A DNA stretch of 64,000 bases from Bacteroidota bacterium (GTDB lineage: Bacteria > Bacteroidota > Bacteroidia > UBA8524): the NCBI GenBank assembly GCA_006226545.1, contig SBGR01000071.1:1-64000 (forward strand), given 5' to 3'. Shown piece by piece: positions 1 through 64,000 of this stretch (positions within the stretch are counted from its first letter, which is position 1; the number at the start of each line of letters is the position of its first letter). Position numbers and translations under genes: made by a program. The notes under the pieces are model-generated. The model did no database searches, had not been told where the DNA came from, and worked only from the letters and a program-made list of their open reading frames with translations.

Positions 1-440
1 TTCACGTTCTGTAAATATACGGAACCAAATGGATAGTAGTTCTCAATGCCATTAAATACATCATTCACCGAGAAGACATAGTCCGGATACATGGTACTTG
101 GCGGTATAAGGTGGTAAGCTCCCGCTTCCAAAAGGGTTAGTGCCATTTCTGGGTGCTGCAATAAGCCTGCTCGCAAGAATACATCCGGTGCAAAGGCAAT
201 CATTTCATCGGCTATATCAGTCAACAAATACAAAGACTCAAAAACATTCCACAGGTAAGTACGGTCTAATTGATCCACATAATCTAAACACATACCATCC
301 CCTAATTCTGCTCTTGCGCAGGCATTTAAGCTAGCCCAATTATCAAAGAAAGTGGTAAGCGCTCCAGTACCTGAGAAAATCGAAATTATTTTATTCCGAA
401 TCCAAAAGTCGAACCCCTGAATTGAAAGAAGCCTTTGAGT
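1..440 (-). CDS. Partial ORF running off the left edge, function unknown
   Basis: A minus-strand frame is open from a stop at 441-443 through the window edge, about 146 codons, and its composition looks protein-like (for example DEMIAFAPDVFLRAGLLQHP in the middle). The first ATG is at 293-291. The 49 codons upstream of it are also open but hold no ATG, and no signal peptide is visible, so the true start is undefined. The open part begins only about 75 bases from the terminator that ends the tRNA unit, so either a non-ATG start is used or this is a 5'-truncated remnant. I do not recognise a family. The C-terminus lies outside the window. Confidence 0.5.
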
Positions 441-467
441 TTATTCTATTAAAAGACAGCGTGTTGC

Positions 468-514
468 AAAAAGAAAAAACGGGACAATTGGTAGATAAAA
501 ACCAAGTGTCCCGT
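468..514 (-). terminator. Intrinsic terminator downstream of tRNA-Arg
   Basis: An 8 bp stem (479-486 with 507-514), one A/G mismatch, a further 5 bp stem (488-492 with 501-505) and an 8-nt loop. On the minus strand it is followed by a U-rich run (complement of 468-479). It starts 4 bases past the tRNA 3' end, so it probably ends the tRNA transcript and isolates it from the partial ORF further left. Confidence 0.85.
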
Positions 515-518
515 TTAG

Positions 519-590
519 TAGTCCCGCCGGGAATCGAACCTGGATCAAACGTTTAGGAAACGTCTATTCTATCCGTTGAACTACGGGACC
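519..590 (-). tRNA. tRNA-Arg (anticodon CCU)
   Basis: A full 72-nt cloverleaf can be drawn. The 7 bp acceptor stem closes with a G1-U72 wobble. The D stem is GTTC/GAAT. The anticodon stem is GACGT/ACGTT around loop TTCCTAA, giving anticodon CCU, which reads AGG. The T arm is CCAGG-TTCGATT-CCCGG with one A-C mismatch at 51:63. The discriminator is A, and no CCA is encoded. A terminator follows directly. The single mismatch is not enough to call it a pseudogene. Confidence 0.95.
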
Positions 591-723
591 ATGGAGGGCA
601 AAGGTAATCAATTGAGTCATTACAGGACATGCTTCCTTTTGCTAAAATAGCCTTGCTTAAGCTCCTTAAAAGATAGAAATCCAAGGAAATAGACTAAGTT
701 TTTTGGTAACAATCAATTAATAG

Positions 724-753
724 TTTTAAAAGTCCGATAAAAGGTTATTTTCG
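724..753 (+). promoter_or_regulatory. Weak promoter candidate for the DUF2795 gene
   Basis: TATTTTCG at 746-753 matches the Bacteroidota -7 consensus TAnnTTTG at 7 of 8 positions and is preceded, 18 bases upstream, by TTTT at 724-727 in place of TTTG. The gene starts at 777. Nothing else is visible between the tRNA and this gene. Confidence 0.35.
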
Positions 754-776
754 CGAGAAATAAAGTTTAAGATACT

Positions 777-998
777 ATGTACTGGACACTTGAACTGGCC
801 TCCTACTTGGACGATGCCCCATGGCCGGCAACAAAAGATGAGTTGATTGATTATGCCATTCGCTCTGGTGCTCCTTTGGAAGTGATAGAAAACTTGCAGG
901 AGCTGGAAGATGACGGAGAGCCATTCGAGAGTATCGAAGAGGTTTGGCCGGATTATCCAACCGACGAAGATTATTTCTTCAATGAAGATGAATTGTAA
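777..998 (+). CDS. DUF2795 family small acidic protein
   Basis: A 73-residue, strongly acidic protein. The block WPATKDELIDYAIRSGAPLE followed by VIENLQELEDDGEPFES is the hallmark of the DUF2795 family, here in the short form common in Bacteroidota, and it ends in an acidic FFNEDEL tail. The length is normal and the ATG start agrees with the family. It is a single-gene unit between a tRNA and a strong terminator at 1022. The function of the family is unknown; a small helical domain is expected. It has no signal peptide or membrane segment, so it should be cytoplasmic. Confidence 0.93.
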   Translation: MYWTLELASYLDDAPWPATKDELIDYAIRSGAPLEVIENLQELEDDGEPFESIEEVWPDYPTDEDYFFNEDEL

Positions 999-1021
999 AA
1001 GGCAGATCGCCTAAAGAGATA

Positions 1022-1043
1022 CCCCGCTAGTCGGGGTTTTTTT
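1022..1043 (+). terminator. Intrinsic terminator of the DUF2795 gene
   Basis: CCCCG-CTAGT-CGGGG followed by seven T residues, 23 bases after the stop codon. Confidence 0.9.
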
Positions 1044-1059
1044 ATGCTTTGTGGTCGAT

Positions 1060-1176
1060 AGTCCATGGACCATAGACCATGGTTGATGGATTGTGGTTTT
1101 GAAGGTCTTCTGGCTAATTTGTGAAACATCTGTTTTAACCACAGAGGTCACAGAGTATGGCACAGAGGACACAGAG
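1060..1176. repeat. Degenerate short-period intergenic repeats
   Basis: The gap between the terminator and the next gene (1044-1284) holds no convincing ORF. It contains two low-complexity tracts. At 1060-1082 the word CCATGGACCATAGACCATGG is reiterated. At 1137-1176 there are two near-copies of CACAGAGGWCACAGAG. Each word differs from those in other gaps of this window (34576-34620, 51890-51960, 52535-52590, 57750-57785). Confidence 0.7.
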
Positions 1177-1284
1177 ATTAAGCTTATTTCTGATACACTA
1201 CTTGATTCTAATGCGAAGCTATCGGGAGAATTTAGAGCTGCTGATGTTAATTGAATGGGTATGAAGAAACTCTTCATTTCCACA

Positions 1285-2511
1285 TCAAGCTAATTCTTCA
1301 CCCTTTTCAACTTTGCTTTCTGCAAAGGCGTCGAGGGAGCCGAAGAGGCTGATTTGAACCGGTTGTTCACCGAGGTTGATGTTCTGAAGGCGCTCTAAGC
1401 CGGTATAGGGATTATTGCGAATAGGCACAGTATAACGCAATGCCGCTCCATTACCCATGCTGCGAACCAATCCCATTTCCATCAGCTCATTGAAATCGCG
1501 TTGAATGGTTTTTCTGTTGAGACGGTAAATAAGCGAGAGGTCTTTGGTGGAAGCGAAATGGTGTTCGTAGATGAACTCCATGATCTGCACGTGACGATCA
1601 TTCTGCTGAACTTTGCCCTTCGGCATACGCAGTCGGAAACCTTCGTCGAAGAAATAATTGACCATATTGCGCTGACGAGGGGTGAACTCATCAAACTCAA
1701 TCTTTTCTTGGTATAGGTTACGCAAGCGTAGGTTGGCAGACTCCAGCGATTCCAACATGGCCTCAATGGCAAAATTGAGCATGCCGCTTAAATCGCTCTC
1801 CATAAACTGCTGCGTGTCTTTGAACTTCAGCTGGTCTACAATGCGTTTGTATTGTTGTTGGCGATTTAGCCAAGCACTATTCAAAAAGATACTGCCTGCC
1901 GCATCGGCTTTTCCCATCGCTAAATAAAACTGCTGAGCCGTGCGTGCCAATACGCTATAATGTGGTTCGGCAGGTAAAGCATTAAGGATAAGGAAATGTA
2001 CCAAGATGGAAGCGAGGACCATTTCTTCGCCATTAAGTTGGGGAAGTAAGTCTTCTAAACTGAGCAGGTAATTGTGCAACGGCCTATCAAATGCCGGCGT
2101 CTTGCTCTGGCTTTCAAACCATTCCATAATCAACTCCTGCTGATCAAAATGCTGCAAGAGGTAATGGTAATCGCAAAGGCTTTGGTAGAAATCAGTACGG
2201 CCTTTGAAACGGTCTTGGAAGAATTTGATTTGAGCGATGTCTGCTCCGTATTTTTCTTCCAGTCGGGTAGCAAACTTGAAAAGTTCATCCGGATTATTGA
2301 TCCGAACCGATTCTTTATCGAGGCTAACCTGTAGGGCGCAATCCAGAATGGAAGCTCTACCGAGCTCTTCTTTGTAGCGTTTACCCTCCAACCCGAAGTG
2401 TTTTATTTTTTGTGGAATATCCTCACACAATTGCGCACAGCGCTGCAACTCTTCTCGCTTGAGACGAGAATCGCTCAGTAACTGACCAATGCGAAGTTTA
2501 TCCATATCCAC
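1285..2511 (-). CDS. Winged-helix (DeoR-like) domain protein of unknown function
   Basis: A 408-residue soluble protein. The first 280 residues are helical and charged and I do not recognise them. Residues about 310-370 form a winged helix-turn-helix of the DeoR/HTH_11 kind: HVQIMEFIYEHHFASTKDL, then NRKTIQRDFNELMEMGLVRS as recognition helix and wing. This arrangement resembles transcription regulators and the C-terminal wHTH seen in some Fic proteins, but I find no Fic motif (HPFxxGNGR). The start MDMDKLRIG gives two possible in-frame ATGs, and the upstream one is used here. hflX lies 200 bp upstream on the same strand. DNA binding is inferred from the C-terminal domain only. Confidence 0.7.
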   Translation of the reverse strand: MDMDKLRIGQLLSDSRLKREELQRCAQLCEDIPQKIKHFGLEGKRYKEELGRASILDCALQVSLDKESVRINNPDELFKFATRLEEKYGADIAQIKFFQDRFKGRTDFYQSLCDYHYLLQHFDQQELIMEWFESQSKTPAFDRPLHNYLLSLEDLLPQLNGEEMVLASILVHFLILNALPAEPHYSVLARTAQQFYLAMGKADAAGSIFLNSAWLNRQQQYKRIVDQLKFKDTQQFMESDLSGMLNFAIEAMLESLESANLRLRNLYQEKIEFDEFTPRQRNMVNYFFDEGFRLRMPKGKVQQNDRHVQIMEFIYEHHFASTKDLSLIYRLNRKTIQRDFNELMEMGLVRSMGNGAALRYTVPIRNNPYTGLERLQNINLGEQPVQISLFGSLDAFAESKVEKGEELA

Positions 2512-2568
2512 AGCACAAATCTACTGTATTCAAGCCCTAGGGCGACAAGGGCTAAAAAAGATGCGTAA

Positions 2569-2590
2569 AGCTTATCCACAAAAATAAGCT
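2569..2590. promoter_or_regulatory. Inverted repeat containing a DnaA-box match
   Basis: AGCTTAT (2569-2575) and ATAAGCT (2584-2590) are perfect inverted arms. The left arm overlaps TTATCCACA (2572-2580), the classical strong DnaA box. It sits in the 200-bp gap between hflX and the wHTH gene. One box alone does not make an origin; it could be a regulatory site or chance. Confidence 0.35.
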
Positions 2591-2713
2591 ATTTATGCAC
2601 GGGTAGAAAGTCCTGAATTGGGAAACGCTTAGTGCTGCAAGCAGTAGCGAAAAATAGACAGCATTAAAAAACTGTAAATAACTCCTCGGGAATTATTCCA
2701 AAAATGGGGCGGA

Positions 2714-3919
2714 TTATTTGTTCTCCATGGCCTTAAAGGCATAGAGGCTTTCCACGGTACGGGTAATTTTGTCCCGTAACTCTTCAATATTGTTCTTTTT
2801 TTGCGCGGAAATGAAAATAACGGGGGAATTCTCCCTGGCCATCCAGGTTTTCTTGAGCTGGGCAAGGGATTCTTCTTCGCTCAATACAATCTCCTCGTTG
2901 AAAAGTCCTGCATCCTGATCCGGGAGCTCATACAAATCAATTTTGTTGAAAATCATAATCACCGGCTTGTCGTCGGCTTTGATGTCCTTCAAGGTTTCTT
3001 TTACCACACGGATATGTTCTTCAAAGCGCGGATGAGAGATGTCTACCACGTGCAAGAGCAAATCCGCTTCACGCACTTCATCCAAGGTCGATTTAAAACA
3101 TTCGATTAATTGATGCGGGAGCTTGCGGATAAACCCAACTGTATCAGAAAGTAGAAAAGGGATATTCTCCAGCACAACCTTACGAACGGTTGAGTCGAGC
3201 GTAGCGAAGAGTTTATTCTCGGCCAATACCTCGCTTTTACTTAACACATTCATAATGGTGCTTTTGCCCACGTTGGTATATCCAACCAAAGCTACCCTGA
3301 TTTTATCATCGCGGTTGGATCTTCTGGTGACACTTTGTTTATCGATGTCACGTAAGCGTTCTTTCAATAAACTGATTTTATCCAAAATAATCCGACGGTC
3401 GGTCTCAATCTGAGTTTCACCCGGACCTTTCATCCCGATACCCCCTTGCTGTTTACTTAAGTGAGTCCACATGCGGGTCAAGCGAGGAAGCAAATACTGC
3501 ATCTGCGCCAATTCTACCTGGGTCTTGGCCTGAGCAGTCTGAGCCCTGGAAGCGAATATGTCAAGAATCAAATGACTGCGATCTAGAATCTTCGTGTTTA
3601 AGGTCTTCTCCAAGTTGCGGATCTGACTCGGACTTAACTCGTCGTCGAAGATCACCATACTCGGTTTTTCCTCTTCCGCGTAAAGACGGATATCTTCCAA
3701 CTTTCCTTCGCCCACGTAGGTGCGCGAATGCGGATGATCTAATTTTTGTGTAAATTTCCTGAGTGTCTTCGCTCCAGCCGTTTCAGCCAGAAATTCGAGT
3801 TCATCCAAGTATTCTTCGGTCTGACCTTTGGGTGCAGATTTATAATCAACCGCAACGAGGAAGGCTGTTTCCTGTTCCGGCGTGGTTTCAAACAATTTTC
3901 GTTTTAGCTTCGGACGCAT
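2714..3919 (-). CDS. hflX: GTPase HflX
   Basis: A 401-residue GTPase of the Obg-HflX group that binds the 50S subunit and splits or rescues stalled ribosomes. The N-terminal glycine-rich nucleotide-binding part includes YVGEGKLEDI and PGETQIETDRRII. The G domain (about residues 200-370) has G1 GYTNVGKST, G2 region ATLDSTVRK, G3 DTVGFI and G4 NKID. The frame is open upstream to 4093, but those residues lack family similarity and overlap the divergent gene. The start MRPKLKRKLFETT is therefore chosen, which fits the usual Bacteroidota length. Its ATG lies 4 bases from the ATG of the divergent secreted-protein gene, so its promoter must lie inside that gene. Confidence 0.93.
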   Translation of the reverse strand: MRPKLKRKLFETTPEQETAFLVAVDYKSAPKGQTEEYLDELEFLAETAGAKTLRKFTQKLDHPHSRTYVGEGKLEDIRLYAEEEKPSMVIFDDELSPSQIRNLEKTLNTKILDRSHLILDIFASRAQTAQAKTQVELAQMQYLLPRLTRMWTHLSKQQGGIGMKGPGETQIETDRRIILDKISLLKERLRDIDKQSVTRRSNRDDKIRVALVGYTNVGKSTIMNVLSKSEVLAENKLFATLDSTVRKVVLENIPFLLSDTVGFIRKLPHQLIECFKSTLDEVREADLLLHVVDISHPRFEEHIRVVKETLKDIKADDKPVIMIFNKIDLYELPDQDAGLFNEEIVLSEEESLAQLKKTWMARENSPVIFISAQKKNNIEELRDKITRTVESLYAFKAMENK

Positions 3920-3923
3920 ACAA

Positions 3924-5738
3924 ATGAGGTGCAAAGTTAACTTCTTTCTCTTAGCCTGTTTGTGCTCAGGCAGTTTCTTATCGGCACAATCTACTTTGAA
4001 CTGGCAAACGGTGCCTGTACAAGTGGAGAAATTGGCGCTTATTCCTGTCTCAGTTGAGGCTGAAGATGCGCTGGTTGAAGTGGTGCACGGCATTCCGGCT
4101 CATGCTTCTCACGCCTCAGAAAGTCCTGGTATTCAAGAGCAAAAAAGAATTTTAAATAGCCAAAAGCGTTCTAATCAGGTTCAGTATAAAAACCAAAGCG
4201 ATAGCATTGCGATAAGCGGTGTTTTTGAAGCGAACCCCATTCAGAATTTCACACCCATGGACAATTCCATGGCCTTCGGAAAAGGAGGTTATATCGTGAG
4301 TGCGGTAAATGCCAATTTCGCTGTTTTTGATAGCAGTGGTGTGCGTTTGCAGTACAGCACCTTCCGCCAGCTTACGGGTAATCCGGTATTAAACGGACGA
4401 TATTTTGATCCACGTGTAATCTACGATGTGGCCGCTGAACGCTTCTTGATGTTGATCCTCTATGGAAATACGTCGGCCGATTCGCGCATCTTGCTTTTTG
4501 TATCCAAAACGAGCAATCCATTGCAAGGCTGGAACAAGCTGGAAATAGATGGAAGCCCAGGCAACTCGGTTATCTGGTCGGATTTTCCCAATTTGGCGGT
4601 ATCGCGCAACCACGTTGTGATTACCACCAATCTTTTTGGCGATAACGGTGGTGCTTTCAAAGAATGTGGAATCTGGACAGTGCCTAAATCGACTTACTAT
4701 GCCGGCCAAGTCGTTTCTGCCAATTACATTTCAGGTGCTGCCAATGGTTCAGGACGAAAGCCTTTTACCTTAATTCCGGCCATGGACGTAGTAGAAGCTC
4801 CCTCAGGAACAGATTTGTTTTTAATCAGCACGTATGCCGGCGGAAGCGATCAACTGGATGTCTATAACTTAGACACAGACCATGCTGTACTGAGTTTTTA
4901 CGAGGCAAAAATGAACACGTATGCCATGGCAGCTGATGCCGCACAATTGGGTTCTAGTTACCTGCTCGATGTGGGCGATTGCCGAGTTACCTCTGCCTTC
5001 TACAGAAACGGGCTTGTACATTTTGTCTTTAACCGAAAATCAAGGTTAGAATCGTGTGAGATACGTTATGGCCGACTGGACCTTAGCAATGGATTGGTTG
5101 CTGAAACCAGTGTATCCTATGGAGGGGAATCAGCGTATGCGGCTGTCGCACCGGTAAATAAACAAACGAATAAGAGCGATGTGATCATCGGTTTTCTCTA
5201 TGCAGGAAGCGCACACTATGCTTCGTTCGCCTATACCTATATTAGCGATGATATGGTAGTCTACCCGGCTAAAATTGTCAGGACTGGCAATAGACCCATT
5301 GAGCTCTTAAGAACCGGCGAAGAGCGTTGGGGAGATTATACCACAGCCAGTTTTGATGCTTTTAGTCCGGATGCTCAATCGGTGTGGCTGGTTGGCTCGG
5401 TTGCTTCTACGCAAGGCGCTTGGGACAATTACCTGGTTCGTGTCAATGCCAATTCTGACCTGAGCGAGTTTGAATTAAGCGAAATCAAAGCCTTTCCAAA
5501 TCCGTTTTCCAATCGCTTGAGTGTACACATTCCTTTGACTGAAAATGCTGAAATTACGGTGGTGCTCTGCGATGAAAAAGGAGCACAGGTGAAAGTGCTT
5601 TACAATCAAGTCTTGAGTAAGGGAAATCAACTCCTGCAGTTTGAAGGCTTGAGTTTGTCTTCCGGTATTTACATCTTGCAAGTATGGAATACTAAAACAC
5701 TGCTTTTTAGCGATAAACTAATAGTAGCCTATGAATAA
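3924..5738 (+). CDS. Secreted protein with T9SS type A sorting domain
   Basis: 604 residues. The ATG at 3924 is preferred over the upstream one at 3882 because MRCKVNFFLLACLCSGSFLS is a good signal peptide, cleaved near SAQS. The central 500 residues are beta-rich and unassigned. The last 80 or so begin KAFPNPFSNRLSVHIP and end GIYILQVWNTKTLLFSDKLI, the T9SS type A (Por_Secre_tail) domain that directs export across the outer membrane and surface attachment. It overlaps the next gene by 8 bp, and a third gene follows after 3 bases, so the three are probably co-transcribed. The start lies 4 bases from the hflX start on the other strand. Confidence 0.85.
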   Translation: MRCKVNFFLLACLCSGSFLSAQSTLNWQTVPVQVEKLALIPVSVEAEDALVEVVHGIPAHASHASESPGIQEQKRILNSQKRSNQVQYKNQSDSIAISGVFEANPIQNFTPMDNSMAFGKGGYIVSAVNANFAVFDSSGVRLQYSTFRQLTGNPVLNGRYFDPRVIYDVAAERFLMLILYGNTSADSRILLFVSKTSNPLQGWNKLEIDGSPGNSVIWSDFPNLAVSRNHVVITTNLFGDNGGAFKECGIWTVPKSTYYAGQVVSANYISGAANGSGRKPFTLIPAMDVVEAPSGTDLFLISTYAGGSDQLDVYNLDTDHAVLSFYEAKMNTYAMAADAAQLGSSYLLDVGDCRVTSAFYRNGLVHFVFNRKSRLESCEIRYGRLDLSNGLVAETSVSYGGESAYAAVAPVNKQTNKSDVIIGFLYAGSAHYASFAYTYISDDMVVYPAKIVRTGNRPIELLRTGEERWGDYTTASFDAFSPDAQSVWLVGSVASTQGAWDNYLVRVNANSDLSEFELSEIKAFPNPFSNRLSVHIPLTENAEITVVLCDEKGAQVKVLYNQVLSKGNQLLQFEGLSLSSGIYILQVWNTKTLLFSDKLIVAYE

Positions 5739-7203
5739 ATTGCTTCGATACAGTCTGATTTTAATTTTTGTGATAGCAAGTCAACTTGTTTATTCACAGG
5801 AATTTGAATGGTCTAACTTGGAGCGATTCAGAAATAGAAAATCCTATAACCACATTCTCGGTCAGAACAGTAGCGGAATCTTTGTATTGCGCAGCAGAGG
5901 ACAAGAAATCTATTCCAAAGTTATTTTAGAACGTTACCGCAACAGCCTGGGATTGGATTACAGCAAGCGGCTGGTGGGGATGAAAGGCTTTCGCTTTATC
6001 GATGCCCACGTGCAAGAAGAAGGATTGCTCGTTTGGAAATCCATGTTCAATCCGGCAAATGAGAAGCTGGAGCTCTTTGTACAGCGGGTAGACAATGATA
6101 ATAGCCTAGATGGGGAGCTCAAATTGATGACGCAGGTTGGTTTGAAAAACTTCTCAGATGAGGGCGATTTTTCCATCCATACCAATAAACGTCAATCTCA
6201 TTATGTGAACTGCTTCACGGAGCGAATCAAAGGGAAATACCGGAAGTTTCACATTCAAGTTTGGGACGATAGCCTAAATCTAGTTAGAGAAAAACAGTTT
6301 GTCTTGCCTTTTGAAGAAGACGATTTTAACCTAGAATCCGTTGAGGTGGATACCATGGGTCATGCCTTTTTACTGTTTTCCGGGGTGAACGAAGAAAAGG
6401 AGCGTGAAACGCCTGAACGTATAGGTTTGCATGTTTTTGCCTTAACGAACAGCGATAGCCTGATTCACCACTATTTGAATTTGAGCGATACTTACCTTAG
6501 TTCACCGCTCATGACCATCGATGAAGTGAACAAGCATATCCAAGTGAGTGCTTTGTATTCGTTAAAGAGCAGGGATAACAGCAAGGGTGTGCTTTTCGCT
6601 AGCTTTGATTTGGCTACCGGTAAAAAACTGAAACACGAGTTTATTCCCTATACCTATTCCTTTGCCAAAGACATCATTGGAGAGGATGGAATCAAACGCG
6701 ACGATGAGCCGGAGAATTTCTCTTTGAAGTTTATCGTGCCTCGCAGCGACGGCGGCTTTATCCTTTTTGGCGAAGAGTTTTCCGTAGCACAACAATCCTA
6801 TACTTACTATGTGAACGGCATCGCTCAAATGACTTCTCGGAGCGTCTATAATTATGGTAAACTATTCATCATCAGCATCGACGCAAATGCCAAATTGGAT
6901 TGGTTTCACATTGTAAACAAGGGCCAATCTTCAGTAAACGATTTAGGCTATTACTCGTCTTTTACTATAGTGGTGGGTGTAAATGAGATAAGACTACTTT
7001 TTAACGATAGAGTGAGAGGTGCCGGGGGTGTGGTTGAATATACCCTGAATACCAAGGGAGAGCTGAATAATAAGATGTTATTTGGCAATCAAGGTCCTTA
7101 TGTGGCCATTGCGCCATTGGAAGCCAAACAACTTGATGCACGAAGTATGTTGATTCCTACCGCAAAAGATAGGAAGTTTGCATTCGTTAAACTGATATAC
7201 TAA
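5731..7203 (+). CDS. Secreted hypothetical protein
   Basis: 490 residues with a clear N-terminal signal peptide (LLRYSLILIFVIASQLVYSQ, cleavage after the A-x-S/Q region). The rest is rich in aromatic and polar residues, typical of beta-propeller or beta-sandwich envelope proteins, with no recognised family and no sorting tail. The start overlaps the end of the preceding T9SS protein by 8 bp, and the membrane protein downstream starts 3 bases after its stop, so the three likely form an operon. A periplasmic or outer-membrane partner of the preceding exported protein is an inference from position only. Confidence 0.7.
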   Translation: MNKLLRYSLILIFVIASQLVYSQEFEWSNLERFRNRKSYNHILGQNSSGIFVLRSRGQEIYSKVILERYRNSLGLDYSKRLVGMKGFRFIDAHVQEEGLLVWKSMFNPANEKLELFVQRVDNDNSLDGELKLMTQVGLKNFSDEGDFSIHTNKRQSHYVNCFTERIKGKYRKFHIQVWDDSLNLVREKQFVLPFEEDDFNLESVEVDTMGHAFLLFSGVNEEKERETPERIGLHVFALTNSDSLIHHYLNLSDTYLSSPLMTIDEVNKHIQVSALYSLKSRDNSKGVLFASFDLATGKKLKHEFIPYTYSFAKDIIGEDGIKRDDEPENFSLKFIVPRSDGGFILFGEEFSVAQQSYTYYVNGIAQMTSRSVYNYGKLFIISIDANAKLDWFHIVNKGQSSVNDLGYYSSFTIVVGVNEIRLLFNDRVRGAGGVVEYTLNTKGELNNKMLFGNQGPYVAIAPLEAKQLDARSMLIPTAKDRKFAFVKLIY

Positions 7204-7206
7204 TCC

Positions 7207-8181
7207 TTGATTCGCTCACTTAAAAATAACCAATTGTCCAGCGCGGTAATCGCTGTAGTGCTTCTATTGGTGGCGTTTTTGGTGTTTACCTTCATGGGTC
7301 AAAGTCAGGTTGCTGAACCGTATTACCTGCAAGACCAATGGTGGATCAATTTTGCCTCTACCGGTGTTTGGGCGAAGGTGGCGAGTTTTGTGTTGATTCT
7401 TTTGGAAGCTGTTTTTGCAGCTGTTCTCACACAGAAATACCAGTTGCTCTACAAGGCCACCTGGCTTCCTTTGTTCTTCTACGGCATGGTATGTCTGCTG
7501 TTTCCGGTGCAGCTTAATATCCTGCCTTCGCATCTAGCGATGCTTTTTCTGCTCCTTTCCATCAACAGTTTGTTTCAAGCTCAAGGCAAAGAGAAAACGC
7601 TTCCGGAATTGTTTTCTGCAGGCTTCTTTTTAGGGATGGCAGGACTTTTCCAGAATCAGAGTTTATTATTTGTGCCAACGCTGATCATAGGCATCTTCAG
7701 CTTCAAACCAAGCCGCATCATCGACTACCTTCAGTTTCTGATTGGTGTTTTAATGCCATTGTATTTCTATGGCATACTGGCCTTTATGCAGCCGAGCTTA
7801 CCGGGTTTGATTCAAGAAGATTTAAAGCCTTTGATTAGCATGGAATGGCGCCCAATGGGCGATGAGCTAAATGCCTTGATGATTCTTGGCTTTACGCTCG
7901 TGTTTCTGCTCTTTGTCTTTATCCGATTGCAACAGAACTTCTTCCGCAATACAGTTAAGGTGAGAAAATACCAGCAGTTTATGTTGGTGTATTTCCTAAA
8001 TGCCGCTTTTTTAGTTGCATTTTCGCCACAGCCATTGTACCAGAACATCCCTTTTTTGGCAGGGCCGATGAGCGTATACCTCACCTATTACTTCCTACCT
8101 GATAAACGGAAAGTCTTGAAGGAATTTATATTCATCCTCATGCTTGGGCTTTGGATGAATGCGCATTTTGGCTGGATTTAG
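7207..8181 (+). CDS. Polytopic inner-membrane protein, DUF6427-like
   Basis: 324 residues with about nine hydrophobic segments, including SSAVIAVVLLLVAFLVFTFM at the N-terminus. It resembles the Bacteroidota DUF6427 membrane family in length and in the sequence around the first two helices, but I am not certain. The start is TTG at 7207, 3 bases after the previous stop; the next ATG would remove the first membrane segment. The gene ends inside polA's end: its TAG and the polA TAA interlock in the four bases TTAG at 8178-8181. The function is unknown; position suggests it works with the two envelope genes upstream. Confidence 0.65.
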   Translation: MIRSLKNNQLSSAVIAVVLLLVAFLVFTFMGQSQVAEPYYLQDQWWINFASTGVWAKVASFVLILLEAVFAAVLTQKYQLLYKATWLPLFFYGMVCLLFPVQLNILPSHLAMLFLLLSINSLFQAQGKEKTLPELFSAGFFLGMAGLFQNQSLLFVPTLIIGIFSFKPSRIIDYLQFLIGVLMPLYFYGILAFMQPSLPGLIQEDLKPLISMEWRPMGDELNALMILGFTLVFLLFVFIRLQQNFFRNTVKVRKYQQFMLVYFLNAAFLVAFSPQPLYQNIPFLAGPMSVYLTYYFLPDKRKVLKEFIFILMLGLWMNAHFGWI

Positions 8182-10976
8182 TGTGCTTCTAGCCAGTTCT
8201 GACCTATTCCCACTTCCACTTCCAAAGGCACTTCCAAGTGAATGGCTTCCAGCATATGCTTTTTCACCAAGGCTTGCATTTGGTCCATCTCGCCCTCGTA
8301 GATTTCAAACAGCAATTCATCGTGCACCTGCAAAATCATTTTGCTCTTCACCTGTGCTTTTTTCATGGCTTCGTGAATGTGAATCATGGCCATTTTAATC
8401 ATGTCAGCCGCCGAACCTTGGATCGGTGCATTGATGGCATTTCGCTCAGCAAATCCTCGTACCGTATGGTTGTTTGAATTGATGTCGCGGATATAACGTC
8501 GGCGACCCATCACCGTTTCCACATAACCCTTCTCGCGGGCCGAAAGAACGGTTTGGTCCATATACGATTTGATGCCCGGGTATTGCTCAAAATAGGCTTT
8601 GATGATCTCTGAGGCCTCTTTACGCGGAATTTCCAAGCGCTGAGCGAGTCCGAATGCTGAAATGCCGTAGATGATACCAAAGTTGACCATCTTTGCTTTA
8701 CGCCTCATCTCTTTGTCAACTTCTTCCAGTTTCACTCCAAATACCTTGGCCGCTGTAGCAGCGTGAATATCGTGCCCCTGGCGGAAGTCTTCAATCATGG
8801 CCTCTTCTTTACTGATGGCAGCAATAATGCGCAACTCAATCTGCGAATAATCCGCAGCCATCAAGGTATATTCATCGCCACCCGTGATAAAGGCTTTGCG
8901 CACTTCTCTTCCCATCTCGGTGCGAATCGGGATATTTTGAAGGTTGGGGTTCACTGAACTCAATCGGCCCGTGGCTGCTACCGCTTGGTTAAATGAGGTA
9001 TGAATCCGACCTGTTTTAGGGTTTATCAAGGCAGGTAGCGCATCAACGTAAGTCGATTTCAGTTTATTGATCTGTCGGTACTGCATGATTTTTCGAGCGA
9101 TATCATGCTCGGTAGCCAAACCTAAAAGCACTTCTTCATTGGTTTGGTACTGTCCCGTTTTCGTCTTTTTCGCTTTCGGATCGAGTTGGAGTTTTTCAAA
9201 TAATACTTCTCCCAACTGCTTTGGAGAGGCAATATTGAAATGAACACCGGCCAATTCGTAGATTTCGGTTTCTACTTTAGCCGATTCTTGTTCTAACTCT
9301 TTGGAGTAATCGTTTAAGAAGTCTTTGTCTACTTTAACACCTTCCATTTCCATGTCGGCCAATACCCTGATCAATGGAATCTCGATATCGTTAAATACTT
9401 TATTTACACCTTGTTCAGCTAATTTCGGCTCTAGTACTTCTTTAAGTTGCAAGGTAATGTCGGCATCTTCTACGGCATATTCTTTAACCTTTTCGGTTTC
9501 AATGTCGCGCATGCTCAATTGCTTTGCTCCTTTTTTACCGATAAGGGTAGAGATGGAAACCGGAGTATACTGCAGGTAGCTTTCGCTCATGGCATCCATG
9601 TTATGGCGCGAATCAGGCTCAAGCAGATAATGCGCAAGCATGGTGTCAAAGAAAGGCTCTGCAAGGTGAATATCGTAGTTCTCTAATACCAATAAGTCGT
9701 ATTTGAGATTCTGTCCGATTTTCACTTTGCTGCTATCTTCCAGCAGGGATTTAAAGCGCTGCGCCAAGGCTTTGGCTTCCTCTTGGTTGGCCGGAAATGG
9801 CACATAATAACCGCTATGTTTCTGCCAAGAGAAGGCAAATCCTACCAGTTCAGCGTCCAATGCCTCCAAGGAAGTAGTTTCTGTATCGAAGCAGAAGGAT
9901 GACTGCTTTTCTAAGTCTAGTATTAGTTGATTGATGCTGGCCTCACTATCGCAAAGGGTATAGTTGTGCGGAACGGTAAGGATATTGGCATGTTCCGGAA
10001 TTTCAATCTCTTCTGCTACCGGGGCAGGTGCAGGAGTGTTGGCTGCCTGACTGAAGAGATCGCCTTGGATAGGGGTAGAACTGGCTGCAGGCGCTGCGCC
10101 AAACTCGCCAAATATGCGGCGGGCCAAGGTTCTGAATTCGAGCTCTGCAAAAAGTGGATTGAGTAAATCGGGGTCTGGTTTTTCAACCACCAAAGAGGCT
10201 TCGTCTAGTTCAACAGGGACTGCAATGTTAATGGTAGCCAGTCGTTTGGAAAGCAAGGCTTGTTCCTTGTTGTTTTCTACATTTTCCTTTTGTTTTCCTT
10301 TCAGGTCGGCGGTATTTTCCAATAACGCTTCCATGCTGCCGTATTGCTTGATGAACTTGATGGCTGTCTTTTCGCCTACACCTGGTATGCCCGGGATATT
10401 GTCTACGGCATCGCCCATCAATCCTAAAATATCAATTACCTGATCTACACGCTGTATATCCCAACGGTCCAATACCTCTTGGATGCCTAGTACTTCATTT
10501 TCTTTGCCCATACGTGCGGGCTTATAAATGAAAATGTTTTCACTCACCAGCTGACCAAAGTCTTTGTCTGGCGTCATCATATAGGTTTGGTAGCCCTTTT
10601 TCTCGGCTTGTTTGGCTAAGGTTCCGATGATATCATCGGCTTCGTAACCGTCCATGGTGAGTACCGGGATACGGAATCCTTCACATAAACGGAAGATATA
10701 TGGTAGGCTTTTGGCCAAGTCTTCCGGCATCTCTTCGCGGTTGGCTTTGTAGGCCTCAAATTCAATGTGACGATCTGTTGGTGCTGCTGTATCAAATACC
10801 ACGGCAATGTGGCTGGGTTTTTCTTTGTTGAGTACTTCCAGCAGCGTATTGGTAAAACCAAACATAGCGGAGGTATTCAATCCCTGAGAAGTGATTCTCG
10901 GGTTTTGGGAAAAAGCGAAAAAGGCACGGTAGATTAAAGCCATGCCATCCAGTAAAAACAGCTTCTTTTCAGACAT
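8178..10976 (-). CDS. polA: DNA polymerase I
   Basis: 932 residues, the normal full length. The N-terminal 5'-3' exonuclease (flap nuclease, about 1-290) has GYEADDIIGTLA and the helix-hairpin-helix NIPGIPGVGEKTA. A 3'-5' proofreading domain (about 345-530) keeps the catalytic FDTETT and a DEDD-type YAVEDADITLQL. The polymerase domain (about 560-932) has motif A AADYSQIELRI, motif B RRKAKMVNFGIIYG and motif C QVHDELLFEI. All key acidic residues are present, so both exonucleases and the polymerase should be active. It removes Okazaki primers and fills repair gaps. It lies 28 bases behind the GT-C protein at 11005-12450 and may share its transcript. Confidence 0.98.
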   Translation of the reverse strand: MSEKKLFLLDGMALIYRAFFAFSQNPRITSQGLNTSAMFGFTNTLLEVLNKEKPSHIAVVFDTAAPTDRHIEFEAYKANREEMPEDLAKSLPYIFRLCEGFRIPVLTMDGYEADDIIGTLAKQAEKKGYQTYMMTPDKDFGQLVSENIFIYKPARMGKENEVLGIQEVLDRWDIQRVDQVIDILGLMGDAVDNIPGIPGVGEKTAIKFIKQYGSMEALLENTADLKGKQKENVENNKEQALLSKRLATINIAVPVELDEASLVVEKPDPDLLNPLFAELEFRTLARRIFGEFGAAPAASSTPIQGDLFSQAANTPAPAPVAEEIEIPEHANILTVPHNYTLCDSEASINQLILDLEKQSSFCFDTETTSLEALDAELVGFAFSWQKHSGYYVPFPANQEEAKALAQRFKSLLEDSSKVKIGQNLKYDLLVLENYDIHLAEPFFDTMLAHYLLEPDSRHNMDAMSESYLQYTPVSISTLIGKKGAKQLSMRDIETEKVKEYAVEDADITLQLKEVLEPKLAEQGVNKVFNDIEIPLIRVLADMEMEGVKVDKDFLNDYSKELEQESAKVETEIYELAGVHFNIASPKQLGEVLFEKLQLDPKAKKTKTGQYQTNEEVLLGLATEHDIARKIMQYRQINKLKSTYVDALPALINPKTGRIHTSFNQAVAATGRLSSVNPNLQNIPIRTEMGREVRKAFITGGDEYTLMAADYSQIELRIIAAISKEEAMIEDFRQGHDIHAATAAKVFGVKLEEVDKEMRRKAKMVNFGIIYGISAFGLAQRLEIPRKEASEIIKAYFEQYPGIKSYMDQTVLSAREKGYVETVMGRRRYIRDINSNNHTVRGFAERNAINAPIQGSAADMIKMAMIHIHEAMKKAQVKSKMILQVHDELLFEIYEGEMDQMQALVKKHMLEAIHLEVPLEVEVGIGQNWLEAH

Positions 10977-11004
10977 CAGTCAAACTTAAGCAAAGCCAAT
11001 CATT

Positions 11005-12450
11005 TTACTGATTTTCTCGAGGAAATTCATAGAGAATAAAGCGGTAGTTGGAATAGACTTTTTTAAAGGTGGAATCGCTAAAACCTCCGTACTGAGTGAG
11101 TTCGATATAATAATCCGGATTCAAAGGCTCAGCATGTTCACGTTTGGTAGCCAGGTAACCAATTCTGTCAGTAAATAAGCGAAGAACCCTTGGTTTAAAG
11201 AAGATGAATGTATCTGTAGGCGAAGTATTTTCTTGAATATAGGCCCATAGATCTTCTGCATCTTTATCGTTGGCAATAGCCTGACCTGGTCTCATTGCCG
11301 GGTCTTTGCGTTTGTAAAGTTCTTGCGCTAAGGTGCCGGAAAGTACGAGCATAAATACGCTAGAGTAGATAATGGGCGCCGTTGGCTTTAAGTTTCCAAT
11401 CGTTTTTAGCCCCTCAAAACATAAAAGTATTAGCACGGGCACCATGATTAGAATAAACCGCGGACCTTCATGGTATGGCCAGATGGTGAGTAAAATCAGA
11501 TGAAACAACAGAAACCAAAGCGGCAGACTAAAAGCCGATTTACGAATGGAGGTCCAAAGACCTACTACAAACAGGAGCGCAAAAGGGTAATACAATAAAT
11601 CGCGGTCCATTAACAAGGAGCTTGGCAGTGCAACATTGTAATGAAGGTTATTCCAAAGCCAAGCAGGCGTCAGCTCTACCAGCTGTTCCAAATAGGAGCT
11701 GTTTCCGTCAGGGTAAAGTAGTTTAGCGGGAAGCAGGACAAGTATGCAGGCCGCAAGTAAATAAACGCCGGTGCGTAGCTGAACTCTTTGCTTCAAGAAG
11801 ACAATGTCGATGAATAAAGTCATGGCCATGGCACCGAGCAAAGTAATGCTTAGCGATTTGATCAATAGGGCATACGCAATACTCAATCCGCTGAAAAAGG
11901 CCGACCAGCTATGTTGTTTTTCACGGGCCTTCAAAAAGAAGAAAAGCGATAATATGGTAAAGAACCAGGCGGCTAAATCCGCAATAATTTCATGCTCAAA
12001 ATGCATGAAATAAGGCATAAGCGCCAAATAGCCTACCATCCAATAAGACCAAGATTTATGTCCCCAAAAATTGAGCACCTTCGGAATCAGGTATAAAGTA
12101 CCCAGGAAAAAGAGAAGGTTGAGCAGTTTAAAGGCCATGATGGATTTACCAAAGAAGAACACCATGGGTACCAATAGGAGTGGAAAGCCTATGGGATAAA
12201 GATCCGGCCCGATTCTACGCTCAGAGCGCAGCATACAATCGCGGTTGATCTGCTCAAGTTCTTGCGTATTTCCATCTAGGATGGCTTGTGCTTGGGCGAT
12301 GTACAAGGAAAAATCTCCGCCCCAATCGTGCCCATTATTCCAGGTAGCAAAAAATACGAAAACGTGCAGTAACACTGCTGTTATAGCGACGTATTTCCCT
12401 AGGCCAACCCATTTTTGAACACGATTAGTAGCTTTTTCGGTCATATTCAA
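11005..12450 (-). CDS. GT-C fold membrane glycosyltransferase-like protein
   Basis: 481 residues with about 10-12 membrane helices. An acidic motif in the first external loop ([14 protein letters not shown], about residues 44-57) is what GT-C enzymes of the PMT/ArnT group use to bind lipid-phosphate sugars. A second loop carries [11 protein letters not shown]. It is placed with the GT39-like family of unknown specificity. It starts 50 bases from a divergent GT2 enzyme of the dolichol-phosphate-mannose-synthase type (12501), an attractive donor-acceptor pairing. polA follows 28 bases downstream. Substrate and product are not deducible. Confidence 0.7.
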
Positions 12451-12500
12451 GATTTTTTAACTCTGCGGAAAGGGTTTTCTTTGCAAAAATTTTTTCTACT

Positions 12501-13217
12501 GTGGTTCGTAAACTATCTATTGTAATTCCAGCCTACAATGAAGGCAAAACTATTCACTTCATTTTGAATAAAGTGAAAGAAGTTGAACTAATTGGAGGAA
12601 TCGAAAAGGAAGTAATCGTGGTTAACGATTGTTCTAAAGACGATACCGTTGAGGCTGTTGAACGCTATATGAAGGCCAACCCTGATTTACCAATTACCTT
12701 TTATTCGCATGAGGTGAACAAAGGTAAGGGGGCAGCATTGCATACCGGCATTGAAAAAGCGACCGGCGATGTTGTGATTATTCAGGATGCCGACTTGGAA
12801 TACGACCCGAGAGAATACAATGATGTATTGAAGCCATTCCGCGAAGAGGTGGCCGACGTGGTTTATGGTTCCCGTTTTATGGGTGGTAATCCACACCGTA
12901 TCCTATTCTTCTGGCATACCATCGGTAATAAATTTTTAACCACCTTATCCAATGCCTTCACCAACTTGAACCTTACCGATATGGAAACCTGCTACAAGGC
13001 TTTCAATCGTGAGATTATTCAAAGTCTGGATTTGAAAGAAAAGCGATTCGGATTTGAGCCGGAAGTGACAGCACGTATTGCGCGTATCAAGAATATCCGC
13101 ATCTACGAAGTGGGTATTTCATACTACGGCCGGACTTACGAAGAAGGTAAGAAGATTGGTTGGAGAGATGGCTTTAGAGCCATTTGGTGTATTTTGAAAT
13201 ACAACTTGTTTCGCTAG
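12501..13217 (+). CDS. GT2 glycosyltransferase, polyprenyl-phosphate mannose/glucose synthase type
   Basis: 238 residues. The GT-A fold opens with [14 protein letters not shown], the acidic pair is in [11 protein letters not shown] (the DxD metal site), and [12 protein letters not shown] is the acceptor-side motif shared with dolichol-phosphate mannose synthases. There is no C-terminal membrane domain, so it is the short soluble class that charges polyprenyl phosphate with one sugar. The start is GTG at 12501; no ATG precedes the first strand. A degenerate -7 box TTTCTTTG lies at 12476-12483. The divergent GT-C protein could use its product. Its stop interlocks with that of the response regulator (CTAG, 13214-13217). 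Confidence 0.9.
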
Positions 13218-13603
13218 AAACCTTCGCGCCCTAGCGCTTCTTTTAACTCTACAATATTTAAAGGCTTTTTGATAAACTCAGACACGAGTGGACTGGCCTT
13301 CGCCTTGCTTATATCGCCAAAATCAAGTGAGGATGAGACCATGAAAATGCGTGTTTCCTGTTCTCTATCGCTATAGAAACGGTCGTAAAACGAAAGGAAT
13401 TCGAAGCCATCCATTTCCGGCATCTGAATGTCTAGAAGGATGATATCCGGTGTGGTATTCTGCAGGTAATCCAAGGCGGCTTTTCCCGACAGAAATTTGT
13501 CGACATGATTCGAGATACCAGCCAGTTTGATCAATTTTTCATGCAGGAATAAATCAATCTCGTTATCGTCAACGAGGATAATATGTGGTTGCGACTTACT
13601 CAT
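13214..13603 (-). CDS. Stand-alone response regulator (CheY-like)
   Basis: 129 residues, a single receiver domain and nothing else. The acidic pocket is in ILVDDNEID, the phospho-acceptor Asp is in [13 protein letters not shown], and the conserved Thr/Ser and Lys are in MVSSS and FIKKPL. It has no output domain, so it would act by protein contact or phosphorelay. It is the last gene of the five-gene operon that starts at 19797 and overlaps the kinase fusion upstream by 8 bp, so translation is likely coupled. Confidence 0.92.
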
Positions 13604-14687
13604 GAAGGTTTGGTAGGATTAGTTCAAATGTGGTTCCTTCACCGTAGACCGACTTCACTTTGATTTCGCCTCCAATTTTATTGAGGGCTTCTTTAACAAT
13701 ATAAAGTCCAATGCCGGTGCCGGGCGATTTCTTAGACGATTTGGTACGGAAGAACATCTTGAAAATACTTTCCATGTGCTCTTGTAGGATTCCTACACCG
13801 TTATCCTGTATCGATAAGAAGGCATATTTTGGTTCTGTGCGGATGGTGATGTTTACTTTTGGTACTGTGCCATCTTCTTTTTGGTATTTGATGGCATTGG
13901 AAATGAGGTTATTCAGTATCACGCGTATTCTGAATTCGTCATTTTGAAAGGGTAGTTCGTCGTTGATATTGACTTCAAACTCAACGGTCTGATCGGTGTT
14001 TTTAAGCACAGCAATGGCATCGTCTACCAACTCTTTGAAGTTGATGTTTTCTTTCAGCCCTTCTGCCCGTGCATTTTGGTAGTATTCTATGATGTTCTGA
14101 ATGAACGAATCCAGCTTCAATACGCTGCTTTCGATCATCTGGAGGTATTCAAAAGGATCGGAGTTTTCTTTGTCGAGGCGTGATAATTCAACCAATCCTA
14201 GAATCGACATCAATGGTGCGCGAAGATCGTGAGAAGCACTGTACACAAATCGATTTAACTCATCGTTGGTCTTCTGAAGTTCTTCGTTCTTAAGCTTGAG
14301 TTCCTTTCTGGCCAAATAGGTGGCATGGAAGGTCTCAATTACGTTACGTAAAAAGTTAGGATCCCAGGGCTTCACCACGTATTGGTCAATACGTCCTTTG
14401 TTTACCGCATCGATAATGGTTTGCGAATTGGTATAGGCGGTGATGAGTATTCGGATGACATCAGGATGTTTATCGTGCACCCTTTCAAAAAATTCAACAC
14501 CCGACATCTTCGGCATTCGCTGATCCGCTAGGGCGATGTGAATTTCTATTTCATCCAGGATACGGAAGGCATCGGCAGCATTGTTTACGGTGTAGATTTC
14601 GAAGTTTCTACGAAAGCCCGCTTTAAATGCTTGAAGGTTATTGTCCTCGTCATCCAGGTAAAGTACTCTGATTCTGTCCTTGCTCAT
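13596..14687 (-). CDS. Receiver-histidine kinase fusion protein
   Basis: 363 residues. An N-terminal receiver (1-125) with VLYLDDEDNNLQAFKAGFRR and DQRMPKMSGVEFFE is followed by a coiled coil, a DHp helix pair with the phospho-acceptor His in SASHDLRAPL (about residue 155), and a GHKL ATPase (N box LNNLISNAIKY, G boxes DNGVGI and GTGIGLYIVKEAL). No membrane segment: a soluble kinase controlled by its own receiver. The receiver is a close paralogue of the one at 19917 (the two share DDExNNLxAFKA and DQRMPxMxGVEF). It starts 8 bases after the end of the 7TM kinase and overlaps the next regulator. Confidence 0.93.
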   Translation of the reverse strand: MSKDRIRVLYLDDEDNNLQAFKAGFRRNFEIYTVNNAADAFRILDEIEIHIALADQRMPKMSGVEFFERVHDKHPDVIRILITAYTNSQTIIDAVNKGRIDQYVVKPWDPNFLRNVIETFHATYLARKELKLKNEELQKTNDELNRFVYSASHDLRAPLMSILGLVELSRLDKENSDPFEYLQMIESSVLKLDSFIQNIIEYYQNARAEGLKENINFKELVDDAIAVLKNTDQTVEFEVNINDELPFQNDEFRIRVILNNLISNAIKYQKEDGTVPKVNITIRTEPKYAFLSIQDNGVGILQEHMESIFKMFFRTKSSKKSPGTGIGLYIVKEALNKIGGEIKVKSVYGEGTTFELILPNLHE

Positions 14688-14695
14688 GTGGGCTA

Positions 14696-16852
14696 TCAGT
14701 CTTCAGCGTTAATTTGTGCTACAATGGGTAAAGTTACTAAGAATTCTGTTCCTTTACCAAGCTCGGTATTAACCTGAATCTTACCACCATGTGTTTCTAC
14801 AATTTTAAAGACAATGGAAAGTCCTAAACCGGTTCCTTCTCCCACCTCTTTGGTGGTATAGAAAGGCTCAAAGATTCTGGATCTAACAGAGTCAGGCATG
14901 CCGGGTCCTGTATCTGCAATGGATACGTATACATACAAATCGTCTGCTGTGGTTTTAACCTTAAGCTGGTCTTTATGTCCCTCTTTTCTAGGCTGCATCG
15001 CCTGCAACGCATTGTTCAAGATATTCATAAACACCTGATTCACCTTTCCAGGGAAACATTCTACCATCGGTAGTTCACCATAATCTGTAACCAGCTCTAC
15101 GTGATCCGGAATGGAGTTTCGTAAGATGACCAGGGTAGATTGAATGCCTTCGTTGATATCAGCAGGCTTTAAATCAGATTCGTCCAAACGGCTGAAGGTC
15201 TTGAGTCCCTTAACAATCTCAGCTGTGCGTTCAGCACCTTCGGCGATGCCTTTGAGCAATTGCTTGATTTCAGTCTGGATATAGTTGTAATCGAGTTGTT
15301 CTTTAAATGCCAATACTTCTTTCAGTTTGGCCTCTTTGTCGCCCTCTTCACTTTTGGCTACATCTTCGTATCGCTGAACCACCTCGAGGATGTCTTGAAT
15401 ATCCAAACGTAGCGGCTCCACGTTGGCGCTAACAAAGTTGATGGGGTTATTGATTTCGTGGGCAATACCCGCGGTTAACTGACCTAGCGATGCCATCTTT
15501 TCTGCCTCTACCAACTGAGCTTGGGTTTCTTTCAAGTGATTTAAGGTAACAACAAGCTCTTCATTGGTCTCTTCGAGTTCCAAGGTGCGTTCTTTCACTT
15601 TACGCTCCAAATTCACGTTTTGTTCACGTATAATTTGTTCATTTTCTAGCGATACCCGAAGGGCCTCTGCTTGTGAAGCTTCTTTTTCCTTTTTCAGGAT
15701 GTTGATACGATCAGCCAAGGCAAAGGAGAGGAGCATTACTTCAATGGCAGATCCAATAGGCATCATGTAGTAGGTGAGCGGAGTATATGGCAATATGCCC
15801 ATGTCCTTCATTACATAGATACCAATGCCGATAAGGAATACACTCCAAGCAATGGCAAACCAAGTAGCCGGACGGTAACCTTGACGTGCTATGCGCACCG
15901 CAGAGATCATCATGCTGGCAGATACGATTATAGCCGTGACTTCGATGGCGTAGAAGCTGATATCGTAATAGCCTATAAAGGCTAAACCGGCACCAATTAC
16001 ATACGCAATGGAAGTAATGATAAATACCTTATCGAAGAACTTGACGTGGTGGCGAACATCCAAGAATACCCGCATGAATTGCATGCCTGAGATTCCGACG
16101 AGTACCGGGAATATAAAGCTATTGTAGCGAGCCAACGCCGGCCAGTTTGGCCATAAATACTGGAAGCTATACCCTTGAATACTAGACTGTGTAAGAATTA
16201 CGCAGAACAGGTAAAGCACATAATAGGCATACGATTTATCCCGGGTACTGAAGAAAATAAAGGCATTGTAAAGGAGCATCACCAGCATGATACCTAGGTA
16301 CAAGCCGGAGAAAATATCTCTTCGCTTATTGATTTCGAGGATACTTTGTCTTGAACCCACCAAGATGGGTACCTGAAGGTTTTCCTTGCTTCGAATTTTT
16401 AAGTAGAGGTCTTTGCCTTCTTGGGGAGCTATTTGAACCGGAAATAAGTAGTTCGGGTCATCGTAATAGCGATCATCAAATTTGAAGTATTCTCCTGCTC
16501 TTAAAACGCGTAAGCCACTTTCGGTCGAGTCGAACAGCTCCAATTCATCCAAAATAGGCTGAGAAACTTCCAAGATTAGTTCGTCTACATCGCTTTGGTT
16601 CTGCACATGTAGTTTTATCCAGATGGTGGAAGAAGTAATACCAAAATTGGGCACGTCCTTATTCGGTATTTCCTTAAAAGACATTCCTTTCACTTCATCG
16701 AAGGATAGGTTGTTTCCCGGGTCTTCCAAATACTGGCACTTGTTTTTGATTCGGATATAATTGTCCGCATCCTGCAAAACGTTCACGTATTGAGCTTGCA
16801 GTGCAGCGCTCAGAAGCATGAACAGTCCTATGAAAATATGCCTTGCTTTCAT
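14696..16852 (-). CDS. 7TM-DISM sensor histidine kinase
   Basis: 718 residues. Signal peptide (1-22), then an extracytoplasmic 7TMR-DISM extracellular domain (about 25-165, with FGITSSTIWIKLHVQN and ELELFDS). Seven membrane helices follow (about 185-390, beginning LYLGIMLVMLLYNAFIFFS), then a coiled coil, a DHp region with His in GIAHEINNPINF (about 470) and a GHKL ATPase (FMNILNNALQAM, DTGPGMPD, GTGLGLSIV). Domains of this kind are thought to sense carbohydrates or other small ligands. The GNAT-like gene upstream overlaps its start by 4 bp, so sensor and enzyme should be produced together. The ligand is unknown. Confidence 0.93.
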   Translation of the reverse strand: MKARHIFIGLFMLLSAALQAQYVNVLQDADNYIRIKNKCQYLEDPGNNLSFDEVKGMSFKEIPNKDVPNFGITSSTIWIKLHVQNQSDVDELILEVSQPILDELELFDSTESGLRVLRAGEYFKFDDRYYDDPNYLFPVQIAPQEGKDLYLKIRSKENLQVPILVGSRQSILEINKRRDIFSGLYLGIMLVMLLYNAFIFFSTRDKSYAYYVLYLFCVILTQSSIQGYSFQYLWPNWPALARYNSFIFPVLVGISGMQFMRVFLDVRHHVKFFDKVFIITSIAYVIGAGLAFIGYYDISFYAIEVTAIIVSASMMISAVRIARQGYRPATWFAIAWSVFLIGIGIYVMKDMGILPYTPLTYYMMPIGSAIEVMLLSFALADRINILKKEKEASQAEALRVSLENEQIIREQNVNLERKVKERTLELEETNEELVVTLNHLKETQAQLVEAEKMASLGQLTAGIAHEINNPINFVSANVEPLRLDIQDILEVVQRYEDVAKSEEGDKEAKLKEVLAFKEQLDYNYIQTEIKQLLKGIAEGAERTAEIVKGLKTFSRLDESDLKPADINEGIQSTLVILRNSIPDHVELVTDYGELPMVECFPGKVNQVFMNILNNALQAMQPRKEGHKDQLKVKTTADDLYVYVSIADTGPGMPDSVRSRIFEPFYTTKEVGEGTGLGLSIVFKIVETHGGKIQVNTELGKGTEFLVTLPIVAQINAED

Positions 16853-17538
16853 GGGGTTAGGGTCATCAGTAATTGATAATTCACTTGAAAAGGTCCTTTT
16901 GGTCCTGTTTCCATATGGATTTGGTTCGGTTCGCTTCGTAAGCTAAGCATGCGTTCACGGTCTTCTTCTTCAGCGGTCTCCAGGTTACGGGCATTTAAGA
17001 TACCCAATACCCTAGCGATGTAGTTTTCATTAGGGTAGACAAATTCGCCACTAGATCCGAGTGAGCCATCTACCACGAAACCTACTTTCGTGAACATCTT
17101 TAAGGTATAATCTGCACAAATGCCTACCATGATATTAATACCAACTTGGCTGGCAATGGAGATACCTGCGCGGGTTAGGAGCATGCTGAGTCCTACTCCG
17201 GCTACTTTTTTTGAATTCCACAAGGCACATAGTTCGCCAACGCCGGCACTAACATAGGCGCCTACAATTTCGTGTATGCGAGGGTCCATAAAGCCAACGG
17301 CCCGTTCCACCGGCAGCATGTTTTTCCCATCTGCTTTTTGAACGCGAATACCGCCGACCATCTCACCGTGTTCGTCGTACGCTACCACACAGTAAACCAC
17401 ATCAAGCTTGGTCCATTCCTGATTATTGGAAGTGATATTGGTGATGCCATAATCACGCAATACCTGCACATGGCCTTCCGCATACATCTGACACAGCTCG
17501 GGTTCCTCTGCAGCCTTGAATGCTTTAAACGTAAACAT
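16849..17538 (-). CDS. GNAT-fold acyltransferase, FeeM/autoinducer-synthase-like
   Basis: 229 residues. The N-terminal half has the strand pattern of acyl-homoserine-lactone synthase or N-acyl amino acid synthase (FeeM) folds: YCVVAYDEHGEMVGGIRV, then ELCALWNSKKVAGVGLSMLL. Residues 111-116 (KVAGVG) fit the acyl-CoA loop [R/Q]xxGx[G/A] with Lys in the first place, and ICADYTLKMFTKVGFVV is the usual last GNAT strand pair. Family-level identity is tentative. Its ATG follows the stop of the ThiF/nitroreductase gene directly (TAAATG) and it overlaps the 7TM kinase by 4 bp. Acyl transfer to an amine made or activated by the neighbouring enzyme is the obvious inference, but it is unproven. Confidence 0.65.
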   Translation of the reverse strand: MFTFKAFKAAEEPELCQMYAEGHVQVLRDYGITNITSNNQEWTKLDVVYCVVAYDEHGEMVGGIRVQKADGKNMLPVERAVGFMDPRIHEIVGAYVSAGVGELCALWNSKKVAGVGLSMLLTRAGISIASQVGINIMVGICADYTLKMFTKVGFVVDGSLGSSGEFVYPNENYIARVLGILNARNLETAEEEDRERMLSLRSEPNQIHMETGPKGPFQVNYQLLMTLTP

Positions 17539-19797
17539 TTACCCCCTAATTAGTATTTCTTCTACCGGCCTACGTAAAGCAATTTCAGTGGGCTTATCGG
17601 CAAAAGATATGCGGAACATAAAAATTCCTCTTCTTTCCTGCAAGATGGGTATAATTTTAATCAGATCTTTTTCAAATGACCTAATTTCTTCCACATTTTC
17701 AGTAGTTAAGAGGTGATTTGCTTTCTTTATTCTATTGATGAAGAACAAAGGTGCTGAAATGGGTTGAACTGCCCAGCCGTTCATGTTGGTTCGAATCCAA
17801 GCACGCATGGCGGCCTGTCCTCCCAACAACAAATCAGGTTTTTGGGCTTCCGGCAGTGTGATGATTCCGATAGCCGAGGAGGTTAATACCGCATCTCTGC
17901 TCACTTTTTCAATGCCCTTGCCGCCTTTCCAGTCGTTGATAAGCTTTAATACAGCCGGATCACTCATTACCTCTAAGCCGGTTACATCGCTAGGAGCTAG
18001 CTCATAGGTTAGAATATCCAAGCCATCCCGGGTGCTTTCTACCTGCTCTCGGTTCCAGCGTAGTTCATGTCCGAAGAATTCATGGTGTCCTTGGGGGTGC
18101 AGGAACCTGATTTTCTCCGCTCTAGCTAGAATATTTCCTATTTCAGCAATATCAGAAGAGTTTTCAACCACGTCGAAACGTGCTCCCGGAATACTTGCTA
18201 TGTCTTCTTGAATAATTGGAATAAGGCTTTGATCAAATGGGCGACGGTCGCCTTTTTTCCGATTGGAACAACGCTGAAGCAAGTTTACCGCCAATACACT
18301 CGCCTCCTCTTGAGTTGGCTCAAAGCGAAAGGCTGCAATCAACGGATGGCTGTTTTCAATCTTTTCAGCAGTGCATTTTAGTCCGAGTTTTTCGGCAGCC
18401 AGTTTCATGGATTCTATCGCGGCGCCTAAGCTGATAAAGGCTAAGCTATCGTCGTGGTCAGTCCATGAATAGGAGCGTTTTTTATCGTGGAATAAGAACA
18501 GGGCAGAGCCGAAATAAAGCCATTTCCAGGGCTGGTTGTTTCCGGCTGATGGCGCATTGCCTGCCATTTTCACCAATTCCTCTGCGGTTTGATTATCGAG
18601 TGAGCCACCGGTAATACCCGATTTCTTCGCCAATTCCTGCATCGCTAAAGTATCCAATTCAGGGTAATCGTAGCTATCGTAGGTATAGGCGGGCTTTAGC
18701 TTATCCTGGTCAGAGATGAGTTGATCCAAGTCGATAAAATAACGCCCTGAATCGCGAAACTGATCTAAAAAGATGCGACGAACGGTATCCGCTGCTAGTG
18801 CACCGCCCATGGCAACCGCCGTGGCTAGCTGCGGCCAGGTATGAATGGTTTGGCCAATCTCAACCATACTTGCCTTTAGGCGTTTGGAAATGGTATCGAT
18901 GCCAAAAATGGGCATCATAAATGGCACTTTTTCTTCGTTGGTGAGCTTGCCCAAGTTGGAATAATCGAGGTGTTCTAACCAACCGTGCATGATGGGCCTT
19001 TCCGGCTCCAAGTCAAATCGTTCTACGTCGATGGTACCTCTATCGCTCATGTCCATCACCACCGGAATGGCTAAGGATTTTGCCTTCTTCCTCAGGTTAA
19101 GTTTGATATCGATGCTATCACATTCGTCCACAATCAGGTCTAAATCGCCGCCCTTGTGGAAGAAGTCGTCCATGTTCTCCATGGTTAAACCATCGGTGTA
19201 TACCTGAATCCGGAAATAAGGATCTATTTCTTTGATTTCGCGGGCTACCGCAATGGCTTTGTTTACGCCAATATTGTGAACTCCCGAACGGATGCGGTTC
19301 AAATTTGCTAACTCTAACTCGTCAAAGTCGGCAATGCGTAATTCGTTGCAAATACGCTCCATCGCTAAAACGAGGGAAATAGACTGTCCAACGGAAAGGC
19401 CAACTACCCCAACAGTTTTACCATGGAGAATGGCTTGTTCCTTGCGGGTGATTTTGGGCACATTCGGGCTTGTACGCGTGAAGATGAAGTCTTCTTCAGG
19501 GAGCATGCGGATGAGTCGACGCGACCATGGGTAGTAAACCCAGTTGCCGTAAGAAGATTTTGGATTTTCGACTAAAAATTGGCTTACTGCTTCTTTCAGA
19601 CTTTCGTTTTTAAGCTTTTTCGCCGGGAACTTGGCCTTGAGCATTTCAGAAATTTGCGACTCCAAAGAATCGTGAATTTCAACCTGAGGGTTTTTAAGCA
19701 GTTCTTTTAGTGGTGTGGGTTCGGCGGATTCGAGCAAACTAGCGGGAAATATGTCGGGTTCCCATGTTTGATCAAGTTGGCCTTGATGGGTATTCAT
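17539..19797 (-). CDS. Rv1355c-family ThiF/E1-like and nitroreductase fusion
   Basis: 752 residues. About 1-120 is a helical N-terminal part. About 121-340 is a ThiF/E1-like Rossmann domain: GVVGLSVGQS (130-139) binds ATP, ADFDELELANLNRI (156-169) carries the acidic and Asn/Arg residues of the adenylation site, and DLIVDECDSIDIKLNLR is the later E1 motif. I see no CxxC zinc pairs and no clear thioester Cys. About 405-730 is a nitroreductase/flavin oxidoreductase domain (NAPSAGNNQPWKW). This two-domain order is that of the Mycobacterium protein Rv1355c (MoeY), whose role is unknown. It is first in the operon, abutting the GNAT-like gene. Activation of a carboxylate followed by oxidation or reduction of the product is a plausible chemistry. 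Confidence 0.85.
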   Translation of the reverse strand: MNTHQGQLDQTWEPDIFPASLLESAEPTPLKELLKNPQVEIHDSLESQISEMLKAKFPAKKLKNESLKEAVSQFLVENPKSSYGNWVYYPWSRRLIRMLPEEDFIFTRTSPNVPKITRKEQAILHGKTVGVVGLSVGQSISLVLAMERICNELRIADFDELELANLNRIRSGVHNIGVNKAIAVAREIKEIDPYFRIQVYTDGLTMENMDDFFHKGGDLDLIVDECDSIDIKLNLRKKAKSLAIPVVMDMSDRGTIDVERFDLEPERPIMHGWLEHLDYSNLGKLTNEEKVPFMMPIFGIDTISKRLKASMVEIGQTIHTWPQLATAVAMGGALAADTVRRIFLDQFRDSGRYFIDLDQLISDQDKLKPAYTYDSYDYPELDTLAMQELAKKSGITGGSLDNQTAEELVKMAGNAPSAGNNQPWKWLYFGSALFLFHDKKRSYSWTDHDDSLAFISLGAAIESMKLAAEKLGLKCTAEKIENSHPLIAAFRFEPTQEEASVLAVNLLQRCSNRKKGDRRPFDQSLIPIIQEDIASIPGARFDVVENSSDIAEIGNILARAEKIRFLHPQGHHEFFGHELRWNREQVESTRDGLDILTYELAPSDVTGLEVMSDPAVLKLINDWKGGKGIEKVSRDAVLTSSAIGIITLPEAQKPDLLLGGQAAMRAWIRTNMNGWAVQPISAPLFFINRIKKANHLLTTENVEEIRSFEKDLIKIIPILQERRGIFMFRISFADKPTEIALRRPVEEILIRG

Positions 19798-19870
19798 TTT
19801 GGATTATGTGATTTTGTTCAGGGGCAAATTAAATACTTGAACTAACATTTCATTTATTTCCGGCCAAGAA

Positions 19871-19900
19871 TTGATTGGAAGAAAAGTATTTTTAAATTTG
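19871..19900 (+). promoter_or_regulatory. Promoter of the divergent response regulator
   Basis: TTG (19871-19873), 19-nt spacer, TAAATTTG (19893-19900): a full match to the Bacteroidota TTG-N19-TAnnTTTG pattern, 16 bases before the ATG at 19917. The opposite strand of the same gap has only a degenerate TTAATTTG box for the operon. Confidence 0.75.
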
Positions 19901-19916
19901 ACAAGGGGATAATATC

Positions 19917-20378
19917 ATGTTGGAGACTATTTGCGTACTCTACGTCGACGATGAGGAGAACAACCTTCTCGCATTTAAAGCTGCATTTCGTCGCGATTTT
20001 CAGGTAATTACGGCCATCTCAGGCGCTGAGGCTTTAGAAAAGTTGAAGGAGCATGAGGTACATGTAATCATCACAGACCAGCGCATGCCTGGTATGACGG
20101 GTGTGGAGTTCTTGCAAAAGGTAATTCCGCTCTATCCAGATCCAATTCGTATCCTCCTGACAGGCTATAGCGATATCAACGCAGTAATTGATGCCATCAA
20201 CAAAGGCGAAGTTTACCGCTACCTAACTAAGCCTTGGGACAATGAATTCCTCAAAACAACGATCAGACAAGCGCATGAAGTACTTCACCTCCGTGCAGAA
20301 AATGAGCGTTTGGTGGATGAACTAAAGCGTGCTAATGAGCAGTTGGAGTTCTACCTCAGGCAGAAACTCCTTTCCTAA
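19917..20378 (+). CDS. Response regulator with C-terminal coiled coil
   Basis: 153 residues. The receiver (1-125) has VLYVDDEENNLLAFKAAFRR, phospho-acceptor Asp in IITDQRMPGMTGVEFL, and the switch Thr and Lys in LLTGYSD and YLTKPWD. The last 28 residues are a charged helix (NERLVDELKRANEQLEFYL), a likely dimerising coiled coil. There is no DNA-binding domain. It is transcribed away from the ThiF/GNAT/kinase operon from its own good promoter, and its receiver is a paralogue of that in the kinase fusion at 13596-14687, which ties it to the same circuit. Its stop lies 9 bases from the end of the convergent phosphohexomutase gene. Confidence 0.92.
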   Translation: MLETICVLYVDDEENNLLAFKAAFRRDFQVITAISGAEALEKLKEHEVHVIITDQRMPGMTGVEFLQKVIPLYPDPIRILLTGYSDINAVIDAINKGEVYRYLTKPWDNEFLKTTIRQAHEVLHLRAENERLVDELKRANEQLEFYLRQKLLS

Positions 20379-20387
20379 ACCTGCTTC

Positions 20388-22121
20388 TTAGTTCAGTTTC
20401 AAGGCTGTTTTAATGCCTTCAATTTTCTCCTGTTGTTTGATGCGTAGTGATAAATAGGTATCAAATTCTTCCATCTTCTCTTGAACAGAGATATAGAACT
20501 TGATTTTTGGTTCTGTGCCGCTAGGTCGAGCGGTTATTACACTCTTGTCGGCAAGAACAAACTGGAATACATTGGATTTAGGTAGGAAGATGTCCCTTAC
20601 CTCTCCGTTACGTAGGTCTTTCTCCTGAGAGCTCTGGTAATCGCGTAAAACAACAACCGGGCTACCGTTAATCTCTGACCAGTTTTTACTGCGGAAGTCA
20701 CGCATCATCTCTTGAATTTCTTCAGCTCCGCTTTTGCCTTTTTTAGTTAGCGAAACCAAGGCTTCTTGGTAAACGGCAATGTTTCGGTGCACTTCTTCCA
20801 ATAGCTCAATAAGCGATTTTCCTTCGCTCAAAGCCCATGCAGCAGCTTCAGCAATCATGGCTGCAGAGCTCACAGCATCTTTGTCGCGAACAAAATCACC
20901 AATCAAATAGCCGTAGCTTTCTTCGCCACCAATGAGGTATTTTTCTACGCCTTCTTTTTCACGGATGAGTTCAGCGATGTATTTGAAGCCGGTGAGGCAT
21001 TCGTAAGATTTAACGCCAAAGTGTTCAGCGATATCGCTCAAGAGGTCTGAGGTAACAATGGTTTTAGCGATGAATTCATTGCCTTGCAATTCACCACGGC
21101 TGCGCATTTGACTCAGGTAATACCAGAAGAGGATGGCGGCTGTTTCATTGCCGTTAAGCAATTCCATTTCGCCCAGAGAATTCTTCACAGCGATGCCCAC
21201 ACGGTCGGCATCAGGATCAGTGCCCAATACCAAATCGGCACCTGTTTCTTTGGCTCGTTGAATGGCTAAGTCTAGGGCTGCAGCTTCTTCCGGATTGGGA
21301 GAATGCACCGTAGGGAAATTGCCATCCGGCGTAGCTTGAGCAGCTAATACTTCCACGTTTTTGAAGCCAAAACGTTCCAAAATTTTCGGAACCATGGTTA
21401 CGCCTGTGCCGTGGATTGGCGTATAAACGATGCGGAGTTGGTCTTTCCCATCATTGCCTTTCGACAATCGACTCAACTCTTGAAGATAGGCTTCATCGAC
21501 GTCAGCGCCGATGCCGTGAATCAGGTCCTCCCTGCCGGAGAATTTGACTTCTTCCGGACCGCCGATTTTACGGACTTCTTCAATGGTATTTTTATCGTGG
21601 GGCGGAACCAACTGCCCGCCATCGTTCCAATATACTTTGTACCCATTGTACTCTTTCGGGTTATGTGATGCAGTGAGCACCACCCCGGCTTGACATCCTA
21701 GGTGACGTACGGTAAAGCTGAGCTCCGGCGTCGGACGCAATTCGTCGAACAGGTAAACTTCAATACCGTTGGCTGCAAAGACCTCTGCCGTGGTTTTAGC
21801 AAATAATCGACTGTTATTTCGGCTGTCGTGGGCAATGGCCACACGAATGCTCTGGTCGTTATAGGTTTTGAGCAGGTAATTAGCCAAACCTTGGGTGGCC
21901 ATACCTACGGTATAAATATTCATTTTATTGGTTCCGGCACCCAAAATGCCTCGAAGGCCCCCGGTACCGAACTCCAGGTCTTTGTAAAATGCATCCACTA
22001 AATCAGGGCCTGCCGCGTCAAGCAAGGATTGCACTTCCTTGCGGGTAGACTCATCAAAACTAGGGTTTAACCACTTTTCTGCTCTTTCAACTATGCTACG
22101 GTCCACTTGTGATTCAGTCAT
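20388..22121 (-). CDS. Phosphoglucomutase/phosphomannomutase family enzyme
   Basis: 577 residues, the length of the PgcA-like alpha-phosphohexomutases. The phosphoserine active site is in VVLTASHNPKEYNGYKVYW, the metal loop is GTDPDADRVGIAV, the sugar loop is GGEESYGYLI, and the phosphate-binding loop is ITARPSGTEPKIKFY. It interconverts hexose 1- and 6-phosphates and supplies sugar nucleotides for envelope glycans. The start MTESQVDRSIVE is supported by the promoter at 22147-22176. Whether it prefers glucose or mannose cannot be told from the sequence. Confidence 0.95.
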   Translation of the reverse strand: MTESQVDRSIVERAEKWLNPSFDESTRKEVQSLLDAAGPDLVDAFYKDLEFGTGGLRGILGAGTNKMNIYTVGMATQGLANYLLKTYNDQSIRVAIAHDSRNNSRLFAKTTAEVFAANGIEVYLFDELRPTPELSFTVRHLGCQAGVVLTASHNPKEYNGYKVYWNDGGQLVPPHDKNTIEEVRKIGGPEEVKFSGREDLIHGIGADVDEAYLQELSRLSKGNDGKDQLRIVYTPIHGTGVTMVPKILERFGFKNVEVLAAQATPDGNFPTVHSPNPEEAAALDLAIQRAKETGADLVLGTDPDADRVGIAVKNSLGEMELLNGNETAAILFWYYLSQMRSRGELQGNEFIAKTIVTSDLLSDIAEHFGVKSYECLTGFKYIAELIREKEGVEKYLIGGEESYGYLIGDFVRDKDAVSSAAMIAEAAAWALSEGKSLIELLEEVHRNIAVYQEALVSLTKKGKSGAEEIQEMMRDFRSKNWSEINGSPVVVLRDYQSSQEKDLRNGEVRDIFLPKSNVFQFVLADKSVITARPSGTEPKIKFYISVQEKMEEFDTYLSLRIKQQEKIEGIKTALKLN

Positions 22122-22146
22122 TTTTACGTGATTTTAAAATGTGGCG

Positions 22147-22176
22147 GAAAGATACTAATTCCATTAAGTATGGCAA
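22147..22176 (-). promoter_or_regulatory. Promoter of the phosphohexomutase gene
   Basis: On the minus strand TTG (22176-22174), 19-nt spacer, TATCTTTC (22154-22147). It matches TTG-N19-TAnnTTTG except for the final base. The coding start is 25 bases downstream. Confidence 0.65.
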
Positions 22177-22229
22177 GAGTGTTCGCCATTTAGCTGGTGG
22201 ATGATGTGCTTCGGCTTCAGAGCGGGTTT

Positions 22230-22886
22230 TTAGGCGTCAAGTGCTTGATTTAAAAAGCCATTGAACGGTCGCATGGCAGCATAAACATCCAGGCAGAAAT
22301 TCAAGAAATCGGCTTTACCAATTTGATTTGCCTTGAACTCGTGCGATACGGTAAAGCTCTTCAATTTCAGATAGTCCAATGCCGGGTTATCCAACTCATA
22401 GCCTTTGGGTGCGTTTTTCAATTTTTCTTCCTGGTCTAAGCCTTGGAAGTACTTCTTAAACTCAGGTGCGGCAACGATTTTTTCTAAATCGCTCAGGTTA
22501 TAATCAATTTCTTGCCGAATGAGCTTCAGCTTATCCGCCTCCGGAACGTATTGCCCGCCGGCCAAGAAGCAGGATTCGGGTGAGAGATGAAGGTAGTAAA
22601 AGGCCTTTTTGGATTTCCTTCCGCCCGGGGCAATCACTGCACCCATATTGGTCTTATAAGGATCTTTGTTTTTGCTGAAACGCACGTCGCGGTAAATGCG
22701 GAAAAGGCAGTCTTTTGGTTTGAGATCTGTTAACTCAGGTTCTGCTTTGGCCAATTCAGCGATGAGTATTTCTAGAAAGCTACTGAGTTCCTTTTGGGCT
22801 TTTTCGTAGTCTTTTTTATGGGCTGTAAACCAGTCGCGGTTATTGTTTTCACTGAGCGATTGAAGGAAGGGTATAATGCTATGCAT
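22230..22886 (-). CDS. DUF2461 family protein
   Basis: 218 residues. The DUF2461 signature is visible at the N-terminus (NNRDWFTAHKKDYEKA), in FRIYRDVRFSKNKDPYKTN near residue 65, and in KKAFYYLHLSPESCFLAGG near residue 95. Length and ATG start are normal for the family (about 220 residues). It is cytoplasmic and of unknown biochemical function. The intrinsic terminator of the upstream gene ends only 7 bases before its ATG, so it depends on read-through or an unseen promoter. The phosphohexomutase gene downstream has its own promoter. Confidence 0.9.
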   Translation of the reverse strand: MHSIIPFLQSLSENNNRDWFTAHKKDYEKAQKELSSFLEILIAELAKAEPELTDLKPKDCLFRIYRDVRFSKNKDPYKTNMGAVIAPGGRKSKKAFYYLHLSPESCFLAGGQYVPEADKLKLIRQEIDYNLSDLEKIVAAPEFKKYFQGLDQEEKLKNAPKGYELDNPALDYLKLKSFTVSHEFKANQIGKADFLNFCLDVYAAMRPFNGFLNQALDA

Positions 22887-22892
22887 GGCGAT

Positions 22893-22917
22893 AAAAAAAC
22901 CCCGTTTCCGGGGTTTT
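22893..22917 (-). terminator. Intrinsic terminator of the Lys/Glu/Cys-rich gene
   Basis: AAAACCCCG-TTTC-CGGGGTTTT palindrome. On the minus strand it is followed by seven T residues (complement of 22893-22899). The symmetric A/T flanks make it potentially bidirectional. It fills most of the 36-bp gap before DUF2461. Confidence 0.85.
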
Positions 22918-22922
22918 CAATG

Positions 22923-23291
22923 TTAAGGTTTCTTTTCTTCTTTTTTCTTAGGCGTGGTCTCTGCCGGTTTTTGGCAGCAGCCTTTTTTCTCTTCCTTGCT
23001 GCAGGCTTTTTCGTCTTTGGCTTTGTTTTCAGCCTTGCAACAGGCTTTGCCTTCAGATGCGCCTTTTTTACAGCAGGCTTTTTCTTCTTTCTTTTCTGCT
23101 TTCTTCTCTTCTTTCTTTTCTGCTTTCTTCTCTTCTTTCTTTTCTGCTTTTTTATCGGCAGGAGCGGTAGTAGAAGGAGCTGGAGCCGTTACTTCCGGTT
23201 TCTTTTCTTTCTGGGTGCTGTCGTTAGACTGCGCGCTTGCAGCAAATGCGAAGCCGCATACTAAGCAGGCCATCATTACTAATCTCTTCAT
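22923..23291 (-). CDS. Secreted low-complexity Lys/Glu/Cys-rich protein
   Basis: 122 residues. A signal peptide (KRLVMMACLVCGFAFAASAQ) precedes a Pro/Thr/Ala linker. Three tandem copies of KKAEKKEE (about residues 47-70) follow, then four Cys-containing modules: KACCKKG, KACCKAE, KACSKEE and KGCCQKP. Three of them carry vicinal Cys pairs. No known family. A periplasmic or surface metal- or envelope-binding role is possible, but composition alone cannot show it. The nucleotide repeat that encodes KKAEKKEE makes this reading frame prone to slippage. It has its own -7 box at 23312-23319 and a terminator directly downstream, so it is monocistronic. Confidence 0.75.
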   Translation of the reverse strand: MKRLVMMACLVCGFAFAASAQSNDSTQKEKKPEVTAPAPSTTAPADKKAEKKEEKKAEKKEEKKAEKKEEKACCKKGASEGKACCKAENKAKDEKACSKEEKKGCCQKPAETTPKKKEEKKP

Positions 23292-23311
23292 TTTATAATT
23301 GCTTGATTACC

Positions 23312-23319
23312 CAAATATA
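23312..23319 (-). promoter_or_regulatory. -7 box of the Lys/Glu/Cys-rich gene
   Basis: TATATTTG on the minus strand, a perfect TAnnTTTG, 20 bases before the ATG. No convincing -33 TTG at 19-21 bases. Confidence 0.5.
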
Positions 23320-23324
23320 AGCAA

Positions 23325-23987
23325 TTAGGAATTGAGCTTTGCTATAACCGATTCTCCGCCGCGTGTTTTTTCGTTAAGCTTCACCAGAATCTCTGTGCCC
23401 ACAGGTAAGAAGATATCGACCCTTGATCCAAACTTGATAAAGCCCATTTCTTTGCCTTCGCGCACCCGATCGCCTTCTTGCACATAACAGCGAATGCGTC
23501 TGGCCAAAGCTCCGGCAATTTGACGAAACAAGACCTCTCTTCCCAGTTGGTCTTTGATTACAATGGTGGTTCTTTCGTTATCGGTGCTCGACTTTGGTAA
23601 CCAAGCCGCCAGGTATTTTCCGGGATGGTAGCGGTAGAAGCGAACCAAACCACCAATCGGGTTGCGGTTAACGTGCACATTAAAGGGCGACATAAAGATG
23701 GAAACTTGTATGCGTTTATCGTGAAAGTATTCGGTCTCTTCCACTTCCTCTATTACCACCACTTTCCCATCGGCCGGTGCAAATACTTCATGGTCTTCGG
23801 CGTGGGTATAGCGAAGGGGATTGCGAAAAAACTGCAGTACGAGCACAAACAGTATCAAGGCAATGACGCTGGCAATTTGGGTAGCCACTGGGGCATGGGG
23901 AAATAGGTTTTGAGAACCGAAGATGATTCCCAGGCATACCAAGGTGGTGATCAAAACAATCAGGAAACCTTCGCGGTGAATTCTCAT
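23325..23987 (-). CDS. psd: Phosphatidylserine decarboxylase proenzyme
   Basis: 220 residues, the short Psd class. An N-terminal hydrophobic hairpin (about 8-55) anchors it to the inner membrane. VSIFMSPFNVHVNRNPIGG and the charged pocket EDHEVFAPADGKVVVIEE are family hallmarks. The self-cleavage site is the Gly-Ser of KFGSRVDIFLP near residue 190, where the Ser becomes the pyruvoyl group. It converts phosphatidylserine to phosphatidylethanolamine. pssA (37678) and cdsA (25436), which supply its substrate, are in the same window but not in the same operon. Confidence 0.95.
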   Translation of the reverse strand: MRIHREGFLIVLITTLVCLGIIFGSQNLFPHAPVATQIASVIALILFVLVLQFFRNPLRYTHAEDHEVFAPADGKVVVIEEVEETEYFHDKRIQVSIFMSPFNVHVNRNPIGGLVRFYRYHPGKYLAAWLPKSSTDNERTTIVIKDQLGREVLFRQIAGALARRIRCYVQEGDRVREGKEMGFIKFGSRVDIFLPVGTEILVKLNEKTRGGESVIAKLNS

Positions 23988-24024
23988 GCGACTAAGTTAA
24001 GGCAGTTTCCATGAATCGCTAGAA

Positions 24025-24058
24025 AATATAAAAGCCGCCCCTTGGTGGGAGCGGCTTT
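24025..24058 (-). terminator. Intrinsic terminator of the glutamate dehydrogenase gene
   Basis: Perfect 8 bp arms AAAGCCGC (24031-24038) and GCGGCTTT (24051-24058) with a 12-nt loop, followed on the minus strand by TATATTTTC. Located 23 bases after the dehydrogenase stop. Confidence 0.8.
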
Positions 24059-24081
24059 CGTAATTATAAAGATGTTCTTTC

Positions 24082-25353
24082 TTAGAATGTTCCTCTGAAA
24101 GCAAGTGCTTTAGCAACTTTGTCGATGGCTACGATATAAGCAGCGATACGCATGCTCACATTGTATTTCTGAGAAGCGGCATAAACGCTTTCAAAAGCCA
24201 ATTTCATGGTACGGTCAGCACGACGGTGAACGCGTTCTTCTGTCCAGTAGTAACCTAAGCGGTTCTGTACCCACTCGAAGTAAGAAACAGTTACACCACC
24301 GGCGTTAGCCAAGATATCAGGAACTACCATAACGTTGTTCTCATGGAGAATCAAGTCGGCACTCGCTGAAGTTGGTCCGTTGGCACCTTCTACGATCAAT
24401 TTAGCTTTCACTAAATGAGCGTTGTGTTTGGTGATTTGGTCTTCCATAGCAGCAGGTACCAAAACGTCTACATCCAAAGTAAGGATTTCTTCGTTGGTGA
24501 TACGCTCAGCCGGGTAGCCTTCCAAAGTACCGTTGTTGTTGTTGCGGTATTCAATGGCTGCTTCGATATCAATACCGTTTGGATCATAGTATCCACCGGA
24601 GATATCAGAGATAGCAACGATTTTCAAACCTTGCATGCGGATCAAGCGAGCAGAGATGCTACCCACGTTTCCGAATCCTTGTACAGCGCAAGTAGCTTCC
24701 ATTGGGTTGATTCCCAATTTGCCTAAGGCTGCACGACAGCTTACCATAACACCGCGGCCGGTAGCTTCAACACGACCCAATGAGCCGCCCAAAACCAATG
24801 GTTTACCGGTTGTTACAGCAGGAGAGTTTTGGCCATTGATTTTGGAGTATTCGTCCATCAACCAAGCCATTTCTTGTGGTCCCGTGTTCATGTCAGGAGC
24901 CGGAATGTCTTTTTCTTCACCAAACACATCACGCATAGCTCCGGTAAACGCACGAGTCAAACGCTCTAATTCGCCTTTTGACATCTTGCGTGGGTCACAT
25001 TTAATACCCCCTTTACCACCACCGTAAGGAATGCCTACTACAGCACATTTCCAGGTCATCCAGGCTGCCAATGCTTTCACCTCATCCAAGTGCACATCCA
25101 TGGAGTAGCGAATACCGCCTTTGGATGGTCCCATGGCTTGAGAGTGAACCACACGGTATCCTTCAAATACCTGAACGGTTCCGTCGTCCATGATAACCGG
25201 AAGGCTGACAATTACCGCCTTAGCCGGGTATTTTAACACGTTGTAAATATTCTGGTCAAGGCCCAGAATTCTAGCCGCCTCATCGAATCTTGACATCATT
25301 GATTCGAAAGGATTCTCCTGATTCTTAATAGGAGCAGGTTCTTTGTAACTCAT
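24082..25353 (-). CDS. Glutamate dehydrogenase family (Glu/Leu/Phe/Val dehydrogenase)
   Basis: 423 residues, the hexameric GDH class of about 420. The substrate domain has GGIRYSMDVHLDEVKALAAW and the catalytic-Lys block IPYGGGKGGI, with PAPDMNTGPQEMAWLMDEY next. The nucleotide domain has VQGFGNVG (Rossmann loop) and ends with VEGANGPTSASAD. The most likely reaction is glutamate to 2-oxoglutarate and ammonia. Coenzyme specificity cannot be fixed: the GxGxxG loop is followed by an Asp in VAISDISGG, which fits NAD. It is monocistronic, with a textbook promoter and a terminator. A second, more divergent family member lies at 53765. Confidence 0.95.
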   Translation of the reverse strand: MSYKEPAPIKNQENPFESMMSRFDEAARILGLDQNIYNVLKYPAKAVIVSLPVIMDDGTVQVFEGYRVVHSQAMGPSKGGIRYSMDVHLDEVKALAAWMTWKCAVVGIPYGGGKGGIKCDPRKMSKGELERLTRAFTGAMRDVFGEEKDIPAPDMNTGPQEMAWLMDEYSKINGQNSPAVTTGKPLVLGGSLGRVEATGRGVMVSCRAALGKLGINPMEATCAVQGFGNVGSISARLIRMQGLKIVAISDISGGYYDPNGIDIEAAIEYRNNNNGTLEGYPAERITNEEILTLDVDVLVPAAMEDQITKHNAHLVKAKLIVEGANGPTSASADLILHENNVMVVPDILANAGGVTVSYFEWVQNRLGYYWTEERVHRRADRTMKLAFESVYAASQKYNVSMRIAAYIVAIDKVAKALAFRGTF

Positions 25354-25376
25354 AACGTAGGCTTAACAAATTGGTG

Positions 25377-25406
25377 CAAAGTTATTTTTATTCATGCATT
25401 ACGCAA
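25377..25406 (-). promoter_or_regulatory. Promoter of the glutamate dehydrogenase gene
   Basis: Minus strand TTG (25406-25404), exactly 19 bases, TAACTTTG (25384-25377): a complete match to the Bacteroidota housekeeping promoter. The start codon is 23 bases further. Confidence 0.8.
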
Positions 25407-25435
25407 GGGAAGAAACGTGCTTTAAGAAATTCTCT

Positions 25436-26248
25436 TTAGCGAAGGAAAACCAGGTACATGTAAAGTACCGGTATCGCTATAAAAAAACCATCAAAACGAT
25501 CCATTAATCCACCGTGACCGGGCATGATATTTCCAGAATCTTTAATACCTATTTTTCGCTTCCACATAGACTCGGTTAAGTCGCCAAGCGTGCCAAATAC
25601 AGCGATGATGGCACCCGTAACGAGCCAAGTTTTTAAATCCAAACTCAAGCTCTTTAGTGAATAGGCCCAAGCGGCAGCCAAGCACAATACCACACCGCCA
25701 ATGAGTCCTTCCCAAGTTTTCTTTGGAGACACCTGTGGGAATAAAGGATGTTTGCCAAAAGCCCTTCCGCTGAGGTAAGCACCGGTATCGTTTACCCAAA
25801 AAAGAATAAATACACCTAATAATTGCGACCAACCGGAGCCCTTCAATTGCAATTTTTCAATTCCGGGCAAGAGCATCATTGGAAAGACGATATAAAACAG
25901 ACCGAGTAGAATTAAACCGGCATTCTTGAAATTGTCTTCTTTGGGTTGAAAGAGTCCCAAAAGCAATAGAAAATAAGGCAGGAGAAAAAGGTAAGGCAAA
26001 TAGCGAAGCAAAGCGCCTTCTTGCAATATAGAATAAGCTACGACCAGGTATAAAAAGATGCCACAGAGCAATCCCAACAAACGAAGATTGGGCGCGTCTG
26101 GAAGGCTGTTTTTGTAAAACTCCCACAAGGCCACCCCTGTTACAATGGCAAAGACCGGAATGAAATACTTAAGTCCCAGCAGTAAACTCCCTATTACGAT
26201 AATCACATAGAGGGCCCCTGACAAGGTGCGTTGCATAAAGTTATTCAT
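25436..26248 (-). CDS. cdsA: Phosphatidate cytidylyltransferase
   Basis: 270 residues with about eight membrane helices. The CdsA signature is complete: SPKKTWEGLIGG, GTLGDLTESMWKRKIGIKD and MPGHGGLMDRFDG. It makes CDP-diacylglycerol from phosphatidate and CTP, the branch point for all phospholipids. It overlaps the DUF2007 gene by 8 bp and is the last of a three-gene operon (CPBP protease, DUF2007, cdsA). Confidence 0.96.
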   Translation of the reverse strand: MNNFMQRTLSGALYVIIVIGSLLLGLKYFIPVFAIVTGVALWEFYKNSLPDAPNLRLLGLLCGIFLYLVVAYSILQEGALLRYLPYLFLLPYFLLLLGLFQPKEDNFKNAGLILLGLFYIVFPMMLLPGIEKLQLKGSGWSQLLGVFILFWVNDTGAYLSGRAFGKHPLFPQVSPKKTWEGLIGGVVLCLAAAWAYSLKSLSLDLKTWLVTGAIIAVFGTLGDLTESMWKRKIGIKDSGNIMPGHGGLMDRFDGFFIAIPVLYMYLVFLR

Positions 26249-26450
26249 TGTTCAAATTCTCCAATAGGTTTAAGGCATCGTGCGCCTGATTGAGGTGGCA
26301 ATAAAGTTCAAATTGACCAAAACTTTGGTACATGGAGTCTTGCTTGTTGATGATAACCGTCAAAATTCCCTGCTCCTCCAAGTATCCTTGGCTGATAGCA
26401 GCTAAATCGCGGTTAACGTAAGTGTTTAACAGAATCCAGTTTTCATTCAT
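26241..26450 (-). CDS. DUF2007 family small protein
   Basis: 69 residues with the fold of the DUF2007 (putative signal-transducing PII-like) family: WILLNTYVNRDLAAISQGYL followed by an edge strand VIINKQD and the acidic C-terminal helix. It overlaps both neighbours by 8 bp, so translation is coupled. The next gene encodes CdsA, a frequent partner in Bacteroidota. Molecular role unknown. Confidence 0.8.
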   Translation of the reverse strand: MNENWILLNTYVNRDLAAISQGYLEEQGILTVIINKQDSMYQSFGQFELYCHLNQAHDALNLLENLNNE

Positions 26451-27381
26451 CTTGAGCGCCTTGGTATTGGCGATGCAGATACCACAGTAAACCCATCAGG
26501 GCTAAAATGCTCAAGCCAATAATCCAATACGGATAGCTTTCTGTAGTAACGTCTTCGCTTTGTTCCAATTTAAACAAAACCAAGGAGATAAAGTTATTGG
26601 TAAAATGCGCAATAATTGGAATCCAGATATTTCCAGTCCAAAGTACCAAGTATCCAAACACAGCCCCCATCAAGATAATGGAAAGGAGGTTATAGGCCGA
26701 GAAGTGCACCAAGCCAAAGAGCACGGCCGATACCCACACGGACACATGGGCATTTCTGGAAAGGTTAAAGAGTTGCTTTGGTAAGGCTCTGCGGAAAAAT
26801 AGTTCTTCGCTCACGGCAGGAATTACAGCCACAATTAAACTTTGAACAATCAAGTCTAAGATGCTGTCACCACGCATCAATAAGGATTGCAATTCCAGCA
26901 CATGTTCTTGGGTTTCCCTCAAGCTTTTTTCAATTTCTTGATAGGCTTCCGGCCAAGTGATGCCATAAAATAAATCGGCTAAGGCATTGATTCCGGGGAT
27001 CGCTAAAACCGCTGCTAATACCGCAAAGCCAATGTTTTTAAGCTTAGGTTTTTTCTTCAATCCGGCATACTCCCAGAATGGCTCTTGATCGCGCATGGCC
27101 ATGTACATCACCGGAAAGATAAAAGCGCCAATTGCCGAGAAGGCTTGAATAAGCTGAGAAGCATGTACATAGCGCATATCCGATTTGAGCAATTCGCTGT
27201 TCAGTAAATTTTCCCACTCCAGCGACCAGATTACCGTGCTTAGCCAAGACGCGAGCATCTGCATAACCACGGCGCCAAACATACCTGTCATGATTAAAAC
27301 AATCACCTGAAGCAAGCGGTACAACCAATGATCTCTCAATTGTTCCATTCCAAATTCGGGTTGCTCCTGATTGTTTTCCAT
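26443..27381 (-). CDS. CPBP family intramembrane metalloprotease
   Basis: 312 residues with about eight membrane helices. The Abi/CPBP motifs are intact: motif 1 EELFFRRAL (the Glu pair and Arg), motif 2 FGLVHFSAYNLL (His) and motif 3 HFTNNF (His, Asn). These supply the catalytic Glu and the metal ligands of Rce1-type proteases. Substrates are unknown; relatives process prenylated or bacteriocin-like peptides or help in envelope maintenance. It heads the operon with DUF2007 and cdsA. The 36-bp gap to the divergent dusB shows no good promoter on this strand. Confidence 0.9.
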   Translation of the reverse strand: MENNQEQPEFGMEQLRDHWLYRLLQVIVLIMTGMFGAVVMQMLASWLSTVIWSLEWENLLNSELLKSDMRYVHASQLIQAFSAIGAFIFPVMYMAMRDQEPFWEYAGLKKKPKLKNIGFAVLAAVLAIPGINALADLFYGITWPEAYQEIEKSLRETQEHVLELQSLLMRGDSILDLIVQSLIVAVIPAVSEELFFRRALPKQLFNLSRNAHVSVWVSAVLFGLVHFSAYNLLSIILMGAVFGYLVLWTGNIWIPIIAHFTNNFISLVLFKLEQSEDVTTESYPYWIIGLSILALMGLLWYLHRQYQGAQDE

Positions 27382-27389
27382 GGGTGTTT

Positions 27390-27397
27390 TATCTTTG
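27390..27397 (+). promoter_or_regulatory. -7 box of dusB
   Basis: TATCTTTG, a perfect TAnnTTTG, 20 bases before the TTG start. No TTG at 19-21 bases upstream (the nearest is at 16), so the promoter is incomplete. Confidence 0.45.
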
Positions 27398-27417
27398 TAC
27401 CTTAATTCAAGGCAAAA

Positions 27418-28410
27418 TTGGTAAAAATAGCCGACATAGAACTAGGAGAATTTCCAATTCTGCTCGCCCCGATGGAAGATGTGAGTGATCCGCCCTTCCG
27501 ATTCGTGTGCAAGCAAAATGGTGTAGACCTGATGTATACCGAGTTTGTAAGCTCTGAGGGCTTGATTCGGCACGCGGCTAAAAGCACCCAAAAACTAGAC
27601 ATCTTCGAATACGAACGCCCAATTGGTATTCAGCTCTTTGGAAGCGAAATAGGTTCCATGAAAGAAGCAGCTGAAATCGCAACGGCAGCAAACCCTAACC
27701 TTATCGACATCAATTACGGTTGTCCGGTGAAAGCCGTTGCCTGCAAAGGTGCGGGTGCAGCATTGCTTCAAGACATTCCCAAAATGGTGGAGATGACAGC
27801 CGAAGTGGTCAAAAGCACCCATTTGCCGGTCACTGTGAAGACCCGTTTGGGCTGGGACGACAATACAAAAAACATTGTGGAGGTGGCTGAGCGATTGCAA
27901 GACATCGGTATTCAGGCTTTGAGCATACACGGGCGCACCAGAAAGCAGATGTACAAAGGTTCTGCTGATTGGTCTTTGATAGGTGAGGTAAAAAACAATC
28001 CACGCATTCACATTCCCATCTTCGGCAATGGCGATATAGACTCACCCGAGAAAGCGGTTGAAATGAAAAATCGTTATGGGGTTGATGGAGTAATGATTGG
28101 CCGAGCATCCATTGGTTATCCGTGGATATTCAGAGAAATCAAACATTATATCAAAACAGGTGAGGTGCTTGCAGGCCCGTCTATAAAAGAACGCGTGGAT
28201 GTATGCCGAACCCATCTCCAGAAATCCATTGAGTGGAAGGGTGAACATGTGGGGATTGTTGAAATGCGCCGCCACTATGCGAACTACTTTAAAGGGCTGG
28301 ATCATTTCAAGCCCTACCGCATGACTTTAGTCCAGTCTTATGATATAGCCGAGATTCACCAGGTGCTCACGGAAGTGGAGGAACATTACAACGCACTTCC
28401 GGTGGAATAG
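27418..28410 (+). CDS. dusB: tRNA-dihydrouridine synthase B
   Basis: 330 residues. FMN-binding TIM barrel beginning LAPMEDVSDPPFRFVC. The active-site Cys lies in INYGCPVKAVACKGAGAALL, FMN-phosphate contacts are in SIHGRTRKQMYKG and GNGDIDSPEKA, and the barrel ends DGVMIGRASIGYPWIF. A C-terminal helical tRNA-binding domain follows. It reduces uridine in the tRNA D loop with NADPH. The start is TTG at 27418: the family begins a few residues before this barrel strand and no ATG is available in frame. Confidence 0.95.
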   Translation: MVKIADIELGEFPILLAPMEDVSDPPFRFVCKQNGVDLMYTEFVSSEGLIRHAAKSTQKLDIFEYERPIGIQLFGSEIGSMKEAAEIATAANPNLIDINYGCPVKAVACKGAGAALLQDIPKMVEMTAEVVKSTHLPVTVKTRLGWDDNTKNIVEVAERLQDIGIQALSIHGRTRKQMYKGSADWSLIGEVKNNPRIHIPIFGNGDIDSPEKAVEMKNRYGVDGVMIGRASIGYPWIFREIKHYIKTGEVLAGPSIKERVDVCRTHLQKSIEWKGEHVGIVEMRRHYANYFKGLDHFKPYRMTLVQSYDIAEIHQVLTEVEEHYNALPVE

Positions 28411-28513
28411 GCGTAAATGAGATTCGCGTAAATTCTTTTTAGATGCAGCCATTCGGGTTGACCAGCAGTCAATCTCCCGAAGAGAAAATGTATTTTGCGC
28501 ATTGAAATCAAAC

Positions 28514-30991
28514 ATGAAAAAGGTTCTGAGTATTAGTCTTTTGCTTGGCATAGCTGGCGTTAGCGCGGTTTTTATGCTAAGCAAAACAGAAGAGAAAGTA
28601 GAAAAGCCTCGAAAAGGTCCGGGCTTTTTCGATTTTATCAAAGAAGTACAAGGCATTCCGCCTGCTGGTGTTGTCAGCGCTTGGCAACAAAACAGTGCAC
28701 AGTATAAAAATCAAAATTCACCGCTGGATAGTGTTATAGAAGTTGGCCCGTACAACGTAGGTGGCCGCACGCGTGCCATCTTGTGGGATAAATTCAATCC
28801 GGGCCATATCATGGTTGGAGGTATCTCCGGTGGTATGTGGAACTCTAGCGATAGTGGTAGACATTGGACCGCACTCAACGACCAAGAAATTACCCTCAAC
28901 GTATCGCATGTAACCCAAAGCCCATTCGATCAAAACATTATTTACTACAGCACAGGTGAAGGTTCAGGAAATTCTTCAGCAGCTCCGGGTGCCGGTATTT
29001 TTAAAAGTACCGATGGCGGACAAACCTTTGCTCAGTTGCCTGCTACAGCCAATGGCACGTTTGATTATGCCTGGCGAATTTGCCACAGTTTAGTGGATAG
29101 CCATACCATTTACGTGGCAACCGGTAATTCAGGTTTATACCGCTCTAAAGATGCCGGACAAAGTTTTGAACGCGTCTATGCAACAACACGTGAAGTGCAT
29201 GATGTTGAGGTTTTTGAAGACTCAACCGTTATGTTCACCGTACGCGGTATCGGTATCTTCACCAGCAAAAATGCAGAGCCTTCTACCATCACGCAAATGA
29301 CTCAAGGCTTGCCAAATTCCAATACGTTTGGTCGTGTGGAATTAGCTTATTGCGGCAGTCAGCAAAATGTGATGTACGCGGCTTTCAGTAATTTTAGCAA
29401 TAACGACCTAAGCGAACTTTACCGAAGCAATGATAGCGGCTATACTTGGACGGCAACCACCACCAACCCAACCAATAAAGGTGGTACCTTCAGCTTTACT
29501 TGGTATTGTTTGGCTTTGCAAGTGAAATACGATGATCCGGATCAAGTCTTGATTGGCAGCGTAAATATTATGTATACTTCGGATGCCGGTATCAACTGGA
29601 AGGCAGCCCGAAACAGTCATTCTGATTACCATTCCATGGAGGTACATCCGTCTAGACCGGATAAAATCATCATTGGCAACGATGGCGGTGTGCACGAGTA
29701 CAACTGGAATACAGTTTCCAATAGTTTTGTTGATTTGAACGAAGGACTGAACATCACCCAGTTTTATGCTGGCGGTTATGGTCCGCAAGGCTATGATTTG
29801 ATTGGCGGAACACAAGATAACGGTACCCATCAGAGTCGTGATTTAGCAGATTCTTTCTCGAAAGTGTATGGAGCGGATGGCTCTTATGCTCATATCCATC
29901 AGCAAAAAGATCCGGTAGCTTACCTGTCTTGGCAGAATGGAATGATTCGTAAAACGTTGGATTACCGCACTAAGAGCCCAGCCACCTTCAGTATTTTGAA
30001 TGAATTGGATGGGAACAGAGACAATACAGTAGACGATGGTGCCTGGTTTATCAATCCGTTTACCGTCAATTACAAAGACGGTGAGCAGGTTTATTACGTA
30101 ACGCGCAGACGTTTATGGAGATCCAATACAGGCGGTATCTTATGGGATCCGGCTACCAATAATATCAATAGCGGTTCTGCACAAACCCCATTTGCAGTGG
30201 GCATCTCCAACCAAGTGAGCCCTATGGCTTTTGTGGGAGGGTCAAACGGTTTATTCTACCGAATTAAAAACGTGAGTTTTGAAACGCCGGGTAAGGAAGA
30301 AAACCTGCGTAACCTTTCTCCTGTGGAGATTAGAACCAGCTTTATCTCAAGCATCAAAGTAAGCCCGATTACCAATTCAGTGGTGTATATCTCCATGTCG
30401 AATTACTCCACGGTTTCTCGCTTGTGGCGCATCGATAAAGCAGACCAAGACACGCCGGTTTGGACGAATATCGGAGCCGGGTTGCCTAGCAATTTGCCGG
30501 TGAACTGGGTGGAAGTGGATCCTGCCTCTCCTGATTCTGTGATTTTGGTCGGAACCAATAACGGTTTATACTATTCAGTTGATGCAGGTACAACGTGGGC
30601 CAAGGATGATCGTATTCCAAGCACCACGGTAGACATGATTCAGGTGCGTGAGTCAGACCGCAGGGTATTTATCTTTACCCACGGTAGAGGCTCTTTTGTT
30701 GCACGCTTAACACCGTACGGTAAACCGGTGCCGGATTATAATGCAGTATCCGTTCAATCGGTTAAGCCTGCTGAAGCCAAAGTATATCCGAATCCGGCTA
30801 CGGATAGGATTAGCTTGGTATGGGATGGAACTCAGAACAGCCGTCATTTTGTGGTGGTTGATGCACAAGGGAAACAGATTTTGAAAGGCCAATGTGCGCC
30901 GGGTGAGGAAATTCAACTTGGAAATCAAGTTCCCGGAATCTACTACATCAAGGTGGAAGGCATTGAAGCGAAGAAATTCCTGATTCAATAA
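28514..30991 (+). CDS. T9SS cargo with BNR/sortilin-type beta-propeller repeats
   Basis: 825 residues from the ATG at 28514; an upstream TTG at 28502 in frame is less likely. A signal peptide or anchor (KKVLSISLLLGIAGVSAVFM) is followed by a long propeller region with Asp-box style repeats: SSDSGRHWTAL, STDGGQTFAQL, SKDAGQSFERV, SNDSGYTWTA, SDAGINWKA and SVDAGTTWAKD. The tail (from about 750) is a type A sorting domain, KVYPNPATDRISLVW to GIYYIKVEGIEAKKFLIQ, so it should be exported by T9SS. The fold resembles sialidase/VPS10 propellers, but no catalytic set is evident. The 103-bp gap upstream shows only a degenerate -7 box. A bidirectional terminator follows. Confidence 0.88.
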   Translation: MKKVLSISLLLGIAGVSAVFMLSKTEEKVEKPRKGPGFFDFIKEVQGIPPAGVVSAWQQNSAQYKNQNSPLDSVIEVGPYNVGGRTRAILWDKFNPGHIMVGGISGGMWNSSDSGRHWTALNDQEITLNVSHVTQSPFDQNIIYYSTGEGSGNSSAAPGAGIFKSTDGGQTFAQLPATANGTFDYAWRICHSLVDSHTIYVATGNSGLYRSKDAGQSFERVYATTREVHDVEVFEDSTVMFTVRGIGIFTSKNAEPSTITQMTQGLPNSNTFGRVELAYCGSQQNVMYAAFSNFSNNDLSELYRSNDSGYTWTATTTNPTNKGGTFSFTWYCLALQVKYDDPDQVLIGSVNIMYTSDAGINWKAARNSHSDYHSMEVHPSRPDKIIIGNDGGVHEYNWNTVSNSFVDLNEGLNITQFYAGGYGPQGYDLIGGTQDNGTHQSRDLADSFSKVYGADGSYAHIHQQKDPVAYLSWQNGMIRKTLDYRTKSPATFSILNELDGNRDNTVDDGAWFINPFTVNYKDGEQVYYVTRRRLWRSNTGGILWDPATNNINSGSAQTPFAVGISNQVSPMAFVGGSNGLFYRIKNVSFETPGKEENLRNLSPVEIRTSFISSIKVSPITNSVVYISMSNYSTVSRLWRIDKADQDTPVWTNIGAGLPSNLPVNWVEVDPASPDSVILVGTNNGLYYSVDAGTTWAKDDRIPSTTVDMIQVRESDRRVFIFTHGRGSFVARLTPYGKPVPDYNAVSVQSVKPAEAKVYPNPATDRISLVWDGTQNSRHFVVVDAQGKQILKGQCAPGEEIQLGNQVPGIYYIKVEGIEAKKFLIQ

Positions 30992-31008
30992 GGTTTCAGG
31001 TTAAACAA

Positions 31009-31044
31009 TAAAAAAGGCGAAGTTTTCACTTCGCCTTTTCTTTT
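31009..31044. terminator. Bidirectional terminator between convergent genes
   Basis: Perfect 12 bp arms (31012-31023 and 31028-31039) around TTTC, flanked by A and T runs on both sides. It serves the propeller gene on the plus strand and the response regulator on the minus strand. Confidence 0.9.
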
Positions 31045-31786
31045 ATCCTAAGCTTTTGATTTTTGAAGGTGGAACTCCGAAGTATTCTTTGTACGAATTA
31101 CTGAAGTAACTTAAGCTGTTAAATCCAACGGCCATCGCTATTTCAGAAAGGAATCCTGCGTCTTGCTGAATAAGCTGACGGGCTTTTTCTAAGCGGAACT
31201 CACGAATAAGCTGAGAGGTGGTTTTTCCGGTTAAGCTTTTAATCTTTTTCTGGATGGACGAACGGGAGTAGCCAATTTCTTTCGCTAAATCATCAATAGA
31301 GAAATTGAAGTTGTCTATGTTCTTTTCCACCGCTTGAATCACTTTTCTCAAGAATACATCGTCTTTCGATTCAACGTCTTCTTCAGAAGGAGAGATTTTT
31401 ATCTTTTGCAATACACGCTTTCTGTTGTTGATGGCGGAACGCGCTCTAGCGAGCAATTCATCAAATTCGAATGGCTTGGTAACGTAATCGTCGGCACCAA
31501 TCTCCAAACCTTTTACTTTCGATTCAAGCATGCCTTTAGCCGTGAGTAGAATCACCGGTAAGTGCATGGTGCGCGCGTCTTTTTTTATGGCATCAAGCAT
31601 TTCAAAGCCGTCCATCACAGGCATGATGACGTCAGAAATGATTAGATCAGGAATGATCTCCCTTGCTTTCTCATAACCCACGCTGCCGTTTTCGGCGGTG
31701 AATACGGTGAAGCTTCGGTTTTCGAAGAGTTCCGCTAGGTTTTCCCTGATATCGGCTTCGTCTTCAACTAGTAATATACGGTCCAT
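31043..31786 (-). CDS. Response regulator with AraC-type DNA-binding domain
   Basis: 247 residues. The receiver (1-120) has LLVEDEADIREN, phospho-acceptor Asp in LIISDVIMPVMDGFEML, and Lys in YVTKPFEFDEL. The AraC/XylS HTH (about 145-245) has IDDLAKEIGYSRSSIQKKIK and a second helix pair ending AMAVGFNSLSYFSNSYKEYF. It follows the PAS/GAF kinase after 9 bases, so the two form a cognate pair. It should bind DNA directly. Targets are unknown; the nearest candidates are the convergent propeller gene and the envelope gene at 34720. Confidence 0.95.
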   Translation of the reverse strand: MDRILLVEDEADIRENLAELFENRSFTVFTAENGSVGYEKAREIIPDLIISDVIMPVMDGFEMLDAIKKDARTMHLPVILLTAKGMLESKVKGLEIGADDYVTKPFEFDELLARARSAINNRKRVLQKIKISPSEEDVESKDDVFLRKVIQAVEKNIDNFNFSIDDLAKEIGYSRSSIQKKIKSLTGKTTSQLIREFRLEKARQLIQQDAGFLSEIAMAVGFNSLSYFSNSYKEYFGVPPSKIKSLG

Positions 31787-31795
31787 TTGAGCCTC

Positions 31796-34564
31796 CTATT
31801 TTGGCAAGGTAATAATAATATCTGTTTTCGTATTCAACTCACTCTCGATACGAATCTGTCCCTTATGCAATTGTACGATTTCTTTCGTAATGACTAGACC
31901 CAATCCGGTACCCGGTATACTGATGGCATTTTTAGACCTGAAGAAAGACTGGAAAATCTTGTCTGTATCCGATTTCGGAATGCCTATGCCATAGTCGGTA
32001 ACCCTGATGCTCACACTATCTGCTTGAGTATAATCCAGGCATAATTCAGGGTTCGCTTTGCCTTCCGAATACTTGAACGCATTGGAAACCAAATTCAGTA
32101 TCACGTGGTTCATTAGCGATGGATCATATGAGATAGGCGAAGGCTTTCCTTGCTGAGTAAATACAATGTTTCGACCATCGGATTGAAGCGAGAAATGTTC
32201 GTGAATTAACTCAGTGATAAATCCGCTTAAATCACCTTTGGCCGGTTCAAAAGGCGATTTTCCGGCATCAAATCGACCTAGTATCAATACATCATTCATC
32301 AGACGGGTTACGCGTTCAATCTGATTTTTGATTCGATCAAAGTGCTTTTTACTCTTCTCTAAGGTTTCTTTTTTCAGTCCGGACGTATACTCTTCCAAAA
32401 GCTGAACGCTCGATCGTATGGTGGTTAATGGTGTGCGGAATTCATGCGATGCCATGGAAATAAAGTCCGACTTTAAGTCGTTCAATTCCTTTTGTTTAAG
32501 CAAGGCCTTTTGAAGGGATTGTTCTGCTTTTTTATGGCTACTGATATCGCGCGTGGTGCTTTGGATAATTTGGCCTTCGCTACCTTCTTTTCCGATGGTG
32601 GTAAACTGCGTTTCCAACCAGATGAATTTGCCGTTTTTCATTTTCATCCGGTAGCTGCTTCTTCCGTTGCGGCATTCTTTCTCAGAAAACCACGGAATCT
32701 CCTGGGTATTGTTTGAGCGATGGAATACCTCGTTGGGTTTTTTTCCAACCAGCTCATCCGGCGAATAACCTAAGATCTTACTTACTGAAGGTGAGACATA
32801 GACAAATTCACAATCGGCATTTTGCAAACAAACCATGTCGCTGATATTATCAGAGATGAGACGGTATTTCTCTTCGCTCTGTTCCAGCTTTCGTTCGGCA
32901 AGTCGCCTTTGCGAAACGTCGATGATGGTTCCTAAGATATAAGGTTCGCCTTCTTGGCGTTGCATGCTTCGGGCATAGATTTCTGCCCAATATTCTTCAG
33001 CATCGGCTCTTTGTATACGGACAGAAATATTCTTGTAGGCATGTGGCGACTTAAATAGTTCGCGCGTCATGTTTTTGAAACCGTTTACATCATCCGGGTG
33101 AAGGTAATAATCCAACTTTTGGTTGAGCGATTCTTCCGGCGTATAGCCGCTTAAGCTATACCAGGCTGTGCTAAGAAAACTAATCTTTCCTTTTTTGTTT
33201 AACTGAAATACTGTTTCTCTCAGGTTTTCAACCAGTTCAATATACCTGTTCTGACTTTCCTTTATGCGTATTTGGTAGTTCTTTTCGAGGGTGATATCGG
33301 TATTGGAACCGGCAATTCGGATTACTTTGCCTAGAAGGTCTTTCTGAGGCTTAGCATTCACCTTAACCCAAAGAATGGAGCCGCTTTTATGCAGTAGCCT
33401 AAATTCTTTGTCGTGCATCTCTTCGCCTTTTTTCAAGGTATTGGAAAGGTTGGCATACAAGCCTTCTAGGTCGTTGGGGTGAACCAACATGCCCAAATCG
33501 AACTCATTTCCACTCAGCTCATGGCGCTCATAACCGAGTAATTCCAAGAATTGTGGCGAATAGTAGATACGTTCTTTGCTAACATCGTAATCCCATAAGC
33601 TGTCTTTGGATCCTAAAATGGCCGATTCAAGCTGATCGTTTTTCCGTTGCAATTCGTCGCGTAGCTCCTTTCTATTGAGAATGGCAGATAGCGTATTGGC
33701 AAGCAATCCCAAAGCAGCAACCTCTTCCTCATCCCAAATTCGTTCGGTTTTGCAATCGTCGAAGCCAAGAAATCCCCAGAGCTCATTTTCCTTCAAAATG
33801 GGTATCGCAATCATCGACTTGGTCTTTCGGGCATCCATCAATTCTTTTGTGCGCCCTTTGAAAGCAGAGGCTAGTCGAGTGTACGACTCATGGGCTTTCA
33901 GTGTTTTAAGAAAGTCGGGAAATATGCTGTATCCTAAAAAGGAAATATCGTCTGTATTATCTGGTAGCCCGCGTCTGTTCCATTGCGCTAACAATTGGGC
34001 ATAGGTTTCTTCCGAATCGGGTAAATAACTGTTTTCGTAGATATAACAACGGTCTGCACTTACGCTTTTGCCAATCTGCGATACCACTTCACCCAGAGCC
34101 TCGTAAAGGTTGTCCGCGCTAATCAAAAGGTTGGCGCACCGAGAGGTAGCCTTAAGTGTTTGTCCTTGACGGTAGATACGCTGCCGGGCATCATTGGTTT
34201 CGCTAAAGTAGATGCTTAGCGATGGACCGAGCAAATCTAAACCCTTGATGCAGCGACTACTTATTTTGAGTACAAGTTCTTCGTCTTCCGACTTGGACAC
34301 AATGGTATAGCCCTCCCAGCTTTGATTTCGCAAACACTGTGAGGTAATTTGATCCCAGGTATCATCACCAATAAACAGCGATTTTACTATGCCCGAGGCC
34401 GGATTTTGACTGTTGATGGAAAAGAAGCTGTAGAAGGTATCCGATGCAAAAAGGACATTCCCTTCAATATTGGTTAGCACCATAGGCAAAGCCGATTTTC
34501 TGCTAAGCAGTGCTTCGTCTTGTACGGAGAGGTATCCGCTTTGCTTTCCCCCATTATTGGCCAT
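31796..34564 (-). CDS. Multi-PAS/GAF sensor histidine kinase
   Basis: 922 residues, no membrane segment. Domains in order: PAS (about 25-130), GAF (about 145-300, with IAIPILKENELWGFLGFDD), three further PAS/PAC units (about 305-430, 435-560, 565-690; each with a WV or WLE PAC motif such as SILWVKVNAKP), DHp with His in SMASHEFRTPLTTIRSS, and a GHKL ATPase (LNLVSNAFKYS, DYGIGIP, GTGLGLVITKEIV). A cytoplasmic sensor that may integrate several small ligands or redox states. The partner regulator follows directly. A -7 box lies 4 bases before the ATG, so the mRNA may be leaderless. Confidence 0.95.
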   Translation of the reverse strand: MANNGGKQSGYLSVQDEALLSRKSALPMVLTNIEGNVLFASDTFYSFFSINSQNPASGIVKSLFIGDDTWDQITSQCLRNQSWEGYTIVSKSEDEELVLKISSRCIKGLDLLGPSLSIYFSETNDARQRIYRQGQTLKATSRCANLLISADNLYEALGEVVSQIGKSVSADRCYIYENSYLPDSEETYAQLLAQWNRRGLPDNTDDISFLGYSIFPDFLKTLKAHESYTRLASAFKGRTKELMDARKTKSMIAIPILKENELWGFLGFDDCKTERIWDEEEVAALGLLANTLSAILNRKELRDELQRKNDQLESAILGSKDSLWDYDVSKERIYYSPQFLELLGYERHELSGNEFDLGMLVHPNDLEGLYANLSNTLKKGEEMHDKEFRLLHKSGSILWVKVNAKPQKDLLGKVIRIAGSNTDITLEKNYQIRIKESQNRYIELVENLRETVFQLNKKGKISFLSTAWYSLSGYTPEESLNQKLDYYLHPDDVNGFKNMTRELFKSPHAYKNISVRIQRADAEEYWAEIYARSMQRQEGEPYILGTIIDVSQRRLAERKLEQSEEKYRLISDNISDMVCLQNADCEFVYVSPSVSKILGYSPDELVGKKPNEVFHRSNNTQEIPWFSEKECRNGRSSYRMKMKNGKFIWLETQFTTIGKEGSEGQIIQSTTRDISSHKKAEQSLQKALLKQKELNDLKSDFISMASHEFRTPLTTIRSSVQLLEEYTSGLKKETLEKSKKHFDRIKNQIERVTRLMNDVLILGRFDAGKSPFEPAKGDLSGFITELIHEHFSLQSDGRNIVFTQQGKPSPISYDPSLMNHVILNLVSNAFKYSEGKANPELCLDYTQADSVSIRVTDYGIGIPKSDTDKIFQSFFRSKNAISIPGTGLGLVITKEIVQLHKGQIRIESELNTKTDIIITLPK

Positions 34565-34568
34565 AGGA

Positions 34569-34576
34569 CAAATATA
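34569..34576 (-). promoter_or_regulatory. -7 box directly before the sensor kinase start
   Basis: TATATTTG on the minus strand, perfect TAnnTTTG. Only 4 bases separate it from the ATG at 34564, predicting a transcript start within 1-3 bases of the start codon. No clear -33 element. Confidence 0.45.
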
Positions 34577-34620
34577 GTGAGGTTGAGGTTAAGGAATGAG
34601 GATAAGGCTAAGGTTAAGGG
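34576..34620. repeat. Degenerate GAGGTTAAGG repeat tract
   Basis: About six imperfect copies of a 6-8 base word related to GAGGTTAAGG or GATAAGGCTAAGG in the 155-bp gap between the kinase and the next gene. No ORF or RNA seen in the rest of the gap. Confidence 0.5.
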
Positions 34621-34719
34621 ACATGTTAATTTCCAATTACCGGACCTGCTGCCTGTGCCTCACGACTTAAAACAGCTTATGGATATGCTTTATCTTTCTG
34701 GCAAAGGGCAGGTTAAAGT

Positions 34720-36597
34720 TTATTTGAAACTCATAAAACCGTCGATTGACCGCAGAAAGCCAAATTCTACAAAAGCAGCGGTGGTACCTTTTTCTAATTC
34801 TGAATTCAGCTTTCCTCCGCGTATTCCTGAATACCAATACTTTGGATAATAGTTGAAGTAGAAATTAAAGTGTCTTTCTTTTTTCCAGCTAAGTGAAAGT
34901 CCATTTATTGGATTTGACCATCCCTCTCCACCTTCAAATTGTCCATTTATTGGATTGAACAGGCCTTGATCGAATCCATTTGGTCTTATTGTTTCTCTGA
35001 TAAAACCAATTTGTATATGGTTTCGAACGAGGTATTTGTTTGGATTCGTGGTAAAATTCAATCCCAAAATAAACCTACTGTAGAGTATTTCAGATCTTCC
35101 TTTTCCGGTTTTTTCTACCTCTAGCGAACGGTAACTTAAGGTGCGGGGTCCAATGCCATATTGCACAAAGGCCTTTGCCGATTTAGCGCCACCGGCTACA
35201 AAGAGCCCCCCATTTGGGGCAGAGGATTGAATTCCGTTGAATAGTGGGCTTGTGCCAAACTTCATATTGAATGTTCCACGAGCCATGAAGTTTTGGTGTT
35301 CAATGCCAAGATTAAAATTTCCTTCCAAGTTTACAGTGAAAGCCGTTGCAGCATCAGTTCCCCGACGGCTAACATTGGTTCCGGATATCATTCCGGTACT
35401 TTCAAATGGGTAGAGAATGGGTGCCACCGTCCCTGAATAGCCGAAGTCTAGGTTTAGAAATAGCTGCCACTCTTTTGTTGGATTATAGACGGATTCACTT
35501 CCGTATACTTTTCCCATATTTCGATAAATAAACCCACCCAAATAGTAAAGCAATCCTGCCGTAGCAGCGGTAGAGGCAATTGCACGTTTTTCTTGGTAGT
35601 CTATTGCATTTTCTTTCCACTCATCGTATGCGGCCTGTCTGCGCTCTGCTTCGGTTTGAGAAGTTGAGGAGTTACCCGCACTATTGGTTTGTTGCGATGT
35701 GCTCGCTGTGCTGTTGGGTGGAATGGTGCTGGATTTTGGATTGTCTGTAGTAGCTGAATTCGCCGTAGTATCTTGAGGTTTTGCGGTTTGACTTGAGTCT
35801 GTTTTTTGACTGGTTTTTTCGCGTTGCTTTGTTCTAAGCGAGTCGATTTTTGCCTGTATTTCTTTGCTGGGTTTCAGTGCATCGGCTTCCTTGTATGCTT
35901 GAATTGCTTCGTCTAGTTTACCGGCTTTTTCTAACCTTTGTGCATTTGAAATGGCAGCTTGATAGGCTTGTTCTTTCGCTTGTTTCAAGCGTTCCTGTTT
36001 CAAGAGATTATCCAGCTTTATGGCCCATGAATTATCCCTGATTTTGACTGCTTCAACCGCTGTAATTTGAACGTTAAAGTCCTTGATGAAGAGGTTAATG
36101 TCCGATTTGTGTTCCGGCTTTAACCCTTTGCTTCCAAATACTCCGGGCAAAAGAATGGTATGTTCAAGCTCAGACTGTCCTTGATGTAGGGTGAGGTAAG
36201 AACTAATGCTAACGGTATTACCGGTTTCAGGGTCTTTGTAGTTTCCGCTCAGTTTAAAATCGATACTGTAATTGGCTTCGATGCCGTAATCAGCTAGTTT
36301 ATGAACTGAATTAACGCCTGCCTGGTTTTTCGCTAGCACAGTGTGTTGTTTATCCAGGGTTGCCGTAATCCGTACCTTCAGATCTCCCACCGGAAGACTT
36401 AAGGGTTGAATATCGATATTCCAAAAACCAACGTAAGGTGAAAGACTAACCAGTTCACACTTTTCACATTTGGCTTGGGGAGCGAGTTTTAGGAGCTCCT
36501 GGGTTTTAGCACTTACAAAGAGCTTAGATTGTGATTTGGCTTGACTGCCAAAGCCAATAATTACCAAGCAGAGTATCAGAAATTTCAGTGGGTTCAT
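34720..36597 (-). CDS. Secreted envelope protein with TPR-like segment and beta-rich C-terminus
   Basis: 625 residues. Signal peptide (LKFLILCLVIIGFGSQAKSQ). About 25-190 is a beta-rich domain with a pair of Cys residues (CEKCE) near residue 45. About 195-260 is helical and TPR-like (KAGKLDEAIQAYKEADAL). About 265-325 is a Ser/Thr/Gln/Asn-rich linker. About 340-625 is rich in alternating aromatic and polar strands and ends in Phe (SIDGFMSFK), reminiscent of an outer-membrane barrel. I do not recognise a family. Gene order places it between a two-component pair and a LuxR-type regulator, each of which could control it. Its upstream gap (36598-36715) has only a degenerate -7 box and a CCCCA/TGGGG hairpin. 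Confidence 0.7.
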   Translation of the reverse strand: MNPLKFLILCLVIIGFGSQAKSQSKLFVSAKTQELLKLAPQAKCEKCELVSLSPYVGFWNIDIQPLSLPVGDLKVRITATLDKQHTVLAKNQAGVNSVHKLADYGIEANYSIDFKLSGNYKDPETGNTVSISSYLTLHQGQSELEHTILLPGVFGSKGLKPEHKSDINLFIKDFNVQITAVEAVKIRDNSWAIKLDNLLKQERLKQAKEQAYQAAISNAQRLEKAGKLDEAIQAYKEADALKPSKEIQAKIDSLRTKQREKTSQKTDSSQTAKPQDTTANSATTDNPKSSTIPPNSTASTSQQTNSAGNSSTSQTEAERRQAAYDEWKENAIDYQEKRAIASTAATAGLLYYLGGFIYRNMGKVYGSESVYNPTKEWQLFLNLDFGYSGTVAPILYPFESTGMISGTNVSRRGTDAATAFTVNLEGNFNLGIEHQNFMARGTFNMKFGTSPLFNGIQSSAPNGGLFVAGGAKSAKAFVQYGIGPRTLSYRSLEVEKTGKGRSEILYSRFILGLNFTTNPNKYLVRNHIQIGFIRETIRPNGFDQGLFNPINGQFEGGEGWSNPINGLSLSWKKERHFNFYFNYYPKYWYSGIRGGKLNSELEKGTTAAFVEFGFLRSIDGFMSFK

Positions 36598-36715
36598 GGG
36601 CTGTGGGTTTGCTTAGAACGTTTGTTTTTTAGCGATGAAAAAATGCGAATTCCTATTCACAAAGAACGTAGACCAAATGGCGAAGTTCAATCCCCATTTT
36701 GGGGGATATTGATTG

Positions 36716-37516
36716 TTAAAGGATGCCTGATTTAACACAATGAACAAGCAATTCAGCTGTATTTTTAACCTCTGCTTTTCGAAGGCAATTTTTCCGGTGA
36801 CTTACCACTGTTTCTGCAGATATATTGAGGTTTTGAGCAATTTGCTTTGAGCTCAAACCCATTCCCAACAACTTGATAATCTCAATCTCTCTATGGGTAA
36901 ATTGCGTAGTCTGAATGATCAGTGAATGCGGAACATAGTTATCAAAGACATTATCAGCATAGACATCCAAATTAACCAAGGATGCTTGACCGTTTAAGCC
37001 GATAAATGAGAGCCGGCGGTTGCTTTCGGCAGCGAGGTGGCTAATGTCGGTTTGACAGCCAAAGACTTTAAGCAAAGAACCATCTGGCGAGGTTTTGATG
37101 GTAGTTGTTTGCAATAACAGGTGCTTGTATTGCCCATTGCTGGCACGCACCCGAATGCTATAACAAATCTTGTAATTCACCATGTTTTCAGGTGCAATGC
37201 AGTTTTTCAAGAAATAGGCAACCAGGTCTTCGCAGCGCATGAAGAAATCCAAATCTTCCGGGTGTATGCTGTCGAGGTAAAGGTTTACGGTTAGATCTGT
37301 ATTTTCAATTCCAAGAATGGCTTTTGTTCCTTCGCTAACCCCTTCAAAAGTGAGCGTAGGAGAATCAATTACGTAGTAGAAATACGGTCCGGGGCAAAAT
37401 AGGTTAGCGATGAGCTCTGCATACTTCTTTTGCTCTAGCTGTAGCGATTGCTTTCCTAGATAACCGTTATGCGACTTCCAAATGTCAATTACATAATCAT
37501 GTGATTCTTTCATCAC
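36716..37516 (-). CDS. PAS-LuxR type transcriptional regulator
   Basis: 266 residues. The N-terminal 185 contain a PAS-like sensor with TFEGVSEGTKAILGIEN, DSIHPEDLDFFMRCEDLV and VRASNGQYKHLLLQT, ending in a PAC-type VFGCQTDISHL. The C-terminal 60 are a LuxR/GerE helix-turn-helix: HREIEIIKLLGMGLSSKQIA and NISAETVVSHRKNCLRKAEV. This is the Bacteroidota class that pairs a PAS domain with LuxR output and has no receiver. It should bind DNA in response to an intracellular ligand. A weak hairpin (36692-36704) lies after its stop. Confidence 0.9.
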   Translation of the reverse strand: MMKESHDYVIDIWKSHNGYLGKQSLQLEQKKYAELIANLFCPGPYFYYVIDSPTLTFEGVSEGTKAILGIENTDLTVNLYLDSIHPEDLDFFMRCEDLVAYFLKNCIAPENMVNYKICYSIRVRASNGQYKHLLLQTTTIKTSPDGSLLKVFGCQTDISHLAAESNRRLSFIGLNGQASLVNLDVYADNVFDNYVPHSLIIQTTQFTHREIEIIKLLGMGLSSKQIAQNLNISAETVVSHRKNCLRKAEVKNTAELLVHCVKSGIL

Positions 37517-37664
37517 TTACTCCCTGAGGCTTTCGAAAATAGTTATTTGTGCCCATACATTTCATAGATAATGGGATTGTTTCAAGTAAAAAGTAGTCTT
37601 ACAGAAGACTTTAAACGAAGAGTGAATCTCGATTAAGCTAACTTTATTGTCCTCCAACAAAGCC

Positions 37665-37672
37665 TATATTTG
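37665..37672 (+). promoter_or_regulatory. -7 box directly before pssA
   Basis: TATATTTG, perfect TAnnTTTG, only 5 bases before the TTG start of pssA. The remainder of the 161-bp gap from the LuxR gene shows no other feature. Confidence 0.45.
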
Positions 37673-37677
37673 CAGCC

Positions 37678-38397
37678 TTGAAAGCAATCACTCAGGCTAT
37701 ACCGCATGCATTTACGTCCGGCAATTTACTGTCGGGTATCTGTGCCATCCTCGCCATCAGCAGCAAGGAATACGAATTGGCAGCCTACTTGGTGATGTTT
37801 GCCGGCTTACTGGATTTCTTTGATGGCTTTCTAGCGAGGCTATTCAAGGTGAGTGGCGATTTCGGTAAACAGCTGGATTCCTTGGCCGATGTGGTGAGTT
37901 TTGGCGTGGTGCCGGCTTATATGCTCTATTCCATCGCTTCCGATTTAACCCAATGGCCTTTCAATGCACCGGAGAATCAGCATTGGATTCGTTTTATGCC
38001 CTTGATGATTGGCGTTTTTTCGGCTTTGCGCTTAGCGAAGTTTAACCTGGATACGCGTCAGGCAACCGGGTTTATCGGTCTGCCCACCCCGGCCAATGCC
38101 TTTTGGATTATCTCCTTGCCTTTTCTGTTGGAATCGCATGGCGAGGTGGTGTTCCCAATTATTAAAAACCTTTGGGTTATCGGTGGTTTTACGGTTTTAT
38201 CTTGCTTCTTGCTTGTGGCTGAAATTCCGCTCTTCTCACTCAAGGTGAAAGGATTGGGCTGGAAGGAGAATAAATGGGTTTATATTTTCCTGATTGTTTG
38301 CCTTGTTTCATTGCTCCTGCTTAAGTTTGCAGCACTGTTTATACTAATACCCCTTTACATAGTCATTTCATTGTTTATCAATCTTCTGAATAGATGA
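37678..38397 (+). CDS. pssA: CDP-diacylglycerol-serine O-phosphatidyltransferase
   Basis: 239 residues with about six membrane helices. The CDP-alcohol phosphotransferase signature DG-x2-AR-x8-G-x3-D-x3-D is read in FDGFLARLFKVSGDFGKQLD followed by SLADVVSFG. It makes phosphatidylserine, the substrate of Psd. The start is TTG at 37678; the first membrane segment (HAFTSGNLLSGICAI) would be lost from any later Met. A -7 box 5 bases upstream predicts an almost leaderless mRNA. Its stop overlaps the purS start (ATGA). Confidence 0.95.
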   Translation: MKAITQAIPHAFTSGNLLSGICAILAISSKEYELAAYLVMFAGLLDFFDGFLARLFKVSGDFGKQLDSLADVVSFGVVPAYMLYSIASDLTQWPFNAPENQHWIRFMPLMIGVFSALRLAKFNLDTRQATGFIGLPTPANAFWIISLPFLLESHGEVVFPIIKNLWVIGGFTVLSCFLLVAEIPLFSLKVKGLGWKENKWVYIFLIVCLVSLLLLKFAALFILIPLYIVISLFINLLNR

Positions 38398-38648
38398 ATT
38401 ATTTCGTAGAAATCAACATTATGCCGCACAAGGCATTGCTAGACCCACAAGGTAAAGCCGTATCCAATGGATTACACAGCATCGGTTTTTCGGCCTTAGA
38501 CAATGTACGTGTTGGTAAACACATCACTTTTGAGGTAGAAGCTGCATCAGCGCAAGACGCTGAGAAAATGGCTGAAGAGGCCTGCAAAAAACTCCTCGCT
38601 AACCAAGTGATGGAATACTTTGAAATCAAAGTAAGCGAGCCGGCCTAA
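38394..38648 (+). CDS. purS: Phosphoribosylformylglycinamidine synthase subunit PurS
   Basis: 84 residues. The PurS pattern is clear: an N-terminal strand VEINIMPHKALLDPQGKAVS, then GLHSIGFSALDNVRVGKHITF and a closing helix ending KLLANQVMEYFEIK. PurS bridges PurL and PurQ in de novo purine synthesis. It sits here away from any other pur gene, coupled to pssA by a 4-bp overlap and to the M28 peptidase by a 1-bp overlap, so partner subunits must be elsewhere. Confidence 0.93.
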   Translation: MNYFVEINIMPHKALLDPQGKAVSNGLHSIGFSALDNVRVGKHITFEVEAASAQDAEKMAEEACKKLLANQVMEYFEIKVSEPA

Positions 38649-39901
38649 TGCGCATTCTTCTGCTTCTACTCACCTTGAGTTTCTTGGCTCCGAGCCGGGC
38701 ACAAGATAGTAGAAGAGAAGAACTGAAAAAGCTCTGCACCGAATTCGACGGCAGAGGCTACGTTAACAATGGCGCGTGGAAGGCTTCGGCCTATATCGCT
38801 CAAGAATTTGAAAAAGCAGGACTGAAGCAGCTCCCTAACCAAGGGTGGTTTCAGTCTTTTTCTTTTCAGGTGAATACCTTTCCCGGACATTGTCGCGTGC
38901 AATTTGGCGACTCCCTTCTTAAACCGGGTTCCGATTATTTGATGAAAGCCACCAGCCGTGGCATCAAAGGAAGCTTTGAGGTACGTTATATTGGCGCCTC
39001 CGACTTAACCAACGATTCAGCTTGGAACGCCTTAATAACAGCTAAACTCAAGCGAAATTTCCTGTACCTGGATACCATGACTTTGCCCGATGAGCTGAGT
39101 CAACGTCGCTATAAGCTGCTGGAGCGAAACCATACCGGATCAAAAGGTATCATCATCCGCTCTAAACGCAGACTGATCTGGACGGTTGGTCGGGAGCAGG
39201 CAAGCTTTACCACCATTGAAGTTGCCGAATACATTGGTTATTCCTCCAGCATCGATTTGCTCATTGAGAACAAGCTGGAGAAAAAATACCCCATCCGCAA
39301 TGTGATGGGCATGGTGCCGGGCACGCGTCAAAAAGATAGCTTTTTAGTGATTACAGCCCACTATGATCACCTTGGTAGAATGGGCAATGAAACGGTTTTT
39401 CCCGGCGCAAACGACAATGCCAGTGGTACCTTGATGATGCTGGAGTTGGCGCGTTATTATGCAAAAAATCCACTTCCGTACACTGTGGTATTTTTGGCCT
39501 TCACCGGCGAAGAAGCAGGCTTGGTAGGCTCCAAGTATTTTGTAGAAAACAGTCCGGTAGACCTTAAACAGATTCGCTTTTTAATGAATCTAGACCTGGA
39601 AGGAACCGGCGAAGATGGCGCTACCATCGTGAACGCTACCTTGTTTGAAAAAGAATACGAATTACTCAAATCGCTCAACCAAAGCGATTCTTTACTCAAG
39701 GTGATTCAGCGAAGGGGTGAGGCTGCTAATAGCGACCATTATTGGTTCACCAAAGCCGGCGTCCCTTCTTTCTTTATGTACCAGATGGGCAGCTATGCAC
39801 ATTACCATGATCCGGGCGATAATTGGGACATCCTTCCGCTTTCGCATTTTGACCCGACCATGCGTCTGGTGCAGCAATTTTTTCTGAAATTAAGCGAATA
39901 G
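38648..39901 (+). CDS. Secreted M28 family aminopeptidase
   Basis: 417 residues. Signal peptide (RILLLLLTLSFLAPSRA). The di-zinc M28 core lies in about 235-400: VITAHYDHLGR (His), PGANDNASGT (bridging Asp), FTGEEAGLVGSKYF (catalytic Glu and Glu ligand), MNLDLEGTGED (Asp) and HYHDPGDNWD (His). All five ligands are present, so it should be an active peptidase, probably periplasmic or released. The region before the core is beta-rich and unassigned. It overlaps purS by 1 bp. Confidence 0.93.
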   Translation: MRILLLLLTLSFLAPSRAQDSRREELKKLCTEFDGRGYVNNGAWKASAYIAQEFEKAGLKQLPNQGWFQSFSFQVNTFPGHCRVQFGDSLLKPGSDYLMKATSRGIKGSFEVRYIGASDLTNDSAWNALITAKLKRNFLYLDTMTLPDELSQRRYKLLERNHTGSKGIIIRSKRRLIWTVGREQASFTTIEVAEYIGYSSSIDLLIENKLEKKYPIRNVMGMVPGTRQKDSFLVITAHYDHLGRMGNETVFPGANDNASGTLMMLELARYYAKNPLPYTVVFLAFTGEEAGLVGSKYFVENSPVDLKQIRFLMNLDLEGTGEDGATIVNATLFEKEYELLKSLNQSDSLLKVIQRRGEAANSDHYWFTKAGVPSFFMYQMGSYAHYHDPGDNWDILPLSHFDPTMRLVQQFFLKLSE

Positions 39902-39912
39902 CATTTGCCCAC

Positions 39913-39943
39913 TTGAGTACAAGTGAAATCTATCGTACCTTAG
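39913..39943 (+). promoter_or_regulatory. Promoter of the GH3 family gene
   Basis: TTG (39913-39915), 20-nt spacer, TACCTTAG (39936-39943), 7 of 8 to TAnnTTTG. The ATG at 39951 is 7 bases beyond, so the leader would be very short. It overlaps the end of the 49-bp gap after the M28 gene. Confidence 0.5.
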
Positions 39944-39950
39944 CAGGGTA

Positions 39951-41495
39951 ATGGCACTGTTTTCCTCCTTCCTTTCGTGGTATTTCCGCAAACGTATGCC
40001 GGAACTGGATGCAGCTGCTTTGCAGGCCGAAAACCAGCAAGAGCAGATGTTGCTCGACATGTTGCAGGAAGCGCGGAATACGGAATGGGGAATGAAGTAC
40101 GACTTCAAATCCATTAAGAACTATACCGATTACCGAAATCGATTTCCGGTGGCCGATTACGAAACCTTTAAGCCGTATATCGAACGGAATATGCGGGGAG
40201 AGCAGAACTTGCTCTGGCCTAGTGATATCAAATGGTTTGCTAAATCATCCGGCACCACAAGCGATAAAAGTAAGTTCATTCCGGTGAGCTTTGAATCGCT
40301 AGAAAAGACACATTTTCAAGGTGGGCGAGACGTGCTAACCATGTATTGCAATGCCGTTCAAAATACAGAAATCTTCAGTGGCAAAGGCCTGGTGATAGGC
40401 GGAAGCCATTCGGTTAATAACTTCTCAGAGAAATCCTTCTTTGGCGATCTCTCCGCCGTGCTCATGTCGAATACGCCCTTTTGGGTGGAGTTTCTGCGTA
40501 CGCCGGATAAATCCATTGCGCTGATGTCGGAATGGGAAGAGAAGATTGAAAAAATGGCTTTGGCTACCGTTAACGAAGACGTTACCAATATCTCCGGGGT
40601 GCCTACTTGGACTTTGGTTTTAATTGAGCGATTGTTTGAGATGACGGGCAAACGCGACTTACGCGAAATCTGGCCGAACTTGGAGTTGTATATCCACGGC
40701 GGGGTGAGCTTTGTACCGTATAGAGAGCGCTTCAAGCGATTGATGCCGAGCAGCGGAATCCAGTACATGGAAACCTACAATGCATCTGAAGGGTTCTTTG
40801 GTATTCAAGACGACTTGAGTCGAGATGATATGCTGTTGATGACCAATTACGGCATCTTCTACGAGTTTGTTTTAGCAGAAGAGATCTGGTCTGATAACCC
40901 GAAAACCTACCCGCTTTGGGAAGTAGAGAAAGACCGCAATTACGCGGTGATAATCACCACCAACGGGGGCTTGTGGCGTTATATCCTCGGAGATACCATA
41001 AAGTTTACAGACACAAACCCATACCGCTTTAAAATCACCGGTAGAACCAAATTGTTTATCAATGCCTTTGGTGAAGAGCTGGTGATTGAAAATGCCGAGC
41101 GTGCCATTGCCGCCGCCTGCGCAGAAACCAATGCCATTGTGAGCGATTATACCGCGGCACCGCGCTTCATGTTAGAAGGAACAGATGCCGGCCATGAGTG
41201 GCTGATTGAGTTTGAACAGCATCCGGATAACCTGCAGAAGTTTGGACTCATCCTCGACGAGACACTCAAAAGCGTTAATTCAGATTACGAAGCCAAACGT
41301 TACAAAGACATCGCTTTAAAAGCACCGATTGTGCGCCACATGCCGCAAGGCACGTTTAAAAATTGGTTGCGCGAACGCGGGAAATTGGGTGGGCAACACA
41401 AGGTGCCACGCCTCTCTAACGACCGTAAGATTATTGAAGATATTCTTCGCCTTCACTCTACCGAAGGCGTAGATGGCTTGGGTATCGATCTGTAA
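39951..41495 (+). CDS. GH3 family acyl-adenylating enzyme
   Basis: 514 residues. GH3 (auxin-responsive promoter family) motifs: ATP motif I FAKSSGTTSDKSKFIPVS, motif II YNASEGFFGIQDD, and motif III region YRFKITGRTKLFINAFGEE. The family belongs to the adenylate-forming (ANL) superfamily. In plants it couples amino acids to hormones; in Bacteroidota the substrate is not known. It is cytoplasmic, with an ATG and a near-leaderless promoter. The last 43 bases overlap, in opposite orientation, the end of the GT-C protein gene at 41453. Confidence 0.9.
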   Translation: MALFSSFLSWYFRKRMPELDAAALQAENQQEQMLLDMLQEARNTEWGMKYDFKSIKNYTDYRNRFPVADYETFKPYIERNMRGEQNLLWPSDIKWFAKSSGTTSDKSKFIPVSFESLEKTHFQGGRDVLTMYCNAVQNTEIFSGKGLVIGGSHSVNNFSEKSFFGDLSAVLMSNTPFWVEFLRTPDKSIALMSEWEEKIEKMALATVNEDVTNISGVPTWTLVLIERLFEMTGKRDLREIWPNLELYIHGGVSFVPYRERFKRLMPSSGIQYMETYNASEGFFGIQDDLSRDDMLLMTNYGIFYEFVLAEEIWSDNPKTYPLWEVEKDRNYAVIITTNGGLWRYILGDTIKFTDTNPYRFKITGRTKLFINAFGEELVIENAERAIAAACAETNAIVSDYTAAPRFMLEGTDAGHEWLIEFEQHPDNLQKFGLILDETLKSVNSDYEAKRYKDIALKAPIVRHMPQGTFKNWLRERGKLGGQHKVPRLSNDRKIIEDILRLHSTEGVDGLGIDL

Positions 41496-43594
41496 ACGAA
41501 ACCCGGCGTAAAACGCATGCCATTCGCATCAAATGCGTAGTTATATCCCGACTTATACAACTTAAGCAAATAAACCTCTGCCGGAAATACCTGATGACCT
41601 CCGGTGAGCAGGTAAACCTGAACCTTTCCCTCGTATTTTCGGTTTTTCAAAACAATACGTGCTTTACCGTCTACCACATTGTCTGTTAGTCCGGTTAGCG
41701 GAAAACGTTCACTGCTGCCATCGGCATATTTGAGTTCTAAGCGTTGGTTACGAAACCCGTCGTAATTCGCGCTTACCCAGAATGCCAAGTCTAGGCTGTC
41801 TGAATGGGCTTCAATATCGCATAACCAAGTAGGTTCTAAGCTCACATGAGGGATGGATGGAATACTTGACCAAGTTTCTGCTTCTAAGTTCGCTAGATTG
41901 CTTGGAGCACTTTTGAGCGGTAAAAAGAGCGAATCGTTTAAGGTCCTTGGGATGTTCTGTTCCTTCAGACTAGCCATTGCCGCCGCATTGCTGTGAACAT
42001 AGTCATAGGCGTCTGCCTTGTCTTTCCAATCCAATAATTCCGTTATTCGGTTTGTATAATGCGGGTGACGAAGAATGAACCAAGGCGTTTTCAAATCCAT
42101 CAACGGTCCGCTGAGGTTATGGAACAGCTCCAATTGTTCCATGCTCTGGCTCACAGAAACACGGCTGAGCAGGGTTCCGAACGTAGGGCTTCCGCTTTCC
42201 ATACTCAATAAGAGAGTAGGTTCGGCCATGAAATTTTCCAAGGTCGGGCTGCCTAAGTTCTCAGAACCCACATGAAAGAAAGGCAAAGGGAAGATTACTT
42301 CATCCGCTTTGATTTCGGCTGACAAGGCTTCCAGTTTCTCTCTTGGGAATCCGGTATGCTGATCCACTTTATTCAGGTAAAGCAATCCTTCAAAACTCAT
42401 GATAACAATGGCTAAAACCGCCAGCACCAGGCCGGGGATCTTTCTACGTCCGGCCAAGTGAAGGAACAAGAATATGTTGAGGCAATAGAAGAATACCCAG
42501 CTCAATCGGCCAAGGCTTCTAAATTGCTTGAGGGGTCCGGCCAATCGGGCTACCCAATCGATGTCCATGGCAAACGGGAATGTTGCGGCAAAGAGAAAAA
42601 CCAGGAATCCGGCCAGTAAAAAGCTATTGCCCAAGGTGAAGGTTCGGTTTTCCTTTTTGAGGAGTTTGAATCGGGTGATAAGGAAATAAACAAAGTAGGC
42701 CGCTGCTGGAAATCCGGCATACGAAAGTGCTTCAAACGTAACAAACCGAACCTTCAATTGCTGAAACCAAGCATAGTCGGCACAGTTGTAATAGGGTAGA
42801 AATACACCTTCCCAATTGGCCATAAACTCTTTCATGCCATAAGGTGCTTCCGGCCGATCTACCGCATGATCAGTCAACTTGAGCCATAGCATGTAAAGCA
42901 CGAAAGGAGCAATCACCTGAATGCCGGTATGCAGCCCTAGACTGAGCCAGCTGATGCGTTTTTTACGGAGTTGTTCAATGAGGTAAAAAGCCAGGATAAA
43001 CGCCCCTCCAATCAGAAAATAGTAGAGGTGCAAGCCAATGGCGGTGAACATCGCTAGAAAGACCCATAGACTTCTTTTGGGAGAAGGCTTATGTGTGAAG
43101 AGGTAAGCCACATAAATGATCCAAGGAAGCAAAAAGGTATAGGCTAAGGCATAATGTCCGGTAAAGCGAAGGGTTTGCGGGCTAAGCAAGGAAATGGCTA
43201 CCGCGGCGAAGAGGCTGGTGCCCCGGGTGAGTCCAAGCCGAATAAAGAGCTTACATAGAATCCAAGCACTCAAGCCAATGCCCAAAAGCATGATGAGGTT
43301 GAGGATTAAGATGCTCTGATTGCCGGGTCCCGGAAGTACCCAAAGCAAGGCACTTAAAAGAGGCTGGCCGTCTGTAAACACAATGTGCTCACCGTAGGGA
43401 TATGACATGCCGCCAAACTTGTTGAAACTGCTGTCGTATTCCTGGTGGTAGGCTACGGTATAGTAGTTTTTGATGCCGTCTTCGTGAAAGCCTAAGAGGT
43501 AGTTGTTTGGATCAGACAGTTCATTTCCATAGAATAGGCTGATCAGCAAAGTGCTAATCACAAAGGAGAGGAAGGGAGCTCTTAACAGCAACAT
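41453..43594 (-). CDS. Large polytopic GT-C-like membrane protein
   Basis: 713 residues: about eleven membrane helices in the first 450, then a soluble C-terminal domain of about 260 that is beta-rich and probably periplasmic. The first external loop has acidic motif LLGFHEDGIKNYY and YPYGEHIVFTDGQPL, the placement used by GT-C transferases for lipid-phosphate sugar donors. No family is certain. It is last in a four-gene operon (45679-48726, 44336, 43594, this gene) and overlaps the GT2 gene by 1 bp. Convergent overlap with the GH3 gene is 43 bp, so no terminator can lie between the two. Confidence 0.7.
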   Translation of the reverse strand: MLLLRAPFLSFVISTLLISLFYGNELSDPNNYLLGFHEDGIKNYYTVAYHQEYDSSFNKFGGMSYPYGEHIVFTDGQPLLSALLWVLPGPGNQSILILNLIMLLGIGLSAWILCKLFIRLGLTRGTSLFAAVAISLLSPQTLRFTGHYALAYTFLLPWIIYVAYLFTHKPSPKRSLWVFLAMFTAIGLHLYYFLIGGAFILAFYLIEQLRKKRISWLSLGLHTGIQVIAPFVLYMLWLKLTDHAVDRPEAPYGMKEFMANWEGVFLPYYNCADYAWFQQLKVRFVTFEALSYAGFPAAAYFVYFLITRFKLLKKENRTFTLGNSFLLAGFLVFLFAATFPFAMDIDWVARLAGPLKQFRSLGRLSWVFFYCLNIFLFLHLAGRRKIPGLVLAVLAIVIMSFEGLLYLNKVDQHTGFPREKLEALSAEIKADEVIFPLPFFHVGSENLGSPTLENFMAEPTLLLSMESGSPTFGTLLSRVSVSQSMEQLELFHNLSGPLMDLKTPWFILRHPHYTNRITELLDWKDKADAYDYVHSNAAAMASLKEQNIPRTLNDSLFLPLKSAPSNLANLEAETWSSIPSIPHVSLEPTWLCDIEAHSDSLDLAFWVSANYDGFRNQRLELKYADGSSERFPLTGLTDNVVDGKARIVLKNRKYEGKVQVYLLTGGHQVFPAEVYLLKLYKSGYNYAFDANGMRFTPGFVYRSIPKPSTPSVE

Positions 43595-44304
43595 CAGGTA
43601 AAATGGGTAAGCCAGAAAATTCGGAAGAAGTTCACTGCTTCCGTGAGCAGGATGCGAACACTCATGCGAGAGAATTGCACATCGCTACGTAAAGATACAG
43701 CAACCGGAACCATCTTCAGACTTTTATTCCGAGAGGCCAAAGCGATAAATTCCATATCGAAAAGGAATCGCTCAATGCGGGTTTTGAGAAACACCTCCTT
43801 ACCTTCTTGATCAAAGCCTTTGAGTCCGCATTGGGTATCGGTAATTGGCAGTCTAAAGACCACCCTGAATGTCCAGCGCAGCACCTTCGAAATCAAGGTA
43901 CGTCGAGCCGGGGTGTTTTCGTAGTAAATATCGTCGCGCGTGCCTACGGCTACGTGGTGCCCGTCTTTCAAGGCTTCATAAACCGCTAACATACTCTCAT
44001 AAGTATAAGGAAAGTCGATGTCGGTATACAGTATATACGTCGATTTCATCTCCTTAACCCCTTGACGAAGGGCGTATCCTTTGCCGTGGTTGGTTGGGTA
44101 GGTGATATACGAAAATGCCGGCCAGTTGTCTTGGAGCATCTGAATATCTGCTTCTTTCAAACCCGCTGAGGAAGCATCGTTAACCAAACAAAGGTGAAAA
44201 TCGTGACCAATCAATTCCTTGAATTCCGAGCTTCTGCGCAAGAGGTCTTGTGCCCAGTTTGTCGGAGGATTATAACACGGAATGACGATGGCTAAGTCGG
44301 GCAT
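43594..44304 (-). CDS. GT2 glycosyltransferase, dolichyl-phosphate-sugar synthase type
   Basis: 236 residues. GT-A fold with LAIVIPCYNPPTNW at the N-terminus, ILYTDIDFPYTYESM (the DxD metal site) and FLFDMEFIALASRNK, as in polyprenyl-phosphate hexose synthases. Compared with the paralogue at 12501 it shares TDIDF/IQDAD-type spacing and lacks any membrane domain. It is expected to load a lipid phosphate with mannose or glucose for the GT-C enzymes encoded on both sides. It abuts the GT-C protein by a 1-bp overlap and follows another after 31 bases. Confidence 0.9.
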   Translation of the reverse strand: MPDLAIVIPCYNPPTNWAQDLLRRSSEFKELIGHDFHLCLVNDASSAGLKEADIQMLQDNWPAFSYITYPTNHGKGYALRQGVKEMKSTYILYTDIDFPYTYESMLAVYEALKDGHHVAVGTRDDIYYENTPARRTLISKVLRWTFRVVFRLPITDTQCGLKGFDQEGKEVFLKTRIERFLFDMEFIALASRNKSLKMVPVAVSLRSDVQFSRMSVRILLTEAVNFFRIFWLTHFT

Positions 44305-44335
44305 GCTGAGGCAAAAAAAGAGCTTTTTTATTAAT

Positions 44336-45682
44336 TTATTGATTGCGGTTACCCTTTTTAGCGGCTTCGTAGTCTGGAGACTGCACCAACTCTTGGTAGT
44401 TTTTAGGGAAGTAAGGGTCTAGCCATATTCTTTCGTACAGCTCCTTGTTCATGCCGTCCCAATGCAGAAGCGTGCTGCGGTACTGCTTGGTTTGAAAGAG
44501 GTTGAGGCTAATAAACAGCAGGCTGAAAGCCATGGGAAACACCAGTTGCGAACGGGTGAATTTGCGTAGCCAAGTCAAACTTAAAGCCAAGGGAATGGCC
44601 AGCAAAGCATAGATGTCGATCATCGGTCTAGAACCAAAGCTGCCACCATACCACCAACACCACCAGCTGTAAACCACCCAAATATAAATCGGTAAAAATA
44701 GCAGGCTTAAGCGAAATGCAGGAGCCACGCGCCAGAGTCGGATAATGCCCAAGAGCGCCACCAACATTACCGGCGTATAGAGCAGCCATCCTTTTCTAAA
44801 GCCAAATAAACCTTTCCAGAGCATGGGTTCGCTAAAGAAAAAGCCTTCATCGCCATACGAATAGAAAATCCAGCTTCCGCTCATGTATTTCCAATACAGC
44901 AATTGCGGACTCACACAAAGCAGTCCCACCAAGGCAATCCACAAAACATGGCTGCTATGCTGTTTTAGTTTTAGCCATTTGGCTTTATCCGGACTGTACA
45001 GCATTGGAATCAGCACCGCCAAGGCATGAATAGGCCTAATCAAGGTGAGCATGCCCAAGGCAAAGCCTATCGCTAACGCATCTTTTCGCTTTGGTTCCTC
45101 GTGCCAGCTCAGGGTGCTTTCCAAAAGAAGAGCGTAGAGGTAGAAGCTATAGACGTGCGACATCAGCCCTTCATCGAAGGTATAGTAGAAGAGGTTGGTG
45201 GCAAAGCCGATGAGGACCGTGCTCAATACAGCCGGGTAAAAGGAGGTATAGCGATTGGCCAGCTTAAAGGAAATGAGCAGTCCTTGGTAGAAGAAGAAGA
45301 GTGCTGAAAGGAGCAAGAAAAAGTAATACGTGCTGTTAAAGCCGTTGCTCTCTTTTCCGCTCATCAAGCTGAAGGCATGTCCCGCTAAAAATGCAGGCGT
45401 ATTCATCAGCGCTACACCCATGGTCATGCGGAATACCGGACCGTTTTCAGCCGGAATCACCCATTCGTAGTGTTGCTTCTCCGTTTCGGGAATGCTCTGC
45501 AAGCTGAGGTCGCGGTAGATAAAGGTAGCGGGCAAGTAACCGTAGTAACTCGACATATCATGCCGAATCACATTTTCTTGCTTGAAGGTATCGAAGTGAA
45601 AGAAACACCATAAAGCAAGGAAGCCGATTAACCCTTTGGTTAACCGGCCCTTGATATGTTCTAATGTGATTTGCTTGATCAT
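44336..45682 (-). CDS. GT-C-like polytopic membrane protein
   Basis: 448 residues with about 10-11 membrane helices. The first external loop carries VIRHDMSSYYGYLPATFIY, where the Asp would be the GT-C acidic residue. An aromatic periplasmic loop WWCWWYGGSFGSRPM follows near residue 345. The family is not certain, but the layout is that of GT39/GT83-like transferases. It overlaps the DUF2723 gene by 4 bp upstream and is followed by the GT2 gene. Its role in transferring a lipid-linked sugar is an inference from fold and context. Confidence 0.7.
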   Translation of the reverse strand: MIKQITLEHIKGRLTKGLIGFLALWCFFHFDTFKQENVIRHDMSSYYGYLPATFIYRDLSLQSIPETEKQHYEWVIPAENGPVFRMTMGVALMNTPAFLAGHAFSLMSGKESNGFNSTYYFFLLLSALFFFYQGLLISFKLANRYTSFYPAVLSTVLIGFATNLFYYTFDEGLMSHVYSFYLYALLLESTLSWHEEPKRKDALAIGFALGMLTLIRPIHALAVLIPMLYSPDKAKWLKLKQHSSHVLWIALVGLLCVSPQLLYWKYMSGSWIFYSYGDEGFFFSEPMLWKGLFGFRKGWLLYTPVMLVALLGIIRLWRVAPAFRLSLLFLPIYIWVVYSWWCWWYGGSFGSRPMIDIYALLAIPLALSLTWLRKFTRSQLVFPMAFSLLFISLNLFQTKQYRSTLLHWDGMNKELYERIWLDPYFPKNYQELVQSPDYEAAKKGNRNQ

Positions 45683-48600
45683 GGCGCTCCGACAGCTGCA
45701 ATCTTCTGAGCTATCTCGCTGGCTTTATCCTTATCGCCATATTTCTCGCATAATTTCGGAATCTCATTCAAGATATAGTTGTTGTAAGCAATCTTGTCTT
45801 GCGCGCCCGGGTAGTCTTTCAGCTTGTATTGCTTCAAGTAAACCACCCAGTCGAGGCATTCCTTGCTTACCTTATCCAATACTGCACCGGCTTCGGCTTT
45901 GGCACCTGCCAGGTAGTATACTTCAGCCATTTCAATGAGGCTTCCATCGTAGGTAAGGTTCTCATGAGGAATATTCTTCTCACAGGCTTTGAGTAAGTCG
46001 ATGGCTTGTTGTTTACGCTCCATGTAAACCATTTCGCGCGCTGTGCGGATATAGGTTCCACGCATCACACGCGGTACCAAACGCATTTTATCGTCCACCC
46101 ACATTTTGCCGTTTTCCATTCCACCCCAAGTGAAGGAATCAACCAGTTGAGCGAACATCTTATCGTAATCGATAAAGCCGTAATCGCGCATACGCATGGC
46201 TTCTTGCGTTAATGGGGTACGGATTGGCACCAAGTGGTAAGTCAATCCATCCAACTGGAAGTATTCTATCAAACCGGCATAGGTTTCTGTAGCGGTGGTG
46301 GTGGTGAAGTAAACCGGACGCTCATAGAAGTTGTTAGCGATAACATCCAACATCACCAATGAGCTACGGGTTAAGCCTTCGGTAGGTATTTCAAAACGAA
46401 TTTGGTCTACAATTCTATCAGCAAACTCCGGACGAACCAATCCGGCTGCCAAGGCTTTCTGCTTGTCTACCGGAATGAAGAACTTCTTGGTTGGCAAGAA
46501 CGATTCTGACTGACCGCCGCGGTTCATCATCTTAGTTCTTGGGTCTTTATCGTTTGCAATAAATTGCATGATTTGCTTCAAGTCGAAGTATTGATTCGGG
46601 TTCTTCACCACGCTATTTCCGGCGTAATACATTACACGGTCGCGTGTACCCGGCCACAATTGCTTGCTAGTGAAGGTAAGTTTGAATGGCTCGCTGTCGT
46701 ATTGTGCTTCGCGGAGGCTCTCCACGTAGTCAGAAGCATTCAGTAGACTCAGGTTCACCACACGTACGTCGGTTCTGAATTTCTCTACGTTCTGCATGTA
46801 CCACAATGGGTAGGTATCGTTATCACCGTTGGTGAAGAGAACAGCATTAGGTTTGCACGATTTCAAGTAGTTGCGAGCGAAGTCGGTGCTCATGTAACGT
46901 CCGGAACGGTCGTGGTCATCCCAGTTTTGTGCACCCAAGATGGTTGGTCCACCAATCAATCCGATGGCGGCAGCCGCACCTAGCGCTAGGTTCTTGCTTA
47001 CCTTCTTTTGTAGGAGGTCGTATAAACCAATCACACCCAATCCAATCCAGGTACAGAATACTTGGAAGGAACCCACAAATACATAGTCACGTTCACGTGG
47101 CTCATATGGCGGCGGGTTGAGGTAGATGATCAGGATAAGTCCGGTTACCAAGAACAGGATACCATTGATTAAACTTCCGTTTTTATCGCCTTTGATCTGA
47201 GCAGCTAAGCCCAAGATACCTAAGATAAATGGCAGCAGGTAATAGGTATTGCGGCTCGGGTTGTTCTTCACCGAGTCAGGCATATTGCTTTGCGGTCCAA
47301 CCAACTGTGCATCGATTGGCTTGATGCCGGTAATCCAGTTGCCATTGAATACATCGATATGCGTTTTACGCAAGCTCTGATCGTCGTTCTGTCGTCCGGC
47401 GAAGTTCCAGAAGAAATAGCGCCAGTACATGTAGTTCATCTGGTATTTCCAGAAGAAGGCCAGGTTATGTTTCATGGTAGGCTTTTGGCCTTCGCGAATA
47501 TTCGCCCATTCTTTATAACCTACTTTATGTGTTTCATCGTTGCTATCGTAGATACGTGGGAAGAACATCAAGTTATTCGGATCGTATTTGATGTCTACAT
47601 CGTAGCCGGCAACTTCGTATTTCGAATCGCCTTTGATGTAGTTGTCTTCGGTTTTCTCTACGCTGTAAATCTGCGTCATGAAGTGCGGGCCATTCAAAAG
47701 TGGACGGTCGCCGTACTGTTCACGGTTTAGGTAGTATACCAAGTTCAACGGGTTCTCCGGGTTGTTCATGTCGATTGGCGTATTGGCTTGGGAGCGAATC
47801 ACCACCATGAAATACGAAGAGTAACCCACGAGCATGAAGGCAAAAGAAAGCAGGATGGTATTCCACATCACTTTGCCTTTGATATGCGTATAGTAGATGC
47901 CACCCACAACAACAACAACCAAGGCTACCAAGAAGAAGATAACACCGGTATTGAAGCCCATGCCCATGCTGTTCACAAAGTAGAAGTCGAATTTAGCAGC
48001 GAGGGTAGGGATGCCCGGGATAATCACCAACTGCACCAAGAAGAGTAGCACGAAGCCGACACCAATGGCGATGATGAGTCCTTTAAGACTGTACGGGTAT
48101 TTTTTAAAGTAGTAAACCAATACAATTGCCGGGATAACCAGCAAGTTCAAGAGATGGACGCCAATCGCTAAACCCACAATATAGCCGATGAAAACCAGCC
48201 ATTTGTTAGCGAAAGGTTTGTCAGAAACGCGTTCCCATTTCAAGATCGCCCAGAAGGTGAACGACATAAAGAAAGAAGATGCCGCGTATACTTCCGCCTC
48301 AACAGCAGAGAACCAGAAGGTATCGGTAAAGGTTAAGCTACAAGCGGCTACCAAACCGGCCAAGACGGTTAGTATGTTTAAGGTAGTGTTGCTGGAACCG
48401 TATTGTTTTTCAATAAAACGCTGAGCGAAATAAGTGGTAATCCAAAAGGTGAACATCACGCACAGCGCACTGGTAGTGGCTGAAACCATGTTCACGGCAA
48501 TGGCTATCTGATGTCCTTCACCGGCAAAAAGGGAGAAGAATCGTCCGATCAACAAGAAAAGCGGTGCTCCCGGTGGGTGAACTACTTGCAATCCGTAGGC

Positions 48601-48726
48601 TGCCGAGATAAACTCGCCGCAATCCCACAAGCTACCGGTAGGCTCCAAGGTGAGGCTGTATACCACCAAGGCAAAAAGAAATGAAAACCATCCGAAGATG
48701 TTATTGAGCAGTTTGAAATTGTTCAT
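45679..48726 (-). CDS. DUF2723 protein, PMT-like membrane O-glycosyltransferase candidate
   Basis: 1015 residues. About a dozen membrane helices in the first 600, then a soluble TPR-rich C-terminus. The N-terminal loop has LEPTGSLWDCGEFISAAYGL, with the Asp and Glu characteristic of DUF2723 and the PMT clan, then HPPGAPLFLLIGRFFSLFA. The human relative TMEM260 carries DUF2723 and is a protein O-mannosyltransferase acting on IPT domains; bacterial members are uncharacterised. The gene is first in a four-gene operon of GT-C and GT2 genes. A degenerate -7 box TATTTTCG lies at 48750-48757, 23 bases before the ATG. Confidence 0.88.
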   Translation of the reverse strand: MNNFKLLNNIFGWFSFLFALVVYSLTLEPTGSLWDCGEFISAAYGLQVVHPPGAPLFLLIGRFFSLFAGEGHQIAIAVNMVSATTSALCVMFTFWITTYFAQRFIEKQYGSSNTTLNILTVLAGLVAACSLTFTDTFWFSAVEAEVYAASSFFMSFTFWAILKWERVSDKPFANKWLVFIGYIVGLAIGVHLLNLLVIPAIVLVYYFKKYPYSLKGLIIAIGVGFVLLFLVQLVIIPGIPTLAAKFDFYFVNSMGMGFNTGVIFFLVALVVVVVGGIYYTHIKGKVMWNTILLSFAFMLVGYSSYFMVVIRSQANTPIDMNNPENPLNLVYYLNREQYGDRPLLNGPHFMTQIYSVEKTEDNYIKGDSKYEVAGYDVDIKYDPNNLMFFPRIYDSNDETHKVGYKEWANIREGQKPTMKHNLAFFWKYQMNYMYWRYFFWNFAGRQNDDQSLRKTHIDVFNGNWITGIKPIDAQLVGPQSNMPDSVKNNPSRNTYYLLPFILGILGLAAQIKGDKNGSLINGILFLVTGLILIIYLNPPPYEPRERDYVFVGSFQVFCTWIGLGVIGLYDLLQKKVSKNLALGAAAAIGLIGGPTILGAQNWDDHDRSGRYMSTDFARNYLKSCKPNAVLFTNGDNDTYPLWYMQNVEKFRTDVRVVNLSLLNASDYVESLREAQYDSEPFKLTFTSKQLWPGTRDRVMYYAGNSVVKNPNQYFDLKQIMQFIANDKDPRTKMMNRGGQSESFLPTKKFFIPVDKQKALAAGLVRPEFADRIVDQIRFEIPTEGLTRSSLVMLDVIANNFYERPVYFTTTTATETYAGLIEYFQLDGLTYHLVPIRTPLTQEAMRMRDYGFIDYDKMFAQLVDSFTWGGMENGKMWVDDKMRLVPRVMRGTYIRTAREMVYMERKQQAIDLLKACEKNIPHENLTYDGSLIEMAEVYYLAGAKAEAGAVLDKVSKECLDWVVYLKQYKLKDYPGAQDKIAYNNYILNEIPKLCEKYGDKDKASEIAQKIAAVGAP

Positions 48727-48760
48727 TGCTGTTTTTGGATAGAACCGTCCGAAAATAGAA

Positions 48761-49534
48761 TTATTTTTTGGTTTGTCGCGCTTCTGCGGCCCGAATGGCG
48801 TCGAGGTCTTCGCGTGCAGGATTGTGTTCTGCCAGCCAAGCCATCATCGCCGCTTCCGCCTTTTTGTAGTTTTCCTCTGCTAACTTGCTGTGGTCTAGCT
48901 TAAAAGCGATGTAGTGAATGGGTTTGCCTTCGGAGCGCCATTTGGTCTCGTAAGTGGTGCGGATACCCAGTTCGGCATGATCTGCGTGGGTTTGGTTGAT
49001 GTTTTCCGTTTTTTCGATGAGCGGCAAGTTCAGGTTCTCCACTACCGCCACGGTGAAGTGGTACAATAGCGGGTCGTCTGTCTTCAAATGAATGGTGCCG
49101 CCGTCTTTTACCAGGCCGGTATACTGACGCAGATAACGCCAAGAGGTAAGTCGTTTTCTGGCTTTGCCCGGCTGCAGGTGAGGATCGGGGAAGGTGATCC
49201 AGATTTCATCCACCTCGTCTTTCGCGAAGTACTTCGAAATCTGGTCGATGTAGGCGCGCATGAACGCGGCATTGTTTCGGCCTTCTTCCATGCAGGTTTT
49301 GGCCCCACGCCACAAACGTGCTCCTTTGATATCCACGCCGATATAATTGCGTTCCGGGTGCATGGCGGAAAGTCCGACCGTATATTCGCCGCGGCCGCAA
49401 GCCAACTCCAAGCAAATCGGATTATCGTTTTTGAACACCTCTTTGTGCCAGGTGCCGGCGATGTTTTCAGGAAACTCGTAGGTATTGCTGAAATGCGCCA
49501 TCTCAGCAAAACGAATCAATTTATTCTTGCCCAT
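48761..49534 (-). CDS. trmB: tRNA (guanine-N7-)-methyltransferase TrmB
   Basis: 257 residues, slightly longer than usual with a charged C-terminal tail. SAM-binding motif CLELACGRGEYTVGLS, second acidic motif NYIGVDIKGARLWRG, and catalytic region EIWITFPDPHLQPGKARKRL (the FPDP loop). It methylates G46 in the tRNA variable loop. The start overlaps the end of menE by 14 bp, so the two are translationally coupled. The 34-bp gap to the DUF2723 gene contains no terminator. Confidence 0.93.
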   Translation of the reverse strand: MGKNKLIRFAEMAHFSNTYEFPENIAGTWHKEVFKNDNPICLELACGRGEYTVGLSAMHPERNYIGVDIKGARLWRGAKTCMEEGRNNAAFMRAYIDQISKYFAKDEVDEIWITFPDPHLQPGKARKRLTSWRYLRQYTGLVKDGGTIHLKTDDPLLYHFTVAVVENLNLPLIEKTENINQTHADHAELGIRTTYETKWRSEGKPIHYIAFKLDHSKLAEENYKKAEAAMMAWLAEHNPAREDLDAIRAAEARQTKK

Positions 49535-50579
49535 ATTTCAACCAACTTGCCTCGCGCAGCACTTTTCCAGATTCGCTGCGGAGCAAAGAAGCGACAAATA
49601 TAATGGCTTTGGGCGCTTTATACTTAGGCAAATGCGACTTCAACTCGAGCAGTAGTTGGGCTTGGTCTAAGGGTTCAGATTCCAGCATCAATACCAAGGC
49701 CTCACCCAGCTGTGGGTCTGGTTTTTTCCAACATGCCAGCTCTCTAGCGATGCCTAGGCTATGGAGGTAGGCGCTAATTTGATCTTCTGCCTCTTCAATC
49801 GCGATTTTAATTCCACCACTGTTCACCACCAAATCGGCTCTGCCTAAAATGCTGAACCCATTTGGGTCTAGTGTAGCGAGGTCGTTGGTTTCAAGCGGAC
49901 GTGCAATGGCACTCGGGCTATCAATGACCAAGGTACCGCGTTCTGATAGTTTAAGCGCCACGCCGGGCAATGGCCGGTATACCGCGCCTTCTTCCCGCAA
50001 GTTGCGCAGGGCGATATGACTGCTGGTTTCTGTCATGCCATAGCTTTGAAGCAGTCGGATATCCAGTTGGTCAACGGCTTGATGTCTTAGGCTTTCGCTA
50101 ATGGGTGCGCCTCCCAAAAGGAGCAGCTCAAAGCGATTGAGTTTTTCTCGCGATTCTTCATCGCTCAAAACTTGCTCTAACTGGTAAGGAACAAGCGATA
50201 GGAAGGTATAAGGGTGATTTGATTCGATTTGAAGCAAAGGGTTGGCGGCAGCTTCTACCACCGTAACCGGCACTTGCCACTCCATCGCTCGAACCAAAAC
50301 CATGGCTCCACCAATTACGTTGGGCTGTAGGGCCAGGAGTAAATGTGCTTGGCGCCGGAGTTGAAAAGCTTCTCCACTGGCTTGTGCACTCCAGGCCATG
50401 TTTTCGCGTGAAAGCAAGATGGTCTTGGGCTTGCCCGTAGAGCCGGAGCTGAAGAATTCAAACTGTTGTTGTCCCTTTAGCCAAGCGCTGCAGAAGGTCA
50501 ATAAAGCATCTGTTCCGCTGTAATTCAGCAGTTCTTCTGCGGTGTATTTTGTTTGCTTATGGTAAAGCGAAAAAGCCAT
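49521..50579 (-). CDS. menE: o-Succinylbenzoate-CoA ligase
   Basis: 352 residues from MAFSLYHKQTKYTAEELL. The frame is open 31 codons further upstream, but that part lies inside the aminotransferase gene, and the ATG at 50579 gives a 1-bp TGATG overlap with its stop. Adenylation motifs: P-loop FFSSGSTGKPKTILLS, A5 YGMTETSSHIAL and A8-like DLVVNSGGIKI. The length is that of the short Bacteroidota MenE enzymes. It would activate o-succinylbenzoate for menaquinone synthesis. The other men genes are not in the window, so the call rests on motif and length. Confidence 0.8.
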   Translation of the reverse strand: MAFSLYHKQTKYTAEELLNYSGTDALLTFCSAWLKGQQQFEFFSSGSTGKPKTILLSRENMAWSAQASGEAFQLRRQAHLLLALQPNVIGGAMVLVRAMEWQVPVTVVEAAANPLLQIESNHPYTFLSLVPYQLEQVLSDEESREKLNRFELLLLGGAPISESLRHQAVDQLDIRLLQSYGMTETSSHIALRNLREEGAVYRPLPGVALKLSERGTLVIDSPSAIARPLETNDLATLDPNGFSILGRADLVVNSGGIKIAIEEAEDQISAYLHSLGIARELACWKKPDPQLGEALVLMLESEPLDQAQLLLELKSHLPKYKAPKAIIFVASLLRSESGKVLREASWLKYGQE

Positions 50580-51838
50580 CAGCGGTATTCCTTGAGCGTT
50601 TCTGCAAAGGAATCGATTTCTTGGAAACTGTTGTAGATATGGGTGCTCACCCGAATGCAATTGACATCGCATTCCGGCACAGCCCTCACAATGAAATGTT
50701 TGTGGTGAAAATGGCGGTAGGCTTCGTTGAAGTCTTTGCCCGGGATGCGGAACGAGACTATGCCGGCATGTGCATTTTTTGGCGTGAGTATGTCGAGTCC
50801 GCCCACTTCTTCAAGCTTGGAATACAGGTGGTCGTTGAGCTGTTTTATTCGCGCCACCACCTTGGTTTTTCCAATTTCATTAAGGAAGTCAACGGCCGAT
50901 ACCACGCCTTTGTAGAGCGACGGGTTTTGTGTGCCGTAGAAGTAGCGCGCGGCTTTGTCTTGCCATTCTTCAATATGCGGATTGGCCGTGAGCAAGGTCC
51001 AGCCCTTGTCTGAATAGCCGCCCACAAAACGCGGATCAACCAAGTCTAGCTTGTCCTTTTTAATGAGAAGGAATCCGGTTCCTTTCGGGCCGAGCATCCA
51101 CTTGTGCGTGCAGGAAGCGTAGAAGTCGCAATTCAGCTCCGCAAAGTTGAGGTCGGTCATGCCCGCCCCGTGTGCACCATCCAAGAAGTATAGGATATTG
51201 TTCTTTTTAGCGATTTCACCGATTTCCTTCACGGGCATGATACGGCCTGTGGTGCAGGGGATATGCGGTATAGCGATGAGTTTGGTCTTTGGGGTGATGA
51301 GTTTTTTCAACTGCTCCAATAAGGCATCATCGCTTAAGTTATAGTCGAGCACTTTCACATTCAGCTTATCTACACGCGCTCTGTTCAGCCAGGGCAGTGC
51401 GTTGCCAACGTGTTCGTGGTTGGAGACGATGATTTCATCGCCCGACTTAAGATCAAGTCCCCAAGCGATGATGTTAATGCCTTCGGTAACGTTTCGGGTT
51501 AGGCAAAGCTCTTCTTCTTGAGCGCCCACGTAGGCTGATAAGGGTTTAAAGGTTTCTTCCCAACCACCGTATTTGGCTTCGGTATTTAGGTAAAGTTCGC
51601 TGTCTTGCACGGCTTTGATCACCTGCATAGGCGAGGGCCCCATGGTTCCGTTGTTCAAAAAATGATGTCCTGCTTTCAGCGGAAACTGCTTCCGTAACTC
51701 AGTCCAGTAGGCTTCAGGTTTGTCCTCTAAACGCGATTGCAGTGGCATTGGAATGCCGGCCTCTGTATTAAAGCCTGTCCAAACCAGTGCGTTGCTCGCT
51801 AAAAATCCTTGCTTAAGAAAACGTCTGCGGGAACTCAT
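50579..51838 (-). CDS. Tat-exported class V aminotransferase-like PLP enzyme
   Basis: 419 residues from the ATG at 51838, chosen because it begins MSSRRRFLKQGFLASNALVW, a twin-arginine (SRRxFLK) signal with a hydrophobic stretch. An upstream in-frame ATG at 51862 would put 8 extra residues before it. The fold is that of isopenicillin-N epimerase and cysteine desulfurase relatives: HFLNNGTMGPSP, TEGINIIAWGL, and the PLP Lys in ASCTHKWMLGPKGTGF. The Tat signal implies export in folded form with its cofactor, unlike most family members. It overlaps menE by one base, an odd pairing of an exported and a cytoplasmic enzyme. Confidence 0.85.
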   Translation of the reverse strand: MSSRRRFLKQGFLASNALVWTGFNTEAGIPMPLQSRLEDKPEAYWTELRKQFPLKAGHHFLNNGTMGPSPMQVIKAVQDSELYLNTEAKYGGWEETFKPLSAYVGAQEEELCLTRNVTEGINIIAWGLDLKSGDEIIVSNHEHVGNALPWLNRARVDKLNVKVLDYNLSDDALLEQLKKLITPKTKLIAIPHIPCTTGRIMPVKEIGEIAKKNNILYFLDGAHGAGMTDLNFAELNCDFYASCTHKWMLGPKGTGFLLIKKDKLDLVDPRFVGGYSDKGWTLLTANPHIEEWQDKAARYFYGTQNPSLYKGVVSAVDFLNEIGKTKVVARIKQLNDHLYSKLEEVGGLDILTPKNAHAGIVSFRIPGKDFNEAYRHFHHKHFIVRAVPECDVNCIRVSTHIYNSFQEIDSFAETLKEYR

Positions 51839-51889
51839 CAACAGCCAAGGTAGCCAATTCAATTATGATTTATAAATTATGAATTTTGA

Positions 51890-52060
51890 ATGGAAAGGAG
51901 CCGAGGGCGGAGGGCAGAGGGCAGAGGGCATGGAGCTGAGGGCGAAGGGCAGAGAGCACAAAGCTTGTCTGTGGGGACGCGACGCCTCGCGAAGGGCAGA
52001 GAGCACAAAGCTTGTCTGTGTGGACACAATGCAAAGTGGGGACGCGATGCCTCGCGTCCC
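51890..52060. repeat. Degenerate GAGGGCAGAGGGC tract, 31-bp direct repeat and palindrome
   Basis: Purine-rich reiterations of GAGGGCAGAG run from about 51890 to 51960. An identical 31-bp sequence occurs at 51943-51973 and at 51990-52020. The block ends with the palindrome GGGACGCGA-TGCC-TCGCGTCCC at 52039-52060, of which a partial copy (GGGACGCGACGCCTCGCG) occurs at 51975-51990. The short ORFs on both strands here are repeat translations, not genes. Confidence 0.85.
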
Positions 52061-52082
52061 TTATTAATTTAAATCCATTCCC

Positions 52083-52519
52083 CACCGGATTGAAATCCGG
52101 TGCCGCTGACGGTTTCTTCAGCAGCACGGGAATTCCATTCCCGTGCAAACGAGCATGATTATCTAGGTCCCTGCCATTGTACATATTCTAACGGCCGTTT
52201 GTCACCGGATTGAAATCCGGGGCCGCTGATGATTGGTTTGTTTAGCACCGCGGGAATTCTATTCCCGTGCCAGAGCGAGCATGGTCATTATGGTCCTGCC
52301 ATTGTACATATTCTAACGGCCGTTTGTCACCGGATTGAAATCCGGGGCCGCTGATGATTAGTTTTTTCAGCAGCACGGGAATTTTATTCCCGTGCAGACG
52401 AGCATGATTATCTAGGTCCCTGCCATTGAGCATATTCTAGTCGCCGTTTGCCACCGGATTGAAATCCGGTGCCGCTGATGAATGGTTTGTTCAGCAGCCC
52501 GTGAATTCTATTCCCGTGT
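52083..52519. repeat. Four-copy REP/MITE-like array with two hairpins per unit
   Basis: Four units begin at 52083, 52203, 52328 and 52452 (spacings 120, 125, 124). Each starts CACCGGATTGAAATCCGG, a perfect CCGGATT/AATCCGG-type hairpin, then GCCGCTGA and a variable stretch. A second hairpin of the form CACGGGAATT-ATTCCCGTG follows. In the first three units the conserved block ATTATCTAGGTCCCTGCCATTG and ACATATTCTAACGGCCGTTTG comes next, with small changes. The fourth unit ends after its second hairpin at 52519. The hairpin arms are conserved while loops and spacers vary. No transposase is nearby. Confidence 0.9.
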
Positions 52520-52534
52520 CATAGATGCATAGTC

Positions 52535-52590
52535 TCACCGTCCAAAAGTCTGAACGTCCGTCTGTCCAACTGTCCATTTATCCGAATGTC
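52535..52590. repeat. Degenerate GTCTGTCCAACTGTCC repeat upstream of anmK
   Basis: About five imperfect 8-9 base copies of GTCCAAAAGTCTGAAC and GTCTGTCCAACTGTCC-like words directly after the palindromic array. A degenerate -7 box TAACTTCG lies at 52612-52619, giving anmK a leader of about 40 bases. Confidence 0.55.
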
Positions 52591-52664
52591 GGCACGTCTA
52601 AAACAATTCCTTAACTTCGCGCCGGTTTAAGCTGCCCTGGAGCGGAAGAATCGGAGAAGAAAGC

Positions 52665-53759
52665 ATGCGTGTATACAAGGTAATTGGAATCATGTCGGGT
52701 ACCTCCATGGACGGAGTGGACTTGGCTTATTGTGAGTTGAGCAAAACGGAATCGGGTTGGAGCTATTCCCTGAAAATGGGCGAGACCATTCCCTACGATG
52801 AGAAATGGCGGGTACGCCTTTCCCAGCTCAGCAAGCAGTCGGCACTTATCTATGTGAAGACCCATACCTTTTACGGCCATTACCTCGGACAGCTTTGCCG
52901 CGATTTCATCGCTAAACATAACCTGGAAGTTGACTTTATCGCCTCCCACGGTCATACCATCTTCCACCAACCGGAAGTAGGCTTTACGGCTCAGGTGGGC
53001 GACGGCTCAGCCATCAGTGCCATTGCCGGATTGCCGGTGATCAGCGATTTCAGAACCTTGGATGTGGCGCTTTACGGACAAGGTGCTCCTTTGGTGCCTA
53101 TCGGCGATGCCAAATTATTTAGTGAATACGATTTCTGCCTTAACCTGGGTGGTTTCGCTAATATCTCTTTGGAATCAGAAGGGAAGCGAATCGCGTTTGA
53201 TATCTCACCTTGTAATATCGCGCTGAACCGCATCGCTAGAAACCTAGGTCAGAATTACGACGAAGGCGGTGCCATTGCTGCACATGGAAAAATCAACTAC
53301 GAGCTATTGGGCGAGCTGGACGGCCTGCCATTCTATAAAGAGTATAAACCAAAGTCGATAGGACGCGAGTGGATCAACAGCAGCTTCTGGCCTGTGGTGC
53401 GCAAGTACGAGCAAGACGAGCAAGCCAATCTGATGAAGACTTTGGTAGACCATATTGCCGGACAAATTGCCGATGCGGTGGAACATTTCGCTGAGGGCGA
53501 CATCACTCAAAAGAAGATGTTAATCACCGGTGGCGGTGCTTACAACGAAACCTTATTGGATCACCTGCGCACCCACTGCGATGTGCAATTGGTGGTGCCG
53601 GATTATACCTTAGTAGAATACAAAGAAGCCTTGCTTTTTGCTTTCTTGGGCGCATTGCGTTTGGAGCAAGAAGTGAATACCTTAGCCTCGGTAACGGGAG
53701 CCCGTCAGGATAGCATTGGCGGCGCCATGTGGGGCGATTTTAGCAACTTGATTAAGTAA
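52665..53759 (+). CDS. anmK: Anhydro-N-acetylmuramic acid kinase
   Basis: 364 residues. ASKHA-fold kinase: phosphate loop GIMSGTSMDGVDLAYCEL at the N-terminus, catalytic Asp region ISDFRTLDVALYGQGAPLVP, and C-terminal nucleotide site MLITGGGAYNETLLDHL and RQDSIGGAMWGDFSN. It phosphorylates and opens 1,6-anhydro-MurNAc released from peptidoglycan, feeding wall recycling. The start MRVYKVIGIMSGTS fits the family. The dehydrogenase gene starts 5 bases after its stop, so the two are co-transcribed, together with mscS. Confidence 0.96.
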   Translation: MRVYKVIGIMSGTSMDGVDLAYCELSKTESGWSYSLKMGETIPYDEKWRVRLSQLSKQSALIYVKTHTFYGHYLGQLCRDFIAKHNLEVDFIASHGHTIFHQPEVGFTAQVGDGSAISAIAGLPVISDFRTLDVALYGQGAPLVPIGDAKLFSEYDFCLNLGGFANISLESEGKRIAFDISPCNIALNRIARNLGQNYDEGGAIAAHGKINYELLGELDGLPFYKEYKPKSIGREWINSSFWPVVRKYEQDEQANLMKTLVDHIAGQIADAVEHFAEGDITQKKMLITGGGAYNETLLDHLRTHCDVQLVVPDYTLVEYKEALLFAFLGALRLEQEVNTLASVTGARQDSIGGAMWGDFSNLIK

Positions 53760-53764
53760 CCAGT

Positions 53765-55012
53765 ATGTATCATAACGCAAATTTTGAAGACCTCTTAAAG
53801 AAGTACGAACACAAAGCTCCGGAGATCGTGTTTGAATGGCACGATTCAGAAACGGAAGCTGTGGGATGGGTCGTAATTAACTCCTTACGCGGTGGCGCTG
53901 CCGGCGGCGGAACGCGCATGCGTAAAGGATTGGATAAGCACGAAGTAGAGTCTTTGGCCAAGACCATGGAGATTAAGTTCACCATTTGTGGTCCTGCCAT
54001 CGGCGGTGCCAAATCGGGTATCAACTTCGATCCGAATGATCCACGCAAAGCAGGCGTTTTGAAGCGCTGGTACAAAGCCGTATACCCTTTGTTGAAGAAC
54101 TACTACGGTACCGGTGGCGACTTAAACGTTGACGAAATCCACGAGGTTATTCCGATTACTGAATCCTATGGCCTATTGCACCCGCAAGAAGGGGTGGTAA
54201 ACGGTCACATGAACTTGGAGCCGGCTGAAACTGCTCAACGCATCAAACAATTGCAAGACGGCGTTTTGTGGAAGCTGACCGATGCTCGCTATACCCCAAA
54301 GACCGACGGTACCTATACCGTGGCTGATATGATTACCGGCTGGGGTGTATCGGAAGCGATTCGTCATTACTATGATATCTACGGCGGACAGATTGCCGGT
54401 AAACGGGCCATTGTTCAAGGCTGGGGTAACGTAGCGGCTGCGGCTGCTTATTACCAAGCTCAATTGGGCGTGAAAGTGGTGGGTATCATTGACCGTGAAG
54501 GCGGTTTGATCAAAGAGGAAGGCTTCACTTTTGAAGAGATCACTGAACTTTTTGTAAACAAAGACGGTAATAAATTAAGAGCGAATAATGTATTGAGCTT
54601 CGAAGAAGTGAATAGCCGCATTTGGGATATCGGCGCTGAAATCATGATTCCGGCCGCGGCCAGTCGCTTGCTAACACAAGACCAGATTGCCCGCATGGCG
54701 AAGGCTGATTTGGAAGTGATTTCGTGTGGAGCGAACGTACCGTTTGCCGACCAAGAGATTTTCTTCGGCCCAATCGCTAACTTCTCCGACCAGCTGGTAA
54801 GTATCATCCCGGATTTTATCGCGAACTGCGGTATGGCCAGGGTATTTGCTTACTTGATGGGTGAAAATGCGGTGATCAGCGATGAAGCGATTTTCAACGA
54901 TGCCTCTGCGGTGATTCGCAAGGCGATGATGCGTTTGCACCAATTCAATCCGAAGCCAACCGGTTTGGCCAAGAAGGGCTTGGAGCTTTCGCTCACCACT
55001 ATAATGAGTTAA
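53765..55012 (+). CDS. Divergent Glu/Leu/Phe/Val dehydrogenase family protein
   Basis: 415 residues. The N-terminal domain has INSLRGGAAGGGTRMRKGLD and EIKFTICGPAIGGAKSGINF, the glycine-rich catalytic-Lys block in a form unlike classical GDH (GGAKSG in place of GGKGG). The Rossmann loop is VQGWGNVAAAAAYY, and GANVPFADQEIFFGP ends the NAD site. It is best described as an amino acid dehydrogenase of unproven substrate. The glutamate dehydrogenase at 24082 is clearly more canonical. The gene lies between anmK (5 bp) and mscS (4 bp). Confidence 0.88.
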   Translation: MYHNANFEDLLKKYEHKAPEIVFEWHDSETEAVGWVVINSLRGGAAGGGTRMRKGLDKHEVESLAKTMEIKFTICGPAIGGAKSGINFDPNDPRKAGVLKRWYKAVYPLLKNYYGTGGDLNVDEIHEVIPITESYGLLHPQEGVVNGHMNLEPAETAQRIKQLQDGVLWKLTDARYTPKTDGTYTVADMITGWGVSEAIRHYYDIYGGQIAGKRAIVQGWGNVAAAAAYYQAQLGVKVVGIIDREGGLIKEEGFTFEEITELFVNKDGNKLRANNVLSFEEVNSRIWDIGAEIMIPAAASRLLTQDQIARMAKADLEVISCGANVPFADQEIFFGPIANFSDQLVSIIPDFIANCGMARVFAYLMGENAVISDEAIFNDASAVIRKAMMRLHQFNPKPTGLAKKGLELSLTTIMS

Positions 55013-55016
55013 GACT

Positions 55017-56114
55017 ATGCAAGAATTTTTAAGACAGGAACATTGGGGTAACACCTATTTAGGTATCGGAAGTTTTATTCTAATACTATTGATTGGCTGG
55101 TTTTTAAGGAAGACGGTTTCCCGATTCCTTTCACACTTCCTTTACCGTTTCTTCAAAAAATTCTCCGACGGTCTGGGTCACGATGAATTTATAGACCTCC
55201 TTAAAAAGCCGATTCAACTTATCATCCTGTTGTTTAGTATCTACCTGGCCATCATCCAGTTGGAGTATCCGGATATCTGGGGACTCACACAAGAAGAGAT
55301 GGAAGGCTATGACCGCGTGCTGCGTAGATTTTACGGCACTTTCATGGCCATCGCCTTGACTTGGTTGATGCTGCGTTTGGTGGATTATATCATCATGGTG
55401 CTTTACAAGCGAGCACAAGAGACGGAAGACACCAGCGACGACCAGATCATTCTTTTCATGAAGGATTTGATCAAGGTGATTGTGGTGATTTTGGCCATCT
55501 TCTTTGTGCTGAGTGCCATCTTCAAACTGAACATCACCTCCCTTATCGCCGGTTTAGGTATCGGTGGTTTGGCCGTGGCCTTGGCTGCGCAAGAGACCTT
55601 GAGTAACCTCCTGGGCTCCTTTATCATCTTCCTCGACAAGCCGTTTAAGACAGGCGATACCGTAAGCTTTGATAACATCACCGGTACCATTGAGAAAGTT
55701 GGTTTTAGAAGCACACAGGTGCGTACCTTAGACAAAAGCTTGCTGACAGTTCCGAATAAGAACTTGATCGACGGTCCATTGAACAACATCACGCTGAGTC
55801 CGTTTAGGCGGGTGAAATTTGTGGTGGGCTTGACCTACGGTACCAAAAGTGCCCAGATCAAGAAGATCATCGATGAGATTAGCGATGTGTTGAAGAACCA
55901 CCAGGAGACCAAAGACGATTATACCGTGGCCTTTACCGATTTCGGTGCCTATTCCATGGATATCACCGTCATCTTTTTTGTGTACAGCAACGACTGGAAC
56001 AAGATGGTGAGCGTGAAAGAAGAGATCAACTTCAAGATCATGGAGATTGTAGAATTGAACGGCTGCGATTTCGCCTTCCCTACCCAAACCATCCACGTGG
56101 AAAAGGGCAGCTAG
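55017..56114 (+). CDS. MscS family mechanosensitive channel
   Basis: 365 residues. Four hydrophobic segments (about 15-35, 65-85, 105-130, 150-200). The pore helix TM3 is GLGIGGLAVALAAQETLSNL, rich in Gly and Ala as in MscS, followed by FKTGDTVSFDNITGTIEKVG of the beta domain and VPNKNLIDGPLNNITL. The C-terminal vestibule domain ends at residue 365. It is a small-conductance turgor channel of the inner membrane that opens on osmotic downshift. It is the last gene of the anmK operon; a terminator follows at 56136. Confidence 0.93.
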   Translation: MQEFLRQEHWGNTYLGIGSFILILLIGWFLRKTVSRFLSHFLYRFFKKFSDGLGHDEFIDLLKKPIQLIILLFSIYLAIIQLEYPDIWGLTQEEMEGYDRVLRRFYGTFMAIALTWLMLRLVDYIIMVLYKRAQETEDTSDDQIILFMKDLIKVIVVILAIFFVLSAIFKLNITSLIAGLGIGGLAVALAAQETLSNLLGSFIIFLDKPFKTGDTVSFDNITGTIEKVGFRSTQVRTLDKSLLTVPNKNLIDGPLNNITLSPFRRVKFVVGLTYGTKSAQIKKIIDEISDVLKNHQETKDDYTVAFTDFGAYSMDITVIFFVYSNDWNKMVSVKEEINFKIMEIVELNGCDFAFPTQTIHVEKGS

Positions 56115-56131
56115 ACTAAAAGATCATACTG

Positions 56132-56207
56132 TAAGAAGCCAAAGGGATTTGTCCTTTTGGCTTTTTTTGTTCTACAAATCTGGGTTAAATTGGAATTTTG
56201 AGTTGCA
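56132..56207. repeat. Terminator-bearing intergenic cassette, copy 1
   Basis: A hairpin AGCCAAAGG-GATTTGT-CCTTTTGGCT with TTTTTTT (56136-56168) acts as the mscS terminator. It is followed by a conserved block with TCTGGGTTAAATTGGAATTTTGAGTTG. A near-identical copy is at 56902-56977, downstream of the next gene. Confidence 0.85.
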
Positions 56208-56225
56208 AACTCAGGACAGCGGGGG

Positions 56226-56261
56226 AGCCTGGACCAGATAACAGCTATCAATGTCCAGGCT
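56226..56261. other. 9-bp inverted repeat with 18-nt loop upstream of a lipoprotein gene
   Basis: AGCCTGGAC (56226-56234) and GTCCAGGCT (56253-56261) are perfect inverted arms. No U-tract follows, so it is not a terminator. It may be an RNA structure in the leader of the lipoprotein gene at 56342, or an operator. The rest of the gap to 56341 shows nothing. Confidence 0.5.
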
Positions 56262-56341
56262 GCAATGATACCACTGTTGGGCCGAATGGTCATAATGGGA
56301 TCACACCTATAAAAAGGAAAAAAGAATAGGATTAAACATAC

Positions 56342-56833
56342 ATGAAACATTTATTGATATTTTCTGCGTTGCTTATCGCCCAATCTTGTTCAAAACAGAA
56401 TAGTCAGGTTTTCAATGAAATAAACATTCAAAGTGGAGACAGAGTTCTTATTTCTGTATTCACAAATAGTGATACAGTAGGTTCAATTGAGTCTTATTTT
56501 TTGCCTGAAAAATTGCCCATGCGTAAATGTACATTTTATCGAAACGGGGGCGTAATGTCAATAGAGATATACACATCAGATTCTACTCTTACCACGAGGA
56601 GATACTATCCATCTGGAATTTTAAAATCTGAGTATTTTCTGAAGTTAGATAGAAAAAATGACAGCTTGAATAAGCTGGACTATAAGAAAAGAGAAGTGTC
56701 TCTGTTAATGAATGCCATTCATATTGATACACATCGATATTATAATACCGCTGGAGTATTAGAAAGAGTTGAAATATATGATAGTAAAGGTTTTTTAGTT
56801 GAGGAAAGCAGCCTCAGAGATTCCATCAAGTGA
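56342..56833 (+). CDS. Small lipoprotein with MORN/YwqK-like repeats
   Basis: 163 residues. Lipoprotein signal with lipobox LIAQSC near residue 16, so anchored to a membrane. The body has short Tyr-Gly repeats such as FYRNGGVMSIEIY, YYPSGILKSEYF and YYNTAGVLERVEIY, the pattern of MORN-like YwqK-type repeats. No enzyme motif. AT-rich compared with the genes to the left. It stands alone between two copies of the terminator cassette, with no sign of an operon. Confidence 0.7.
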   Translation: MKHLLIFSALLIAQSCSKQNSQVFNEINIQSGDRVLISVFTNSDTVGSIESYFLPEKLPMRKCTFYRNGGVMSIEIYTSDSTLTTRRYYPSGILKSEYFLKLDRKNDSLNKLDYKKREVSLLMNAIHIDTHRYYNTAGVLERVEIYDSKGFLVEESSLRDSIK

Positions 56834-56901
56834 TAAATAGTGTGGCATTTACTATTGTTCCAATTTTTAAAATCAGAAATCTTAGCCAAGACTGTTTAGA
56901 T

Positions 56902-56977
56902 AAAGAAGCCAAAGGGATCCGTCCTTTTGGCTTTTTTTGTTTCACAATTCTGGGTTAAATTGGAATTTTGAGTTGTC
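56902..56977. repeat. Terminator-bearing intergenic cassette, copy 2
   Basis: Same hairpin and T tract as copy 1 (56136-56168), with changes only in the loop (GATCCGT) and a few bases downstream, followed by TCTGGGTTAAATTGGAATTTTGAGTTG. It ends the lipoprotein gene at 56833 and lies just before the gene at 57007. The gap 56834-56901 shows nothing else. Confidence 0.85.
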
Positions 56978-57006
56978 AATTTAGGATGACACAGGTTTTT
57001 TAAAAT

Positions 57007-57615
57007 ATGAGAATCAAAAGGCTTTTAATATTTCTTATTTCAGGAATAGTCGGAATAGAAGCATATTCCTCGACGTTAGTAATTCATCCGGATACTATTA
57101 GCTTATTTGAAACCCAATCTGGTGTTGGTAAGGACAGATATATTCAAGAATGGTTTTTTAAACGAGTAAAAGGCAGTGGCGAATATGAAGAATCCAAAGT
57201 AACAGCGCAGGACAGTCTTGTATTATACAAGTTCGATAGTTCATATTTTAAATTTTATGATAAAGATGGATTCCTTTTTCTAGAAGGTCAAAGGTTAGCT
57301 GGATCTACCTTTCTAATAGGAGATATCAAGTTCTATGATAAGGGCAAATTAGAGAGAATCGAACATTGGTCGTATAGTCAACACCTTGATACATGTGGGA
57401 GAAATGTTTTTGTTAATAGCGAAGTCCCGGGTAAAGAGGGGGTTTGGTCTTACTATAAGAATGACATACTTAAAAAAACGGAAACCTATGTTATAAAAGT
57501 AGTTTCCTGTGAGAATGCGATTTTTAAGTGTGTGAGAATCACTCAATATTATACTAAGAATGGAGATCTAAAACGACGAAAAGAAAAAATTATTTGGAAG
57601 CGAACAATTCCTTAA
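57007..57615 (+). CDS. Secreted MORN/YwqK-like protein
   Basis: 202 residues with a signal peptide (RLLIFLISGIVGIEAYSS). The body carries Tyr/Asp-rich repeats including FKFYDKDGFLFLEGQRL, IKFYDKGKLERIEHW and QYYTKNGDLKRRKEK, the pattern of MORN-type repeats also seen in the preceding lipoprotein. Three Cys residues (CGRN, SCEN, FKCV) are present. Family and function are not known. AT-rich, like its neighbours. It begins 29 bases after cassette copy 2, so its promoter should lie in or near that cassette. Confidence 0.7.
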   Translation: MRIKRLLIFLISGIVGIEAYSSTLVIHPDTISLFETQSGVGKDRYIQEWFFKRVKGSGEYEESKVTAQDSLVLYKFDSSYFKFYDKDGFLFLEGQRLAGSTFLIGDIKFYDKGKLERIEHWSYSQHLDTCGRNVFVNSEVPGKEGVWSYYKNDILKKTETYVIKVVSCENAIFKCVRITQYYTKNGDLKRRKEKIIWKRTIP

Positions 57616-57699
57616 ACGTTCACATTAGATGGTTAAGGGATGCTTCAGTCGGGGTTTGAAACGAGTTTAACTATTTTAATTGGATCCATGCGGTCCTGT

Positions 57700-57723
57700 G
57701 TTGCAAACTCGGGACAGCGGAGG
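57700..57723. repeat. Partial copy of the cassette end (GTTGCAAACTC block)
   Basis: GTTGCAAACTCGGGACAGCGG at 57700-57720 matches GTTGCAAACTCAGGACAGCGG at 56202-56222 except for one base. It joins the second repeat family, which starts at 57721, to the first. Confidence 0.7.
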
Positions 57724-57822
57724 CCAAGATTAATTTAAAGACTAAACAATCAATCAAACAGTCTTACAATCCTACAGTCCTACAGAGTTAATCAATACAC
57801 TTTCAAAGTCTATTTTTGCGTT
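57721..57822. repeat. Duplicated leader cassette, copy 1
   Basis: AGGCCAAGATTAATTTAAAG, then CAATCAATCAAACAGTCTTAC and ACACTTTCAAAGTCTATTTTTG. The sequence includes TATTTTTG at 57811-57818, a perfect TAnnTTTG, 15 bases before the ATG at 57834. Copy 2 at 59127-59225 is about 85-90 percent identical by eye. Confidence 0.85.
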
Positions 57823-57833
57823 TGACCATAACT

Positions 57834-59045
57834 ATGAACCACTTGAAATACCTCTTCTTGTTTGTGATTTTCTGTTTAACAGAAACAGGCATTGCTCAAT
57901 GTACCTGTGAGTGGATAGAAAAGAATAAAAGAAATACGGATTTGCCTCTACTTTATAAGAAAAAAGGAAATTTGGCTTTTGATGAGTTGAGTACAGGCAT
58001 CTTTCGCAAATCTGTTCCCTCCGGAGTACAACTGATGAATGTGAAAGGGGAAAGTCTCGCTGATGAAACTTTCAATGTGGTGGAACAGATATATCCGGAC
58101 TCAACCTTCATCGCTCAAAAGAACAAGTTTAAAAACGTCTATCGATTGCGTGCTGACAATCGAATAGAAATGCTCAAATCTAATGTTAAAAGATCGTGGT
58201 ACTTGGGCTCAGGTAAATTCCTCTTCCATCAATCTGACAGTTTTTGGATATTCCATAGTCCTGATTCCAATGTATGGGTGGGTTCAATTTTCAATCAAAC
58301 GATTTCTTTGAAACCAGAGGTCTTGGGAGCCTTTGCAGCAGAACAGTTTTTCTCGGATTTTTCCAATATTCCGAATAGTAAGATTTGGATAGGAGACTAC
58401 CAGTTCCATGCGGTTCGCTCGAATCGGGTGGTAATGAGTAACGCTACTAAAACGAACTTTTATGCATTTGATTTAGCTTCAAGCAATTGGAACATAGAGA
58501 AATTGGATATACTGGATTCCATGCGCAGAAAGCGAAAGGTGTATTACTTCGCTCAGGATTCCCGCTGGGTATATTACCTAGCAAAAGAAGGGCAAAACAG
58601 GTCTTTTATTGTTCCCCATAATACTGAATTTACCGAATACCGACAGCTCAACGAAAAGCAGTTTGTATCCTATAACATAACAGACCATACTTTGATTCGA
58701 GTTGGGAAGAAAACACTTTATATCACTTCTGATACACTGCTTGAATTTGAGGGAAAGATGGAAATTGTTGATGTGTTTAATGGTCCGCTGTTATTGGTGC
58801 AGTGGAAAGGGGAATATGGAATCTTCAATACAAACAAGTTGGCCTATTACAAACTTGATGGGGGTGTTCACAATGTGACGGAGGTTTGCCCACAGTATAT
58901 TGTCACGTTGGATAAGCATAGTAGGTATCACATGTATTCTTTAGATGGCTATGAAATTGGCGAAAGTGAAGTCGCGGGTCATTTACTCGGAAGCTTTTAT
59001 TTTAGTGATGTGTCTGGAGAAGTAGAGCTTATTTTAACCCAATAA
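57834..59045 (+). CDS. Secreted protein with WG-like repeat segments
   Basis: 403 residues from the ATG at 57834; an upstream ATG at 57816 lies inside the -7 region and is rejected. The signal peptide is NHLKYLFLFVIFCLTETGIA. The rest is rich in Trp, Phe and Tyr strands. VQWKGEYGIFNTNKLAYYKL near residue 325 resembles a WG beta-propeller repeat. No known family is certain. It is preceded by the duplicated leader cassette that also precedes the lipoprotein at 59232, so the two genes should be regulated alike. It is the largest of the small secreted proteins in this accessory stretch. Confidence 0.7.
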   Translation: MNHLKYLFLFVIFCLTETGIAQCTCEWIEKNKRNTDLPLLYKKKGNLAFDELSTGIFRKSVPSGVQLMNVKGESLADETFNVVEQIYPDSTFIAQKNKFKNVYRLRADNRIEMLKSNVKRSWYLGSGKFLFHQSDSFWIFHSPDSNVWVGSIFNQTISLKPEVLGAFAAEQFFSDFSNIPNSKIWIGDYQFHAVRSNRVVMSNATKTNFYAFDLASSNWNIEKLDILDSMRRKRKVYYFAQDSRWVYYLAKEGQNRSFIVPHNTEFTEYRQLNEKQFVSYNITDHTLIRVGKKTLYITSDTLLEFEGKMEIVDVFNGPLLLVQWKGEYGIFNTNKLAYYKLDGGVHNVTEVCPQYIVTLDKHSRYHMYSLDGYEIGESEVAGHLLGSFYFSDVSGEVELILTQ

Positions 59046-59126
59046 CACAGATAAAAAAGCTTCCCTGGTTCAACTTACCATGTTCCTATTCTTGAGGTTA
59101 TAAAATTGAATGGTTCTACCCCTCCG

Positions 59127-59225
59127 AGGCCAAAATCAATTTAAAGACTAAACAATCAATCAAACAGTCTTACAATCTAACAGTCGTACAGTGTTATTCA
59201 ATACACTTTCAAAGCTTATTTTCGT
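59127..59225. repeat. Duplicated leader cassette, copy 2
   Basis: Same order of words as copy 1 (57721-57822): CAATCAATCAAACAGTCTTACAATC, TACAGTG and ACACTTTCAAAGCTTATTTTCG. The -7 region is degraded to TTATTTTCG. The next ATG is at 59232. The gap 59046-59126 shows no other feature. Confidence 0.85.
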
Positions 59226-59231
59226 TTCGCC

Positions 59232-59777
59232 ATGCATCAGCACCGAATTGGATTTTTTTTAGCGATAGCATTGTACATCAGCTCCTGTACCATTGAGCTG
59301 ATCTCCGGTTCGGATAATTCGTGGAATGAATCCATGAACAGGGGATGGTACTATGAATTAGTGATGAATAAGGAACCTGTCATTGTAACACTGGATTCAA
59401 CTCAGGTTCCACTTCAATTTACGTATTCCAAATACCGGTACTGGCTTAAGTTGGACTTTAGCCTGAATGCGATTTACGTGAGTAAGTCGGAATGGATAAG
59501 CCTGGAAAAGCAGCTGTTCAGCAGTCCGGATTCCATTTTTTACCGTTACAAGAAGTATCAAACAAAACAGGCTTTTTACCCGATACACGAGGCGGATACA
59601 CAGGCCTTGAAATTGGAGCTTGGAAAAATTCAAACTCGGGGAGAAGCCTTGTTTATGACCGATGCTTACCGGGATGCATACACGGGACAGGATAGTTTGC
59701 GGCTCTATACCAAAGTCCTATTAAGGCCAAATGATTTAATGCTCCGAGATTTGGTGATGTTGCCGAAGTTGGATTGA
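59232..59777 (+). CDS. Small lipoprotein of unknown function
   Basis: 181 residues. The signal ends in lipobox LYISSC near residue 20, followed by an acidic, Ser-rich stretch and a body of alternating aromatic and polar strands with no recognised domain. The family is not known to me. It lies downstream of the second copy of the leader cassette that precedes the gene at 57834, suggesting shared regulation or a duplication of the promoter region. Confidence 0.65.
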   Translation: MHQHRIGFFLAIALYISSCTIELISGSDNSWNESMNRGWYYELVMNKEPVIVTLDSTQVPLQFTYSKYRYWLKLDFSLNAIYVSKSEWISLEKQLFSSPDSIFYRYKKYQTKQAFYPIHEADTQALKLELGKIQTRGEALFMTDAYRDAYTGQDSLRLYTKVLLRPNDLMLRDLVMLPKLD

Positions 59778-59940
59778 GGTATCCAAAAGTACTTACTCAA
59801 GTCAAGGCCATCAGTTAAACAGTTAAACAATCCTACAGTCCAACTTTTTATATACACCGGAGCTCTTAATTCTGTCAGGATAAACCGTCAGAGAATACTA
59901 TCAATCAAACAGTCTCACGATCCCACAATCCAACAGCTTC
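59778..59940. repeat. Degenerate CAGTTAAACAATCCTACAGTCC repeats
   Basis: Two clusters, at 59810-59842 and 59903-59938, carry diverged copies of the CAATCAAACAGTCTTACAATCCTACAGTC words seen in the leader cassettes. No ORF in the gap. Confidence 0.6.
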
Positions 59941-59959
59941 AGCAAGACTGGCGAGCCAA

Positions 59960-59983
59960 TGTGACTCGTGTCACCTAACTTCG
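59960..59983 (+). promoter_or_regulatory. Crp/Fnr-type palindrome and -7 box upstream of the DUF6132-rhodanese pair
   Basis: TGTGA-N6-TCACC at 59960-59975 matches the Crp consensus TGTGA-N6-TCACA in 9 of 10 positions. TAACTTCG (59976-59983), 7 of 8 to TAnnTTTG, follows directly. The site lies between the expected -33 and -7 elements. The ATG is 37 bases further, at 60021, and is preceded by AAGGAAAT. Confidence 0.5.
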
Positions 59984-60020
59984 TTTGATTAATGCCCAAC
60001 TTTGTGAAAGGAAATTCAAG

Positions 60021-60209
60021 ATGAAAATGTCAAGTATTAACGTGATGAAGTGGTCGGGAGCTCTGGTTTTAGGAGCGGTAGCAGGATATGCGTACTACCA
60101 CTTTTTCGGTTGTGAAGGTTCCTGTGCCATAACATCCAGTCCGGTGAGAAGCAGTCTCTACGGCGCTATGATGGGTGGATTATTTCGTTGGAGTTTAATA
60201 ACAAAATAG
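60021..60209 (+). CDS. DUF6132 family small membrane protein
   Basis: 62 residues from the ATG at 60021; the longer frame from TTG at 59985 is upstream of a possible ribosome site and lacks similarity. One or two membrane helices (WSGALVLGAVAGYAYYHFFG and SLYGAMMGGLFRWSL) frame a Cys-rich loop, FFGCEGSCAITSSP, a family hallmark. The Cys pair may take part in sulfur or thiol transfer together with the rhodanese encoded next (1-base gap). Function not established. Confidence 0.85.
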   Translation: MKMSSINVMKWSGALVLGAVAGYAYYHFFGCEGSCAITSSPVRSSLYGAMMGGLFRWSLITK

Positions 60210-60210
60210 C

Positions 60211-60513
60211 ATGTTTAAAATGTTGAAAGACCTGTTTAGCACAGGGCCAAAAGTAGATGTACAGCAATTATTGGAAGATGGAGCTGTATTAATTGATGTT
60301 CGTTCCACTAGCGAATACAAATCAGGTCACCCTAAAAAAGCGGTGAACATTCCTTTGGATCAGTTGAACAGCAACTTGAAGAAAATCAAAGGCTATAACA
60401 AGCCGGTAGTTACATGCTGTGCATCAGGTATGCGCAGTGGCATGGCTGCAAAACAGTTGAAGTCGCAAGGCATTGAAGCCTATAACGGCGGTAGCTGGTT
60501 TAATTTTAACTAA
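60211..60513 (+). CDS. Rhodanese-like sulfurtransferase domain protein
   Basis: 100 residues, a single rhodanese domain. LIDVRSTSEYKSGHPKKAVN is the CH2A region. The active-site loop VTCCASGMRSGMAA holds the catalytic Cys (the second of the two, in CASGMRS), and NGGSWFNFN closes the domain. It is the length of PspE/GlpE-type proteins, cytoplasmic, with no signal. It should carry a persulfide and transfer sulfane sulfur. It is coupled to the DUF6132 gene and ended by a terminator at 60561. Confidence 0.93.
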   Translation: MFKMLKDLFSTGPKVDVQQLLEDGAVLIDVRSTSEYKSGHPKKAVNIPLDQLNSNLKKIKGYNKPVVTCCASGMRSGMAAKQLKSQGIEAYNGGSWFNFN

Positions 60514-60560
60514 TGAGCTTCTGCGCAAGCAGAGGTGAACTTTTTCAGGCGATAGAACAA

Positions 60561-60597
60561 AAGCCCGGCAGCAAGTAGGTTGTCGGGTTTTTCTTTT
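60561..60597 (+). terminator. Intrinsic terminator of the rhodanese gene
   Basis: 8 bp stem CCCGGCAG (60564-60571) with TTGTCGGG (60580-60587), including two G-T pairs, followed by TTTTTCTTTT. Confidence 0.8.
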
Positions 60598-60950
60598 GAC
60601 CTGAGGTTTTGAATTAATGCGATTGCAGTGATAGTAATAGATAATTAGATGAGTATGGTGACTTCTTTTATTGTTTTTGAAGGGAAACCGGGCCTATACG
60701 GAAGTTAAATTATTGAATACCATTATCCACACGTTCATCGAATCGGCCTGAAGAATTTTTAAAAAGGCTGATATATTTTTACCAATAAGGTAAAGTGATG
60801 GGTAGAAGGCTAGGATTCTGTGGAAATATTTGTCATTTTTGTCACGAAATTGGGTTAGGGCAGTCTCATAAAAATACCTGAATCTGGTAATATTCTGATA
60901 AAGCCTTCTCCTTAGTTTTGTACCATTAGCGACAACTAGTGCCCAAAGGA
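60598..60950. other. Intergenic region with a lone -7 box
   Basis: 353 bases with no credible ORF on either strand. TAGTTTTG at 60913-60920 is a perfect TAnnTTTG, 30 bases before the ATG of the PKD gene, but no TTG is found 19-21 bases upstream of it. Nothing else was seen. Confidence 0.4.
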
Positions 60951-63900
60951 ATGAACCGATTACTATCCTCCCTGCGTGCGGTACTTTGCGTGCTACTGCT
61001 GTCGGCTGGTTTATTGGAAGCGAATGCTCAATGTGCAAACATCACTCCTTCGTTTTCAGTCAATGCCACCGGTTGCGGTATTCCACGTAATTATACCTTT
61101 ACCAACACCAGCACCGGTGTAAGTAATGGTGTGGCCACTTATATCTGGCGACACGGTTCTACGGTATTGGATACCTTCACCGGTACCGCATCTACTCCAA
61201 CCTTAAACATCACCAATCCGGGAACCGACACAGTTTGGCTCGTTGCCATCGATACCAATGGCTGTCGAGATTCAGTGATGAATACCTTGGTGACCACCAC
61301 CACGGCCAATACCATCTACGACCAATCTACGAATACCTTCAACTATAGCCCGGTTTGGCAGAATTGTATTCTATTCCTGTCTTCACCCGATTCCTTTGTG
61401 ATTGATGTTTTGGCCTCCGGCACACTGACCAATTATTACATGATTTGGGGCGACGGTGGCATCGATTCCGGGAACTCATTGCCGAATGGTAATACGATAA
61501 GCCACAGCTACCAAAGCTTGGGTACCTATACAGTACGAATTGTTTCTCAAAATGGTTCCTGTATAGATACAGTAACAGGTACCGTTATCAATGAACGTAT
61601 CCCAACCGCGGGAATTATTGGTCCGCCGGCAGGTGGTAACGTGGGCTGTGCTCCACATACGGTTCGGTTTATCAATAACTCATCGAACGTATCAAATGCA
61701 ACTGAATTTCGTTGGGACATGGGCGATGGTAATACCTACCTTTTGGGCTCAGGTACAGCTAACGATACCTTATTCCATACCTATACAGAAGGGCTTTGCA
61801 ATGGCTTGGTTTCCGTTACGGCCTTCAATGCCTGCGGTAGCTCAACTGCTACGTGGACGCCTATTTTTGTGAACGACGAAGACGATGCATCCTTCACGGT
61901 GAATACCACCAACTGTGATCCGAACCTGCCTTTTACCTTCACCAATACCTCTACCAATAATTATTGTACTCCTTCGCAGCGACTTTTTTATTGGGATTTC
62001 GGAGATGGTTCAACCGTGGGTTGGATCAACAATACCTTACCTCAAAACCATACCTTCCCACAAGCCGGCTCTTACCGTGTTCGCCTTATTGATAGCAACC
62101 TCTGCGGTACCGATACCTTTGAGTTTCAAGCGATCATCAACTTCACACCGGTACCCGGATTTTTGTATTCGGTAGACAACGGTTGTCCGCCGCTAGAAGT
62201 GACTGTGATTGATACCACAGCAGGAGTTCAGAACCTGCGCAATTGGACCTATGGCAACGGACAGGTTTCAGCTGATAGCATTGATACCGTGACCTACGTA
62301 ACACCGGGAACCTATAACCTGCAGCTCACGGTAAGTAATATATGTGGAACGGTATCGACCAGCGTACCTATCAATGTATGGAGTCCACCCGATGCGCTTT
62401 TAGCGTCGATCAACGACGGTTGTTCACCACACCAAGTGGGCTTTACCAATGGCTCAACTTTCTTCCACGATTCTACGGTTAGTTTCTTTTGGGACTTTGG
62501 CGATGGCACTACTTCCACTGACCGAGATCCACCGAATAAGATTTATACCAACCCTGGAACCTACCAGGTTCGTTTGTATGTGATTGATACCTGCGGAACG
62601 GATTCTGTTATCCGAACCTTCACCGTACACCCGAAACCGGAGGCGGGCTTTAGCTCAGACACCGTTTGCCAAGGGGTGGCGAATAGCTTTAGCGATACTT
62701 CAACGGTTAGCTCGGGTAGCATTACGGGCTGGACATGGCGTTTTGATAACCCTAGCCAAGGCAGCTCATCGCAACAAAACCCGAACTTCACCTTCAATGC
62801 TGCAGATACCTTCCCGGTTCGCTTGATAGTCAGTACCAACCACGGTTGTTTGGATACCGCAGAAAACCCGGCAGTGGTTTGGGCTAACCCTATAACCTCA
62901 TGGGCTGTTGCACCAAACGATTCGGTCTGTATTGGAACAGCGCAAACCTTTGACGGGACAGCTGCGGCAGGTAGTGGAACCATCGCTTCCTATTTCTGGG
63001 ATTTCGCCAATGGAACTACGTCTGCCCAAGAAGATACAGCCTTGACCTACCCAACAGCGGGCAATTACAGTGTGAAATTCAGGGTAATCAATACCCTCGG
63101 TTGTGCTGATTCCAGCATCGGAACCATTACCGTATTGCCGCTTCCTCAGGTTCAGTTTACCGCCGATACCGCCTGTGTTGGACAGCTTACTACCTTCACC
63201 GATTTGTCAACTGTTTCGCTAGGAACCATTGCACTCAGAGAATGGGACTTAGACAATAACGGCAGCTTCGATAGCACCGGAATCAATACTTCGTATATCT
63301 ACAACTCCATCGGTTCAAGGTATGTGCGATTGCGAGTGAGCACGGCCTTTGGTTGCCAGAACCTAGACAGTAACTTAATTAGCGTTAACCCGCAACCGGT
63401 GCCGGCCATTAGCGTGGATTCTTCCACCATCTGTATGGGACAGCCTGTTACCGTGAGCAATACGTCAACCGGCGCGGTAAGCTTTACCTACGATTTTGGC
63501 GACGGTACCCAAATCACAGTTGGCAATACAAGTTCAGTGCAACATACCTATACCGATTCAGGTATATATACCATCCGCATGTATGCTACCTCAGATCGCG
63601 GTTGTATCGATTCCACCACAGCAACGGTTACCGTTAGGCCAACGCCTTTGGCACAGTTCACGGTAAACCAACAGATTGCTTGTGCGCCGTTTAACTTCGT
63701 CTTTACCAATGGATCCTTGCGTAGCTCGGTTTACGAGTGGTATAGCGATGGCCATTTCGCATCTGCCGCTGAACACAGACCGGATACCCTTATTAGCTTA
63801 GATTCGCAAGTGGTGCGCATTACGCTCATCGCTAACAATACCTTTAGCTGTCCGGCCGATACGGCTGAACTCACCATCGGAACCTCCCGAAACCCAATTG

Positions 63901-64000
63901 CCTCCTTTGTCACCAACCCGGATTCAGGTTGCGGTCCATTGAATGTAGCCTTTGGCAATACCTCGCAATTTGCATCCAGCTTTACTTGGGATTTTGGCAA
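60951..64000 (+). CDS. Giant PKD-repeat surface protein, 5' part only
   Basis: Open from the ATG at 60951 to the right edge, more than 1016 residues. The signal peptide is RLLSSLRAVLCVLLLSAGLL, cleaved near EANAQC. The visible part consists of about twelve tandem PKD-like modules of roughly 80-90 residues; the last is cut by the edge. Typical strands are FRWDMGDGNTY, FYWDFGDGSTV, FFWDFGDGTTS and FTYDFGDGTQI. Most modules begin with one conserved Cys and end with another, as in GCAPHTVRF and CGTDSVIRT. This suggests one disulfide per module. Adhesins of this kind in Bacteroidota usually carry a C-terminal T9SS domain, which would lie outside the window. The preceding gap shows only a -7 box. 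Confidence 0.93.
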   Translation, partial: MNRLLSSLRAVLCVLLLSAGLLEANAQCANITPSFSVNATGCGIPRNYTFTNTSTGVSNGVATYIWRHGSTVLDTFTGTASTPTLNITNPGTDTVWLVAIDTNGCRDSVMNTLVTTTTANTIYDQSTNTFNYSPVWQNCILFLSSPDSFVIDVLASGTLTNYYMIWGDGGIDSGNSLPNGNTISHSYQSLGTYTVRIVSQNGSCIDTVTGTVINERIPTAGIIGPPAGGNVGCAPHTVRFINNSSNVSNATEFRWDMGDGNTYLLGSGTANDTLFHTYTEGLCNGLVSVTAFNACGSSTATWTPIFVNDEDDASFTVNTTNCDPNLPFTFTNTSTNNYCTPSQRLFYWDFGDGSTVGWINNTLPQNHTFPQAGSYRVRLIDSNLCGTDTFEFQAIINFTPVPGFLYSVDNGCPPLEVTVIDTTAGVQNLRNWTYGNGQVSADSIDTVTYVTPGTYNLQLTVSNICGTVSTSVPINVWSPPDALLASINDGCSPHQVGFTNGSTFFHDSTVSFFWDFGDGTTSTDRDPPNKIYTNPGTYQVRLYVIDTCGTDSVIRTFTVHPKPEAGFSSDTVCQGVANSFSDTSTVSSGSITGWTWRFDNPSQGSSSQQNPNFTFNAADTFPVRLIVSTNHGCLDTAENPAVVWANPITSWAVAPNDSVCIGTAQTFDGTAAAGSGTIASYFWDFANGTTSAQEDTALTYPTAGNYSVKFRVINTLGCADSSIGTITVLPLPQVQFTADTACVGQLTTFTDLSTVSLGTIALREWDLDNNGSFDSTGINTSYIYNSIGSRYVRLRVSTAFGCQNLDSNLISVNPQPVPAISVDSSTICMGQPVTVSNTSTGAVSFTYDFGDGTQITVGNTSSVQHTYTDSGIYTIRMYATSDRGCIDSTTATVTVRPTPLAQFTVNQQIACAPFNFVFTNGSLRSSVYEWYSDGHFASAAEHRPDTLISLDSQVVRITLIANNTFSCPADTAELTIGTSRNPIASFVTNPDSGCGPLNVAFGNTSQFASSFTWDFG

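Follow-up and report, generated by a model that had tools for sequence, protein, structure and literature searches.

In the Bacteroidota, TrzA-like N-acyltransferases and one subgroup of 7TMR-DISM sensor histidine kinases form a near-obligate pair, as shown here by computation. In the window (the whole stretch of 64,000 nucleotides from a Bacteroidota bacterium that was analysed) the pair is encoded in an operon together with a TrzS-like enzyme, a receiver-kinase fusion and a lone receiver. The pairing is what is new; the biochemistry of the two enzymes is already known, Rv1355c (TrzS) and Rv1356c (TrzA) having been shown in December 2025 to make N-acyl tryptazolones together (PMC12856293). 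For the authors of that study the physiological role of oxazolones is a major unsolved problem, with signalling considered only as a possibility; they note c-di-GMP genes beside the locus of Mycobacterium tuberculosis, and two-component systems go unmentioned (PMC12856293). We think that the operon is probably a synthase-receptor signalling module, which would use an N-acyl amino acid oxazolone or, in sister loci, an ester. If true, the Bacteroidota would have a dedicated synthase-receptor pair, a kind of system that is little known in them and of which no description was found for this phylum in the literature searched. The pairing makes the physiological role of oxazolones testable in culturable genera (Pedobacter, Mucilaginibacter, Daejeonella, Algoriphagus).

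The operon and its proteins

Five genes are packed on the minus strand from position 19797 down to 13214, with joins of 0, −4, +8 and −8 bp. They encode, in this order, the TrzS-like protein (17539–19797; 752 aa), the TrzA-like protein (16849–17538; 229 aa), the 7TMR-DISM sensor histidine kinase (14696–16852; 718 aa), the receiver-histidine kinase fusion (13596–14687; 363 aa) and lone receiver 1 (13214–13603; 129 aa; PF00072, E 1.6e-17). A second lone receiver with a short helical tail and a PhcQ-like layout (19917–20378, plus strand; PF00072, E 2.3e-20) is transcribed divergently, and its receiver resembles that of the fusion (137 bits between the two). Arrangement, coordinates, joins and this resemblance had all been claimed in the preliminary description and were confirmed. 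For the 119-bp region between the divergent genes (19798–19916) no common regulatory motif was found, the enriched words stemming from receiver coding sequence, and a scan of the same stretch for Bacteroidota-type promoters scored just slightly over shuffled sequence. Elsewhere in the window (22923–23291) lies a gene for a short secreted protein that consists mostly of KKEEKKAEKKEE repeats and cysteines.

The TrzS gene is present in a single copy in the 3.45-Mb draft genome that contains the window. Its product scores 744 bits against NF005901 "Rv1355c family" (cut-off 476) and is a fusion of a ThiF-type cyclase (residues about 84–360) with an Acg/nitroreductase-type flavin oxidase (residues about 399–744). 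The ThiF core domain (residues 114–272; 18982–19458, minus strand) is recognized by PF00899 (E 1.9e-16), and the flavin-dependent oxidase domain (residues 399–744; 17566–18603, minus strand) by NF011424 and NF047509 of the Acg family. In Foldseek, the best PDB match of the AlphaFold2 model (pLDDT 84.9) is the Acg homologue 2YMV (E 3.5e-13 for the oxidase domain), with E. coli ThiF (1ZFN) among the next best and TcdA also in the match list. TcdA is a ThiF relative that closes an oxazolone on tRNA. For TrzS the same two structures, 2YMV and ThiF, were used (PMC12856293). When mapped via mycobacterial homologues, the tested ATP-site residue D217 of Mycobacterium smegmatis TrzS is equivalent to D227, which does not vary among 111 fusion and 20 ThiF-only relatives; the FMN-site residues Arg540 and Gln651 of the same enzyme have R564 and Q678 near their places in the alignment with a constant offset of 2, the Q678 position being occupied by H in 9 of 19 relatives. 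The statement of the preliminary description that the Rv1355c family has no assigned role is outdated, Rv1355c being TrzS (PMC12856293, December 2025).

The TrzA-like protein has no Pfam match over the cut-off (FR47, E 0.009). However, its AlphaFold2 model (pLDDT 93.6) is predicted to have a LuxI/FeeM fold, the best PDB matches found with Foldseek being the CoA-dependent AHL synthase BjaI (E 3.4e-8) and the N-acyl amino acid synthase FeeM (TM 0.61–0.63), with further matches to TofI, MesI and EsaI. The earlier suggestion of a FeeM/autoinducer-synthase-like GNAT, for which a comparison of the predicted structure with FeeM and LuxI folds had been asked, is thus borne out. A likeness to BjaI and FeeM has also been reported for TyzA in the literature on oxazolone pathways. 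W42, R65, E102 and W107 are invariant in an alignment of 50 rows. The assignment of the window fusion and GNAT to TrzS and TrzA is well supported, since family score, catalytic residues and fold prediction all fit, and we regard the enzyme class assignments as very likely correct.

The sensor kinase (PF07696, PF07695, PF00512, PF02518) consists of a periplasmic 7TMR-DISMED2 sensor domain (residues 37–164; 16361–16744, minus strand; PF07696, E 4e-30), a 7TM region (residues 179–382; 15707–16318, minus strand; PF07695, E 2e-55) and the kinase domains. Its DISMED2 domain is related in sequence to the sensor domain of RetS (PDB 3jyb, 2xbz). The receiver-kinase fusion (PF00072, PF00512, PF02518) has a PhcR-like layout. 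In a Pfam domain search neither the fusion nor the other receivers of the window were found to carry a DNA-binding domain.

Pairing of TrzA with a kinase subgroup

The pairing was followed in 395 genomes of the class by comparing lists of matches by position. With a profile of the sensor region 74 places scored at least 334 bits, after which the score falls in one step to 311 bits or less, and this step defines the kinase subgroup; a TrzA profile yielded 76 places in 75 genomes. Both were present and adjacent in 73 genomes, the kinase alone in one, TrzA alone in two and neither in 319 (Fisher 3e-76, a figure that overstates independence because the sampled genomes are related). The kinase subgroup adjoins TrzA in 73 of 74 genomes. 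As for the two genomes with TrzA alone, one has the gene at a contig end and the other has a divergent copy (76 bits versus at least 211 for the others). None of seven paralogous kinases scoring below the step adjoins TrzA. The sole subgroup kinase in a genome without TrzA (L198:9328–11421) is located beside an L,D-transpeptidase-like gene.

A similar picture is obtained when loci are fetched by TrzS: 70 of 80 named loci have the fusion, TrzA and the kinase above the thresholds, and six of the remaining ten stop at or near a contig end. At L157, L160 and L183 a kinase is found by direct comparison (513–522 bits) that is below the profile threshold. At L184, which is labelled Blastocatellia, TrzS is present with neither TrzA nor kinase, and the fusion comes directly after a protein of 370 aa whose GNAT domain is a different one (1720–5153). 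An apparent loss of the kinase at L060, L064, L066 and L086 was traced to errors in ORF calling, the kinase being found when all open frames were scored.

Related loci occur, for example, in Pedobacter, Mucilaginibacter, Daejeonella, Algoriphagus and Dyadobacter. Of the 110 loci whose flanks are complete, 104 have the PhcQ-like receiver, 98 the receiver-kinase fusion and 55 lone receiver 1. Gene order varies: TrzA can precede or follow TrzS, the receiver lies upstream in some loci and downstream in others, and the fusion kinase can stand in front of TrzS; in one locus (L048:11120–12776) two TrzA genes stand in tandem with TrzS on one side and the kinase on the other. Flanking genes differ between loci, and the set spans 21 family codes, while most of the genomes have none of it. 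Because the order is not fixed across these 21 family codes, it is the set itself, and not one inherited order, that is retained. Relatives whose two enzymes are never adjacent to sensor kinases, and a GNAT structure without an acyl pocket, which the preliminary description had named as results that would speak against it, were not found in Bacteroidota.

As far as seen, the link to a sensor is a feature of the Bacteroidota, because in the Actinobacterial plasmid loci examined no sensor kinase adjoins TrzS. On a Rhodococcus plasmid the neighbours of TrzS include a GGDEF protein and a weakly TrzA-like one, mycobacterial plasmids have TetR and P450 genes there, and in Streptomyces plasmids the partner of ThiF is either a GNAT or a ketoacyl synthase. 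For example, at L212 (5155–8206), on a Streptomyces plasmid, the ThiF protein is followed by a beta-ketoacyl-ACP synthase III and not by a GNAT, which may indicate another acyl donor route.

A putative signalling module and the alternatives to it

In the proposed module TrzA would join an acyl group to an amino acid, after which TrzS would use ATP to cyclize the carboxylate to an oxazolone, and FMN and O2 to desaturate the latter. The product, which would be neutral and partly hydrophobic, could get to the periplasm or to neighbour cells and there bind the 7TMR-DISM sensor, from which phosphate would be relayed by the receiver-kinase fusion and both lone receivers to a target, perhaps by a route like that of the quorum-sensing relay Phc of Ralstonia. 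That the kinase senses the product of its own operon is in our opinion somewhat more probable than that it does not. That one operon both makes and senses a small molecule had been suggested before: the suggestion is strengthened by the TrzA-kinase pairing, the LuxI/FeeM fold and the likeness to phcBSRQ, and sensing of the product is the part that we infer. Its further claim that the molecule is exported is unsupported, since a transporter is not part of the conserved gene set. Against the module speak this lack of a conserved transporter, the accumulation of tryptazolones inside the cells in Actinobacteria, where the acyl-tryptophans were in the supernatant (PMC12856293), and the absence of a kinase beside TrzS in the Actinobacterial plasmid loci examined.

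The enzyme that acts after TrzA is exchangeable. Four types are found at module loci: the ThiF-oxidase fusion, ThiF alone, a SAM methyltransferase and an ICMT-type carboxyl methyltransferase. Kinase loci without TrzS have in its place either a SAM methyltransferase with TrzA (7 genomes) or an ICMT-family protein with TrzA (1 genome). The ThiF domain occurs without oxidase in 20 genomes, and a separate oxidase elsewhere in these genomes was considered and rejected: a search detected no homologue (0 of 20), the same search finding the oxidase in 10 of 10 fusion controls. For every one of these enzymes an N-acyl amino acid is a possible substrate, to be modified at its carboxylate; for the methyltransferases we judge so from their families. 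One genome (G212) has TrzA and the kinase on one contig without a tailoring gene (L199) and TrzS on another contig (L084). One locus of the methyltransferase type (L195) is followed by a response regulator whose receiver is joined to a LuxR-type DNA-binding domain (12874–13515), so that the output there can be transcription, with this protein as a candidate.

Do the sensors follow the chemistry? With kinase-domain sequences, a single clade of the methyltransferase-type loci is rejected (p-AU 0.00075). In a quick tree of the sensor sequences the methyltransferase loci form one clade, as they do in sensor trees with 7 rows (SH-aLRT 99) and with 6 rows (94.7). Several rows are long branches. A careful tree has two changes, and a single methyltransferase clade is claimed only as not rejected (p 0.42) for this reason. 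The distances of TrzA, ThiF, sensor and kinase correlate with one another to a similar degree throughout (0.41–0.63), which is uninformative. Taken together, the trees are a weak hint and no proof that the sensor domain changes along with the chemistry. Perhaps the Bacteroidota have a whole family of systems for signalling between cells by small molecules, in which a LuxI-fold acyltransferase and a dedicated 7TMR-DISM receptor are a constant pair. The enzyme that caps the carboxylate would be exchangeable (an oxazolone cyclase, with its desaturase or lacking it; a SAM methyltransferase; an ICMT-type methyltransferase) and would give each system a signal chemistry of its own, which the sensor domain follows; we put this forward tentatively.

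The adjacency of TrzA and the kinase also fits a control of synthesis by the kinase. The relay would then adjust synthesis to an outside cue, and the oxazolone would be the output (a membrane lipid, a stress metabolite or a weapon) and not the signal. Links of oxazolones to stress have been discussed and their induction by antibiotics in Proteobacteria has been reported (PMC12856293), pathways under local regulation usually have a regulator divergent from an operon, and the DISMED2 domain is related to that of RetS and not to a known autoinducer receptor. On the other hand, the kinase subgroup keeps with TrzA even where the tailoring enzyme has been replaced, and a cue unrelated to the product would need no pairing as strict as this. 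Moreover, local control of transcription is not evident because the receivers of the window are devoid of DNA-binding domains. We consider regulated synthesis unlikely, although it is the main alternative.

It is quite improbable that the kinase senses an intermediate or a hydrolysis product (an N-acyl or N-acyl-dehydro amino acid), for which the oxazolone ring would be a delivery or protected form. In its favour, acyl-tryptophans are found mostly in the supernatant, and the oxazolone ring opens with acid or alcohol (PMC12856293). The locus L199, where TrzA and the kinase have no tailoring gene next to them, points in the same direction; but its genome does have TrzS, at L084, and a carboxylate-modifying enzyme is kept in almost all other complete loci. 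That the genes are neighbours by descent only, with no common function, is disfavoured and very improbable: the sampled genomes are related and an operon can move as a block, but the set persists across its 21 family codes with rearranged order and different flanks, while most genomes are without it.

Comparison with known systems

The signalling module that we prefer has parts in common with several known systems. RetS-like 7TMR-DISM sensors have the same DISMED2 and 7TM architecture as the window kinase, which nevertheless belongs to a distinct subgroup (at least 334 versus at most 311 bits) that is tied to TrzA. With LuxI-type AHL synthases (BjaI, TofI, EsaI) and FeeM, TrzA has the fold in common at a sequence identity of 11–15%. 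LuxI/LuxR systems make a lactone, however, which is not expected from the window TrzA, and the cytoplasmic LuxR-type receptor typical of them is absent in and beside the operon, as judged from gene calls and a domain search.

In its layout the signalling part is the same as that of phcBSRQ of Ralstonia (signal 3-OH MAME/PAME), which comprises a synthase, a kinase, a receiver-kinase fusion and a lone receiver without DNA-binding domain (PMC8578825, PMC6989110). The signalling parts of the window match this part list, and in both systems the lone receiver without DNA-binding domain resembles the receiver of the fusion, the comparison being one of layout. A SAM methyltransferase as last enzyme, present in some relatives of the window, adds to the likeness. 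The systems differ in that the Phc signal is a hydroxy fatty acid, whereas the backbone of the window signal would be an N-acyl amino acid, and in that Phc acts through PhcA, no PhcA being known for the window module. When plasmids were searched with the receiver-kinase fusion, the matches were kinases of a general kind, apart from one of full length without annotation (L215), which has no counterpart of the module's enzymes among its neighbours.

The enzymes, finally, are very likely those of an oxazolone pathway. TrzAS (Rv1356c-Rv1355c), which is grouped with OxzAB and TyzACB, likewise has an N-acyltransferase gene adjoining a ThiF-flavin oxidase fusion, whose NCBI family is that of the window fusion, and between TrzAS and the window the tested residue D217 is kept and the fold matches are the same. 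For none of these pathways is a sensor described in the related literature searched. Unlike the known TrzAS, the TrzAS-like pair of the window is surrounded by signalling genes, for a 7TMR-DISM kinase, a fusion of receiver and kinase, and receivers.

Follow-up and report, generated by a model that had tools for sequence, protein, structure and literature searches.

A TMEM260-like (DUF2723) gene next to a polyprenyl-phosphate-sugar/GT-C module in a Bacteroidota genome: a candidate envelope-glycosylation operon

Gene organization of the locus

The window, i.e. the whole stretch of DNA analysed here, comprises 64,000 nt (contig SBGR01000071.1, positions 1-64,000; assembly GCA_006226545.1, Bacteroidota bacterium). 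Between positions 41453 and 48726 it harbours four genes, coding for a DUF2723 protein (A), a 448-aa membrane protein (B), a GT2 (C) and a 713-aa membrane protein (D). A and B overlap by 4 bp, B and C are separated by a gap of 31 bp, and C and D overlap by 1 bp, with ORFs, overlaps and gap exactly as given in the original prediction. The relevant features are:

45679..48726, minus strand: A, TMEM260-like (DUF2723/PF11028) GT-C protein with TPR-like C-terminal part, 1015 aa (Pfam, PDB profile, AlphaFold2/Foldseek, tree)
44336..45682, minus strand: B, multi-pass membrane protein, probable GT-C, 448 aa (conserved D42 in the first loop, E171, H176, RP motif, WWCWWYGG)
43594..44304, minus strand: C, polyprenyl-phosphate-sugar synthase-like GT2, 236 aa (Pfam, PDB profile, alignment; motifs TDIDFPY and DTQCGLKGF)
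41453..43594, minus strand: D, GT-C membrane protein with C-terminal soluble beta domain, 713 aa (model and Foldseek)
48761..49534, minus strand: trmB, tRNA (guanosine(46)-N7)-methyltransferase (NCBIfam 8.9e-69, above cut-off; synteny)
12501..13217, plus strand: second polyprenyl-phosphate-sugar-synthase-like GT2, outside the operon

An aminotransferase-like gene, a menE-like ligase gene and trmB, the latter 34 bp upstream of A, precede A on the same strand; the run thus starts before A, which need not be promoter-proximal. The order including trmB is kept in relatives, but trmB itself is not counted among the glycosylation genes. The 3' end of D overlaps a convergent GH3 gene by 43 bp. Scanning for promoters and terminators revealed sites no more numerous than in shuffled sequences.

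Conservation within the family and paralogy of A

Five genomes represent the window genome's family (f1): two possess the complete operon, one A-B only, one C-D at a contig end, and in one the genes are scattered. The order aminotransferase-menE-trmB-A-B-C-D followed by GH3 is kept in G003 (L102), and conservation of the stretch from trmB to GH3 at this locus shows that the arrangement is not a matter of chance. In G001 (L098), A-B is followed by GH3 and C and D are absent; G004 (L104) has C-D followed by GH3 at the contig end; and G002 carries two tandem A copies, with a C-D pair elsewhere and B elsewhere. Overall, A-B adjacency with an overlap of 1-4 bp occurs in three f1 genomes, two of which retain the order ABCD; protein identities range from 41 to 66%. 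The D orthologue of G003 (G003:C86; L102:7083-9228) consists of two ORFs with a short gap between them, owing either to a frameshift or to an assembly error.

A second DUF2723 gene is located on contig 33 of the window genome. A phylogeny of 43 A proteins places the window copy together with those of G001, G003 and one G002 copy (support 100/99), apart from the contig-33-type copies (100/97). Judged from these separate, well-supported clades, the window A and the contig-33 gene are established paralogues.

Relationship of A to human TMEM260

The product of A matches Pfam PF11028, the former DUF2723 that presently carries the name 'TMEM260-like', with an E-value of 1.1e-66 (224.5 bits; curated cut-off 24.2). 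A single-sequence search of solved structures yielded one match, human TMEM260 (9rql, 9.6e-8), and a profile of 43 A homologues retrieved 9rql from the PDB at 1.6e-25 over two collinear stretches: residues 12-234 of A align to 29-236 of TMEM260 (N-terminal membrane part), and residues 558-675 to 363-479 (later membrane/luminal stretch). On the basis of its sequence, A is a true homologue of human TMEM260, and the only solved relative detectable by sequence is a protein O-mannosyltransferase. Many Bacteroidota genomes contain a short DUF2723 subfamily (about 600-690 aa) beside the long one; a short member of 606 aa (L139:1077-2897) scores better against TMEM260 than A (7.2e-14 vs 9.6e-8).

The original prediction hinged on acidic residues of DUF2723 superposing on TMEM260, and at the level of the sequence profile those of the first loop do align: D35-C-G-E38 of A pairs with D-S-G-E of TMEM260. 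Likewise, H50-P-P-G of A lies opposite H-P-P-G, and E145 opposite the Glu of A-A-E-V, in TMEM260. All 43 homologues have D35, E38, H50, E143 and H191, and 41 of them E145. E143, invariant in the bacterial proteins, pairs with Ala in TMEM260; the two active sites are therefore not identical.

From a confident AlphaFold2 model (pLDDT 90.4, pTM 0.89), A is predicted to have a GT-C fold. Foldseek matched this model to OST/STT3, PglB, Pmt1-Pmt2, ALG9, ALG12 and ArnT in the PDB, with probabilities of 1.00 for STT3, PMT, ArnT and ALG9; 9rql was absent among the matches listed (library to 2026-04-08), and a viral fold library yielded no match. A literature search revealed neither biochemical data on any bacterial DUF2723 nor a paper using the term DUF2723, and papers joining bacteria with TMEM260 were found to be human-cell or incidental ones only.

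Proteins B, C and D

Of the protein types originally assigned, those of A (DUF2723) and C (GT2) were confirmed, and the GT-C nature of D was borne out by structure search; for B, a GT-C is probable, judged from hydrophobicity and conserved loop acids only. Neither B nor D matches a Pfam family. B has no match in the PDB, and D no useful sequence match to solved structures. A distant B paralogue in L195 reaches NCBIfam 'LA_3751 putative glycosyltransferase' at 9.7e-11 and Pfam PTPS_related at 1.7e-5, in neither case attaining the curated cut-off. The model of D (pLDDT 66.7) is weaker than that of A. Its membrane part matched STT3, AftA, PglB and Pmt4 at a probability of 1.00, and also ArnT, so that a GT-C assignment is supported by a model of moderate confidence. 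The C-terminal tail gave weak carbohydrate-binding-domain-like matches (0.0036-0.027), and a Pfam search with 11 D homologues likewise returned only weak matches of this kind and no GT-C family.

Several B paralogues exist per genome, one B homologue (L116) adjoining a GT2 gene, and GT2s of the C type also supply LPS-modifying enzymes. Together with AftA and ArnT among the fold matches of D besides OST and PMT, this would agree with a service to LPS or capsule, in which A, B and D, like ArnT and AftA, put polyprenyl-phosphate sugars on lipid A, O-antigen or exopolysaccharide rather than on protein. We consider this rather unlikely, given the homology of A to a protein O-mannosyltransferase, which reaches past the N-terminal domain, and the universal presence of A (see below), whereas LPS and capsule loci are variable.

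C matches Pfam Glycos_transf_2 (1.4e-15) and, as a profile against the PDB, archaeal Dol-P-Man synthase (5mlz, 1.2e-12), Und-P-L-Ara4FN transferase (2.8e-11) and sll0501 (5.2e-11). Among curated families AglJ ranks first, at a score well short of its threshold, and C stays under every curated NCBIfam cut-off; a crude scan detected no strong membrane segment. C is classified, by homology, as a polyprenyl-phosphate-sugar-synthase-like GT2. Several kinds of such synthases are matched about equally well, so that the sugar is not fixed and mannose, as originally assumed, is not indicated. The GT2 at 12501-13217 shares 69-74% identity with proteins from other families.

The original prediction viewed the operon as a self-contained protein O-mannosylation system, with C supplying polyprenyl-phosphate-mannose to A, B and D for the modification of surface proteins. 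Such a system would accord with the tight operon, with Dol-P-Man synthase as best PDB match of C, and with TMEM260 being an O-mannosyltransferase that uses dolichol-phosphate-mannose (PMC11292533). It appears quite improbable all the same, since C is almost equally close to Und-P-L-Ara4FN transferase and sll0501, the GT2 at 12501-13217 fits a solved Dol-P-Man synthase better than C in single-sequence comparison (7.4e-15 vs 7.6e-7), and A occurs without C in most genomes, their linkage being restricted to f1.

Distribution and linkage across Bacteroidota

PF11028 was detected in 213 of 216 good-quality Bacteroidia genomes and in all 90 genomes sampled phylum-wide; among 14 control genomes, only Bacteroides was positive. 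D is present in 48 and C (E <= 1e-30) in 35 of the 216 good genomes. Among the 32 genomes having a strong C, 26 also possess D, compared with 54 among all 247 genomes (Fisher p = 7.5e-15, kinship of genomes ignored), and in 20 of the 26 genomes having both, C and D lie within 1.5 kb of each other. B adjoins D without A in f9, f10 and f28, the order C-D-B being found in five genomes of f10. Modules of this kind without DUF2723 are:

Order C-D-B: G013:C7 (L108), G155:C319, G184:C143, G211:C49, G238:C1
B, C and D together: G154:C1, G210:C3
D-B: G138:C2, G183:C12

Beyond the GT2 domain, no family name was found for this module in Pfam or NCBIfam. A adjoining B-C-D is confined to f1; in one further genome, G231, A and D are some 1 kb apart and oppositely oriented. 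A mostly occurs apart from B, C and D, and B-C-D comes back in other families apart from A; the lasting units are therefore A by itself and C-D or B-C-D, joined only locally into a four-gene operon. The notion of a self-contained machine is not upheld by this distribution, and the genetic coupling of a donor synthase to A, expected of a dedicated system, was seen only in f1, A being found without C in most genomes.

This joining might also have created no functional unit, a rearrangement having placed A next to an independently moving B-C-D, so that the genes would merely be co-transcribed neighbours. The separate places of the A copies, B and C-D in G002, the presence of only A-B in G001 and the occurrence of B-C-D independently of A would be in line with this explanation. 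We hold it to be improbable, as A-B and ABCD adjacency persists in f1 at the divergence described above and all four genes encode glycosylation-type proteins.

Genes adjoining DUF2723 in other genomes

Neighbours of A were surveyed at 40 family-representative loci. A CE4 polysaccharide deacetylase gene (PF01522, about 205 aa) is located directly downstream of DUF2723 on the same strand at 17 of these:

L188:7046-7687: CE4 deacetylase
L195:8262-8888: CE4 deacetylase
L197:7659-8270: CE4 deacetylase
14 more loci: CE4 deacetylase

By coordinate count, the gene adjoins A in 24 of 60 relatives, among which it is nearly as widespread as DUF2723. The two genes are mostly co-present, the deacetylase being found in 49 of 56 good genomes, and both are missing in G019, G022 and G029; among these three, G019 alone is both large and nearly complete. 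In the window genome, the deacetylase gene is unlinked to A (contig 51, G000:C51:57255-57866). The recurrent adjacency suggests a shared pathway; no paper on this pairing was found in the literature.

A general pairing of DUF2723 with a donor-making GT2 was rejected as a rule, such a gene being present at 2 of the 40 loci (f10 and f17). In G013, a run of GT2, B-like and B-like genes lies upstream of A, past one opposite-strand ORF (L195:13985-18290), and in G020 a GT2 gene is located directly upstream of DUF2723 (L201:8146-8952). Both GT2s are polyprenyl-phosphate-sugar-synthase-like, differ from C and belong to two other families.

Possible acceptors in the window

PKD and propeller surface proteins encoded in the window had been put forward as acceptors. 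In the T9SS propeller protein, the motif for O-glycosylation in Bacteroidota is not enriched. The PKD-repeat protein (60939-63998, running off the window end) contains 18 D(S/T)(A/I/L/V/M/T) motifs vs a shuffled mean of 6.0, an excess that may stem from the PKD consensus itself. The assignment of acceptors is thus not substantiated by these motifs.

Functional interpretation

The operon is best read as a lineage-specific envelope-glycosylation operon joining two normally separate units, a periplasmic protein O-hexosyltransferase paralogue and a polyprenyl-phosphate-sugar/GT-C module; we give this reading about an even chance. Protein O-glycosylation by A is plausible in view of its relationship to TMEM260. 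In the first unit, A would act in the periplasm, moving one hexose from a polyprenyl-phosphate carrier to Ser/Thr residues of exported proteins, with D35/E38 of the first loop as putative catalytic site and the TPR-like part possibly recruiting acceptors. In the second unit, C would make a polyprenyl-phosphate-sugar on the cytoplasmic side, which a flippase encoded outside the operon would turn over; D and B would then transfer this sugar onto a periplasmic glycan (protein-linked, LPS or capsule), adding or extending a surface glycan. This reading builds on the observed gene order, homologies, GT-C folds of the A and D models, residue conservation, distribution and linkage, from which catalysis, the sugar, Ser/Thr as acceptors, flipping and a joint pathway are deduced. 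As A stands beside B-C-D only in f1, participation of both units in one pathway may be coincidental.

A wider proposal concerns DUF2723 as such. Bacteroidota carry O-glycans on D(S/T) motifs, and in 2022 the oligosaccharyltransferase and the core-glycan transferases were reported as unknown (PMC8729774). Available data favour a core disaccharide that is built on the protein first, with the outer glycan ligated later, and mutants of P. gingivalis retain residual Hex and dHex-Hex on proteins (PMC8729774). From the fit of these residual modifications to an enzyme adding one hexose first, we infer DUF2723 to be a strong candidate. Thus, DUF2723/TMEM260-like proteins might represent the missing initiating protein O-hexosyltransferase of Bacteroidota general O-glycosylation, placing the first hexose on D(S/T) in the periplasm, while other enzymes branch the core and ligate the outer glycan, the CE4 deacetylase acts in the same pathway and the window operon, equipped with a donor module of its own, forms a paralogous branch. 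This proposal is tentative, though possible; universal spread, homology to a protein O-mannosyltransferase, the residual modifications in mutants and the core-first model speak for it, and a literature search found no experimental link between DUF2723 and this system.

It is this wider proposal that most merits experimental work. Should A prove to be a protein O-hexosyltransferase, bacteria would offer, throughout one phylum, a genetically accessible counterpart of the human TMEM260 pathway, and initiation of O-glycosylation in Bacteroidota, which include gut commensals, periodontal species and soil and marine bacteria, could be put to a one-gene test. The recurring B-C-D module represents a separate, uncharacterised candidate unit of envelope glycosylation.

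Comparison with known systems

C aligns with the polyprenyl-phosphate-sugar synthases (archaeal DPMS, sll0501, ArnC, AglJ) over the GT2 domain with its DxD motif, and is set apart from them by the distinctive DTQCGLKGF, the crude membrane scan and the curated scores described above. With PMT/POMT and TMTC O-mannosyltransferases, A would share the GT-C fold and a lipid-phosphate sugar donor, but has no sequence-level match to them, PMTs being matched by fold only.

Human TMEM260 (CAZy GT117), which acts on IPT domains (PMC11292533), shares with A the PF11028 domain, the first-loop D-x-x-E, HPPG, the Glu in a W...E-V motif and the homologous later segment. It differs in its length of 729 vs 1015 residues, A having large extra membrane and periplasmic stretches, and in the Ala at the position of the invariant bacterial E143. 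The general O-glycosylation of Bacteroidota (lfg locus; D(S/T) motif) has a reducing-end sugar that varies, Man in Elizabethkingia and Gal in Tannerella, and resembles DUF2723 in its phylum-wide spread.
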